A DNA stretch of 47,337 nt, taken from NCBI RefSeq assembly GCF_003611635.1, contig NZ_RAVZ01000025.1, positions 1-47,337 of the forward strand. Reading direction: 5' to 3'. The stretch comes from Corallococcus terminator. GTDB taxonomy: Bacteria > Myxococcota > Myxococcia > Myxococcales > Myxococcaceae. Position numbers and translations under genes: made by a program. How positions within the stretch are numbered: position 1 is the first letter of the stretch; each line of letters starts with the position of its first letter. Positions 1-47,337 of this stretch are shown one piece after another. The notes below the pieces were generated by a model that made no database searches, was not told the origin of the DNA, and saw only the letters and a program-made list of their open reading frames with translations.

Positions 1-596
1 GTCCGCAGGAGATGCAGGTTCCCCCGAAGCACACCGTGCTGGGCACCCCGTTGAAGGGGCCGGTGCCGGAAGGCTTCGAAGAGGCCGTCTTCGGCATGGG
101 CTGCTTCTGGGGGGTGGAGCGCAAGTTCTGGCAGGTGCCGGGGGTGTACTCCACGGCGGTGGGCTACGCGGGCGGGCTGACGCCGAACCCCACGTACGAG
201 GAGGTCTGCTCGGGCCTCACCGGCCACAACGAGGTGGTGCGCGTGGTGTACGACCCGAAGAAGGTCTCCTACGCGCAGCTCCTGAAGGTGTTCTGGGAGA
301 ACCACGACCCGACGCAGGGCATGCGCCAGGGCAATGACGCGGGCACCCAGTACCGCTCCGGCATCTACTACGCGAACGACGCCCAGAAGCGCGCTGCGGA
401 GGAGACGCAGCGCACGTTCCAGGCGGCGCTGCACGCGAAGGGTTTGGGCGACATCACGACGGAGCTCCTGCCGGCGCCGGCCTTCTATTACGCCGAGGAC
501 TACCACCAGCAGTACCTGCAGAAGAACCCGGACGGCTACTGCGGCGTCGGGGGCACGGGCGTCAGTTGCCCCATTGGCGTCGGCGTCAGCGCCTGA
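1..596 (+). CDS. msrA: Peptide-methionine (S)-S-oxide reductase MsrA, 5' end outside window
   Basis: Cytosolic repair enzyme that reduces the S-epimer of methionine sulfoxide in proteins. The catalytic Cys lies in the GCFWG motif, followed by typical family blocks (YAGG, HDPTQ, YRSG, DYHQQY). The first ATG is at 12, but the frame is open to the window edge (Pro-Gln-Glu before Met), and family members usually carry about 20 more residues before the VPPKH-like segment, so the true start is probably upstream of base 1. The C-terminus carries two cysteines (YCGVGG and SCPIG) that may act as resolving residues. A hairpin follows the stop. The family call is firm; the start is not visible. Confidence 0.95.
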
Positions 597-626
597 CGTG
601 AAGCACGCACCGTGAAGCAGGGCAGC

Positions 627-656
627 GGCGCGGATCCACCGTCACGGGTCCGCGCC
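627..656. terminator. Hairpin downstream of msrA
   Basis: The arms GGCGCGGATCC (627-637) and GGGTCCGCGCC (646-656) form an 11-bp stem with one G-U pair and an 8-nt loop, starting 31 bases after the msrA stop. No U-run follows, as is common for GC-rich myxobacterial terminators. It separates msrA from the M28 peptidase gene. Confidence 0.5.
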
Positions 657-708
657 CTCCCGCCACGCCGCGAGCAGCAAGGAAACCCGGTGATAGGGTC
701 GCGTTCTC

Positions 709-3024
709 GTGAACACGCGCCTCGCCAGTCTGTCGGCAGTGGTCCTCGTCGGGCTCACCCTCGCGTTCGCCCTGCGCTTCGCCTCGGCACCCACGGCCCT
801 GCCGGCCTCGGCGCCCGTGGAGGTGTTCTCCGCCGGGCGGGCCCGCGCGCACCTGGAGCACATCGCGGCGGTCCCGCACCCCGTCGGCTCGCGCGCACAC
901 CGCGAGGTGCGCGAGTACCTGCTGCGCGCCCTGCGCGAAGCGGGGGTGACGCCGGAAGTCCAGACGACCTCCGCCATCAACCCGAACCTGGGCACGGGCC
1001 GCTCCCTCCCGGGCGCCACGGTCCACAACGTGCTCGCCCACCTCAAAGGCGTGGAGGGAGGCAAGGCCGTCGCCATCGTCGCCCACTACGACTCCGTCCC
1101 CACCTCGCCCGGGGCCTCGGATGACGGGGCGGGCGTGGCGGCGATGCTCGAAACGCTGCGCGCGCTGCGCACCGGCCCCCCGCTTCGCAACGACATCCTC
1201 TTCGTCTTCACGGACGCGGAGGAGACGGGGCTCGTGGGCGCCAGGGCCTTCGCGCTCCAGCACCCGCTGGCGAAGCAGGTCGCCGTCGTCCTCAACTTCG
1301 AGGCTCGCGGTTCGCGCGGCCCGTCGCTGATGTTCCAGACGAGTCCCGACAACCGCTGGCTCATCGAACATCTGGCGCGCTCCGGGGCCCCCGTCCAGGC
1401 CAGCTCGCTCTTCGAAGAGACCTACCGGCAACTGCCCAACGACACGGACCTCAGCATCTTCCTGAGGGAGGGCACGCCGGGCCTCAACTTCGGCTTCATC
1501 GACGGGCTCATGCGCTACCACTCGAGCCTGGACGACCTGGCCCACCTGGACCCCGACAGCCTCCAGAATCACGGCGAGGTGATGCTCGCGCTCGCGCGAC
1601 ACCTGGGCCAGGACCCGCTGGAGCCCACCTCCACGGGGAGCGCCATCTACTTCAACGTCGGGCCCTTCCTCGTCCACCACGCGGCGTCCTGGGCGGTGCC
1701 CCTCGCGCTGCTGGCGCTCCTCGCCTGTGGGGCCGCCATCGCCGTGGGCCTGCGGCGGGGAGCGTTGCGCGCGCTCGGCGTCCTGAAGGGCCTGGGCGCG
1801 CTGCTCGCGACGACGGCGGGGAGCGCGGCGGTGATCCACGCCGCGTGGTGGCTCGTGCAGCTCATCGATGGGGGCTTGAGGGCCCTGCCCCAACGCGACG
1901 CCTACCAGGGCCCGCTCTTCATCGCGGGACTGCTGGCGCTGACGCTCGCGACGGTGGCGGGTCTCCAGGCCCTCTTCCTGCGCAAGGTGCGGCGGGCGGA
2001 GCTCGCGGCGGGCGCGCTCATCGCGTGGACGGTGCTGGGACTCGTCACCGCGTTCGTGGCGAGCGGCGTCAGCTACCTGTTCATCTGGCCCGTCGTCTTC
2101 GGCGCGCTGGGCCTCGGGTGGCGGTGGCGCGAACCGGGGGAGACGCTGACCTCGCGCACCCGCCTGATGCTGGCCGCGAGCGCCATCCCCGGTCTGTTGT
2201 TGTGGGTGCCGCTGGTGCCCAATTTCTACGTCGCCCTGACGCTCTGGCTGGTGGCGGTGGTGACGGCGGTGGTCGCGCCGTGGCTGGCATTGCTCCTGGC
2301 CCAGACGGTCGCGGAGCCCGTGCGCCTGGGCCGGACGGTGGCGCCGCTGTCCCTGGCGCTGGCCGGGGTGCTGCTGGGTGTGGGCGTGGTGCAGGAGCGC
2401 TTCGACGCGGATACTCCGCGCCCCAGCAGCGTCGCCTACGTCGCCGACGTCACGAGCGGCAAGGCGTACTGGCTCTCCAGCGACTCCGAGCCGGACGCCT
2501 GGGTCTCCCGCGTCCTCGGCGGCGAAGCCACGACACGCCGCATGGGCACCTACCTGCCCCTGTTGCCGAGGGACGTCCACGTGGCCCCCGCCCCGCTGCG
2601 GCCCCTCCTCGCGCCGGAGGTGCGGGTGGAGGACGACGAGACGCGGGACGGATTGCGCCGGCTCACGCTGCGGGTGACGTCGCGGCGGCAGGCGCCACAG
2701 CTCCAGCTCCAGCTTGGAGACGGCACGCCCCTGCGAGGCCTGTCCATCGCCGGCCACCGGCTGGAGCCCGAGGCCGTCACCCGCGTGCGCGAACGTGAGA
2801 CGGCCACGGTCATTCAGTTCTGGGACCCACCGCCCGAAGGCCTCGTGTTGGAGGTCTCCGTCCCCGAGGGCACCCGCGTGCGGCTGCGCGCGTCGGACCT
2901 GCGCTTCGACCTCTCCGAAGCCCCCGGCGCGCCCGGCGACCAGCGCCCGGCCAACACCATTCCTGTGCCGTTCTACTTCGGCGTCACGGACGAGACCCTG
3001 GTGGGCGGCGTCGGCGAATACTGA
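709..3024 (+). CDS. Membrane-anchored M28 family zinc peptidase
   Basis: Predicted zinc aminopeptidase facing the periplasm. An N-terminal membrane segment (about residues 7-24) precedes an M28 domain at about 40-300. Expected metal ligands are visible: His126 (VAHYDS), Asp138 (GASDDGAG), Glu171/Glu172 (DAEETG), Asp245 (NDTD) and His271 (MRYHSS). Residues 315-575 hold about eight hydrophobic segments, then a soluble C-terminal domain of about 190 residues, which resembles large M28 proteins of the Fxna/ER-metallopeptidase type. Translation starts at GTG 709; no nearby ATG fits. Length is 771 aa. It is probably monocistronic, lying between the msrA hairpin and a 353-base gap. The physiological substrate is unknown. 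Confidence 0.9.
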   Translation: MNTRLASLSAVVLVGLTLAFALRFASAPTALPASAPVEVFSAGRARAHLEHIAAVPHPVGSRAHREVREYLLRALREAGVTPEVQTTSAINPNLGTGRSLPGATVHNVLAHLKGVEGGKAVAIVAHYDSVPTSPGASDDGAGVAAMLETLRALRTGPPLRNDILFVFTDAEETGLVGARAFALQHPLAKQVAVVLNFEARGSRGPSLMFQTSPDNRWLIEHLARSGAPVQASSLFEETYRQLPNDTDLSIFLREGTPGLNFGFIDGLMRYHSSLDDLAHLDPDSLQNHGEVMLALARHLGQDPLEPTSTGSAIYFNVGPFLVHHAASWAVPLALLALLACGAAIAVGLRRGALRALGVLKGLGALLATTAGSAAVIHAAWWLVQLIDGGLRALPQRDAYQGPLFIAGLLALTLATVAGLQALFLRKVRRAELAAGALIAWTVLGLVTAFVASGVSYLFIWPVVFGALGLGWRWREPGETLTSRTRLMLAASAIPGLLLWVPLVPNFYVALTLWLVAVVTAVVAPWLALLLAQTVAEPVRLGRTVAPLSLALAGVLLGVGVVQERFDADTPRPSSVAYVADVTSGKAYWLSSDSEPDAWVSRVLGGEATTRRMGTYLPLLPRDVHVAPAPLRPLLAPEVRVEDDETRDGLRRLTLRVTSRRQAPQLQLQLGDGTPLRGLSIAGHRLEPEAVTRVRERETATVIQFWDPPPEGLVLEVSVPEGTRVRLRASDLRFDLSEAPGAPGDQRPANTIPVPFYFGVTDETLVGGVGEY

Positions 3025-3124
3025 AGCGGGACGCGGTCAGATGACGTTGCGCCCGTGACCCGTGCGGCGGCGCTGGATCAGCCTCTGACACCAGGGAGCA
3101 CCGCGCTTGTTCATGGTGAAGGAA

Positions 3125-3143
3125 CCGCAGCTTTCAGCTGCGG
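3125..3143. repeat. Perfect hairpin at left edge of accessory insert
   Basis: CCGCAGCT (3125-3132), loop TTC, AGCTGCGG (3136-3143). It lies about 100 bases after the M28 peptidase stop, with no U-run. It could be a terminator for that gene or a boundary structure of the inserted cassette. Confidence 0.5.
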
Positions 3144-3170
3144 GCATCTCTTCCCATGGAAGACAGGAAT

Positions 3171-3184
3171 AGCGCCCGGAAGGC
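3171..3184 (+). repeat. 14-base direct repeat, left copy
   Basis: AGCGCCCGGAAGGC occurs here and again at 5905-5918, so the two copies bracket the OLD-S24 gene. Each copy lies near a small GCAGC/GCTGC hairpin. This may mark cassette ends, or may be chance. Confidence 0.45.
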
Positions 3185-3293
3185 GCAGGCAAAAGCTGCC
3201 CCTATAGGTTGCGCGCCTTCGGTTCACCATCCCCACCAAGAGGTATGGCCCTTACGGCGGCCCTGGGTAACCTCTGGCATCGCAGAGAAGAGT

Positions 3294-3312
3294 GCGGACA
3301 GACGTCGTCCGC
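3294..3312. promoter_or_regulatory. Dyad upstream of OLD-S24 gene, possible operator
   Basis: GCGGAC (3294-3299) and GTCCGC (3307-3312) form a perfect dyad around a 7-base centre, about 65 bases before the start codon. It could bind a regulator or fold in the leader RNA; no specific regulator family is recognised. Confidence 0.3.
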
Positions 3313-3377
3313 GAAGCCGGGCATCTCGCTCACTCGCAAGAACGCTCAGTCACTCCGCGATTCAAAGGAACGACCTC

Positions 3378-5882
3378 ATGAGGCTGGACCGGGTGGTCAT
3401 CAGGAACTTCAAGTCCATCAAATCGATCGACCTCCAGGTTCCCCAGAAGGACGAGCACCGTCAGGGCTCCGCCGACTTCCTCTCGATCGTGGGGGAAAAC
3501 AACGCAGGGAAGTCGTCCATCATGGAGGCCATACGCCTCGCTTGTACGGCCGCCTCGAAAGCAGGTCTGGATCAGTTTCCAGGCATCGACCCGGGAAACG
3601 GGCCCATCGAGATGGAGCTGGCGTTCGACCAACTCAACGAAAACGACCGGAACTCACCTGCCGTCGCGGGAAACACCTTCACGGAAGACGGACGGGAAAA
3701 GTACCGACTCAAGCGGATCTGGAAGACGCCTGGAGCCGCCTCTGAGAACTCGTCATACAATCCCAACCGCCCACCGACGGTTCATCTAACGGGCTGGACT
3801 GGCAAAAAAACCCTCAAAACGCTTCTTGAAGCGGACGAACGCTGGAAGCCCATCCTCGAGCTCGTCACCAAGGAGAACTCCGGCCCCAGACCGCCCATTG
3901 ACATGCTCATCCAGGCGGCGAAGAAGCTCGACTCGCCACTGCTGGAGACCCATCCGCAAGAACCGTGGGCGCCCTATCAGGGAAGCAGCGCGTCCCATCT
4001 TGAAGCCATCCTGCCCAGCGTCATCTACGTTCCAGCGCTTCGTGAAACCAGCGAAGAAGCAGACGTAGGCATGAAACAATCTTCGATTCGAAAAATCGTG
4101 AACTCCCTCTTTGAACAGCAACTCGCAGGCCACGAGAGGGTCATCCGGTTCAGGTCCGCGGCAATCGAACTCCAGGATCTTTTCGCCACAGATGGCAAAC
4201 ATCGGATCGTGACTTCCATTGAGGAGCAGATCACGGCGAAGTTCAAGGAACTCATCAACATTGGTGCTGAGCTCAAGTTCAGCGCTCCGGATGTGATGTC
4301 GGATCTCGCGAACAGCACCGAGTTCAGGGTCCTGGATGGGGGCTTGTCCACCACGCCGGACAATCAAGGCCATGGAGCACAGCGCTCCATCGTGCTGGCA
4401 CTTCTCCAGATGTACGCAGAGCAGCTCCGGAAGAGCACTGCGCGTGAGCAGCATCCCATGTTGTTCCTGATCGAAGAACCGGAAATCTACCTGCACCCTG
4501 CCATGTGCCGAAGGATGCGCGACACGCTGCTGAAAATCTCCCGAAGCGGCGCCGGTCAGGTCATCTGCACAACGCACTCCCCCGTCTTCCTGGACCTCGC
4601 CGACCGTCACGACGGCATCGTCATCTTGAGGAAGAAGGCGGCGGCTCCGGTCGCCACACAACGAACCCGTGACGTGTTCGACCAGACCGAAGGCGACAAG
4701 GAGCAGCGCGCGCGGCTCCGGATGCTCTTGACCTTCGATCCCGCAGTCAACGAAGCATTCTTCTCGGAGCAGGTCTGCCTTGTCGAAGGAGACTGCGAGA
4801 TCGCCGCCGTCGAAGCGGTCGCCAGAAGGCTCGAAAAAGAAGGAAGCATCAGCTGGTCCAAATACCTTCTGGCCAGGCGCATGGTCACCCTTATCAACTG
4901 CCGGGGGAAATGGACCATCCCTGCCTTCCAGAAGGTGCTCAGGGCTTTCGACATCAACTATCGCGTCATCTACGACCTGGACGTGGGAGCCCAGGCCAAC
5001 CAGGCCAACTCCCAGATCAACAACCTCTTGTCGGGAAATGACCAGAGCCTGCCGCATGACCCGAACTTCGAGGAGTTCATTTTCGGCAAGCACTGGCGGA
5101 GCGACAAGCCCTGGCTCGCCACGAAGACCATCAATGAGGCTCCGCAACTCAATCCGCGACTCATCGCATTCTTCGAGTTCGCAATCGGGCAATCCATTTC
5201 GGACCTGAAGCCGGACGCAGTGCCGCCAGCCCCTGAGCACACAGACGCTCCGCAACTTCGAAGGCCCCACCGGCGAAACCTCCGGGGAAAGCTCAAGGAA
5301 CTCAAGGTTCCGGCGCAGGTCATCCAGTCAGCGCGACGTGTGGAGCAACTGTTCCGAGTCGCCGCAGGGCCAAATTTCGCCACACGCCCAGACTCCGATT
5401 CACCCTTGCAGCAACTGGAAGGAACGAAGATCGATGCATTCGCCATCGTTACAGGCACATCCATGGCGGACACCCTGCATGACAACGACATCGTCGCGCT
5501 CAAGTTCCTCGACAAGGTCTTCCTGGAGCCAGTGCACTCGACCGACCTTCCCTTCAATGCTGCGATCCCAAGCCTCATTGAGAACGACGGCATCTACGTG
5601 TTGGCGGCGAACGATGACATCGATCAAAAATCGTACACCATGAAACGCGTCAGGATTTCCACCCGCACAGGCGGAGCATGGCTCGGAAATATCTCCGCGG
5701 ACAACCCGGACACGAACTGGGGTGACCGCGGTCATTTCGAGATCCGCAAGACGGATCGCGTCCACTTCGCGGCGCAAGTCATCGGAGTCGTTCGAAGAGA
5801 CGAACTGGAAGGGTTCTCCCCGGAGGCCCTGGGGTTGACCACCATCTCAATGGAGCAGGAGACCGCCTTCGAAGAAGATTGA
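3378..5882 (+). CDS. OLD-family ATPase/TOPRIM nuclease fused to a LexA-like S24 peptidase domain
   Basis: Predicted 834-aa anti-phage type nuclease. Residues 1-430 are an SMC/ABC-like ATPase: Walker A GENNAGKSS at 39-47, an ABC-signature region near DGGLS, Walker B LFLIEEPE at 362-369, H-loop His400 (TTHSP). Residues about 465-600 form the TOPRIM nuclease with VEGD (Glu470) and DLD (Asp533, Asp535). OLD proteins usually end soon after this. Here about 200 residues follow, ending in a peptidase S24/LexA-like domain (about 680-820): GTSM with Ser695, YTMKR with Lys756, a SADNP segment and a closing VIGVVRR. Ala663-Gly664, in RVAAG, lies 32 residues before the serine, as in LexA self-cleavage. 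ATG 3378 has AAAGGA 8 bases upstream; an earlier in-frame ATG at 3156 lacks support. AT-richer codons than its neighbours suggest transfer. The nuclease family call is firm, the S24 call is good, autoproteolysis is inferred. Confidence 0.85.
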   Translation: MRLDRVVIRNFKSIKSIDLQVPQKDEHRQGSADFLSIVGENNAGKSSIMEAIRLACTAASKAGLDQFPGIDPGNGPIEMELAFDQLNENDRNSPAVAGNTFTEDGREKYRLKRIWKTPGAASENSSYNPNRPPTVHLTGWTGKKTLKTLLEADERWKPILELVTKENSGPRPPIDMLIQAAKKLDSPLLETHPQEPWAPYQGSSASHLEAILPSVIYVPALRETSEEADVGMKQSSIRKIVNSLFEQQLAGHERVIRFRSAAIELQDLFATDGKHRIVTSIEEQITAKFKELINIGAELKFSAPDVMSDLANSTEFRVLDGGLSTTPDNQGHGAQRSIVLALLQMYAEQLRKSTAREQHPMLFLIEEPEIYLHPAMCRRMRDTLLKISRSGAGQVICTTHSPVFLDLADRHDGIVILRKKAAAPVATQRTRDVFDQTEGDKEQRARLRMLLTFDPAVNEAFFSEQVCLVEGDCEIAAVEAVARRLEKEGSISWSKYLLARRMVTLINCRGKWTIPAFQKVLRAFDINYRVIYDLDVGAQANQANSQINNLLSGNDQSLPHDPNFEEFIFGKHWRSDKPWLATKTINEAPQLNPRLIAFFEFAIGQSISDLKPDAVPPAPEHTDAPQLRRPHRRNLRGKLKELKVPAQVIQSARRVEQLFRVAAGPNFATRPDSDSPLQQLEGTKIDAFAIVTGTSMADTLHDNDIVALKFLDKVFLEPVHSTDLPFNAAIPSLIENDGIYVLAANDDIDQKSYTMKRVRISTRTGGAWLGNISADNPDTNWGDRGHFEIRKTDRVHFAAQVIGVVRRDELEGFSPEALGLTTISMEQETAFEED

Positions 5883-5904
5883 ACCGTCCCAACAAGACCG
5901 GCAC

Positions 5905-5918
5905 AGCGCCCGGAAGGC
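5905..5918 (+). repeat. 14-base direct repeat, right copy
   Basis: Perfect second copy of AGCGCCCGGAAGGC, 22 bases after the OLD-S24 stop. A small hairpin, GCTGC-atc-GCAGC, follows at 5924-5936. Confidence 0.45.
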
Positions 5919-5991
5919 ACGGAGCTGCATCGCAGCGATAGCCGGAACAGGTCCATGCTTCTTGACCCACGAGCACCGACTGGAGGCGAGC

Positions 5992-6312
5992 ATGCTTTAC
6001 TTGGTTGTCCATCACCACCAAGACCGGAGTCAGCCCTGGATCAACAAATGGATCGACGATGACAGGGTCAAGACCATCACCACGACGCGGGAGATTGGTC
6101 GCCACTGCGAAAAGGCCGCCCAATCGGGTGAGCGGATTCGATTCCACCGGTGTGGCTACGGCACGTCTGGGCCGCTGATCTGTGCCGAAGCGAGAGTCGC
6201 CTCCGTCGAAGCCGTGGACAAGACGATGTACCTCGTGCACTTCGATGAGCACATCGTGCTGCAGGTAGCGTCACAGGCCATTCCCCAAGGAACCAGCTGG
6301 TATCGATTATGA
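5992..6312 (+). CDS. Small protein of unknown function downstream of OLD-S24
   Basis: The 106-aa product is not recognised. It opens with a beta-strand-like MLYLVVHHH, has a WINKWIDDD segment, and continues with ERIRFHRCGYG, LICAEARV and a final strand-rich part. The pattern (short strands, a G-rich turn, an EARV strand) is loosely like small PUA/ASCH-type folds, but that is a guess. There are no membrane segments. GGAGG at 5982-5986 fixes the start at ATG 5992 rather than an upstream in-frame ATG at 5962. It lies 109 bases after the OLD-S24 gene on the same strand and shares its lower GC, so the two may be one module. Its stop is followed in the same frame by the oxidoreductase remnant. Confidence 0.7.
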   Translation: MLYLVVHHHQDRSQPWINKWIDDDRVKTITTTREIGRHCEKAAQSGERIRFHRCGYGTSGPLICAEARVASVEAVDKTMYLVHFDEHIVLQVASQAIPQGTSWYRL

Positions 6313-6351
6313 AAATTTCCGAAAGGACAGGCATGGATTTCAAAAAGGCCT

Positions 6352-6573
6352 GACGCGGGCATCTACTGCCTCAGTGCCGCGCGCTACCTGAGCGGCGAGG
6401 AGCCCATTGAGAGGCAGGGCTTCAGCCAGAGCACGCCCGGAGAAGAAGGTCTCGCCGACGTGCTCATCATCGAAGCGCTCTACCACTCCTCGCGCGAGGG
6501 CAAGGCCGTGAAGCTGGAGGCACCGAAGAAGCTGGATGCCTTCCGGGGCCCTCCTCCGAAGGAAGAGGGCTGA
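6352..6573 (+). pseudogene. 3' remnant of a Gfo/Idh/MocA family oxidoreductase
   Basis: About 73 codons reading DAGIYCLSAARYL and later EEGLADVLIIEALYHSS and KAVKL, which match the C-terminal parts of NAD(P)-dependent Gfo/Idh/MocA oxidoreductases (a D-x-G-x-Y-x-x-N/S-A-A-R-Y block and the final E-G-L-A-D helix). The Rossmann domain and catalytic region are missing, and no plausible start codon or ribosome site precedes the fragment. It begins where the lower-GC insert ends, so the insert probably replaced or disrupted the 5' part of an ancestral gene. GC returns to the local norm within the fragment. Confidence 0.7.
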
Positions 6574-6630
6574 AACCTCACGCGGCGCGCGTCACGGGCG
6601 CGGAGGGATTGAGTGCCCCGCCCATCGCCC

Positions 6631-6661
6631 GGGGTCGCATGCCGGTTCGGCATGCGACCCC
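6631..6661. terminator. Strong hairpin between convergent genes
   Basis: GGGGTCGCATGCCG (6631-6644), loop GTT, CGGCATGCGACCCC (6648-6661): a perfect 14-bp stem. It sits between the oxidoreductase remnant (plus) and the Mpo1-like gene (minus), where a bidirectional terminator would be expected. Confidence 0.7.
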
Positions 6662-6693
6662 ATTCCACACGGCGCGAGCAGAAGGAGAACCGA

Positions 6694-7068
6694 CTACCGG
6701 ACCTCGGCCTGGGCCGAAGCCACCGGGACCGGAACCGGACGGCCTGCCCAGGCGCGCTCCAAGTGCGGAGCGAGCTGGCCGGCGGCCATCAGCGCCGCCA
6801 TGCGGAGGTCGGAGACGAACGACCAGAGCGGGTACTTGAAGCTCGCCGGACGGTTGTTCTCGATCTTGAAGTGGCTGAACCACGCGAAGCCATAGGCGGC
6901 CACCAGCGCGGCGGGAATCAGCGCCCCGCGTCCGGTGACAGCGGCCGTCACGCCCAGACACACGCCCAGGCTGGTCCCGGTGAAGTGCAGCCAGCGTGTC
7001 GACGGCTGCGAGTGCTCGCGCAGGTAGAACGGCCAGAACTCGGCATAGGTCTGGATGCGATCGGACAT
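6694..7068 (-). CDS. Mpo1-like / DUF962 membrane protein
   Basis: The 124-aa protein belongs to the DUF962 (Mpo1-like) family, named for a yeast 2-hydroxy fatty acid dioxygenase. Visible family marks are the N-terminal FWPFYLREHS, a His in RWLHFTGT, a hydrophobic hairpin at about 33-62, and the conserved HFKIENNRPASFKYPLWS block. These His and acidic residues are proposed iron ligands in the fungal enzyme; activity in bacteria is inferred. Start is ATG 7068. It is transcribed away from the next gene, with a 247-base divergent gap (7069-7315) in which no specific site was recognised. Confidence 0.85.
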   Translation of the reverse strand: MSDRIQTYAEFWPFYLREHSQPSTRWLHFTGTSLGVCLGVTAAVTGRGALIPAALVAAYGFAWFSHFKIENNRPASFKYPLWSFVSDLRMAALMAAGQLAPHLERAWAGRPVPVPVASAQAEVR

Positions 7069-7315
7069 GAGGTGAAGTTGTGTCCAGACCCAGGCCTCCC
7101 GTCAACCCACACCGGCATTCAGGATGCCCGCACCGACACCGGTCGGCCCTCGGGTCCCGGCAACCCGAGCGGACCCGTTGGCTGGAAGGCAGCCGGGCAG
7201 GCCTCGACGCAGCCCGTCGTTTTCGGCCGGCTCCAGAACAATCCGGTGTCGACAGTCCAGGGGCGGGCTCGGAGAAGCGCGGGGTGCGCGTGTCGTGAAA
7301 GACTCGGGTCCGCGC

Positions 7316-8506
7316 ATGAACGACTGGACGCCCAAGCTGAACCCCACGGTGGACCTGCGGCGCCTTCCCCTGAACGCGGAGGAGGGCTTCGTGTTGTCGC
7401 GCCTGGACGGGCACACGCGGGCCCGGGACCTGCCCGCGCTCACCGGGCTGCCCCTGGAGCGACTCCAGGACATCCTCGCGCGGCTCGTGACGCAGGGCGC
7501 GCTGCTCCCAGGCGCGGAGGCGCCCGCGAACACCGTGCGCCAGGACACGGCGTCAGCGTCCGGCCCCCTGGGCAGCGCCACCACCGCGCCGCAGCCCCGC
7601 GCCGCATCCACACCGAGCGCATCCACCGCGACGCCTGCGCAGGCCGCATCGATCCAGGGCACGTCACACACGCCCGAGGGAGCACTGCCTCCGGAAGGAC
7701 ACGACGGGCCTTCGCTCGACGTCCGCGACACGGAGCCCCTGCCGGACGCGGAAGCCGCCGAAGCCAGTGACGAAGACGCCGCGCCCGAGGAGGAGATCCC
7801 CGAGGCCGTGCTGGGCAACTACCGCAAGCTCTTCGAGACGCGTCTGCACGCGCTGCCCGAGGACCAGCGGGTCGCGCTGGCGCACGGGGCGGAGGACCCG
7901 GAGCTGTCCGCGCTGTGTTTCGACCCGGTGCCCGCCGTCATCAAGGCCGCGCTGGAGAACCCGCGCGTGGGCCTCGCGCACGCGCGCCTCATCGCCCGGC
8001 ACCACCGCAACCCCGTGGGCCTGGAAGCCCTGGTGGCCCGAGCCGCCTTCGCGGCGGACACCGGCGTGCGCCGCTTCCTCGTGCGCAACCCGCAGCTCCC
8101 GGCGGCCCTCTTCCGCCGCATGTGGGCGCTGCGCCGGCTGATGGAGCACCACAAGCTCACCGTGGACCGCGACGTGCCGGAGTCCACCCGCCGCACCGCG
8201 CGCGAACTCTTGCGCCAGCGCTTCGCCACCGGCCCGTCCGAGGAGAAGGTGGAGCTCATCCTCAACACCGAAGGCCGCGCGCTGGGAGCGCTCGTGGGCA
8301 TGCCGGTGGATGGCAAGACAACGTCGTTGCTGTGCGGCCGCACGTACCGTTCACCGCTGCTCGTGCAGAACCTGGCGCGCTGGAGCGCCGCGCCGCCCAT
8401 GCTCGTCGCGCACCTGCTCAAGCAGGAGCTGGTGCGCCGTCAGCCGCAGCTTCGCGCGATGCTCGCGCGCCATCCCAATGCCCCCGCGGACGTGAAGCGC
8501 GCCTGA
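7316..8506 (+). CDS. Myxobacterial hypothetical protein with repeat-like C-terminus
   Basis: Not assigned to a named family. Residues 1-60 (with EEGFVLSRLDGHTRARDLPALTG) look like the small helical domain found at the start of many myxobacterial regulatory or scaffold proteins. About 100 residues rich in Ala, Pro, Ser and Thr and then acidic residues form a linker. Residues 165-396 are helical and resemble HEAT or leucine-rich-variant repeats (PAVIKAALENPRVG, DTGVRRFLVRNPQLP, LRAMLARHPNAP). No catalytic motif or membrane segment is seen. Start is taken as ATG 7316; an in-frame GTG at 7295 is possible. A soluble protein-binding role is inferred only. Confidence 0.7.
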   Translation: MNDWTPKLNPTVDLRRLPLNAEEGFVLSRLDGHTRARDLPALTGLPLERLQDILARLVTQGALLPGAEAPANTVRQDTASASGPLGSATTAPQPRAASTPSASTATPAQAASIQGTSHTPEGALPPEGHDGPSLDVRDTEPLPDAEAAEASDEDAAPEEEIPEAVLGNYRKLFETRLHALPEDQRVALAHGAEDPELSALCFDPVPAVIKAALENPRVGLAHARLIARHHRNPVGLEALVARAAFAADTGVRRFLVRNPQLPAALFRRMWALRRLMEHHKLTVDRDVPESTRRTARELLRQRFATGPSEEKVELILNTEGRALGALVGMPVDGKTTSLLCGRTYRSPLLVQNLARWSAAPPMLVAHLLKQELVRRQPQLRAMLARHPNAPADVKRA

Positions 8507-8525
8507 GCCGCGGCACCGCGTCCCC

Positions 8526-9047
8526 TCACCCCGGCGAAGGTGCCCGCAGCGCCGTGAAGGCCCTTCGCAGCTCGCCCCACACACAGCGGGCGGCCACCAG
8601 AAGCATGGGCAGGGCCATGGCCAGCATGAGCAGGGAAAAGCCCCAGAGGTCCATGAACCCGGTCACGGGCCTCACGTCGTGCCGGTATCCCCTGTCGTGC
8701 ACCCGCAGGGCCACCGGATCCCCCTCATCGATGCGCTTGGGGGACTTCAGCTCGAACAGCTTGCGCGTGTATATCTTTTCATTGAGTACGTAGCGCACCT
8801 CGGGCGTGTAGCAGTCGTACTTCCTGAGGCGGGTGACTCCCCCCGAGCGGCTCCGGGTTTCTTGCACGCAGTACCCCGGCACCGACGCACTGCAAATCGC
8901 GTCTACCTCGACGGCGTGCTTGATGAAGTAGGCCGTGTCCCGCAGTTGCACCACGGAAATCGAAAGGAGGAGGGACCCCATCCCGCCGCAGAAGAGGATC
9001 ACGATCCACAGGAAGACCCTGCTTCCCCCATCCAGTGATTTCGCCAT
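8526..9047 (-). CDS. DUF3592-like two-helix membrane protein
   Basis: The 173-aa product has a membrane helix near the N-terminus (VFLWIVILFCGGMGSLLLSI), an extracytoplasmic beta-rich domain with several cysteines (CSASVPGYCV, YDCYTPEV) and a second helix near the C-terminus (LWGFSLLMLAMALPMLLVAA). This layout, with a central PEVRYVLNEKIYT strand and a GDPVALRVH segment, is typical of DUF3592 proteins of unknown function. ATG 9047 gives a normal N-terminus; an in-frame ATG at 9089 would add 14 polar residues. It is convergent with the preceding gene, 19 bases apart, and divergent from the nuclease-like gene. Confidence 0.75.
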   Translation of the reverse strand: MAKSLDGGSRVFLWIVILFCGGMGSLLLSISVVQLRDTAYFIKHAVEVDAICSASVPGYCVQETRSRSGGVTRLRKYDCYTPEVRYVLNEKIYTRKLFELKSPKRIDEGDPVALRVHDRGYRHDVRPVTGFMDLWGFSLLMLAMALPMLLVAARCVWGELRRAFTALRAPSPG

Positions 9048-9136
9048 GGCGGCGAGTCTCTTCGAGTCGTCATCCCGGCGGCAAGCCATGCACCCGCTGG
9101 AGTCCCGGCGGTCCAGTGCTGTAGACCCGAGCCTGC

Positions 9137-10279
9137 ATGGTCAGCCCCGAGGCCAAGGTCGTCCGCTCCCTGAAGCACCACCTGCTGGAGCACGGGCTGC
9201 GCGACTCGCGCGTCCTCCACCTGCTGGTGGACGCGGATCCGTCCTACGTCCACAGCCCGTTCGCCCATGAGCTGGAGCCCATGACCCGGCTCACGCTGGA
9301 GGGCACCCGTCCGGACATCCTCTGCAGCGTCGCGCAGCCGGAGGGCATCCTCGTCGCGGGCATCGAGGTGAAGGCGTCGGACAGGGATTGGGTCAAGGGC
9401 ATGGGACAGGCCCATCGCTACCGCTCGGGCGTCCACCACGCGTACCTCGCGCTGCCCACGCCCGCTTCGGACATCCACCGCTCCGCGTTGACCATGGCGC
9501 GCGACAACGGCGTCGGCATCCTCGCGATGGACGCGAAGCGCTGGGTGGAGGTCTCTCCTCCCGCCGACCCGACCCCGCTGCCCCGCGTCGTCAGCCAGGC
9601 CTCCGCGCTGCTCGAAGGCACTCCGGTCGCGCGCAGGCTCCAGCTCAACCATCCGCTCAACTACCTGGCGGCGACCTTCCTCGCGGATCGCAAGCCGTCC
9701 TCGCAGTCACTCCTGGAAGCGCTCGCGGGCCACTGGTCGGACTTGTCGAGCGAAGGCGCGCGGCGCCACGCGGCGACCGGCGCCAGCACGCTCGGGTTGC
9801 TGGACCTGGACTGGGAACCCACCCTGGAAGGCAGGGCCGTGGCGGAGCTCCTCGCCGCGCTCCAGTTCGACCCCGCCACGGGCTACGAGAAGCGCAAGCA
9901 GCTCGCCCAAGCACATGCGCCCCTCGCGGCCGTCGCGCGCTTCGTCCTCGTGCGACAGCCCGCCGTGCGCCTCATCCATCGGACGCTCGCGGACCATGGT
10001 GGTGCCCTCACGCTGCCCAAGCTCGCGGTGGCCGCGGGCCAGGAAGACCTCGCACTGGCCACGGCCCTCTTCCTCGCGGACCCTTCCGCGGACCTCAAGC
10101 CAGGGCTGAAGGGAGCGGACTTCAATCCCTCCACGGTCTTCAAGCTGAAGCAGAACCTCTGGCACGCGGGGCTGCTCGACACCAAGGCGCATGGCTCCTC
10201 CGGCAAACAGGCCATCGCCTATCGCCCGGATGAAGACGTCTGGGCCCTCCCTCCGCGCAAGCCCCGCACGACGTCTTGA
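9137..10279 (+). CDS. PD-(D/E)XK nuclease-like protein
   Basis: The 380-aa protein has a PD-(D/E)XK core at about 25-125: Glu45, Pro59-Asp60 in GTRPDIL, Glu77-x-Lys79 in GIEVKAS, then a QAHRY block (Gln91 to Tyr95) like the Q-x-x-x-Y motif of such enzymes, followed by a YLALP strand. The C-terminal half is helical, and about 290-375 looks like a winged helix (STVFKLKQNLWHAGLLDTKA), which would suit DNA binding. No methylase or helicase partner is adjacent. The family member is not identified; a restriction-like or repair function is inferred from the fold. Its stop codon overlaps the first BlaI-type operator of the next gene. Confidence 0.7.
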   Translation: MVSPEAKVVRSLKHHLLEHGLRDSRVLHLLVDADPSYVHSPFAHELEPMTRLTLEGTRPDILCSVAQPEGILVAGIEVKASDRDWVKGMGQAHRYRSGVHHAYLALPTPASDIHRSALTMARDNGVGILAMDAKRWVEVSPPADPTPLPRVVSQASALLEGTPVARRLQLNHPLNYLAATFLADRKPSSQSLLEALAGHWSDLSSEGARRHAATGASTLGLLDLDWEPTLEGRAVAELLAALQFDPATGYEKRKQLAQAHAPLAAVARFVLVRQPAVRLIHRTLADHGGALTLPKLAVAAGQEDLALATALFLADPSADLKPGLKGADFNPSTVFKLKQNLWHAGLLDTKAHGSSGKQAIAYRPDEDVWALPPRKPRTTS

Positions 10280-10293
10280 CTACTGCTGTAGTC
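10278..10293. promoter_or_regulatory. BlaI/MecI-type operator, distal box
   Basis: GACTACTGCTGTAGTC is a dyad close to the BlaI/MecI consensus ACTACA-nn-TGTAGT. It overlaps the stop codon of the nuclease-like gene and a TTGACT that could be a -35 element (10276-10281). Confidence 0.65.
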
Positions 10294-10310
10294 ATGGCGT
10301 ATCCCTCCGT

Positions 10311-10326
10311 GACTACAACTGTAGCC
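10311..10326. promoter_or_regulatory. BlaI/MecI-type operator, proximal box
   Basis: GACTACAACTGTAGCC matches ACTACA-nn-TGTAGT at all but the last base. It lies 33 bases (about three helical turns) after the distal box and 12 bases before the start codon, so paired dimers could occupy the promoter. Confidence 0.65.
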
Positions 10327-10337
10327 AAGAGGGTGCC

Positions 10338-10616
10338 ATGAACAGCTCGCCGAGCGGACGGATGGAGCGTGACGGACAGCCGCACTCATTGCTGCGGGAC
10401 GGGCTGGGGTGGCTGGTGGCGCTCCAGCTCCTGTTGGCGCTGATCTGGGTGGGGCCGCTGCATCCGACAAGGCTCCCGGTCTCGCTAGAAGCGCTGCGTA
10501 TCCGCGCACGTCAGGCGCAGGTGCTCTTCAAGGCCGCCGCCACCGTGCGCCACCACGCCCTGCCCTTCATGCGCCTGGAGCTGGAGGCCTGGTGGCTCAA
10601 GGCTTTCGGGCGGTGA
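10338..10616 (+). CDS. Small single-pass membrane protein under BlaI-type operators
   Basis: The 92-aa product is not recognised. A polar N-terminus of about 30 residues is followed by one membrane helix (LGWLVALQLLLALIWVGPL) and a basic, helical C-terminus rich in Arg, Ala and Leu. ATG 10338 follows a weak AGAGGG site; longer in-frame readings would run through the operators. Two BlaI/MecI-type boxes upstream predict repression by a BlaI/CopY family regulator, which is not encoded here; such regulators usually respond to beta-lactams or metals through a membrane peptidase. The 3' end overlaps that of the methyltransferase gene by 20 bases, tail to tail. Confidence 0.65.
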   Translation: MNSSPSGRMERDGQPHSLLRDGLGWLVALQLLLALIWVGPLHPTRLPVSLEALRIRARQAQVLFKAAATVRHHALPFMRLELEAWWLKAFGR

Positions 10617-11367
10617 TGAGCGGCTGGTAGAAGCCGCTCTCCTCCGGCGAGTACCAGCGCGGATCCACCAGCCCCGCCTGCGTGAGCGCGCGCTCCAATT
10701 CCAGGCGCTCCAGCAGCCGGTAGACGCCGGTGTGTTCGGTGGTGTGCCAGATGCCGGACTCCTGGCGCAGGATGAACTGCCGCACCGTGTACTGCCGGTC
10801 GTCCACCGCCCAATCCCAGACCTGAAAGAGGACGCGGCGGCCCAGCGGCGTGTCCAGCACCCGCTCCGCCGTGAAGCGTGGCCGCTTCTCCAGGAGCGCG
10901 GCGTTGTCGCGCAGGCTCGCCACCAGCAGGCCGCCGGGCACCAGCCGTGACGCCATCGAGTTCGCCGCGTCCTGCAGGTCCGAGTCCTCCAGCAGGTGCG
11001 CGAGCGCGTTGTCACACGCCATCACCACGTCGAACGTCTCCGGCACCTGCCAGTCCAACATGCGCATGTCGGCCACGCCCGTGGTGATGCTCACGTGCAT
11101 GGCGCGCGCTTCCCGCTCCGCGCGGGCCACCGCTGAAGGACTCAGGTCCGTGGCGTGCACCCCGAAGCCCCGCGCCGCGAGCCCCAGCGCCTGCGTCCCG
11201 ATGCCGCACGCGCAGTCCAGCACCCGGCGCGGAGGCGGCGCATCCGAACGGCGCAACAGCGCGTCCAGCACCGCGCCCTGCCGCTCCACCGACTGCTCCC
11301 AGTCCGCGAAGAGCAGGTGGTACTCCTCGGCCAGCCCTTCGTAGAAGTCCAGGACGCTGTCAGGCAT
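10597..11367 (-). CDS. Class I SAM-dependent methyltransferase
   Basis: The 256-aa protein has a standard SAM-binding Rossmann fold: motif I VLDCACGIGT at 49-58, acidic residue Asp74 in HATDLS, and a motif IV-like VVMACDNALAHL segment, followed by RLVPGGLLVAS. The cysteine-containing motif I (DCACGIGTQ) resembles glycine/sarcosine N-methyltransferase-like proteins, but the substrate is not proved. Start ATG 11367 is set by GGAGGAGG five bases upstream; the open frame extends further back without support. It is divergent from the fructose PTS operon across 229 bases. Confidence 0.85.
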   Translation of the reverse strand: MPDSVLDFYEGLAEEYHLLFADWEQSVERQGAVLDALLRRSDAPPPRRVLDCACGIGTQALGLAARGFGVHATDLSPSAVARAEREARAMHVSITTGVADMRMLDWQVPETFDVVMACDNALAHLLEDSDLQDAANSMASRLVPGGLLVASLRDNAALLEKRPRFTAERVLDTPLGRRVLFQVWDWAVDDRQYTVRQFILRQESGIWHTTEHTGVYRLLERLELERALTQAGLVDPRWYSPEESGFYQPLITARKP

Positions 11368-11596
11368 GACGGCCTCCTCCTTAACACCCTCCCACGTCCC
11401 GTCACGCTCGCGGACGCGGAGCGTTGGCTGGCGGGCGGGCCCACGCTCGCGGTGCGGGCGGGCGCACCGACTTCCACGGGTTTTCCCAGCGACGGGCTGT
11501 TGCCGGGAAGACGGGACCTGGAGGGCTGGACCGGTGGAGGTGCTATCCCGGGGCAGGATGGACCGTCGTCCCGCGCCACGCCGCCAAGGAGCCCCG

Positions 11597-14098
11597 ATGC
11601 TGACGTTGACGCCCTCGCAGGTCCGACTGGGACGCTCCGCCGCCAACAAGGCGGAGGCGATCCGCATGGTCGGACAGGTGATGGTGGAGTCCGGGTTCAT
11701 CGCGCCCGGCTACATCGACAGCATGCTCAAGCGCGAACAGGTGTCCGCGACGTACCTGGGCCACGGCATCGCGATTCCCCACGGCCTGCCCGAAGCGCGC
11801 GACCACGTGCGCCAGACGGGCGTCGTCGTGGTGCAGTTCCCCGCCGGCGTCCCGTGGAGTCCGGACGGATCCGCGCGCATCGTGGTGGGCATCGCGGCGA
11901 AATCCGACGAACACCTCCAGGTGCTCGCCAACCTCACCGGCGTGCTGGGCGACGAGGCCCAATCCGAAGCACTGGCCCACACGGAGGATCCATCCGTCAT
12001 CGTCCAGGCACTCAACGGCGCCGCCGCCGCGCCCGAACCCACGGCTGCCGTCACGACCTTCGAAGGGCCGCACCTCCAGGTCGCCTCGCCCTCACCGCAC
12101 GGCCTGCACGCGCGCCCGGCCACCGTGCTGGTGGAGGTGATCCGCCGCTTCCACGCCGACGTCACCGTGCACCACGAAGGACGGCAGGCGAATGCCCGGA
12201 GCCTCCTGTCGCTCCTGCAACTGGGGGCGCGGGCCGGCACATCGCTGACGCTCACCGCGACGGGCGATGACGCGGACGCGGTGCTCGCAGCGCTCCGCGA
12301 CGCATTCCAGTCCGGCCTGGGTGAGGGGGAAGCCGTCGCGCCCACCGCGAACGAGGCCCCGACGGCCATCACCGTGACGCTCGACTACGAAGGCACGCTG
12401 GTGGCGGGCCTGTCCGCGTCGCCGGGCATCGCCGCCGGACCGGTGTGGGCCTTCCAGCGGGAGCGACTGGAGGTGGAGGAGCGCGCCCCCGACAGCGCAT
12501 ACGAGCACCGCCGGCTGGAGGAGTCCCTGGCGGGCGCCGCAGCGGAACTGCGTCAACTGTACGAAGGCTTCCTCCAGAAGGCCGGAGTGCAGCGGGCCGC
12601 CATCTTCAAGGCGCATCTGGAGCTGCTGGACGACCCCGGGATGCTGTCGGAGACGCACGGCCACATCGACACCGGAATGAGCGCGGGCGCGTCCTGGCGC
12701 CGCGTGTTCGAAAGCCGCGCCGACATGCTGGCGAAGCTGGAGGAACCGACGCTGGCCGCGCGGGCCGCCGACCTGCGCGACGTGGGACGGCGTGTGCTGC
12801 GACCGCTGGCGAAGGTGGTGGAGGGCGAGGCCACCTTCCCGGACCACCCGGTGGTGCTGCTGGCGGAGGACCTGGCCCCGTCGGACACCGCGAAGCTGGA
12901 CCCCGCGATGGTGCTGGGCCTGTGCACGGTGGGCGGCGGCACCACGTCGCACACGGCCATCATCGCGCGCTCGCTCGACCTGCCGGCGGTGGTGGCGGTG
13001 GGGCCTTCGCTGCTGGACCTGCGCAATGGACAGCACTGCATCCTGGACGGCGACGCGGGTGTGCTCGTCGTGGGCCCGTCGGAGCGGGACCGCGCGAAGG
13101 CCGCGAACCAGCGCGAGCGCACCCAGGCCCGGCGCGAGGAGGAGAAGCTGGAGCGCTACCGGCCCGCCATCACGCTGGACGGCAAACGCGTGGAGGTGGC
13201 CGCGAACATCAGCGAGGCCGCGGAAGCGCAGAAGGCCGTGGACGCGGGCGGCGAGGGCGTGGGCCTGATGCGCACGGAGTTCCTCTTCCTCAAGCGCGAC
13301 AATCCGCCCGACGAGGAGGAGCAGTTCCACGCGTACCGCACCATGGTGCGCGCGCTCAACGGCCTGCCGCTCATCCTGCGCACGCTGGACATCGGCGGTG
13401 ACAAGCACGTGCCCTACCTGTCGCTGCCCGCGGAGGAGAACCCGTTCCTGGGCGTGCGCGGCATCCGGCTGTGCTTCGAACGCGAGGACCTGTTCCGCAC
13501 GCAGTTGCGCGCCATCCTGCGAGCGTCGAAGGAGGGCCCGGTCCGCATCATGTATCCGATGGTCGCGATGCCCGAGGAGCTGACGAAGGCCCGCGCCATC
13601 ACGGAGTCCGTGCGCCTGGAGGTCGGCGCGGATCCGGTGGAGGTGGGCATCATGATCGAAGTGCCCTCGGCGGTGATGATGGCGGACCGCCTGGCCAGGG
13701 ACGTGTCGTTCTTCTCCATCGGCACGAACGACCTGACGCAGTACGTGCTGGCGATGGACCGGGAGCACCCGGTGCTGGCGCCGCAGGCGGACGGCCTGCA
13801 TCCCGCGGTGCTGCGCATGGTGGACCTCACGGTGCGAGCGGCCCGGAAGGCAGGCATCTGGGTGGGGGCGTGCGGCGGCATCGCCGGGGACCCGTCGGGC
13901 GCGGTGGTGTTGTCCGGCCTGGGCATCACCGAGCTGAGCGTGGCCATTCCCAGCATCCCGTCGGTGAAGGCGCTCCTGCGAGGCCTGTCGATGGCGGACG
14001 CGGAGGCGGTGGCGCGCGAAGCCCTGGACAGTGGCAACGCGGCGGAGGTGCGGGCGTTGGTGCGCGACCTCCTGGCGAAGAAGGGAGCGAAGGCATGA
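11597..14098 (+). CDS. fruB: Fused fructose PTS protein EIIA-HPr-EI
   Basis: Cytosolic multiphosphoryl-transfer protein (833 aa) that carries phosphate from PEP to the fructose permease. Domain order: EIIA-Fru (about 1-147, phospho-His62 in AIPHGLPEA), HPr (about 155-245, phospho-His171 in GLHARPA) and enzyme I (about 268-833, phospho-His452 in GGGTTSHTAIIA, with the C-terminal PEP-binding FSIGTNDLTQY and ACGGIAGDP segments). All three phosphorylation sites are present, so it could work without separate PtsH/PtsI. ATG 11597 is preceded by AAGGAG at 11586-11591; an upstream in-frame ATG at 11558 has no such site. The stop overlaps the fruK start by four bases (ATGA), so the two are translationally coupled. 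Confidence 0.95.
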   Translation: MLTLTPSQVRLGRSAANKAEAIRMVGQVMVESGFIAPGYIDSMLKREQVSATYLGHGIAIPHGLPEARDHVRQTGVVVVQFPAGVPWSPDGSARIVVGIAAKSDEHLQVLANLTGVLGDEAQSEALAHTEDPSVIVQALNGAAAAPEPTAAVTTFEGPHLQVASPSPHGLHARPATVLVEVIRRFHADVTVHHEGRQANARSLLSLLQLGARAGTSLTLTATGDDADAVLAALRDAFQSGLGEGEAVAPTANEAPTAITVTLDYEGTLVAGLSASPGIAAGPVWAFQRERLEVEERAPDSAYEHRRLEESLAGAAAELRQLYEGFLQKAGVQRAAIFKAHLELLDDPGMLSETHGHIDTGMSAGASWRRVFESRADMLAKLEEPTLAARAADLRDVGRRVLRPLAKVVEGEATFPDHPVVLLAEDLAPSDTAKLDPAMVLGLCTVGGGTTSHTAIIARSLDLPAVVAVGPSLLDLRNGQHCILDGDAGVLVVGPSERDRAKAANQRERTQARREEEKLERYRPAITLDGKRVEVAANISEAAEAQKAVDAGGEGVGLMRTEFLFLKRDNPPDEEEQFHAYRTMVRALNGLPLILRTLDIGGDKHVPYLSLPAEENPFLGVRGIRLCFEREDLFRTQLRAILRASKEGPVRIMYPMVAMPEELTKARAITESVRLEVGADPVEVGIMIEVPSAVMMADRLARDVSFFSIGTNDLTQYVLAMDREHPVLAPQADGLHPAVLRMVDLTVRAARKAGIWVGACGGIAGDPSGAVVLSGLGITELSVAIPSIPSVKALLRGLSMADAEAVAREALDSGNAAEVRALVRDLLAKKGAKA

Positions 14099-15051
14099 GG
14101 GCGACGAAGCCGGGTGTGGTGACCGTCACGTTGAACGCGGCCATCGACCAGACCCTGGAGTGTCCGGGCTTCACGGCGGGCGCCGTCAACCGCGTGGTGG
14201 CGGAGACGCGTACGCCCGGGGGCAAGGGCATCAACGTGGCTGCGTTCCTCGCCGGAGGTTCCAGGCCGGTGACGGCGGCGGGCTTCCTGGGCGAGGACAA
14301 CGTGGCGCTGTTCGAAGCGCTGTTCCGCGACCGCGACATCCAGGACCGCTGCCTGCGCCTGCCGGGCTCCAGCCGCGTGAACATCAAGGTCGTGGACCGC
14401 ACGAGCGGCGCGGTGACGGACCTGAACCTGCCCGGGCTCCGCGTTCCAGAGGAGGCCCTGGAGGCACTGGGGGCCACGCTGGACGCGCTGACGGAGGACC
14501 ACGGCTGCTTCGTCCTGTCGGGCAGCGTGCCGGCCGGAGTGCCCGCGACCATCTACGCCACGCTCACGGAGCGCCTGCGCGCGAAGGGCGCGGTGGTGGC
14601 GGTGGATACGAGCGGTGAGCCCCTGCGCCACGCCGTGGCCGCGCAGCCGGACTTCGTGAAGCCGAACGTGCACGAGTTGGGAGAGCTGCTCGGGCGTCCG
14701 TTGAAGACCCCGGGAGACGTGGGGCGGGCCGCGCGCGACCTGCACGCGAGCGGCATCGGGATGGTGGTGGTGTCACTGGGGGCGGAGGGCGCGCTGTTCG
14801 TGTCGCACGACGGCGCGTGGCGGGCACTGCCGCCTCCAGTGGAGGTGGCGAGCACGGTGGGCGCGGGCGATGCGCTGGTGGCGGGCGTGCTGGCGGCGCG
14901 GCTGGATGGGAGCGACCTGGAGACCTGCGCGCGGCGGGGCACGGCGTTCGCGGCGGGGAAGCTGGCGCGGGTGGGGCCGGTGCCTCCGACACCGGAGCGG
15001 GTGGCGGCATTGGTGGGCGCGGTGCGGATGCATCCATTGGGAAACGCCTGA
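14095..15051 (+). CDS. fruK: 1-phosphofructokinase
   Basis: PfkB-family sugar kinase (318 aa) that phosphorylates fructose 1-phosphate, the product of PTS uptake, to fructose 1,6-bisphosphate. Visible marks are the early TLNAAIDQTL, the substrate-binding GGKGINVA, LSGSVPAGVP and the catalytic GAGD motif (Asp259). The start overlaps the upstream stop by four bases, and fruA begins 29 bases downstream, so the three genes form one operon. 6-phosphofructokinase 2 or tagatose kinase belong to the same family, but the fructose PTS neighbours make FruK much the most likely. Confidence 0.93.
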   Translation: MRATKPGVVTVTLNAAIDQTLECPGFTAGAVNRVVAETRTPGGKGINVAAFLAGGSRPVTAAGFLGEDNVALFEALFRDRDIQDRCLRLPGSSRVNIKVVDRTSGAVTDLNLPGLRVPEEALEALGATLDALTEDHGCFVLSGSVPAGVPATIYATLTERLRAKGAVVAVDTSGEPLRHAVAAQPDFVKPNVHELGELLGRPLKTPGDVGRAARDLHASGIGMVVVSLGAEGALFVSHDGAWRALPPPVEVASTVGAGDALVAGVLAARLDGSDLETCARRGTAFAAGKLARVGPVPPTPERVAALVGAVRMHPLGNA

Positions 15052-15080
15052 GACGACGGCACGACAAGGACACGACGACG

Positions 15081-17231
15081 ATGGCGAAACTGGTGGCGGT
15101 CACCGCGTGTCCCACGGGCATCGCGCACACCTTCATGGCGGCCGAGGCCCTGCGCCGGGTGGCGGATCTCAAGGGGCACGACCTCGCGGTGGAGACGCGC
15201 GGCGCGGAGGGCGTGCGAACGCCGCTCGACGAGGCGGCGGTGGCGCAGGCGGACGCGGTCATCCTCGCCACGGACATCACCGTGGACGAGTCGCGCTTCG
15301 TGGGCAAGCCGCTGGTCCGCACCTCCACGGCGGTGGCCATCCGGGACACCGAGCGAATCATCGACGAGGCCGTGGCCCGCGCCACGCTGCAACGCACGGC
15401 CACCGCGGAGGCCGCCGCGCACGGAGCCCCTTCCGCGGACCTGGGCCGAGCAGGCACCGAGGCCGCATCGCAAGGACAGGACGCCCCACTGCCCCTCGCG
15501 GGAGCACCGCGTCCGACCGAACAGGCTCCGGGCGCTTCGATACGCGCCTCGCAGCTCCCCACGGGAACGCCGAATCAGACTGAACAGGCTGCACGTGCCG
15601 CGCAGCCGCACATGGGAACGCTTCGCCAGACCGAACAGACCTCGGGTGCATCGACACGCACCGCCCAGCCCCACGGAGGAGCGCCACGCCCGACCGAGCC
15701 GTCCTCGGGAGTCTCCTTCCCGCGCCCCCACGGCCTGCTCACGTCCACGCCCTTGTCGCCGTCGGATGTGACGCTGCCCCTCGATGGAGCGTCGCGCCGT
15801 GTAGACCCCACGGGCCCACCGACGCGCACGCCTCCGTCCGGCACGCTCGCCGGCACGCTGGTCGCGGTGACGGCCTGTCCCACGGGCATCGCGCACACCT
15901 TCATGGCGGCGGAGGCCCTCACGCGCGCGGCCCGGGCGAAGGGCTATGCCATCCGGGTGGAGACCCAGGGCTCCGTGGGCGCGAAGAACACGCTGACGCC
16001 GGAGGAGATCGCGCAGGCGGACGCGGTCATCATCGGCGCGGACACGCACGTCTCCACGGAGCGCTTCGTCGGCAAGCGCCTGCTCCAGACCTCCGTGGGT
16101 GAAGCACTGAAGCAGGCGGACCGCGTGGTGGAGCAGGCGCTCGCGCTGCCCGAACCGATGAGCGCGACCCGCCCCGTGGCGGCGCCACCGCTCGGCGCGC
16201 CCGTGAAGGCCGAACCCGCGGGTGCGTACAAGCACCTGCTCACGGGCGTGTCCTTCATGCTGCCCTTCGTCGTCGCGGGGGGCCTGCTGCTGGCGCTGTC
16301 GTTCGTGTTCGGCATCGACGCGTACAAACAGCCCGGCACGCTGCCCGCGGCGCTGAAAGGCATTGGCGACGCGGCGTTCGCACTGATGGTGCCGGCGCTC
16401 GCGGGCTACCTCGCGTACTCCATCGCGGACCGTCCAGGGCTCGCGCCGGGGTTCATCGGGGGAATGCTGGCCAACCAGCTCAACGCGGGGTTCCTCGGAG
16501 GCATCGCGGCGGGGTTCCTCGCGGGATACGTGGCACGCACGCTGAAAGACCGCATCCGCCTGCCCGCGAACCTGGAGGGGCTCAAGCCGGTGCTGGTCAT
16601 CCCGCTGCTCTCCGCGCTCATCGTGGGCCTGCTGATGACCTATGTGATTGGCGCCCCCGTGGCCGCGCTGATGGGGGCGCTCACGCGCTTCCTCACGGGC
16701 ATGTCCGGGACGAACGCGGTGCTGCTGGGCCTGCTGTTGGGAGCCATGGTGGCCTTCGACACCGGAGGCCCGGTCAACAAGGCGGCCTATGCCTTCGCGG
16801 TGGGCCTGCTGGGCTCCAGCACCTTCACGCCGATGGCGGCGGTGATGGTCGCGGGCATGACGCCGCCCCTGGGGCTGGCGCTGGCCACGGTGGTGGCGAA
16901 GAGCCGCTTCACCTCCCAGGAGCGCGAAGCGGGCAAGGCCGCGGCGGTGCTGGGGCTCGCGTTCATCACGGAGGGCGCCATCCCCTACGCGGCGCGAGAT
17001 CCGCTGCGCGTCATCCCGTCCATCGTCTTCGGCTCCGCCATCGCGGGAGCGGTGTCCATGGGCTTCGGCTGCGCGCTCCGGGCGCCCCATGGAGGCATCT
17101 TCGTGCTCGCCATTCCCAACGCCGTGCAGCCGCTGGGGTACTACGTGCTGGCACTCGTCGCGGGCACACTGGCCACCACGCTCGCGCTCATCGTGCTCAA
17201 GCGGCCCCTGACCGACACGCTGACACGGTGA
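15081..17231 (+). CDS. fruA: Fructose PTS permease EIIB-EIIB-EIIC
   Basis: Inner-membrane transporter (716 aa) that takes up fructose as fructose 1-phosphate. Two EIIB-Fru domains lie at about 1-105 and 258-355, each with an ACPTGIAHT phospho-loop (Cys10 and Cys266). They are joined by an unusually long linker of about 150 residues rich in Pro, Thr, Gln and Ala with four imperfect repeats. EIIC (about 383-716) has many membrane helices and a GGPVNKAAYAF segment. In the E. coli tandem-B protein only the second B domain carries the active cysteine; here both do. ATG 15081 follows AAGGA by ten bases; a longer frame upstream overlaps fruK and is not supported. Last gene of the operon; convergent with the histidine kinase gene 9 bases away. 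Confidence 0.93.
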   Translation: MAKLVAVTACPTGIAHTFMAAEALRRVADLKGHDLAVETRGAEGVRTPLDEAAVAQADAVILATDITVDESRFVGKPLVRTSTAVAIRDTERIIDEAVARATLQRTATAEAAAHGAPSADLGRAGTEAASQGQDAPLPLAGAPRPTEQAPGASIRASQLPTGTPNQTEQAARAAQPHMGTLRQTEQTSGASTRTAQPHGGAPRPTEPSSGVSFPRPHGLLTSTPLSPSDVTLPLDGASRRVDPTGPPTRTPPSGTLAGTLVAVTACPTGIAHTFMAAEALTRAARAKGYAIRVETQGSVGAKNTLTPEEIAQADAVIIGADTHVSTERFVGKRLLQTSVGEALKQADRVVEQALALPEPMSATRPVAAPPLGAPVKAEPAGAYKHLLTGVSFMLPFVVAGGLLLALSFVFGIDAYKQPGTLPAALKGIGDAAFALMVPALAGYLAYSIADRPGLAPGFIGGMLANQLNAGFLGGIAAGFLAGYVARTLKDRIRLPANLEGLKPVLVIPLLSALIVGLLMTYVIGAPVAALMGALTRFLTGMSGTNAVLLGLLLGAMVAFDTGGPVNKAAYAFAVGLLGSSTFTPMAAVMVAGMTPPLGLALATVVAKSRFTSQEREAGKAAAVLGLAFITEGAIPYAARDPLRVIPSIVFGSAIAGAVSMGFGCALRAPHGGIFVLAIPNAVQPLGYYVLALVAGTLATTLALIVLKRPLTDTLTR
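15108..15151 (+). repeat. Internal DNA repeat in fruA, first EIIB copy
   Basis: This 44-base stretch around the first phospho-cysteine codon matches 15876-15919 at all but one base, much closer than the rest of the two EIIB domains. It suggests recent duplication or gene conversion, or very strong constraint. Confidence 0.7.
15504..15734 (+). repeat. Degenerate repeats encoding the FruA inter-domain linker
   Basis: Codons 142-218 encode four imperfect units of 17-21 residues, each opening with a P-x-x-T-E-Q-like block (APRPTEQ, TPNQTEQ, TLRQTEQ, APRPTEP) and most ending near AQPHxG. They are low-complexity and probably a flexible tether between the two EIIB domains. Confidence 0.6.
15876..15919 (+). 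repeat. Internal DNA repeat in fruA, second EIIB copy
   Basis: Second copy of the 44-base block found at 15108-15151, with one mismatch, covering the Cys266 phospho-loop. Confidence 0.7.
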
Positions 17232-17240
17232 ACGTCAAGT

Positions 17241-18458
17241 TCAGCCCCCGCGCGGCAGGCGCACCCGGAAGGTGGTGCCCGCCTCCGCCGTGGACACCAC
17301 GTCCACGTGCCCCCCGTGCGCGCGAGCAATCTGGTTCACGATGAACAGGCCCAGGCCCACGCTGCGGCGCTCGGTGCCCTCCGTGGTGCCCCGGGTCATC
17401 GGTTCGAAGAGCACGGGCAGCAGCTCCTTCGGGATGGGTGTGCCCGCGTTGGTCACGCTCAGGACCACCGCCTCCGCCTCACCCCGCGTCTCCACGAAGA
17501 TGCGCGCGGAGGGGGCGCTGTACTGCACCGCATTGGTGAGCAGGTTCGTCAACACCTGCGCGATGCGATCCGGATCCCACATCCCCCGCGCATCCCCCTC
17601 ACACACCACGTCCAGCGTGCGCCCAGGGGAGGTGAGCTGCACCTCATCCACCACCTGCTGGGTGATTTCATGCAGGTCCACGGCCTTGCGCTTCACCGTG
17701 AGCGCCAGGCCCGTGCGCACGTGGGTGAAGTCCAGCAGGTCCAGGATGAGCCGGTTCGCCCGGTCCGACGAGTCCAGGATGCGCCGCAACCCCCTGCGGG
17801 CCCGGTCGTCCAGGTCCGTGCGCCGCATCAACGTCGTCGCCGCCAGAGAGATGGCATTGAGCGGATTGCGCAGGTCGTGGCTGACGATGCCCATCAACTG
17901 CTCGCGCAGGAGCGCGGCCTCATGGGCGCTCAGCAACTGCGTGTCGCGCTCGTTCAGCGCCTCTTCCTGCTCCAACTGGTGGCCCACCAGATCCCCCAGG
18001 TGGCGGAAGACCTCCAGCTTGTCCTCGGTGAGGTCCGCGGGCTTCGCGTCCAGCGCGCACATCACGCCGAAGAAGTCCCCGTTGCGCCGATACAGCGGCA
18101 CCGCGATGTAGCTCTCGATGCCGTACATCTTCGGCGCGGGATGGTCCTTGAAGCGCGGGTCCCGACTCGCGTGGTTGACGAGCAGCGGCGTCCCCAGGCC
18201 GCGCACCGTGTTGCAGAACGTCGTGGAGATGACCAGCGTGTCCCCGGTCTGCAACCCGAAGTTCATCTCGTCCAGCACCGCGCAACACGTCCACGACTCC
18301 GGCGTCACCCGCGCCACCACGGCGAGGCGCAGCCCCGTCGTCTGGGTCAGCACCCGCAACACTGTCTTCACAGCGTCGATGCGGCTTACGGCCTCCACGT
18401 CCGCCGACTGGGTCTTTACCGCCAGGATGTTGGGATTGGAGGGAGGGGAAGGGCTCAT
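17241..18458 (-). CDS. GAF-domain sensor histidine kinase
   Basis: Cytosolic two-component kinase (405 aa). A GAF domain at about 25-165 (with GDTLVISTTFCNTV and the IAVPLYRRNGDFFGVM strand) is followed by a HisKA dimerisation helix with the phospho-acceptor His194 in MGIVSHDLRNPL. The ATPase domain has an N-box (LTNLLTNAVQYS), a G1-like VTNAGTPIP and GLGLFIVNQIARAHGG. No membrane segment is seen, so it senses an internal or diffusible signal. GAGGAAAT just before ATG 18458 sets the start. No response regulator lies nearby, so its partner is elsewhere. The thioesterase gene 93 bases upstream on the same strand could be co-transcribed. Confidence 0.9.
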   Translation of the reverse strand: MSPSPPSNPNILAVKTQSADVEAVSRIDAVKTVLRVLTQTTGLRLAVVARVTPESWTCCAVLDEMNFGLQTGDTLVISTTFCNTVRGLGTPLLVNHASRDPRFKDHPAPKMYGIESYIAVPLYRRNGDFFGVMCALDAKPADLTEDKLEVFRHLGDLVGHQLEQEEALNERDTQLLSAHEAALLREQLMGIVSHDLRNPLNAISLAATTLMRRTDLDDRARRGLRRILDSSDRANRLILDLLDFTHVRTGLALTVKRKAVDLHEITQQVVDEVQLTSPGRTLDVVCEGDARGMWDPDRIAQVLTNLLTNAVQYSAPSARIFVETRGEAEAVVLSVTNAGTPIPKELLPVLFEPMTRGTTEGTERRSVGLGLFIVNQIARAHGGHVDVVSTAEAGTTFRVRLPRGG

Positions 18459-18551
18459 GATTTCCTCGGCGGCGAACACTACAAACGCGCCGGGAGCCAC
18501 GCCCCACGGATTCAAGCGACGCGGCGCCCCACGCCTGCCCGGACGCTGCTC

Positions 18552-19013
18552 CTAGCCGCCAGCCGTGCGGCCTTCCAACGTCTCGATGGCCACACGAACC
18601 TCCGGGGGCACCGGGACCTTCTCGTTCGTCGCATAGCGCAGCGTCACGACGATGGACCCACCGCGCGTGTACACGACGCCGTCGTCCGCGCCCGCCACCA
18701 CGTGCTCGAAGGTGATGGAGGAATTGCCCACGCGCGTGACGCGCGCCCCCGCCACCAGGTTCACCGGGAACACCACCGGCCGCACGTAGTCCGCGTGCGT
18801 GTTCGCCAGGATGGGGCCAATCCCGCCCACCGTCGTGTCCTTGCCCGCCGCGGACGGCCCCACCAGCCCCACCCGGGCCATGTAGGCGATGCGCGCGGAT
18901 TCGAACCACGTGAACGTGCGGGCGTTGTTCACGTGCCCATACGCGTCCATCTCACTCCAGTGCACGGGGAAGGGTACGACGACGGGGAAGTCCTTCAGGG
19001 GCGCATCCGACAT
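18552..19013 (-). CDS. Hot-dog fold acyl-CoA thioesterase (4HBT family)
   Basis: The 153-aa protein is a single hot-dog domain of the 4-hydroxybenzoyl-CoA thioesterase/YbgC type, which hydrolyses acyl-CoA thioesters. The active-site helix is visible as EMDAYGHVNNARTFTWFE, with the catalytic Asp followed by G-H-V-N-N. Length matches the family (130-160 aa). ATG 19013 is the first good start. It is divergent from the metallophosphoesterase gene across 166 bases. The natural acyl group cannot be told from the sequence. Confidence 0.88.
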   Translation of the reverse strand: MSDAPLKDFPVVVPFPVHWSEMDAYGHVNNARTFTWFESARIAYMARVGLVGPSAAGKDTTVGGIGPILANTHADYVRPVVFPVNLVAGARVTRVGNSSITFEHVVAGADDGVVYTRGGSIVVTLRYATNEKVPVPPEVRVAIETLEGRTAGG

Positions 19014-19179
19014 GCCCCCATGCTCGCAAAGGACCGTCCCACCAGGGAACGGAAACCATGCCCGCCTGCCCTCCAGGCATCCCGGGCAGACATGCTAAGC
19101 CAGGGGTGCATGGCTCTCCGGTCCGCCCTGGCGCCGCCCTTTATTCCGCAGTCCTCCTCCGCTCTCCCGGGTCCCCACC

Positions 19180-21009
19180 ATGGCGGGTGAGCCCACGCGG
19201 CCCGGAGGGGCCCGCCGCGACGACACGCCCGCGCCCTGGGAGGACCCGGGGCCCCTGCCCTCGCCGCCGCACCTCGTGCGCGAGCGCGGCAGCGCCACCG
19301 CCACCAAGCCCCAGAAGCACGCGGACATGGTGCGCTGGCTGCATCCCACCCAGGTGCTGCGCACGGGCCTGGACGCGGTGGTGGCCACGGTGTTCGGCGC
19401 ACGCGCGGACCACCGGCTCATCGAAGCGGTGGTGCGGCCCCAGGCGCCCTACTTCGACTATTCGGAGGAGGCCGGCGCGGACGGCGATCTGTGGCTCGAC
19501 TACGTCTCCGACATCGGGGACGGCTGGGACTCCACCTACGCGGTGGCGCGCCTGCTGGCCCTGCCGGAATTGAAGCTCCCGGAGGAGGACGGCAAGACGG
19601 TGCACACCACGCCGCGCGGCCGGGTGCTGGTGTTCGGCGGCGACGAGGTCTACCCGGGCGCCAGCCGCGAAACCTACGAGGAGCGCACGGTGCAGCCCTA
19701 CGAGGCCGCCATGCGCCGCTCCCAGGCACCCCACCCGGACCTGTTCGTCATCCCGGGCAACCACGACTGGTACGACGGGCTGTCCGCCTTCATGCGGCTG
19801 TTCTGCGCGCAGCGGTGGGTGGCGGGTCGCCGCACGCGCCAGAGCCGCAGCTACTTCGCGCTGAAGCTGCCGCACGACTGGTGGCTCATCGGCACGGACG
19901 TCCAGCTCAACAGCGACATCGACGTGCCCCAGGTGGAGTACTTCCGCAACGTGGCCGAGCAGATGGGCCCCAAGGACCGCGTCATCCTCTGCAACGCGGA
20001 GCCCGCATGGATTCTCGCGGCGGCCTCGCGGCGCAACAAGGGCAGCTACCTGGAGAACAACCTGGAGTACCTGGAGGAGAAGGTGCTCGGGCGGCGCATC
20101 TGCGTGTTCCTCGCGGGCGACCTGCACCACTACCGCCGGCACGAGGACGACACCGGCCAGCACCGCATCACCGCGGGCGGCGGCGGCGCGTTCATGCACC
20201 CCACGCACGCCCCCGCGGCCCCCGTGCTGCGCGACGGCTCCACGCTGCGCAAGAGCTTCCCGGACGAAGCCACCTCCCGGAAGCTCGCGCTCAAGAACCT
20301 GTGGCTCATCCGCTACAGCCCGCTGTTCGGCCTCATCACCGGCCTGTGGTACCTGCTGCTCGCGCTGGCGGCCTACGCGGAGGTGGGAGGCCTGGGCCTG
20401 TCCCAACTGCCGGAGGTGCTGACGGCGGTGGGCAACAGCATGGTCAACCGCCCGTGGACGCTCATCCTCGGGCTGGTGACGGTGGGCGGACTGACGGGGC
20501 TCGCGGACGCGGCGCTCGGCCGGTGGCGCGCGCTCTTGGGAGTCCTGCACGGCGCCGCGCACATCACGGCGGCGTTCTTCGTCGCGTGGGCAGGCACCTA
20601 CCTCACCGTGAGCAAGCTGGGCATCTGTCCCACGCTGATGCCAGACGGCGCGCACTGCGTGGACGGGTGGACACACCTGGCCGGCAAGTTCCTCTTCTCC
20701 TGCGGCCTCACGTTCGTGGGCGGCTTCCTCGTGGGCCCGTTCATCACTGGCCTCTACCTCTGGGTGTGCGTGAACTTCTTCGGCGCGCACTCCAACGAGG
20801 CCTTCGGTTCGCTCGCGCTGCCGGACTGGAAGAACTTCCTGCGCATGCGCATCGGGAAGGACGGAGCGCTGACCATCTACCCGGTGGGCCTGGAGCGCGT
20901 GCCCCGGAAGTGGAAGCCCACGGGCGCCGGGCCCATGGCGCCCGCGTTCGACCCGGATGATCCGAAGGCCACCGAGCCGTTCCTCATCGAGCCGCCCATC
21001 CGCATCTGA
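19180..21009 (+). CDS. Calcineurin-like metallophosphoesterase with membrane domain
   Basis: The 609-aa protein has a metallophosphoesterase domain at about 105-330. Metal-binding motifs are SDIGDGWDS (110-118, in place of the usual D-x-H), FGGDEVYPG (152-160), GNHDW (193-197) and GDLHHYRRH near 310. Residues about 365-545 contain four or five hydrophobic helices, and a polar C-terminal tail of about 60 residues follows. The substrate could be a nucleotide, phosphoprotein or lipid phosphate and is unknown. Start ATG 19180; the 70 residues before the catalytic domain are Pro-rich. The gene is followed 33 bases later by a convergent gene. Confidence 0.88.
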   Translation: MAGEPTRPGGARRDDTPAPWEDPGPLPSPPHLVRERGSATATKPQKHADMVRWLHPTQVLRTGLDAVVATVFGARADHRLIEAVVRPQAPYFDYSEEAGADGDLWLDYVSDIGDGWDSTYAVARLLALPELKLPEEDGKTVHTTPRGRVLVFGGDEVYPGASRETYEERTVQPYEAAMRRSQAPHPDLFVIPGNHDWYDGLSAFMRLFCAQRWVAGRRTRQSRSYFALKLPHDWWLIGTDVQLNSDIDVPQVEYFRNVAEQMGPKDRVILCNAEPAWILAAASRRNKGSYLENNLEYLEEKVLGRRICVFLAGDLHHYRRHEDDTGQHRITAGGGGAFMHPTHAPAAPVLRDGSTLRKSFPDEATSRKLALKNLWLIRYSPLFGLITGLWYLLLALAAYAEVGGLGLSQLPEVLTAVGNSMVNRPWTLILGLVTVGGLTGLADAALGRWRALLGVLHGAAHITAAFFVAWAGTYLTVSKLGICPTLMPDGAHCVDGWTHLAGKFLFSCGLTFVGGFLVGPFITGLYLWVCVNFFGAHSNEAFGSLALPDWKNFLRMRIGKDGALTIYPVGLERVPRKWKPTGAGPMAPAFDPDDPKATEPFLIEPPIRI

Positions 21010-21042
21010 GGCGCGGAGGGGCGGCCCGACCTGCGACGGTGA

Positions 21043-21882
21043 CTACTTCGTGTTGCCGTTCGCCTGCACATCCGTGAGCGTCGTGACCTTCGCCGTGCTC
21101 TGGACGAGGATGCGGTCGAAGTTCACGTACGGGTAGCTGCCGCTCGGGTCGATCTCCTCGGTCAGCTCCACCATGTCACCCTCGACGACCTGCGCGGCGG
21201 CGCCCATCTGCGCCAGCTCGAAGGTCGCCCGCTGCACCTGCATGCTCCAGACACAGGCGCCGTTGAGCTCCAGGCGGTGGAAGGTGCGACGGCACGGGAT
21301 GCTGCAGTAGTTGCAGTTGGGGTAACCCGCCGAGAGACACGACTGACGGCAGGCGTTGTAGGACTGGTTCGTGCATTCGGGCGTGTAGCCGTAGATGGGC
21401 CGGTTGGACACCTGCGTGACGCCCACGTCGCCGTAGCGCACGCCACTCACGGAGGCCACGCGCTGACCCTGCGAATACACCGTCGCCGTGTACGTGGACG
21501 CATCCGGCGTCGCCGCCGTGAAGGTGGCCGCGTAGGACGTCCGGCCGCCCTCGGTCCGGATGGTGGCGGTGCTGGCCGCCGCACCTTCGGACTCACCCGT
21601 CAGCACCGTCTGCTCCACACCCCGGCCCGAGGGCTCGCTGCGGAAGCCCGCGCTCCAGACCGTGGAGCCCTCCGTGAAGATGGCCACGCCGTCCTCGGCG
21701 GCCCCGTACGGAGACACGACCTGCAGCTCCTTCCCGTTCAGCTTCAACTGCGCCTTGCCCATCCCACAGTGATTGATGCCATTGAAGCTCACACACTCCT
21801 CGGCCTGGGCCTGGGCGAACGGGAGGGCGACGACGAACAGCGCGGCCAGGCTGGACTGGGCAAGACGGCGGAACAGACGCAT
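21043..21882 (-). CDS. Secreted cysteine-rich protein of unknown function
   Basis: The 279-aa product begins with a clear Sec signal peptide (MRLFRRLAQSSLAALFVVAL, cleavage near AQA). The mature protein has an early CVSFNGINHCG motif, a beta-rich middle, and a cluster of six cysteines (about 175-205: CTNQSYNACRQSC, CNYCSIPC) with another Cys near 217. Paired cysteines suggest disulfides in the periplasm or outside the cell. No named family is recognised. ATG 21882 gives the signal peptide directly; a longer open frame upstream adds 41 unlikely residues. A 159-base gap separates it from the DUF1111 gene, which lies upstream on the same strand. Confidence 0.75.
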   Translation of the reverse strand: MRLFRRLAQSSLAALFVVALPFAQAQAEECVSFNGINHCGMGKAQLKLNGKELQVVSPYGAAEDGVAIFTEGSTVWSAGFRSEPSGRGVEQTVLTGESEGAAASTATIRTEGGRTSYAATFTAATPDASTYTATVYSQGQRVASVSGVRYGDVGVTQVSNRPIYGYTPECTNQSYNACRQSCLSAGYPNCNYCSIPCRRTFHRLELNGACVWSMQVQRATFELAQMGAAAQVVEGDMVELTEEIDPSGSYPYVNFDRILVQSTAKVTTLTDVQANGNTK

Positions 21883-22041
21883 GGGGGACTCCGGAGGCGC
21901 TCTCCACGGGAAATCCATGGGAGGGCGCACCCGGTGTCTCTTCATGTGCCGTGCCATCAATCCGCTTTCCAGGCCCTCCGAGGGAAGTGAGTCAAAACGG
22001 TGCAAGGCTTTGTAGCGCGTTCGGATACACAGCCCCGCGCG

Positions 22042-23469
<1,428 letters not shown>

Positions 23470-23651
23470 GGTTCACGCGGTGGGCGAAAAGCCCCCTGCG
23501 GTGTCACTCTTCATGCCCCGTGCCAGGACCCCGTCAGCGGCTTCCCGGGCGCGATGCCTGTCATGGCGTCAGATGATGCGGTGCGTGTGACATTGAAAGC
23601 CACAGCCCTCACCTAAACGTGACTTCCATGGTTACATGGTCAAAGCGGACC

Positions 23652-24992
23652 TCAGACGTTCGACCCGGGGGGCAGCCGGGACTCCAGGGGGGCCCCCGAG
23701 GGGTCCTCCGCCTCTGTCTCCACGCTCGCGGCCCGCGACGCATCCTCCAGGAGGGGTGCGATGCCGGGTTGTTTGCGATTGAGCGTCACGTAGTCCTGGA
23801 GCGCCGCGTCCAGGCCCACGTCGCGCTTCGCGCGTTCGGACAGGAACCACTTGTGCTCCAGCACCTGGCAGTAGAGTTCCGCCGTGTCCGCCGCGCGGCC
23901 CAGGTCCTTCTGCAGGCGCGACAGCGAGGGGTGGTAGCGCTCGTCCAGCCAGCGGAACGCGGCCACGCTCAGGGGCACGCTGCGGTCCAGCTTGCGCGTG
24001 AGCGTGGCCTTCATCTCCTGCATCTCATTGAGCAGCAGGCTCGCCTGGCGCTCCTCCGCGACGATGCCGGTGAGCGTGTGGAGTTGGTGCCGGTGGTACT
24101 CGCGGTCCGTCACGATGGTGCGCATGCGCAACTGGCTGCCCTGCCCGTTCGCCAGCAGCTCCACCTCGCCCACGGAGAAGCCCAGGTCGTTGAGCGTGCG
24201 GATGCGCTCGTGGATGCGGTAACTCTCATGCGGCTGGACGATGAGCTCGCGGTTGATTTCGGCCCACAGTCGCTCGTAGCGCTGGCGGATGCTGGTGGCG
24301 GTCTCCTGCCAGTCCTCCAACTCCTCGGGCAGCGCCACGCGCGCGGCCAGGTCGGCGAGTCCGCCCGCGACGTTCTCCTCCATGATTTGCAGGTCCATCT
24401 CCCGCTGCCCGGAGGAGAGCTGTTCGTGCAGCTCGGACGTCTCCGCGTCCACCGCGTACGCCTGCAATTCGCCCGCGTCGCGACGGAAGAGCACGTTGGA
24501 GAGCGAGCAGTCCCCCCAGAAGAAGCCGCCCAGGTGCAGGCGCACCAGCAGGCCCGCCATCGCGTCCAGCAGCCGCGAGCGGTAGCGCTCCAGGCCCTGA
24601 TGCATGAACAGCGCGCGGTACGGCAGCGACGAAGCCAGATACTGCGTGATGAGCACGCCGGGGCGATCATCCGGCGCGGAGGACACGCCATCCGCTTCCA
24701 TCTGGACCGCCAGGCCGACGGGTACCACCGACGGCAGCCGGCGCTCCTCCAGGCCGCGCAAGAGGTCGTACTCGCGCTGGGCCACGCGCGCGGGGGTCTC
24801 CTTGAAGGCGTAGATGGTGGCGCCGTAGCTGACGAACACGACGACGTGCCGGGACAGACCGCGCGGCACCTCCACCACCCGGGGTGAACGCTCCGGCCAT
24901 GCCTCCAGGGGCAGCTCCCACGGCAGGTCGAGGAAGTCCGGGTGTCCCTGTCGGATGTGCAGGGAATGGAGGCGGCGCACGGGGTGGGACAT
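23652..24992 (-). CDS. DUF4032 protein with kinase-like N-terminal domain
   Basis: The 446-aa soluble protein matches the layout of DUF4032 proteins. Residues 60-230 resemble a lipopolysaccharide-kinase/ABC1-like fold: an FKETPARVAQREYDLLRGL lysine/glutamate region, LHLGGFFWGDCSLSNVLF (a catalytic-loop analogue) and AYAVDAETSE (a DFG-like Asp). The C-terminal 200 residues are helical and are the part that defines DUF4032. Substrate and role are unknown. ATG 24992 (MSHPVRR) is preferred; an in-frame ATG at 25031 overlaps the divergent promoter region shared with the amylase. Confidence 0.82.
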   Translation of the reverse strand: MSHPVRRLHSLHIRQGHPDFLDLPWELPLEAWPERSPRVVEVPRGLSRHVVVFVSYGATIYAFKETPARVAQREYDLLRGLEERRLPSVVPVGLAVQMEADGVSSAPDDRPGVLITQYLASSLPYRALFMHQGLERYRSRLLDAMAGLLVRLHLGGFFWGDCSLSNVLFRRDAGELQAYAVDAETSELHEQLSSGQREMDLQIMEENVAGGLADLAARVALPEELEDWQETATSIRQRYERLWAEINRELIVQPHESYRIHERIRTLNDLGFSVGEVELLANGQGSQLRMRTIVTDREYHRHQLHTLTGIVAEERQASLLLNEMQEMKATLTRKLDRSVPLSVAAFRWLDERYHPSLSRLQKDLGRAADTAELYCQVLEHKWFLSERAKRDVGLDAALQDYVTLNRKQPGIAPLLEDASRAASVETEAEDPSGAPLESRLPPGSNV

Positions 24993-25082
24993 GGCGGCCA
25001 CAAGCCTACTGTCCTGGGGAGCGCGCTTCACGCGGCGCGGGCGCTGGCCGGGGTGGAACGTTCGCTGTTAGAGCTAGGGGCC

Positions 25083-26750
25083 ATGCGTCCCCTCCGCGGC
25101 CTCTCCCTGTTCAGCGCGGCCCTGCTGTCGGCTTGCGCGCGCTCCTCGACTCCGCCCACCGTCTCTCCACCCACGCCGGGCACCGTGACGCTCGCCGCGC
25201 CCGCGGGCGATGGGTGGTACCGGGGCGCGGTGTTCTATGAAGTCTTCGTCCGCAGCTTCCAGGACTCCAACGGGGACGGCGTGGGCGACCTGCCGGGGCT
25301 CATCTCGCGGCTGGACTACCTGAATGACGGCAATCCGGCGACGACGGACGACCTGGGCGTGGATGCGCTGTGGTTGATGCCGGTGTTCGCGTCGCCCAGC
25401 TACCACGGCTACGACGTCGTCGATTACGAGCGCATCCAGCCCGCGTACGGCACGCTGGAGGACATGCAGAAGCTGTGTGACGAAGCGCACCGCCGGGGTA
25501 TGCGCGTCATCGTCGACTTCGTCATCAACCACAGCAGTTCGGCGCATCCGTGGTTCGTGGAGTCGGCGGCGTCGCCGCAGTCGGCGAAGCGTGACTGGTA
25601 CCAGTGGCGGGCCAACAATCCGGCGTGGAAACAGCCGTGGGACCCGGCCTTCTCGCAGACGGACACATGGCACGAGCGCAACGGCGCCTGGTACTACGGC
25701 GTGTTCTGGAGCGGGATGCCGGACCTGAACATGCAGACGGTCGCGGTGCGCGAGGAGGTCAAGCGTCTGGCCACGCTGTGGCTTTCGCGCGGCGTGGACG
25801 GCTTCAGGCTGGACGCGGCCCGCTACCTCATCGAGACGGGCGGCGGCGTGGGACAGTCGGACACGGCGGAGACGCACGCGTTCTGGAAGGAGTTCGCCGC
25901 GCACGTGCGTTCGGTGAAGCCGGACGCGGTGCTGGTGGGGGAGAACTGGAGCGAGACGCCGTCGGTGGCGAAGTACTACGGCTCCACGGCGCTGGTGCCG
26001 GGCGGGGACGAGCTGCCCATCAACTTCAACTTCCCCCTGTCGGAGCGGGTGCTCGCGGGCATCAACGCAGGCAACGCCGGGGGCGTGGCATCGAAGTTCC
26101 TGGAGATGCGCAACAACTACCCTGCCGGGGTGGTGGACGCGCCCTTCCTCACGAACCACGACATGGTGCGGGTGGCGACGCAGTTCTCCGGTGACACGTC
26201 GAAGTTGGGGCTGGCGGCGGCGGTGGTGCTGACGCTGCCGGGCGCGCCGTTCCTCTACTACGGCGAGGAGGTGGGGCTGGGCAACGGAGGGGCCAACAAC
26301 GACGAGTCCAAGCGCACGCCGATGCCATGGACGGCCGCAACGGGCGGAGGCTTCACCACGGGCACGCCGTGGTACGGCTTCTCCAGCGGGCGGGAGACCG
26401 CCAACGTGGAGACGCAGAAGGCGGCGCCGGGCTCGCTGCTGTCGCGTTACAAGGCGCTGCTGCACGCGAGGCAGGGTTCGGAGGCGCTGCGCACGGGAGA
26501 CATGCGCCTCTTCACGCCGACGACGGGCCCGTCCGCCACGCTCGCGTTCGTGCGCACGGTGGACGACGAGCAGGTGCTGGTGGTGCACAACTTCTCCAAC
26601 GCGCAGGTCACGGCGGGGCCGTTCGACGTGGAGGGCACGGCGGTGGAGCCGCTGTTCACCGACACCGGCGTGTCGACGCTCACGGGGGGTTCGGGGGCCT
26701 GGAAGACGACCGTGCCCGCCCGGGGCACCGGCATCTGGCGGGTGCAGTAG
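25083..26750 (+). CDS. GH13 alpha-amylase, lipoprotein
   Basis: Secreted glycoside hydrolase (555 aa) acting on alpha-1,4-glucans. The signal peptide ends in the lipobox LSAC (Cys18). The TIM-barrel domain shows the four GH13 regions: [16 protein letters not shown] (nucleophile Asp244), VGENWS (acid/base Glu287) and FLTNHD (Asp360). The opening [19 protein letters not shown] resembles GH13 subfamily 36 enzymes, which have mixed alpha-amylase and neopullulanase activity. A beta-sandwich domain ends the protein. It is divergent from the DUF4032 gene and lies 13 kb from the main glucan locus. It is convergent with the immunity gene, 9 bases apart. Confidence 0.92.
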
Positions 26751-26759
26751 GCGCGTCCG

Positions 26760-28007
26760 TCAGACGACGGGCTGTCGCCAGGAGCGGGAGATGTAGCCAT
26801 CTCCCGCTTCGGTGAATCGCCGCGCCAGCTCCGCGGCGCCGCCCCGGCCCTGCTGGAGCAGCCACTCCAGCTCCGAGGGAAGCAGGGCCTTCACCGTCAC
26901 CAGTCGCACGTCGCCCCCGGGCACCGCGAAGCGCGCGGGCAGGGACTCCGTCGCCATGCCCAGCAGCACCGCCACGCGCCCCTCCGGGGTGAGCAGTGTT
27001 TCGGGCAGGTGCGCACCGGCCACCTCCATCGACAGGGTTCCGCGCTCCAGTGCGCCGCGCAGCTTCTCGTGGCCTGCGAGTTCGTTGCCGACGCGTTCGA
27101 GCAGTTGCACCAGCCAGCTCTTCTCCAGGTCCGGCAACGGCTCTGGCGTCTCCATGGCGAGCTCGAATCCAAAGCCCGCAGTGGGGCGGTCCAGGATGTC
27201 CGCGAAGGGGGCGGACAGGCCATCCGTCACCACAAGCGTGTTCCCTGAGGGACGGCGGATGACCCGCCATGCCTGACTTCCCGCAGGCCAGTCACCTCCG
27301 AGGACCATGGAGATGACGAAGTCGTCATCCAGCGTGCCCAGTCCCTTCCAGACAGACTCACGGGCAGCGCGAGCCTGGTCCGACAACTCTCCGCGCTTCT
27401 TCGTCTCCGCGCGCATCACGGGGTCAAAGGCGCTGGGGCCCGTGACCGATTCGAACTTCGCACCCGTGATTCCCGCGCGTTCCATCGCCTCCTTGATGTC
27501 CTCGGAAACGATGAGAGCAACATCCCATTCCGAGGGGCGGAACACCTTTGCGTCGCCCACCTTCGACGAGTCAATTCGCATTCCATAGAGCGAACTCAGA
27601 GTGCCAACCTTCTCGGGGAACCCGTCATCTTCCTTCCAATAATGCGCCTCCTCGGAAGCCTCGACATCGACGCACGAAATGGTGCGGATGGCATTGAGGA
27701 TGAAATATGGACCGGGGTGGGAGTCGACCTCGACAGGAATCAGTTCCACGTCGTTGGGCGCCAGCGCCTTGAAGAGGTCTGCCAACCTCGCATGAACCAC
27801 TGGAGTGGCGAACGCCGCATGGGAGAAATCACGCGTTTCACCTTCCAGACTCAAGGGAAGTTGGATCTGCCCTGTGAAGTGCGCTGGTTTTCCGACCGTG
27901 AATTGCCAGGGGTCATCAAGTTTTTGCCTGGAGGAGTCGAGGGGATGCCCCAAACACCAGAAGCCTTCGGCAACATTTTCGTAGAGGTCGAAGTATCGCA
28001 CCGACAT
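26760..28007 (-). CDS. Immunity protein: Imm11 (DUF1629) fused to a SUFU-like domain
   Basis: Predicted cytosolic antidote (415 aa) for the toxin encoded just upstream. The N-terminal half (about 20-215) resembles Imm11/DUF1629, with YFILNAIRTISCVDVEAS and the later RPSEWDVALIVSEDI segment near AGITG, typical of immunity proteins next to AHH and related nucleases. The C-terminal half (about 245-400) resembles a suppressor-of-fused (SUFU) domain, which is also known in polymorphic-toxin immunity. ATG 28007 has GAGGG nine bases upstream; ATG 28016 is an alternative. It starts 18 bases after the toxin stop. The N-terminal half has lower GC than the C-terminal half, suggesting modular assembly. 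Confidence 0.8.
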   Translation of the reverse strand: MSVRYFDLYENVAEGFWCLGHPLDSSRQKLDDPWQFTVGKPAHFTGQIQLPLSLEGETRDFSHAAFATPVVHARLADLFKALAPNDVELIPVEVDSHPGPYFILNAIRTISCVDVEASEEAHYWKEDDGFPEKVGTLSSLYGMRIDSSKVGDAKVFRPSEWDVALIVSEDIKEAMERAGITGAKFESVTGPSAFDPVMRAETKKRGELSDQARAARESVWKGLGTLDDDFVISMVLGGDWPAGSQAWRVIRRPSGNTLVVTDGLSAPFADILDRPTAGFGFELAMETPEPLPDLEKSWLVQLLERVGNELAGHEKLRGALERGTLSMEVAGAHLPETLLTPEGRVAVLLGMATESLPARFAVPGGDVRLVTVKALLPSELEWLLQQGRGGAAELARRFTEAGDGYISRSWRQPVV

Positions 28008-28025
28008 GGCAGGCATCCCTCATCG

Positions 28026-29393
28026 TTACTGGCCGGTGACCAACCGATTTAGCTTTGAATTGCTCTTGCGGATCTGCACGGCGAGGTCGTCAAGGGCTTT
28101 GGTCAACAGAGCCTTGCAGTTTTCCATGGTGCCGCACGTCTTCGTTCTTCGGGTGAGCGTACGGAGGACCTCCTCGTGATACGCCTGCGGGTGAGGCCCC
28201 TTGTGCCCCGGCACTCGCACCTTGTTCGCTGGGTCATCGAGTGACATCCCAGCCCGCTCGAAGATCTCCTGGAACTTCGGAGACCACGGTCCACCCCGGT
28301 TCGTGGCGCTCCACCACTTGTTCGAAGCGATGTGGTGCTCATGCCCCTCGCCATCCACGCCGCTCGCGACAGGCGGGGCCCCTCCTTCCCGCGCGGCCAT
28401 CGCCATCGCGGTCGGCGCCAGGGCAAAGGTGATGACACCGTCCGAGGCCACCGCCACCGACTCCACCCGCGCCACCGCACCCAACCGCACGCCGGCCTGC
28501 TCCGCCACTACCACCGCGGCCTGCCCTGAGCCCGGAAGCAGCGGCACCTTCGAGGCCAGCGTCTGCGCCGTGCTCCCCACCGCCGCCGTAGCCAGCATCA
28601 CGAAGGCCCGCGCTGCGTTCTCTCCCAGCACCTCCCCGTACTGCTCCCCCGCGTCGCGCACCTCATCGAAACTCCGGGCCACCTTCACCTGCTCCGACAG
28701 CACCCGCCACCCACGGATGAGGTCCAACACCGTGTCGATGCCCAGGTAGCCAATCAGCACCACCGTCATCGCCGCAGCGACGCCCTTCGACACCGGCTCC
28801 GGCAAAGCCCACAGGCACAGGTACACCGTCCCCGTCGCCACGATGGTCGCGAGCACCGCCTCACGGTTCGTCATCCCCACCAGCGCCTCCTCCGTCTCCT
28901 CCCACACCGAGTCCAACGCGATGGCGAAGGCCAGCGTGCGCCGCGCGTCCTCATCCAGCGTCGGCCCCAGTTCCAGCAACTGGAGACAGTCTCCCGGCGT
29001 CTGCTTGCGCTGGCACCACTGCCCGTAGGCCCTCGCCAGCTCCGCCTCCGCGCCGTCCTCCTCCACCAGCAGTCGCAAGCGTGGAGGCTCCTCCACGGAC
29101 ACCAATCCCAGACGCCCTCGCACCCGCGAGTACGCCTGCGAGGAGAAGGAGCCCGCGAACAGCCGATACGCCTCCTCCCTCGGACGCACGGACACCGGCG
29201 CATCCTCCGCCAGCGTCTTCACCGCCTCCGTGAACGCGTCCTTCTCCAACACCACCGGAGCGCTCTCCGTCCGTGGCGAATGGACGACAGGCGCACCCCG
29301 TCCCGTGTCCAGACGCACGACGCGCGCCGCGGAACACCCCGTGCCCAACAGCACCAGCACCACCGCGACGGCCCAGCTCCGACTCAAGGACAC
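28026..29393 (-). CDS. AHH-domain polymorphic toxin lipoprotein, SitA-like
   Basis: The 455-aa product has an N-terminal signal with a lipobox-like LLGTGC (Cys20), then a conserved scaffold (VVRLDTG, WCQRK...GDCL, SVWEETEEAL, LPEPVSKG, GENAARAFVMLATAA) seen in myxobacterial lipoprotein toxins of the SitA type, which move between kin by outer-membrane exchange. The C-terminal 105 residues form an AHH nuclease of the HNH/EndoVII group: HEHHIASNKW (His351, 353, 354), GPWSPKFQEIFERAG, and HKGPHPQAYHEE (His397, 401, 406). The start is GTG 29393, with GGAGG six bases upstream. The immunity gene follows directly. The nuclease domain is clear; the SitA link rests on remembered family features. Confidence 0.82.
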   Translation of the reverse strand: MSLSRSWAVAVVLVLLGTGCSAARVVRLDTGRGAPVVHSPRTESAPVVLEKDAFTEAVKTLAEDAPVSVRPREEAYRLFAGSFSSQAYSRVRGRLGLVSVEEPPRLRLLVEEDGAEAELARAYGQWCQRKQTPGDCLQLLELGPTLDEDARRTLAFAIALDSVWEETEEALVGMTNREAVLATIVATGTVYLCLWALPEPVSKGVAAAMTVVLIGYLGIDTVLDLIRGWRVLSEQVKVARSFDEVRDAGEQYGEVLGENAARAFVMLATAAVGSTAQTLASKVPLLPGSGQAAVVVAEQAGVRLGAVARVESVAVASDGVITFALAPTAMAMAAREGGAPPVASGVDGEGHEHHIASNKWWSATNRGGPWSPKFQEIFERAGMSLDDPANKVRVPGHKGPHPQAYHEEVLRTLTRRTKTCGTMENCKALLTKALDDLAVQIRKSNSKLNRLVTGQ

Positions 29394-29656
29394 GAAATGC
29401 CTCCGGTGCACGCTCGCAAGGACGGGGGTGTCCCGCCCGGACGCGCAACCCTGCCTGGAGCAGCAACTCACCGCCAGTCATCCGCAACGTGTCCGGGCAA
29501 CGGACCGCATTCGGAAAAGCCAGACGGGGCCCGCATCCTGCGTTCCCCAGGTCGCACATCAGGAAGCGTCAGGGCGGCGAAGCAGCACACCCTCTTCCGA
29601 GACCGCGTCCCATCACATCCAGCAATGCGAGGGCTCAGCAGCTCCGACCAGAAACG

Positions 29657-30727
29657 TCACGGCGTGGGACTGCCCGCGTCACCCGCCCCCGCGTCCTCCA
29701 CCGCCGGAGCCACATCAGGCACGCCCGCATCCACGGTCCCCGCGTCCGGATCCGGAGCCACCGCCGCAGCGCGCCCCGAGGGCACCACCGTCGTCCACGC
29801 CGGCTTGGAAGCCCCCAGCACCGCCTCCTGCGTCTCCCCCGGAGGCACCAGCAGGTCCACCACCGGCGACTGCGAAGGGTCGCCCTTGCGGCCCCCGCCG
29901 AAGCGGTCGTTGACCGGCTCGCCCGGCGCGATGCCCATCGCCATCAGCCTCGGGTTGCCTTCCGTGACGCTGCCGAACATCCCGCCCAATGCCACCCGCC
30001 GGTCAATGGACGCGCCCGTCACAGCGACGCCGTAACCCCAGTCCGGCTGCGCATGCTTGCCGAAGAAGCGGTCCGGCACCTGGAACATCACCGTGCGTCC
30101 ACTCACCTGGATGACGGTGGGAAAGAACACCTTCGCCTCCAGGTCCCGTTCGGCCGCCGCGTTCAGCTCCGCCTCCACCTTGCCGCCAATGGGGCCCGTC
30201 TTCTCCTGGTACTCGCGCAGCGCCACCTCGCGCCAGTGCTTGCGCAGCACCTCACGCGCCTCGTACGGACGCGGCGTCAGCACCACCGCCTTGTCCCACG
30301 CGGAGCCCGGCGCCAGCGTGAGCCCCCGCCCCGGCAGCGTGTCCGTGCGGCCGGAGCCCGGCACCCCGTCCGTGTCCACGTACAGATCCACGTTGAACGT
30401 GTAGAAGCCGTGCCGCGCCCGGTCCGCCACCGTGGAGCCGCCAATGTCCACCGCCTGCGCGCGCGACGGCTTCGCGATGGGGTGCGCGAACGTCACCTCG
30501 AAGCGCGTCGCCTCGCCGTCCGCGAACGCCGCCACCGACACCACGTCCAGGTCGCCCTTCCCCAGGTCCGTCCGGCGCGGATAGACGAGCTCCCCGTCGC
30601 CGACGTCATCCCCCACGGGGTCCTCCATGCGGAACAGCAGCGAGTCCTCGTGCGTCCGCGCCCCCGAACACGCGGCCAGGGTGGAGGCGAGCAGGAACGC
30701 GGACAGACCGCGGCGGCGCAGGAGCAC
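29657..30727 (-). CDS. Lipoprotein with glucodextranase C-terminal (DOMON-like) domain
   Basis: The 356-aa product starts at GTG 30727 (GAGG six bases upstream) with a lipoprotein signal ending LAAC (Cys20). Residues about 30-300 match the C-terminal binding module of glucodextranase (DOMON-like): DPVGDDVGDGEL, GFYTFNVDLYVDTDG, GSAWDKAVVLTP and WGYGVAVTG. The tail is rich in Ala, Asp, Pro and Gly and probably unstructured. It is a paralogue of the protein at 33212-34198, and both flank the beta-barrel gene. A glucan-binding role near the outer membrane is likely. The 263 bases upstream of the toxin gene (29394-29656) hold nothing recognised. Confidence 0.8.
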   Translation of the reverse strand: MLLRRRGLSAFLLASTLAACSGARTHEDSLLFRMEDPVGDDVGDGELVYPRRTDLGKGDLDVVSVAAFADGEATRFEVTFAHPIAKPSRAQAVDIGGSTVADRARHGFYTFNVDLYVDTDGVPGSGRTDTLPGRGLTLAPGSAWDKAVVLTPRPYEAREVLRKHWREVALREYQEKTGPIGGKVEAELNAAAERDLEAKVFFPTVIQVSGRTVMFQVPDRFFGKHAQPDWGYGVAVTGASIDRRVALGGMFGSVTEGNPRLMAMGIAPGEPVNDRFGGGRKGDPSQSPVVDLLVPPGETQEAVLGASKPAWTTVVPSGRAAAVAPDPDAGTVDAGVPDVAPAVEDAGAGDAGSPTP

Positions 30728-30791
30728 GGGACACCTCGAGCACGAAGGGGAACGGCCCTCGGAGGTGTATCGCGCGGTGCCCCAAACGCAA

Positions 30792-30830
30792 GGAGCCCGG
30801 AGTGCCTGTCCTGAAGGCGCCCCGGGCTCC
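30792..30830 (-). terminator. Hairpin after the beta-barrel gene
   Basis: GGAGCCCGG (30792-30800) and CCGGGCTCC (30822-30830) form a perfect 9-bp stem about 48 bases after the barrel stop on the minus strand, followed by a short T-containing stretch. It may end the mal operon or reduce read-through into the lipoprotein gene. Confidence 0.55.
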
Positions 30831-30877
30831 ATCGCACCCCAACGAAGGCCGTCAGGGCCTCCGGGGAGCGAGCGCGA

Positions 30878-33073
30878 CTAGAACTGCGCCTTCATGAACG
30901 CCTTGACGCGCATGTGGTCGAAGTTGCGCTCTTCCAGGCTGTTCCAACCGCCGTTGCGGCCGGTGAAGCCGCGCGAGCCCACCGCCACCTTGTGGTCCGC
31001 GGCGATGGTGTCGTCCGCGTACTGCACCACGTAGCCGTCGCCGAAGTCGGGGCGGAAGGTGCCGAACGCGTACTGCCCCTCCAGACCGAACTCCACGCCG
31101 GACAGGATGTAGCGCGCCTTCACCAGGATCTGGTTCTTGTTGTGCTTGCCGGACGCCATCTCGTGGTTGCCGTAGGCCTGGAACGCGGTGTTGCCGTCCA
31201 GGAGGTCCGCGAAGAACTTGGAGTAGCTGGCGGACAGGTACAGGTCGTCCGTGAACTGGTAGCCGGCGCCCGCCGTGAACGTCGTGTAGTCCAGCACCCG
31301 GTCGTCGTCCGCCAGGTTGTCGAACGGCTTGAACTGGTAGCCCGAGTCACCCTGGCTGTTGGTGATGACGTTCGGGTTGCCATACAGACCGGAGGTGCTG
31401 TTGCCCGCGCTGTACTCGTTGACGAGCGAGTTGTCGCACGCCGCAATGCCGCCGCCGCACGCACCCTGCTGGTACGGCAGGAAGCGCGGGTCGTTCATGC
31501 GCTTGTCGTTCTCATGGATGTACTTGAACTTGCCGAACACATCGATGCCCTTGAGCACGTCCACGACGTACTTGGCGCGCAGCGCGATGAGGTGCGTCTT
31601 CTTGTCCTGGAAGGGCTGGTAGGCCGTGCGGTAGTTGTGGCCCACGCCGGAGTCCAGCTCCGTGCCCGGGTACTGGCTGTCGCCCAGCGCCTTGTCCGCG
31701 CTGCCGTACGCCTGCCAGTTGGTGTTGTAGGTGATGAAGGAATACTCACCGCCGACCTCCAGCGCGCCGTTCGTGTAGACCGGGTTCGCCGTCGCACCCT
31801 TCCAACCGATCGCCGTCTCCGCGAAGGGCTCGTCGAAGTCCGTGAAGTCGTTGTCCACGTTGATGGTCGCCACCTGCTGCGACTCGCTGGACCAGCCGCC
31901 GTAGCCGATGCGCGTGGGGTTGCCGCTGTAGCTGCCGTAGGAGGCGTTGGACGGGCCGGGGAACGCGAAGCTGCCGTCGTGACCTTCCGTCAACAGCACG
32001 TCCGCCTCACGGCGGCTGGCCATCACCGCCACGTAGTCCGAACCGATGCTGAAGAGCTGGAAGTTCAGCGACAGGCCCACATCGAGCGGGTCGTTGAGCG
32101 ACGCGTTCAGCATGTACGTCTGGTCCGTGTGGTGACCGGCCAGCACCGCGCTGTAGCCACCGACGCCAAAGCTCTTCGGCGTCAGGATGGGGTCCGCGTT
32201 CGAGTACGACGTGTACGCGGCCGCGCGCACGTCCAGCCAGGAGCCCATGTGCAGGCCGGCCTTCAGGCCGCCCACGCCGTTGCGGTAGCGCGGCGTCAGG
32301 TCACGCCCGTCATCCAGGTTCGTGTCCTCCGCGCGCACTTCCTGGTCGTTCGCGTACTGGAAGATGCCTCCGACGTCGAACATCTCCGTCGGGGTGTACT
32401 TCGCCTGGAAGCCGTACGCCGCGTCACGCGCGTGGAAGGCGCCCGTGCTGAAGCCCGGGCCGGCCCAGAGGCGGGGCAGCGAGATGCGCGCAGCGTCCCA
32501 GGTGATCTTCCGGTCCAGGTTCGAGCCCTGCACCATGATGGCCGCCGCGTTGTCGCGGTCGATGTAGCGCACCCGACCGATGACGAACGGGTCGAACTGG
32601 CCCAGGTCCGTCGCGCCGATGAGCGCCGAGTCGATGAGGTAGCCCGGACGCAGCGTCACCGACATGCCGCGCAGCTTGATGTACTGGTTGGAGCGCGGAT
32701 CGAACTCGCCGCAGTCACCGGCGATGCAGGGCCCCGCCGCGTTGCCGCCGAAGCCGCCGAAGTTCGTCCAGAAGTTCTGGTTGAAGCGGCTGTGGATGCG
32801 GCCGTTGACCTCCACCTGCGGGGAGATCTTCGCGTTCAGGAGCAGCTCCAGCTCCGTGCCGATGCCGTTGTCGCCGTAGCCCTCACCGGGCACCGTGGAG
32901 AAGTTGTAGAGCGCGCCCTGGTCCCGCTGGTTGCCCCAGAGGTACTTGGTATAGGTCGTGCCACCAATGGTGAGCTTGGGGCCACTGTCCTGCGCCATGA
33001 CCGACCCGGGAACCAGGCCGGCCGCCACGGAGAGCACACACGCTCCCCGCACCACATTCGTACGAATCTTCAT
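30878..33073 (-). CDS. Outer-membrane beta-barrel protein, probable glucan porin
   Basis: The 731-aa product has a signal peptide (cleavage near VMAQ, residue 27), and the rest is dominated by alternating hydrophobic/aromatic strands with Gly- and Asn-rich loops. It ends in Phe (VKAFMKAQF), the usual outer-membrane assembly signal. There is no recognised porin family name. Its place between malG-side genes and a DOMON-like lipoprotein suggests passage of malto-oligosaccharides, doing the job of LamB or a SusC-like protein without their sequence. A Cys pair near 115-121 (GPCIAGDCG) is notable. Start ATG 33073. The preceding gene ends 138 bases upstream, with a small hairpin between. Confidence 0.75.
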   Translation of the reverse strand: MKIRTNVVRGACVLSVAAGLVPGSVMAQDSGPKLTIGGTTYTKYLWGNQRDQGALYNFSTVPGEGYGDNGIGTELELLLNAKISPQVEVNGRIHSRFNQNFWTNFGGFGGNAAGPCIAGDCGEFDPRSNQYIKLRGMSVTLRPGYLIDSALIGATDLGQFDPFVIGRVRYIDRDNAAAIMVQGSNLDRKITWDAARISLPRLWAGPGFSTGAFHARDAAYGFQAKYTPTEMFDVGGIFQYANDQEVRAEDTNLDDGRDLTPRYRNGVGGLKAGLHMGSWLDVRAAAYTSYSNADPILTPKSFGVGGYSAVLAGHHTDQTYMLNASLNDPLDVGLSLNFQLFSIGSDYVAVMASRREADVLLTEGHDGSFAFPGPSNASYGSYSGNPTRIGYGGWSSESQQVATINVDNDFTDFDEPFAETAIGWKGATANPVYTNGALEVGGEYSFITYNTNWQAYGSADKALGDSQYPGTELDSGVGHNYRTAYQPFQDKKTHLIALRAKYVVDVLKGIDVFGKFKYIHENDKRMNDPRFLPYQQGACGGGIAACDNSLVNEYSAGNSTSGLYGNPNVITNSQGDSGYQFKPFDNLADDDRVLDYTTFTAGAGYQFTDDLYLSASYSKFFADLLDGNTAFQAYGNHEMASGKHNKNQILVKARYILSGVEFGLEGQYAFGTFRPDFGDGYVVQYADDTIAADHKVAVGSRGFTGRNGGWNSLEERNFDHMRVKAFMKAQF

Positions 33074-33187
33074 GATGTTCGGAAAACCCTTCTCGAAAAC
33101 GTGAGTCTGAGGGGGGTCATCCCCTCTCCCGGGGCGCCGCGGGTTCGCCGCGGCAGCCCTCCCCGTGTTGCATCAAACCTTGAAACA

Positions 33188-33205
33188 GACTGTTTTTGAA
33201 CAGTC
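33188..33205 (-). terminator. Weak hairpin between DOMON-like and barrel genes
   Basis: GACTGTT (33188-33194) and AACAGTC (33199-33205) form a 7-bp stem six bases after the DOMON-like gene stop. On the transcribed strand it is followed by a T-rich run. It could be a partial terminator or an mRNA processing site that sets different levels of transporter and barrel. Confidence 0.4.
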
Positions 33206-33211
33206 CGCCGA

Positions 33212-34198
33212 TTACTTCGTCGGCGTAGCGGTCGTCGGGGCCGGAGCCACCGTCGTTCCAGCCGGAGCGGCCGGCGTGGGCGCGGGCGCCGGGGTGGGCG
33301 TCGCGGCCTCCGTCGGAGCCGGAGCCGGAGCCGGAGCAGGGGCCGGCGTCGCGGCGGCGGCGCCACCCGTGGCGGCGGGACGCTTCGGGCCGGACACCAT
33401 CGTCAGCGTGGCCTTCTTGGTGGACGAACCATCCGAGCCGCACTCGTAGGCGAGCATGTCGTACTGCGCCTTCGCCTCGGAGCTGTCGCCCTTGGCCTCG
33501 CCGGCCAGCGTGTCAATCACGTGCGGATCGCAGTCGAAGTCGGTGCCGCCGCCGAAGCGGTGCTGGCCCTCGTACTCGTTCACGCGGCGCGTGAGCAGGT
33601 CGTTGCCGGCCGGGAAGCCTTCATTGGACTGCATGACGACCTGGAAGCCCCACGTCGTCGGGTCGCTGTCGGCCAGGTCGGAGTTCATCACCGTGGCGGT
33701 GATCTTGTTGCCGGAGGCGCGCACCTGCGCGGGCACCACCACGGCGCTCTTCATCGCGCCCGCCTTGTTGTTGGCCTCCGCGCGCACGCGCGACGAGCCC
33801 TGCGGCGAGATGACGACGACCTTGTCCCAGGCGTCCGCCGGGGCGAAGGCCACGTTGAGGCCCGGGGGGCTGTCCGTGAAGCCGCTGCCCGTCTTGTGGT
33901 CGGTGTCGATGAAGACGAACACCTCCTGCACGGAGAAGCCGTCCTTCATGTTCCAGGGGTTGGCCACCTTGGCCTTCAGCTCGATGGCGAACTCGGTCTT
34001 GTTGCTGCCCTTGTCCACCGTGACCTTGGTCAGGTCGAACGAGCCCGGCACATACACGGGGTCCGTCGGATAGGTGTACTTGCCCGGACCCTTGTCGTCG
34101 CCGGTCGGGTCCTTGAAGGACACCTTGTCGGCCAGCGCCGGGGACGCCACCAGGGAGGCGGCGAGCGTGAGGAATGCAATGCGGGGGTTGATGATCAT
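33212..34198 (-). CDS. Secreted DOMON-like (glucodextranase C-terminal) protein
   Basis: The 328-aa product has a Sec signal (cleavage after ASPALA, residue 23) and a glucodextranase-C/DOMON-like domain (about 24-225: DPTGDDKGPG, VFVFIDTDHKTGSG, AWDKVVVISPQ, WGFQVVMQS). A Cys-containing segment precedes a tail of about 60 residues made largely of Ala-Pro repeats, encoded partly by a GGAGCC hexamer repeat near 33315-33344. No lipobox is seen, unlike its paralogue at 29657-30727. AAGGAG precedes ATG 34198 by 11 bases; a TTG at 34219 is less likely. It sits directly after malG in the mal operon, so it may be an accessory glucan-binding component. Confidence 0.8.
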   Translation of the reverse strand: MIINPRIAFLTLAASLVASPALADKVSFKDPTGDDKGPGKYTYPTDPVYVPGSFDLTKVTVDKGSNKTEFAIELKAKVANPWNMKDGFSVQEVFVFIDTDHKTGSGFTDSPPGLNVAFAPADAWDKVVVISPQGSSRVRAEANNKAGAMKSAVVVPAQVRASGNKITATVMNSDLADSDPTTWGFQVVMQSNEGFPAGNDLLTRRVNEYEGQHRFGGGTDFDCDPHVIDTLAGEAKGDSSEAKAQYDMLAYECGSDGSSTKKATLTMVSGPKRPAATGGAAAATPAPAPAPAPAPTEAATPTPAPAPTPAAPAGTTVAPAPTTATPTK

Positions 34199-34249
34199 GG
34201 GGATGATGGCTCCTTGCAACGACAGACGGGGAACTGCGGATGACCGCGA

Positions 34250-35137
34250 CTAACCCTTCACGCCACCGGCGGTGAGCCCGGAGACGAGATACTTCTGGAG
34301 GAAGAGGAACAGGAACACGACGGGCACCGACACGATGATGGAGCCCGCGGCGAAGTAGCCCCACTGCTGGCTGAAGCCGCCCACGAAGAAGCGCAGGCCC
34401 ACGGGCGCCGTGTACATCGTCTCCTGGTCCATGAACGTCGCGGCGAGGATGAACTCGTTCCACGCGGTCATGAAGCTGAAGAGCGCCGTCACCGCCACCG
34501 CGGGCTTGGCCAGGGGCAGGATGACGCTCCAGAAGATGCGCCCCACGGACGCCCCTTCAATCAGCGCCGCCTCCTCCAGGTCCCTGGGGATGGTGTCGAA
34601 GTAGCCCTTGAGCATCCACACGCTGAACGGGATGGACGTCGTGGCGTACACGATGATGAGGCCCAGCCGGCTGCTGCCCAGGCCCAGCCACTGCACCAGG
34701 ATGATGTAGAGCGGAATCAGCATCAGCGTGCCCGGGAACATCTGGGACACGAGGAACGCCATCATGCCCGTGCGCTGGCCGGGGAACTTGAAGCGGCTGA
34801 AGGCATACGCCGCCGTGCACGCCAGGAACACGCCCACCACCGTGGTGCCAATGGAGATGATGGCGCTGTTGAGCATCCACTTGGCGAACGGCTGATCCGT
34901 CATCACCGACGCGAAGTTGGAGACGGAGAACTGCTCCGGCCACGGCGTCACCGCGCGCAGCCGGTCCCAGAAGGTGGGGTTCTCCGGCAGCGTGGCGATG
35001 GCCAGGCTCTGCTTGCCGGAGAACGCCAGGCTCACCACCCAGAGGATGGGGTAGATGGTGAAGAGCGTGAAGGCCACCAGCACGATGTGCAGGGGCACGT
35101 GGGAGATGCCTTCGCGACGTTCAGAGAAGAGCGCCAT
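34250..35137 (-). CDS. malG: Maltodextrin ABC transporter permease MalG
   Basis: Inner-membrane permease (295 aa) with six predicted helices. The cytoplasmic EAA loop at about 188-212 (EEAALIEGASVGRIFWSVIL) contacts the MalK ATPase. The C-terminus (YLVSGLTAGGVKG) is typical of MalG. ATG 35137 lies only four bases after the malF stop and has no clear ribosome site, so coupled translation is likely. The neighbours malF, malE and malK on the same strand support import of maltose or malto-oligosaccharides rather than another sugar, as do the adjacent amylase and pullulanase. Confidence 0.93.
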   Translation of the reverse strand: MALFSERREGISHVPLHIVLVAFTLFTIYPILWVVSLAFSGKQSLAIATLPENPTFWDRLRAVTPWPEQFSVSNFASVMTDQPFAKWMLNSAIISIGTTVVGVFLACTAAYAFSRFKFPGQRTGMMAFLVSQMFPGTLMLIPLYIILVQWLGLGSSRLGLIIVYATTSIPFSVWMLKGYFDTIPRDLEEAALIEGASVGRIFWSVILPLAKPAVAVTALFSFMTAWNEFILAATFMDQETMYTAPVGLRFFVGGFSQQWGYFAAGSIIVSVPVVFLFLFLQKYLVSGLTAGGVKG

Positions 35138-35141
35138 GGGT

Positions 35142-37181
35142 TTACGCGGCCTCCGTGGCGCGGCTCATGCGGTTCTGCACCATGCTGTAGATGAGCAGGA
35201 TGCCGAAGATGACGGTGGAGTACGCCGCCGCGTAGCCGTGGCGGTAGCGCTCGAAGGCGAACTTGTACGCCTGCGTGACGAGGATTTCCGTGGAGCCGCC
35301 GGGGTCCCCGCCCGTCACCAGGAAGATGATGTTGAACATGTTGAAGGTCCACACCACCGACAGGATGATGGCCGGCACCAGCGCGGGCTTCAGCGCGGGC
35401 AGCGTGATGGCGGTGAACTGCTGCCAGCGATTGGCCCCGTCCACGCGCGCCGCCTCATACAGCTCCCCAGGGATGGACTGGAGCGCACCCAGCGACACCA
35501 CCATCATGAACGGGAAGGACAGCCAGCCGTTGGTGGCCAGCGCCGTGAAGAAGGCCGTGAGGGGCGAGTCGAACCACGCGAGGCCTTCACCACCGAACAT
35601 CCGGATGACGTGGTTCACCACGCCGAACTGCTGGTGGAACATGCCCTTCCAGATGAGCGCGGTGATGTAGTTGGGCATCGCCCACGGCAGGATGAGCAGC
35701 ACCCGGTAGATGGGCCGCATGCGCAGATTGGGCACGTTGAGCGCCAGCGCCAGCAGCAGGCCCACCGTCACGCCGATGGTCACGTTCGTCACCGTCCAGA
35801 GGATGGTGAACAGGAGCGTGTAGTAGAAGTTCAGGTAGTTGAAGACCAGCGAGCCGTCCGCCGCCGTCTTCGCGAAGCTGAAGTCGCCCAGGATGTCCGT
35901 GTAGTTCTTCAGGCCAATCCACAGCTCCGACAGCGGCTGGCTGCTGTTGTAGAGGTTGGCGTCGGTGAACGACAGCGTGATGCCATAGGCGAAGGGGAAG
36001 AAGACGAGCAGCACCATCCCCACCATCGCCGGCGCCACGTAGGCGTACGCCTGCCGGAACTCCACCGCCGTCGCCACCGTGCGGTGCAGCGCGCCCATTC
36101 CGATGAAGAGCAGCACCGCCAGCCCCAGCACGCCCAGCGCACCCAGCGCCTTGCCCGCGTCGCCACGCACCCGAGCGCCGCGCTCCGCCAGCTTGCCCGC
36201 GTCCGGGACGCCCGCGTCCGACAACTGACCCAGCGGGCGGCGCATCGCGTCCGCGTCCCACACGCCGGGCTTCAGCAGCGGCTCCGCGTTGAGGCGATGG
36301 GTGGCCATCAGCTTCTCGGCCGTCTGGCCGCGCGTGCGCAGCTCCGCGCTCACGGCCTCTTCCGTCTCCCGCAGCTCCGCGTCCAGCGTGCGCAGCGAAT
36401 AGACGGTGTAGCCACCCAGGCCCGCCACGAACAACGCCGCGGCCACCGCCACGCGCGCGCCCTGGCGCGACAGCGCGTAGACACCGGCCACGCATCCGGC
36501 GAGCGGCAGCAAGAAGGCCAGCAGGGCCGGCGTCCAGGAGATGGGCTCCGCCTCCGTGAGCACCGGCGTGAACCACTCCACCGACCCCACCACCTGCCCG
36601 TCCACCTCCACCGGCGCGGACAGCAGACGCCCACCGGAGGGCAGCGTCTCCGACTCCACCTCCGACTTGCGCGCGCCGCCTTCTTCGCGGTTCGTCTCCA
36701 CCGCGGCGCGCAGGCGCTGACCGCGGTCGTACAGCGGCTTCTCCTCGCGCGACAGCCGGCGCGGGGCCGCCTTGTCTCCGGTGTCCTCCGGGAAGGTGGA
36801 CGCCTCCAGCTTGATGCCGCTGAAGGCGATGACGCGCGCGGCGCCACCCTGCGGACGGGGCCAGCCCGCGACCACCGCGCCCACCGCATCTCCGGTGCCA
36901 CCCGCGCGCTGCACCAGGTCCGTCAGGCCCAGCAGGGCCACGATGGACTTGCGCTGCGCCCGCTCCGCGCCGCGATCCGCCTGGGCACGGACGAGCAGTC
37001 CGTGCGCCAGGAGCAGGGCCAGACCCAGCGCGAGCGCGAGCCCCACCAGGACCCGCCCCCGTTTGCTTCCCCCGGAACGACCCGAAGGCCCCAGGTCGGA
37101 CGGGGCGGTCGCGTCGTTGTTCGGAGAGGCGCGGACCGTACCGGCCGCGGAAGGCGACTGCTGGGGGGCGTTCTGGCTCAC
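35142..37181 (-). CDS. malF: MalF permease with large sensor-like N-terminal extension
   Basis: The 679-aa product has a standard MalF core at about 377-679 (EAA loop YEAARVDGANRWQQF, 575-589). It is preceded by about 375 extra residues: a polar N-terminus, a helix (43-64), an extracytoplasmic domain of about 150 residues (65-215), two helices (217-237, 243-262), a second extracytoplasmic segment (263-343) and another helix (344-364). The first domain ends in GGRLLSAPVEVDGQVVGSVE, a phrase like the last strands of Cache-type sensor domains. E. coli MalF has 514 aa and its insert (P2) lies elsewhere. Start is GTG 37181, with GAGGA five to six bases upstream and 17 bases after malE. Function of the extension is unknown. 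Confidence 0.9.
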   Translation of the reverse strand: MSQNAPQQSPSAAGTVRASPNNDATAPSDLGPSGRSGGSKRGRVLVGLALALGLALLLAHGLLVRAQADRGAERAQRKSIVALLGLTDLVQRAGGTGDAVGAVVAGWPRPQGGAARVIAFSGIKLEASTFPEDTGDKAAPRRLSREEKPLYDRGQRLRAAVETNREEGGARKSEVESETLPSGGRLLSAPVEVDGQVVGSVEWFTPVLTEAEPISWTPALLAFLLPLAGCVAGVYALSRQGARVAVAAALFVAGLGGYTVYSLRTLDAELRETEEAVSAELRTRGQTAEKLMATHRLNAEPLLKPGVWDADAMRRPLGQLSDAGVPDAGKLAERGARVRGDAGKALGALGVLGLAVLLFIGMGALHRTVATAVEFRQAYAYVAPAMVGMVLLVFFPFAYGITLSFTDANLYNSSQPLSELWIGLKNYTDILGDFSFAKTAADGSLVFNYLNFYYTLLFTILWTVTNVTIGVTVGLLLALALNVPNLRMRPIYRVLLILPWAMPNYITALIWKGMFHQQFGVVNHVIRMFGGEGLAWFDSPLTAFFTALATNGWLSFPFMMVVSLGALQSIPGELYEAARVDGANRWQQFTAITLPALKPALVPAIILSVVWTFNMFNIIFLVTGGDPGGSTEILVTQAYKFAFERYRHGYAAAYSTVIFGILLIYSMVQNRMSRATEAA

Positions 37182-37198
37182 TTCAGGTCCTCACTCAC

Positions 37199-38425
37199 TT
37201 ACTTCTTGGTGCGCAGACCGGCGACGTCCTTGGCCACGCTCTTCTGGGCCACGTCCAGCGCCGCCTTCGGCGTGGCCGTGTTCTTGAGCACGGAGTTCAT
37301 CGCGCTGGTCGCGGGGGTCCAGACCATCGACATCTCCGGCACGTTGGGCATGGGGATGGCCACGTCGACCTGGTCCTTCATCGCCTTGAGCAGCGGATCC
37401 GCGGTCACCTTCGGGTCCGCGTACACCGCGTTGTTCGCCGGGCTCTGACGGCCCTCCAGGGCCAGCGTCTTGCCCGCGCCCACGTCGGTGAGGAACTTCG
37501 CGAAGTCGTACGCCGCTTCCTTGTTCTTCGACGGGGCGGCCACGTACACGCCCTCCACCGTCATCCAGGGCTTCATCGGCGCGCCCTTGTTCTCATCCAG
37601 GGTGGGCAGCCGCGCGAAGCCGTAGTCCACGCCCTTCGCCACCTCGCCCACGAACCAGGGACCGGAGAACACCATCGCGGCCTTGCCCTCGTTGAAGAGC
37701 GAGGTGATGAGCGCGCTGGAGGGCTCCGCCGGCAGGATGCCGTCCTTCTTCCACTTGAGGACCTGCTCCACCGACTTCACGTTGGCGGGCGAGTTCATCG
37801 TGGGGGTCGTCTTCGCGTCGAACACGCCGCCGCCGAAGCCGTTCATCACCGCCGCGTGGTAGTAGAAGTCGCCGTACGCGTACGCGAGCCCGAAGCGGCC
37901 CGCCTTCGCGTCGGAGAGCTTCTTCGCCATCGTCACCATTTCACCGGACGTCTTGGGCGGCGTGGGGACCAGCTTCTTGTTGTAGATGAGCGTGATGACC
38001 TTGTAGTTCAGCGGCAGGCCGTAGGTCGTCCCGCGGTAGACCATCGCGTCCATCGTCGTCGGGATGAAGCGCTTCTTCGTCGCGTCATCCAGGAAGAAGT
38101 CGATGGGCTCCACCGTGTTGCCCGCTTCAATCCAGCCGCCCAGGCGGTCCTGCGCGAAGATGAAGAGGTCCGGGCCCTTGCCGCGCGGCACCGTCGCGGA
38201 GATTTTATCCGCGTACGCGTCGTACGGCACCGCCAGCGTGGTGACCTTGACGCCCTTGGCCTCGTTGGCCTTGTTGTACTCGGCGACCACCTTCTCCAGG
38301 GCGGCCTTCTCCTCCGCGCGGTAGGCGTGCCAGAGCACCAGCTCCGTGGCGGCGAAGGACGGGACGGGCAACAGGCCGACTGCGCACAGACAGAGGGCCG
38401 CGAGCAGCGTTCGCAGGTTCGTCAT
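37199..38425 (-). CDS. malE: Maltodextrin-binding protein MalE
   Basis: Periplasmic solute-binding protein (408 aa) that hands malto-oligosaccharides to MalFG. A signal peptide covers about residues 1-25 (cleavage near SFAA). The fold is the group 1 extracellular binding type, with ELVLWHAYRAEEKAAL, a GKGPDLFIFAQDRLG strand, and FNEGKAAMVFSGPW; the tail MVWTPATSAMNSVL is typical of MalE. GGAGG six bases upstream supports ATG 38425 over an in-frame ATG at 38446, which would overlap malK. No lipobox is seen. It is the second gene of the malKEFG run, 17 bases from each neighbour. Confidence 0.93.
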   Translation of the reverse strand: MTNLRTLLAALCLCAVGLLPVPSFAATELVLWHAYRAEEKAALEKVVAEYNKANEAKGVKVTTLAVPYDAYADKISATVPRGKGPDLFIFAQDRLGGWIEAGNTVEPIDFFLDDATKKRFIPTTMDAMVYRGTTYGLPLNYKVITLIYNKKLVPTPPKTSGEMVTMAKKLSDAKAGRFGLAYAYGDFYYHAAVMNGFGGGVFDAKTTPTMNSPANVKSVEQVLKWKKDGILPAEPSSALITSLFNEGKAAMVFSGPWFVGEVAKGVDYGFARLPTLDENKGAPMKPWMTVEGVYVAAPSKNKEAAYDFAKFLTDVGAGKTLALEGRQSPANNAVYADPKVTADPLLKAMKDQVDVAIPMPNVPEMSMVWTPATSAMNSVLKNTATPKAALDVAQKSVAKDVAGLRTKK

Positions 38426-38442
38426 GAAATGCCTCCGGGATA

Positions 38443-39537
<1,095 letters not shown>

Positions 39538-39619
39538 CAGGCCCTCCAACAAGAGCCCCGCTCGCGCCGACGACAACAGCAGCACGTCCGGGTCAGGTTC
39601 TGCGCGCCCAGCGAATGCC

Positions 39620-41242
39620 TCACGGCACCCGCCCGAGGATGCGCGCGGACAGCGGCTCCAACGCCAGCTCCAGCGTGGCGCCCGCCTTCGTCCGCCCTCC
39701 GTTCAGCAGGTCCTCCACCTCCGCGACGCCCGTCCAACCCTCCGGCCACTTCACCGAAGCCGTGCCCCGCGTCTTGCCGCGGTTGAGCGCCACCACCACC
39801 GTGTCGCCCGAAGCCGCGTCCCTGCGCTGGAAGACATACACATCGCCCTCCGTGGACAGCGCTTCGTGCGTGCCCCGCGACAGCGACGGGTGCGCACGGC
39901 GGATGGAAATCAGGCGCTTGTAATACTCGCGCAAAACCTCGTCGCGTTTCTTTCCCGCACCGGGCTTCACCGCCTGCTTGCCCCACGGCATGTCACCGCG
40001 GTTCTGCGGCCAGTCACCACCGGCGCGGCCCACTTCCTCGCCGTAGTAGATGACCGGGATGCCGGCGGTGGTGAGTTGCAGCGCGGCGGCCAGCCGGAAG
40101 AGCGACACGTCGCCCTTCAACTGGTGCAGCGCCCCGTCCACGTCGTGCGACGACAGGAAGTGCGCCAGGTGGTGCCCCGGCGTCACCTTCCCGCGCGACT
40201 GGAGGTAGCGGTCGAACGCCACCGTGCGGCCACGGCCCTGCAGGAAGCCCAGCGTGTTGCCCACGAAAGCGAAGTCGAACCCGGCGTCCATCTCATCCGG
40301 GGTGAAGTACGGCGCCAGCGACTCCACGTCGCCGCCCCAGAGTTCGCCCAGCAGGAAGAAGTCGGGGCTCACTTCCGCGCGCGTGCGGCGGCGGTGTTCC
40401 TTCCAGAAGTCGTGGGACACGTGCTTCACGGTGTCCAGCCGGAAGCCGTCCACGCCGGAGCGCTTGGCCCAGTCAATCTGCGCGTCCAGCAGGTACTTCG
40501 CCACCTCCGGCACTTCGGTCTTGAAGTCCGGTAGGCCCGCCACGCACGACGTCAGGTCATCCTGGCCGCAGGTGTTCTTGTCCTCGGAGCGAAGCCAGTC
40601 CGGCTTCTCCTGGAGGTAGCGCGAGTTGTAGCCCGGGTGGTTGTAGACGACATCCAGGAGCACGCGGATGCCGCGCGCGTGCGCCGCGTCCACCAGCGCC
40701 TTGAAGTCCGCCTCCGTGCCGAAGCGCTCATCCAGCGCGTGGAAGTCGTCCGCCCAGTAGCCGTGATAGCCCCAGTCCGGGAAGCCGGAGCCGGTGACGA
40801 ACCCGGGGATCTGCTTGAGCAGCGGCGTCACCCACAGCGCCGTCACGCCCAGCGACGACAGCTCCTCCAGCTTTCCGGTGAGGCCCTTCAGGTCCCCGCC
40901 GTGGAACGTGCCGGGCGCCTTCGTGTCGCCCTTCTCGTTGTTCGTGGGGTCGCCATCCGCGAAGCGATCCACCACCACGAAGTACAGCACCTCGTCCGCC
41001 CAGGGCCGCGCGGGCTCTTTTGGAGCCGGGGGCGCGACCTCCGTCACGGGTGCGGTCGCCGCGGGCGCCGGGGCCGTCACGGCGGGCTGCGTTGGCGCAG
41101 CGTCCGTGGCGGGTCGGGTCGGTGTCTCCGGGGCCGTGGCGCACCCCGCCAGACACAGGGCCACAACACCCTGGAGCATCGGGAGCCACCGACCGCGGTG
41201 GGGGACAGCGTTCGATTGTGGGCGGGGGAGGCGCGGGGACAT
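39620..41242 (-). CDS. GH13 alpha-amylase lipoprotein of the mal locus
   Basis: Secreted glucan hydrolase (540 aa). The signal peptide ends in lipobox LAGC (Cys34), followed by an Ala/Pro/Thr-rich spacer to about residue 78. The barrel carries VDRFADGDPTNN, LLDVVYNH, GFRLDTVKH (nucleophile Asp270), LLGELW (Glu300) and FLSSHD (Asp367). Two cysteines near 225-233 may pair. It resembles GH13 enzymes that release maltose or short oligosaccharides, such as cyclomaltodextrinase-like or maltogenic types. Start ATG 41242 has no strong ribosome site; Met22 is an alternative. It is divergent from the pullulanase gene across about 290 bases that contain a large dyad. Confidence 0.9.
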   Translation of the reverse strand: MSPRLPRPQSNAVPHRGRWLPMLQGVVALCLAGCATAPETPTRPATDAAPTQPAVTAPAPAATAPVTEVAPPAPKEPARPWADEVLYFVVVDRFADGDPTNNEKGDTKAPGTFHGGDLKGLTGKLEELSSLGVTALWVTPLLKQIPGFVTGSGFPDWGYHGYWADDFHALDERFGTEADFKALVDAAHARGIRVLLDVVYNHPGYNSRYLQEKPDWLRSEDKNTCGQDDLTSCVAGLPDFKTEVPEVAKYLLDAQIDWAKRSGVDGFRLDTVKHVSHDFWKEHRRRTRAEVSPDFFLLGELWGGDVESLAPYFTPDEMDAGFDFAFVGNTLGFLQGRGRTVAFDRYLQSRGKVTPGHHLAHFLSSHDVDGALHQLKGDVSLFRLAAALQLTTAGIPVIYYGEEVGRAGGDWPQNRGDMPWGKQAVKPGAGKKRDEVLREYYKRLISIRRAHPSLSRGTHEALSTEGDVYVFQRRDAASGDTVVVALNRGKTRGTASVKWPEGWTGVAEVEDLLNGGRTKAGATLELALEPLSARILGRVP

Positions 41243-41291
41243 CTAGGCGCGGCACTGTAGCCAACAGTTTCTCAACCGGTGAAGGCCCCTT

Positions 41292-41327
41292 GGAACAATC
41301 GCCTGATGCCGCAATGCGGCATGTTCC
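41292..41327. promoter_or_regulatory. Nested dyad between divergent amylase and pullulanase genes
   Basis: An inner perfect dyad ATGCCGC-AAT-GCGGCAT (41306-41322) lies inside an outer pair GGAACA (41292-41297) and TGTTCC (41322-41327). It is 50 bases upstream of the amylase start and about 210 upstream of the pullulanase start. It is a candidate operator for an alpha-glucan regulator (LacI-like or other); the regulator is not in the window. The rest of the 292-base gap shows nothing recognised. Confidence 0.4.
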
Positions 41328-41534
41328 AGGTGTTTTCCGCTGCACACCCGTGTGACGCGAGGCGTGGGCCACTCCGACGGAGCGCGTGATTTCTGCCGCA
41401 CTGCGTCTCGTTTTCGGGTCCTCCGCACCCGACCTCCCAGGGCGGATTCGCGCCCCCGAACGTGGATCATCCTGACGTCCAGGCAAGTCGCGAAACCAGC
41501 CTACCGGCCGCGTGTGACAGGTCCGGCTGCTACC

Positions 41535-45005
<3,471 letters not shown>

Positions 45006-45027
45006 CCTCCCGTCGCTGGAAACGAAG

Positions 45028-45061
45028 CGGGCCCCGGATGCGAGTGCGCGTCCGGGGCCCG
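45028..45061 (+). terminator. Terminator hairpin after pulA
   Basis: CGGGCCCCGGA (45028-45038) and TCCGGGGCCCG (45051-45061) make a perfect 11-bp GC-rich stem, 22 bases after the pulA stop, followed by TGGTGTTTC. The rest of the gap to 45175 holds nothing recognised. Confidence 0.75.
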
Positions 45062-45175
45062 TGGTGTTTCAAGATGCGTCATCACCCACTCACCAGGAAG
45101 AACCATGATGAACGACGCGAGCGAAGCCGCCAGCGGCCCCCAGGGGTAGAACAGCCAGGCGCGGCGCCCTGGCCA

Positions 45176-45547
45176 TCACGGCCCGTCGGCCATGCCGTCA
45201 AGTTGTTCCAGCGCGAGCTCGCGGTAATAGGGGACGACTTCGACAGCCAGCACTTCGCGCATCTGCTGGCGTGCGCTGTCGAGGTCGCCCTGTCCCTGGA
45301 ACTTCCACATCAGGTGCAGCGCGTCGGTCAGGCGGTTCGAGCCCTCCGCGATGCGACGCTCGGCCTCGCGCAGCAGAGCCATCGCTCCGGCAGGGGTGCT
45401 CAAGGCGGCCTCTGTATCGGTGATGGAGACCTCCTGGGCGGTGCGCAGGAGGAGTTCGCACTCGGCCTCGTCAAGCGTCAGTGGAGCACCCTCGCGAAGC
45501 ACGCGACGCGCGAGGTTGCGGAACGAGTTCCAGTCGGGTGTGTTCAT
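45176..45547 (-). CDS. DUSAM-domain protein (myxobacterial TIGR02267 family)
   Basis: The 123-aa soluble helical protein is close to the DUSAM domain, a paralogous family of unknown function found in Myxococcus, Stigmatella and relatives. Matching segments are DWNSFRNLARRVLREGAPL, ECELLLRTAQEVSI, GAMALLREAERRI and QQMREVLAVEVVPYYRELA. Length fits a single domain. ATG 45547 starts seven bases after the stop of the lipoprotein gene, so it is the third gene of a short operon. A role in contact-dependent or self-recognition systems is sometimes suspected from context, but nothing in this sequence proves it. Confidence 0.82.
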   Translation of the reverse strand: MNTPDWNSFRNLARRVLREGAPLTLDEAECELLLRTAQEVSITDTEAALSTPAGAMALLREAERRIAEGSNRLTDALHLMWKFQGQGDLDSARQQMREVLAVEVVPYYRELALEQLDGMADGP

Positions 45548-45554
45548 TCGGTCT

Positions 45555-45950
45555 TCACCGCTTCGGTTTGGCGGGGCGGCACATATCGAGGGGCCAGTCA
45601 TGTTGTCCCTCACACTTGCGCAGGCAGTCGGTGCAGGGGCCGGTAAACTTCCTGGCTGCGCAGGCGTTCCAATTTCGTATGCACCTGTTCTTCCAGGCGG
45701 GCTGGCGCGGGTCGTCAACGTAAGCGTCCACATCCACTTCGGGGCCGTGCACGCCAGTGGCGCCAACGCCAGCGGCCATGATGGCGGCGGCTTCGGCGGT
45801 AGTGAGGCCGCACGCCTCGGGCAGGCCAGGGTGGCGCTGGATGCAGTCCGTTTCCGTATCCATGGCGATGGCGGCGGCGCAGCCCATACAGAGGGCCGCG
45901 AGGATAGCGACAAGGAGGTGCCACCGAGGGGTGGCCTTCGGGGTTGTCAT
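45555..45950 (-). CDS. Small cysteine-rich lipoprotein
   Basis: The 131-aa product has a signal peptide ending CMGC (Cys24), a short acidic spacer, and a C-terminal Cys-rich segment: NRCIRNWNACAARKF, GPCTDCLRKCEGQ and WPLDMCRP. The paired cysteines suggest a small disulfide-bonded fold in the periplasm or at the outer membrane. An Ala/Gly-rich hydrophobic run (about 50-65) lies between. No named family is recognised. Its start overlaps the stop of the upstream gene by three bases (ATGA), and the DUSAM gene follows seven bases after its own stop, so the three are probably co-translated. Confidence 0.7.
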   Translation of the reverse strand: MTTPKATPRWHLLVAILAALCMGCAAAIAMDTETDCIQRHPGLPEACGLTTAEAAAIMAAGVGATGVHGPEVDVDAYVDDPRQPAWKNRCIRNWNACAARKFTGPCTDCLRKCEGQHDWPLDMCRPAKPKR

Positions 45951-46171
45951 GGTGCGCGGTTCCCATTGTCCGGCGCCGACACGTTCGCGAACCATGACGA
46001 GGGATTGCAACCCTGGCAAAGGCACTCCTCCAGTCGGAGGATTTCTCGCGCCATACCCGCCGTCGTTTTCTCCCCGCGCACCTCGGCCTGACGCAGCAGC
46101 CGACCCACCGTGCGCCGCACCTTCTCCATCCGCTGCTCGAAATCTTCTTGAGCCAGAGTCCCATCGCGCAT
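45947..46171 (-). CDS. Small hypothetical protein, first gene of DUSAM operon
   Basis: The product from ATG 46171 is 74 aa: a helical, charged N-terminal half (EQRMEKVRRTVGRLLRQAEV) and a C-terminal part with Cys residues (ECLCQGC). No family is recognised. The case for a real gene is the overlap of its stop with the lipoprotein start (ATGA at 45950-45947). The start is uncertain: there is no clear ribosome site, the frame continues upstream to GTG 46294 inside a large inverted repeat, and an internal ATG is possible. Confidence 0.45.
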   Translation of the reverse strand: MRDGTLAQEDFEQRMEKVRRTVGRLLRQAEVRGEKTTAGMAREILRLEECLCQGCNPSSWFANVSAPDNGNRAP

Positions 46172-46256
46172 CCGGGGACGCGCGATGCCGAGTGATGGGC
46201 TTGCGCGCGTCCGGGACCTGGCGAAGCAACGGGAGCGCGAGGCGACGGAGCGCGCT

Positions 46257-46298
46257 TCCCGTGGTGTTACTTCGGCGGTTTCGGGTAACACCACGGGA
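46257..46298. repeat. Large inverted repeat between map and the DUSAM operon
   Basis: TCCCGTGGTGTTAC (46257-46270) and GTAACACCACGGGA (46285-46298) are perfect 14-base arms around a 14-base spacer. A near copy, GTAACACTACGG, lies at 46351-46362 over the map stop codon, and CCGTGG recurs at 46311. It could terminate map, act as an operator for the DUSAM operon, or be a small repeat element. Confidence 0.7.
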
Positions 46299-46356
46299 GG
46301 GGTTGGAACCCCGTGGTTTCAAGCGGTTGCGGAAGGTGATGAACCCAGAGGTAACA

Positions 46357-47337
46357 CTACGGCAGCGTGAGGATCTCCGCGCCCGTGTCGGTGACGAGCA
46401 GGGTGTGCTCGAACTGGGCGCTGCGCAGGCCATCCGCGGTGACGACGGTCCACTCGTCGTTCCAGGTGCGGTGGTCCCAGTGGCCCTGGTTGATCATCGG
46501 CTCGACGGTGAAGATCATCCCGGGCTGCATGATCGTGTCGGCCTCCGGCTCGTAGTAGTGGGGCACCTGGAGCGCGGTGTGGAAGGTCTCGCCAATGCCG
46601 TGGCCGCAGTAGGCGCGCACGACGCTGGTGCCGTTCTTCACGGCGTGGGCCTCCACCGCGCGGCCAATGTCGCTGATGGGCCGGCCGGGCTTCACCGCGG
46701 CGATGCCGATGTCCAGGCACTCCCTGGCCACCTGCACCAGCTTCTGGTGCTGGGGCTCCACGTTGCCGACGAGGTAGGTGGCGGAGCAGTCGCCGTGGAC
46801 GCCATTCAGGTAGATGGTGATGTCCAGGTTGACGATGTCGCCGTCCTCCAACGCGCGGCTGTCGGGGATGCCGTGGCAGATGACCTCGTTGACGGAGGTG
46901 CAGAGCGACTTGGGGAAGCGGTGGTAGTTGAGCGTGCTGGGGTAGCCGCCGCGCTTGAGGTAGGCCTCGTGGGCGATGGCGTCCAGCTCATCCGTGGTGA
47001 TGCCCACGCGCACGTGCTGGGCCGTCTCCACCAGCACCTGGGCCGCGGCCTGACAGGCGCGGCGCATGCGGGCGATGACGTCCGGGGACTTCACGTCGGA
47101 TTCATTCCGCGAGCGCGACGGACGGCCGGAGTCCGCGTATTCGGGCCGGCCGATGGTGATGGGCACCACCCGCTTGGGGCTGACGATGCCGGGGCGCACA
47201 CCCTGGCGGGCGGCGTCGGGGCCCTTCTTGCGGGCCTCCACGGTGTCGGAGCCACGGTGGCACTTCTTGTACTTGGAGCCGCTGCCGCACCAGCAGGCGT
47301 CATTGGGCCCGGGCAGCACGGCGGGGGCGGTTCGGGG
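46357..47337 (-). CDS. map: Type I methionine aminopeptidase with SEC-C motif, 5' end outside window
   Basis: Cytosolic enzyme that removes the initiator Met from new proteins. An N-terminal SEC-C zinc motif (CWCGSGSKYKKCHR) is followed by a spacer and the catalytic domain. Metal ligands are visible: Asp in NLDITIYL, Asp in HGDCSATY, His in CGHGIGETFH, Glu in FTVEPMI and Glu in QFEHTLL. A GTG at 47319 could be the start, but the frame stays open to the window edge (Thr-Ala-Pro-Ala before it) and relatives carry a few more residues, so the gene is treated as 5' partial. The SEC-C extension is common in one bacterial subgroup of MetAP and is thought to help ribosome or protein contacts. Confidence 0.94.
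   Translation of the reverse strand, partial: PRTAPAVLPGPNDACWCGSGSKYKKCHRGSDTVEARKKGPDAARQGVRPGIVSPKRVVPITIGRPEYADSGRPSRSRNESDVKSPDVIARMRRACQAAAQVLVETAQHVRVGITTDELDAIAHEAYLKRGGYPSTLNYHRFPKSLCTSVNEVICHGIPDSRALEDGDIVNLDITIYLNGVHGDCSATYLVGNVEPQHQKLVQVARECLDIGIAAVKPGRPISDIGRAVEAHAVKNGTSVVRAYCGHGIGETFHTALQVPHYYEPEADTIMQPGMIFTVEPMINQGHWDHRTWNDEWTVVTADGLRSAQFEHTLLVTDTGAEILTLP

What the first reader, a model, noticed from the sequence alone, without database searches (positions are those of the whole stretch)
3378..5882. OLD-family nuclease fused to a LexA/UmuD-like S24 domain
Seen: Walker A/B, H-loop and TOPRIM motifs (Glu470, Asp533/535) of an OLD nuclease, then about 200 extra residues with GTSM (Ser695), a VLAANDD...YTMKR segment (Lys756), SADNP and a final VIGVVRR, in the order found in LexA, UmuD and phage repressors. 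Known: OLD/GajA/PARIS-type ATPase-TOPRIM proteins are anti-phage effectors; S24 domains self-cleave when RecA filaments form. Inference: a single-chain defence nuclease whose activity or stability is gated by a DNA-damage-responsive self-cleaving domain. I know of no described system with this architecture.
Basis: partly seen in the sequence, partly recalled or inferred. Interest (0 to 1): 0.9.

Follow-up and report, generated by a model that had tools for sequence, protein, structure and literature searches.

The report
Defence nuclease with LexA-like self-cleaving tail
A bacterial anti-virus nuclease carries on its tail what looks like the DNA-damage sensor domain of the SOS repressor LexA, and similar tails sit on other restriction enzymes, which suggests a built-in safety switch that disarms the enzyme when the cell's own DNA is damaged.

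Summary
Window 3378-5882 (+) encodes an 834-residue OLD nuclease (PADLOC Old 2.1e-72, TOPRIM 3.1e-13) plus a C-terminal domain at about 655-808. Pfam only hints at S24 (E 0.029, below cut-off); profile comparison is clear (58.4 against at most 24.4 in 200 shuffles), and a predicted fold, built with LexA-like sequences in its alignment, matches LexA, UmuD and CI best (Z 8.6-11.6). Of nine full-length proteins (window included), seven keep AAG, Ser695 and Lys756; two diverged ones keep Ser but have Arg for Lys and no AG. The gene stands alone on a low-GC insertion in Corallococcus; 9 of 195 Myxococcota genomes have the tail. It is not isolated: S24 domains also end HsdR, type III Res, a DruE-like protein and NERD/UvrD helicases. 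Most likely mechanism (inferred): RecA filaments trigger cleavage after Ala663, leaving a LexA-like ...VAA end for ClpXP, so the nuclease is switched off, as in restriction alleviation. An on-switch or a non-proteolytic role remains possible. The literature searches made found no such fusion.

The parts
3378..5882 (+). Whole gene: 834-aa OLD-family nuclease fused to a C-terminal S24 (LexA-like) domain
3492..3518 (+). Walker A motif GENNAGKSS, residues 39-47
4470..4484 (+). Walker B region IEEPE, residues 365-369
4572..4583 (+). H-loop THSP, residues 399-402
4758..4982 (+). TOPRIM domain, residues 461-535, with E470, D533 and D535 invariant in 9 of 9 full-length proteins
5178..5339 (+). Linker, residues 601-654 (dN/dS above that of the S24 part in 5 of 5 close pairs, narrowly in one)
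5340..5801 (+). S24 (LexA/UmuD/CI-like) domain, residues about 655-808; dN/dS 0.13-0.21 in five close pairs
5361..5369 (+). Candidate self-cleavage site AAG, residues 662-664 (bond A663-G664), invariant in the 7 close proteins, absent in the 2 diverged ones
5454..5465 (+). GTSM with the candidate nucleophile Ser695 (9 of 9)
5643..5645 (+). Candidate general base Lys756 (7 of 9; Arg in 2)
5697..5708 (+). ADNP, residues 774-777, aligned to the ENP/NP motif of LexA-type domains (9 of 9)
5778..5798 (+). VIGVVRR, residues 801-807, aligned to the C-terminal strand of LexA
3025..6693 (.). Low-GC stretch (1-kb windows 0.58-0.61 against 0.67-0.74 around it) between the M28 peptidase gene and the convergent Mpo1-like gene; the matches to these two genes end 34 bp apart in relative G024

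Best explanation
A stand-alone (Class 1 by context) OLD nuclease with a LexA-type S24 domain as its last quarter. Shown: the OLD ATPase and TOPRIM motifs, the S24 homology, the Ser/Lys pair and the AAG, in domains under purifying selection. Inferred: when RecA coats single-stranded DNA, the S24 domain docks on the filament and cuts its own chain between Ala663 and Gly664, as LexA does at Ala84-Gly85. The nuclease fragment then ends in ...FR(V/I)AA, like the N-terminal fragment of LexA (...VAA), and is inactivated and/or destroyed by ClpXP. The tail is thus an off-switch that disarms a dangerous nuclease when the host chromosome itself is damaged: restriction alleviation built into the enzyme. 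My estimates: S24 homologue 0.95; self-cleaves 0.75; RecA-stimulated 0.6; net effect is switching off 0.6 given cleavage.
For: S24 homology far above shuffled and segment controls, fold with caveats. In A6 the window's AG falls in register with the AG of 14 of the 16 viral-contig S24 rows (L131 is off by two, L132 has none), and its Ser and Lys with all 16. AAG, Ser and Lys in 7 of 7 close proteins, window included. S24 dN/dS 0.13-0.21, below that of TOPRIM in 3 of 5 pairs and near it in 2. C-terminal S24-type tails with Ser and Lys on 14 other proteins: HsdR 6, type III Res 4, DruE-like 1, NERD/UvrD helicases 2, unknown 1 (two of the 14, L131 and L132, from viral contigs); AG in 11 of 14, the rest being three Res. 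Type I enzymes are switched off by ClpXP proteolysis of HsdR (PMC11109961 abstract; PMC4231737 listing). LexA cleavage exposes ClpX signals (PMC10584840 passage). Ala84-Gly85, Ser119, Lys156 of LexA: PMC3834820 passages. That ...VAA is the signal in LexA is recalled.
Against: Two of nine OLD-S24 proteins have Arg in place of Lys and no AG, yet keep the domain and Ser, so the domain can be kept without apparent proteolysis. P1-to-Ser spacing is 32, against 35-38 in LexA, UmuD and cI, and Ser-to-Lys 61 against 37-43. The AAG lies at the end of a block that is conserved anyway (QSA, Q, FR), and its register to LexA shifts by a residue or two in one alignment. Pfam is below its cut-off, and the domain is not found by PF00717 in the window's own genome at E<=0.001. 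No SOS-box-like site upstream. Restriction alleviation of EcoKI is not itself an SOS function (section heading in PMC11109961). The OLD tail is not shown to be of the same subfamily as the HsdR/Res tails (Prob 68.6). Nothing here tests cleavage, RecA binding, direction of the switch, or phage defence.
Confidence: 0.45

Rival explanations
1. On-switch (UmuD-like): the intact S24 tail restrains the nuclease; DNA damage or phage-induced RecA filaments trigger cleavage, freeing the OLD part to attack (abortive infection).
For: UmuD is activated by cleavage (recalled). P2 Old is triggered by loss of RecBC and cleaves a host tRNA (as told in PMC13261556, part 1 of 2 read), so an OLD protein reading recombination status has precedent.
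Against: A like tail on HsdR and Res would arm restriction just when repair produces unmodified host DNA. The predicted new C-terminus ...VAA/IAA looks like that of the LexA fragment that is degraded.
Confidence: 0.25
2. Non-proteolytic module: the S24 fold serves for dimerisation or docking on RecA filaments or repair sites, and catalysis is incidental or already lost in some members.
For: G056 and G065 keep the domain and Ser but have Arg for Lys and no AG. Three of four Res tails have AAAT where others have AG. S24 C-terminal domains of LexA and CI dimerise (recalled).
Against: Ser, Lys and AG are all present in 7 of 7 close OLD proteins and in 11 of 14 other fusions examined.
Confidence: 0.22
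3. Chance or misassembly: the C-terminal region is an unrelated domain or an artefactual fusion.
For: Foldseek alone gave no PDB match at E<=0.001, Pfam is below cut-off, and phmmer or a profile against PDB sequences found no LexA.
Against: Nine full-length proteins in nine genomes (window included) share the fusion, under purifying selection; profile score 58.4 against at most 24.4 in 200 shuffles.
Confidence: 0.03

Closest known systems
Class 1 OLD nucleases (P2 Old, Thermus scotoductus OLD, E. coli YbjD/OldB)
   Same: ABC-type ATPase followed by TOPRIM, encoded by a single gene without GajB or retron parts beside it (class definition from PMC10568477 passages, and PMC13261556).
   Different: The C-terminal S24 domain. 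The best plasmid match, from Exiguobacterium (33% over residues 1-605), is a 643-aa CDS that ends soon after the matched part and is followed by an integrase gene, so it leaves no room for the tail.
LexA / UmuD / phage CI (peptidase family S24)
   Same: Sequence profile, Ser and Lys, AG site upstream, NP and C-terminal strand motifs, and fold with caveats.
   Different: Attached to a nuclease instead of a DNA-binding domain; Ser-to-Lys 61 residues against 37-43; AG-to-Ser 32 against 35-38.
Restriction alleviation of type I enzymes by ClpXP (EcoKI)
   Same: Would switch off a DNA-attacking defence enzyme when host DNA is being damaged or repaired (PMC11109961 abstract; PMC4231737 listing).
   Different: There ClpXP acts in trans on restriction complexes bound to unmodified DNA; here a self-cleaving sensor would be part of the enzyme.
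Gabija (GajA/GajB) and PARIS (AriA/AriB)
   Same: OLD-type ATPase and TOPRIM; GajA and AriA models match.
   Different: No GajB helicase or separate AriB among the four neighbouring genes scanned.

Membership tests
OLD family nucleases | ABC ATPase motifs (Walker A, Walker B, H-loop) | tested here: met
   GENNAGKSS, IEEPE, THSP present, conserved in 9 of 9 apart from E40, A43 and I365; AAA_15 1.6e-30
OLD family nucleases | TOPRIM domain with catalytic Glu and Asp residues | tested here: met
   PF20469 3.1e-13; E470, D533, D535 invariant in 9 of 9
OLD family nucleases | Nuclease activity | not testable with these tools
   needs purified protein
Class 1 OLD | Stand-alone gene, no GajB helicase or retron beside it | tested here: met
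   The four neighbours scanned are MsrA, an M28 peptidase, an ORF without a family and Mpo1-like; that ORF was not found in the regions of 9 relatives. Retron RNA was not searched for
Class 2 OLD (Gabija) | GajB-type UvrD helicase beside the gene | tested here: not met
   none among the four neighbours scanned
S24 peptidases (LexA/UmuD/CI) | Sequence-profile similarity to S24 domains | tested here: met
   hhalign 58.4 against at most 24.4 in 200 shuffles; Pfam alone is below its cut-off (14.5 against 23.3 bits)
S24 peptidases (LexA/UmuD/CI) | Catalytic Ser and Lys | tested here: met
   present in the window and the 6 close relatives; Lys replaced by Arg in the 2 diverged ones
S24 peptidases (LexA/UmuD/CI) | AG or CG cleavage site about 35 residues before Ser | tested here: met
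   AAG at 662-664, P1 32 residues before Ser, in register with 14 of 16 S24 rows of A6; register shifts by a residue or two in another alignment
S24 peptidases (LexA/UmuD/CI) | LexA-type beta fold | tested here: inconclusive
   LexA, UmuD and CI at ranks 1-15, Z 8.6-11.6, but the model needed S24 sequences in its alignment, has pLDDT 65.9, and plain Foldseek found no significant PDB match
S24 peptidases (LexA/UmuD/CI) | RecA-stimulated self-cleavage | not testable with these tools
   bench assay needed

The most novel reading that the evidence does not exclude
C-terminal S24 tails are a repeatedly acquired, portable self-inactivation module: OLD nucleases, type I HsdR, type III Res, Druantia DruE-like and NERD/UvrD helicase enzymes have each gained a LexA-type sensor that reads RecA filaments and cuts the enzyme loose (with a ClpXP-ready Ala-Ala end), giving restriction alleviation encoded in the defence enzyme itself.
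Probability: 0.4. Interest if true: 0.92.

Novelty: new variant of a known kind. Interest (0 to 1): 0.82.

Why it matters
How bacteria keep DNA-destroying defence enzymes from killing their own host during DNA damage is, as far as I know, well understood only for type I enzymes such as EcoKI with ClpXP. A LexA-type self-cleaving sensor built into several unrelated defence enzymes would answer it with one portable device, link the SOS signal directly to immunity without transcription, and give a simple test (AG, Ser and Lys mutants). It would also give a purpose to C-terminal extensions of restriction enzymes, and a RecA-controlled switch for engineering.

Tried and rejected
Tried without result: the S24 domain against PDB sequences (only chance-level matches, no LexA); P0002 by tblastn against phages and plasmids, E<=1: no match; OLD-S24 in viral contigs with A1 and A2: no relative; P0001 in plasmids: 119 records, 0 covering 80% of the query; NCBIfam has no model that matches the tail as S24; SOS-box search: 10 matches in the window against 17.2 expected, none at 3025-3377. 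First AlphaFold2 job too poor to use. Foldseek on the second model: PDB no match at E<=0.001; viral library 6 matches at E<=0.001, namely HTH regulators, a CI repressor, a LexA-like protein and a SipA.

Considered and rejected: a two-gene system with the 116-aa ORF at 5962-6312 (no Pfam family; not found in the regions of 9 relatives; only genes of the window were tested for conservation); a defence island around the window's gene (the four neighbours scanned are not defence genes; the relatives' neighbours were only looked at by eye, so this is not excluded for them); Gabija or PARIS membership.

Weak spots: the first S24 reference sets came from Pfam hits and named LexA/UmuD, filtered by a Ser/Lys motif (6 of 34 loci fell out by the regex, lambda cI among them); 13 of the rest, or 10 plus the nine fusion tails, were used; the shuffles guard against that bias only partly. 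For the second fold alignment 32 rows were proposed, then 26, 18 used; of the 14 dropped only L147 and L154 were shown to hold a stop, the others were dropped untested. In one search the Lys regex picked a wrong Arg in L118, L119, L132 and L121; A4 shows Lys invariant in 9 of 9 including L118, L119 and L121, and the L132 tail reads FTFKRW (by eye). dN/dS could not be computed for three of four regions of the pair L010-L011, and three of the five close pairs share members. In several fusions Pfam's S24 hit is below its cut-off (L117, L118, L120) or not listed at E<=0.001 (L119, L121, L132). The statement that fusions are undescribed rests; some searches were aimed at mechanism; in PMC10568477, PMC12796447 and PMC12839542 the word LexA occurs 0 times in the main text. 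Subscription papers are not covered. The genome-contig collection was scanned once with exact peptide patterns (one relative), so the spread beyond Myxococcota is poorly known.
Full report
What is there. Window 3378-5882 (+) is one open frame of 834 aa. The N-terminal half is the OLD-type ABC ATPase and 461-535 the TOPRIM domain (AAA_15 1.6e-30, OLD-like_TOPRIM 3.1e-13; PADLOC Old 2.1e-72, AriA 1.9e-36, GajA 1.8e-27). The start at 3378 is favoured over the in-frame ATG at 3156: a start codon stands at the aligned position in the nine full-length proteins (ATG in 8, GTG in L011) and AAAGGA precedes it.

Is the tail an S24 domain? Pfam alone does not say so: not listed on the whole protein, E 0.029 on the last 195 residues, under the curated cut-off, and not found in the window's own genome by PF00717 at E<=0.001. 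But Peptidase_S24 is the only family matched at E<=1 by all 9 members of the C-terminal alignment (best 0.016). Profile against profile, that alignment scores 58.4 (Prob 96.0) against 19 S24 sequences; 200 column shuffles reach at most 24.4 and eight segments of the OLD part at most 13.7. With a 13-sequence set the score is 53.1 against at most 23.5 in 60 shuffles. Narrower sets score less: LexA-types alone Prob 58.7, E. coli LexA alone 6.7, UmuD alone 1.2, fusions alone 68.6. In a MAFFT alignment with 16 S24 sequences from viral contigs, Ser and Lys fall in register with all 16 and AG with 14 (L131 off by two, L132 has none); five columns are invariant in 18 of 18 rows: Ala663, Gly693, Ser695, Met696 and Lys756 by window numbering. 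A model built on it (pLDDT 65.9, pTM 0.69) finds LexA, UmuD and CI chains at ranks 1-15 (Z 8.6-11.6, rmsd 2.3-4.1), signal peptidases and two more repressor chains at 16-25, then a drop to Z about 3. This is partly circular, since all 16 added rows were found with LexA or S24-fusion queries; with window and L032 alone the prediction failed, and plain Foldseek against PDB was not significant.

FR(V/I)AAG at 659-664: the AG lies 32 residues before Ser695 (35-38 in LexA, UmuD and cI). AAG is invariant in the 7 close proteins and the residues after it vary, though several before it (QSA, Q, FR) are invariant too. LexA is cut between Ala84 and Gly85 by Ser119 and Lys156 (PMC3834820, passages). The window protein therefore has all three parts needed for self-cleavage.

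Relatives. Of 96 genomes of the family (window's included), 50 have some match, most to the ATPase only; 9 carry the full-length fusion and a tenth (G072) matches only residues 1-489. With the tail as query, 9 of 195 Myxococcota genomes match. G023 equals Corallococcus praedator (contig length 35055) and is of the window's genus, so the window is most likely from a Corallococcus. Seven proteins (window and six at 64-88% identity) keep AAG, Ser and Lys; the two at 37-41% (G056, G065) keep Ser but have Arg for Lys and no AG. In five close pairs (three share members) dN/dS is 0.13-0.21 for the S24 part, 0.16-0.33 for TOPRIM and 0.19-0.34 for the linker; S24 is below TOPRIM in 3 of 5 and below the linker in 5 of 5. 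The best plasmid match, Exiguobacterium (33% over 1-605), is a 643-aa CDS followed by an integrase gene, which leaves no room for the tail. The tail thus looks like an added, selected module; proteolysis seems lost in one branch.

Setting. The gene lies in a stretch of 0.58-0.61 GC within 0.67-0.74, between an M28 peptidase gene and a convergent Mpo1-like gene. In G024 the matches to these two genes end 34 bp apart, and in G021 and G026 MsrA lies directly by the Mpo1-like gene with no M28 match in the locus: the OLD gene is an insertion at a variable site. Of the window's genes none but the flanking ones recurs beside it; the small ORF 5962-6312 was found in none of 9 relatives. By context it is a Class 1 OLD protein (definition: PMC10568477 passages).

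The wider pattern. A Pfam S24 search in 25 relatives brought up long frames. With the S24 tail of one of them as query, 32 of 189 Myxococcota genomes match; I examined the 20 best places and not the 12 weaker ones. In 12 of the 20 the S24 part is the C-terminus of a protein of 457 aa or more; in 8 it is in a frame of 214-325 aa, several with repressor-like N-terminal parts by eye. The 12: HsdR in G157, G030, G194, G188 and G103 (HSDR_N, SWI2_SNF2, T1R_D3-like); type III Res in G113, G189 and G007 (RE_endonuc in all three; REase_III for the first two, the ones scanned); a DruE-like protein in G160 (DruE1 1.2e-109); UvrD-like helicases in G016 and G017 (NERD+UvrD model for G017); one protein of unknown N-terminus in G148. 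Pfam's S24 hit is above its cut-off in 7 of these 12 (30.6-50.0 bits, and 23.5 for G148), below it in G113, G189 and G103, and not listed in G007 and G160, where the assignment rests. G113 and G189 Res lie next to a DNA methylase and the G157 HsdR near an HsdS; beside the G103 HsdR the frame scanned is a subtilase. Two IMG/VR contigs, viral or not, carry an HsdR-S24 and a Res with the same tail. In a Halomonas plasmid an S24 frame overlaps the end of an SLFN-g3 helicase gene. In the nine-sequence alignment of such tails Ser and Lys are invariant and AG is present in 7 of 9 (AAAT in L118, L119). Over all 14 such proteins looked at, AG is present in 11. In plasmids, 763 records match the end of one HsdR-S24, 0 covering 80%; in the 30 listed the match ends by residue 346 of 499, before the AG at about 360, even at 72% identity, so there too the tail looks added. 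The OLD tail itself is a diverged S24 and is not shown to be of the same subfamily as these.

Mechanism. In LexA and CI, cleavage ends the function of the intact repressor, and cutting LexA exposes ClpX signals so that both fragments are degraded (PMC10584840 passage). Cutting here would leave ...FRVAA or ...FRIAA, the same kind of end as LexA's fragment (that VAA is the signal is recalled). For type I enzymes, removal of HsdR by ClpXP during repair or replication of host DNA is established (PMC11109961 abstract; PMC4231737 listing), and a like tail sits on HsdR and Res. I therefore favour an off-switch: RecA filament, self-cleavage, loss of the nuclease. Steps shown: homology, residues, selection, recurrence. 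Steps inferred: cleavage, RecA response, direction, defence function. Against: two relatives without the Lys and AG, odd spacings, no SOS box, and the note that alleviation of EcoKI is not an SOS function (heading in PMC11109961). The on-switch (UmuD-like) and a non-proteolytic docking role remain open.

Novelty. Seven literature searches aimed at such fusions and passages of three OLD/BREX papers show no OLD-S24 or restriction enzyme-S24 fusion; the library is open-access only, and the listings were read, not the papers behind them. Both halves are known families; their union, and its recurrence on several defence enzymes, appears undescribed.

Noticed in passing
L087 5162-8707 (+), L088 5577-9128 (-), L115 1184-4789 (+), L116 1290-4811 (-), L120 1664-5776 (-): Type I HsdR subunits with a C-terminal S24 domain, AG, Ser and Lys present.
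   Followed up: yes
L117 1728-5264 (-), L118 1717-5253 (-), L119 1733-5272 (-): Type III Res subunits with a C-terminal S24-like domain; L117 and L118 lie next to a DNA methylase; L118 and L119 have AAAT in place of AAAG.
   Followed up: partly
L121 161-6106 (-): Druantia DruE-like 1982-aa helicase whose C-terminus resembles S24.
   Followed up: partly
L089 5318-7894 (-) and L090 4792-7368 (+): UvrD-like helicases (NERD+UvrD by PADLOC for L090) ending in an S24 domain, E about 3e-13.
   Followed up: partly
L126 2037-3407 (+): 457-aa protein with an N-terminal part of no Pfam family and a C-terminal S24 domain.
   Followed up: no
L094 3004-5064 and 4995-5474 (+): Halomonas plasmid: SLFN-g3 helicase gene overlapped at its end by an S24 frame; a split or frame-shifted fusion is possible.
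   Followed up: partly
L131 941-4489 (+) and L132 893-4420 (+): IMG/VR contigs with an HsdR-S24 and a type III Res-like protein with a similar tail; whether these contigs are viral was not tested.
   Followed up: partly
L038 8924-11149 (-) (G072): An OLD relative that keeps residues 1-489 and then runs into unrelated sequence, losing part of TOPRIM and the S24 tail.
   Followed up: partly
L091 around 1514-1666 (+) (G017): Isolated stretch resembling residues 747-798 of the S24 tail, in a 119-aa frame, likely a decayed copy.
   Followed up: partly
window 3025-6693: Variable site between an M28 peptidase gene and a Mpo1-like gene; other Corallococcus carry more, other or no cargo there.
   Followed up: partly
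window 5962-6312 (+): 116-aa ORF downstream of the fusion, no Pfam family, not found in the regions of 9 relatives.
   Followed up: partly
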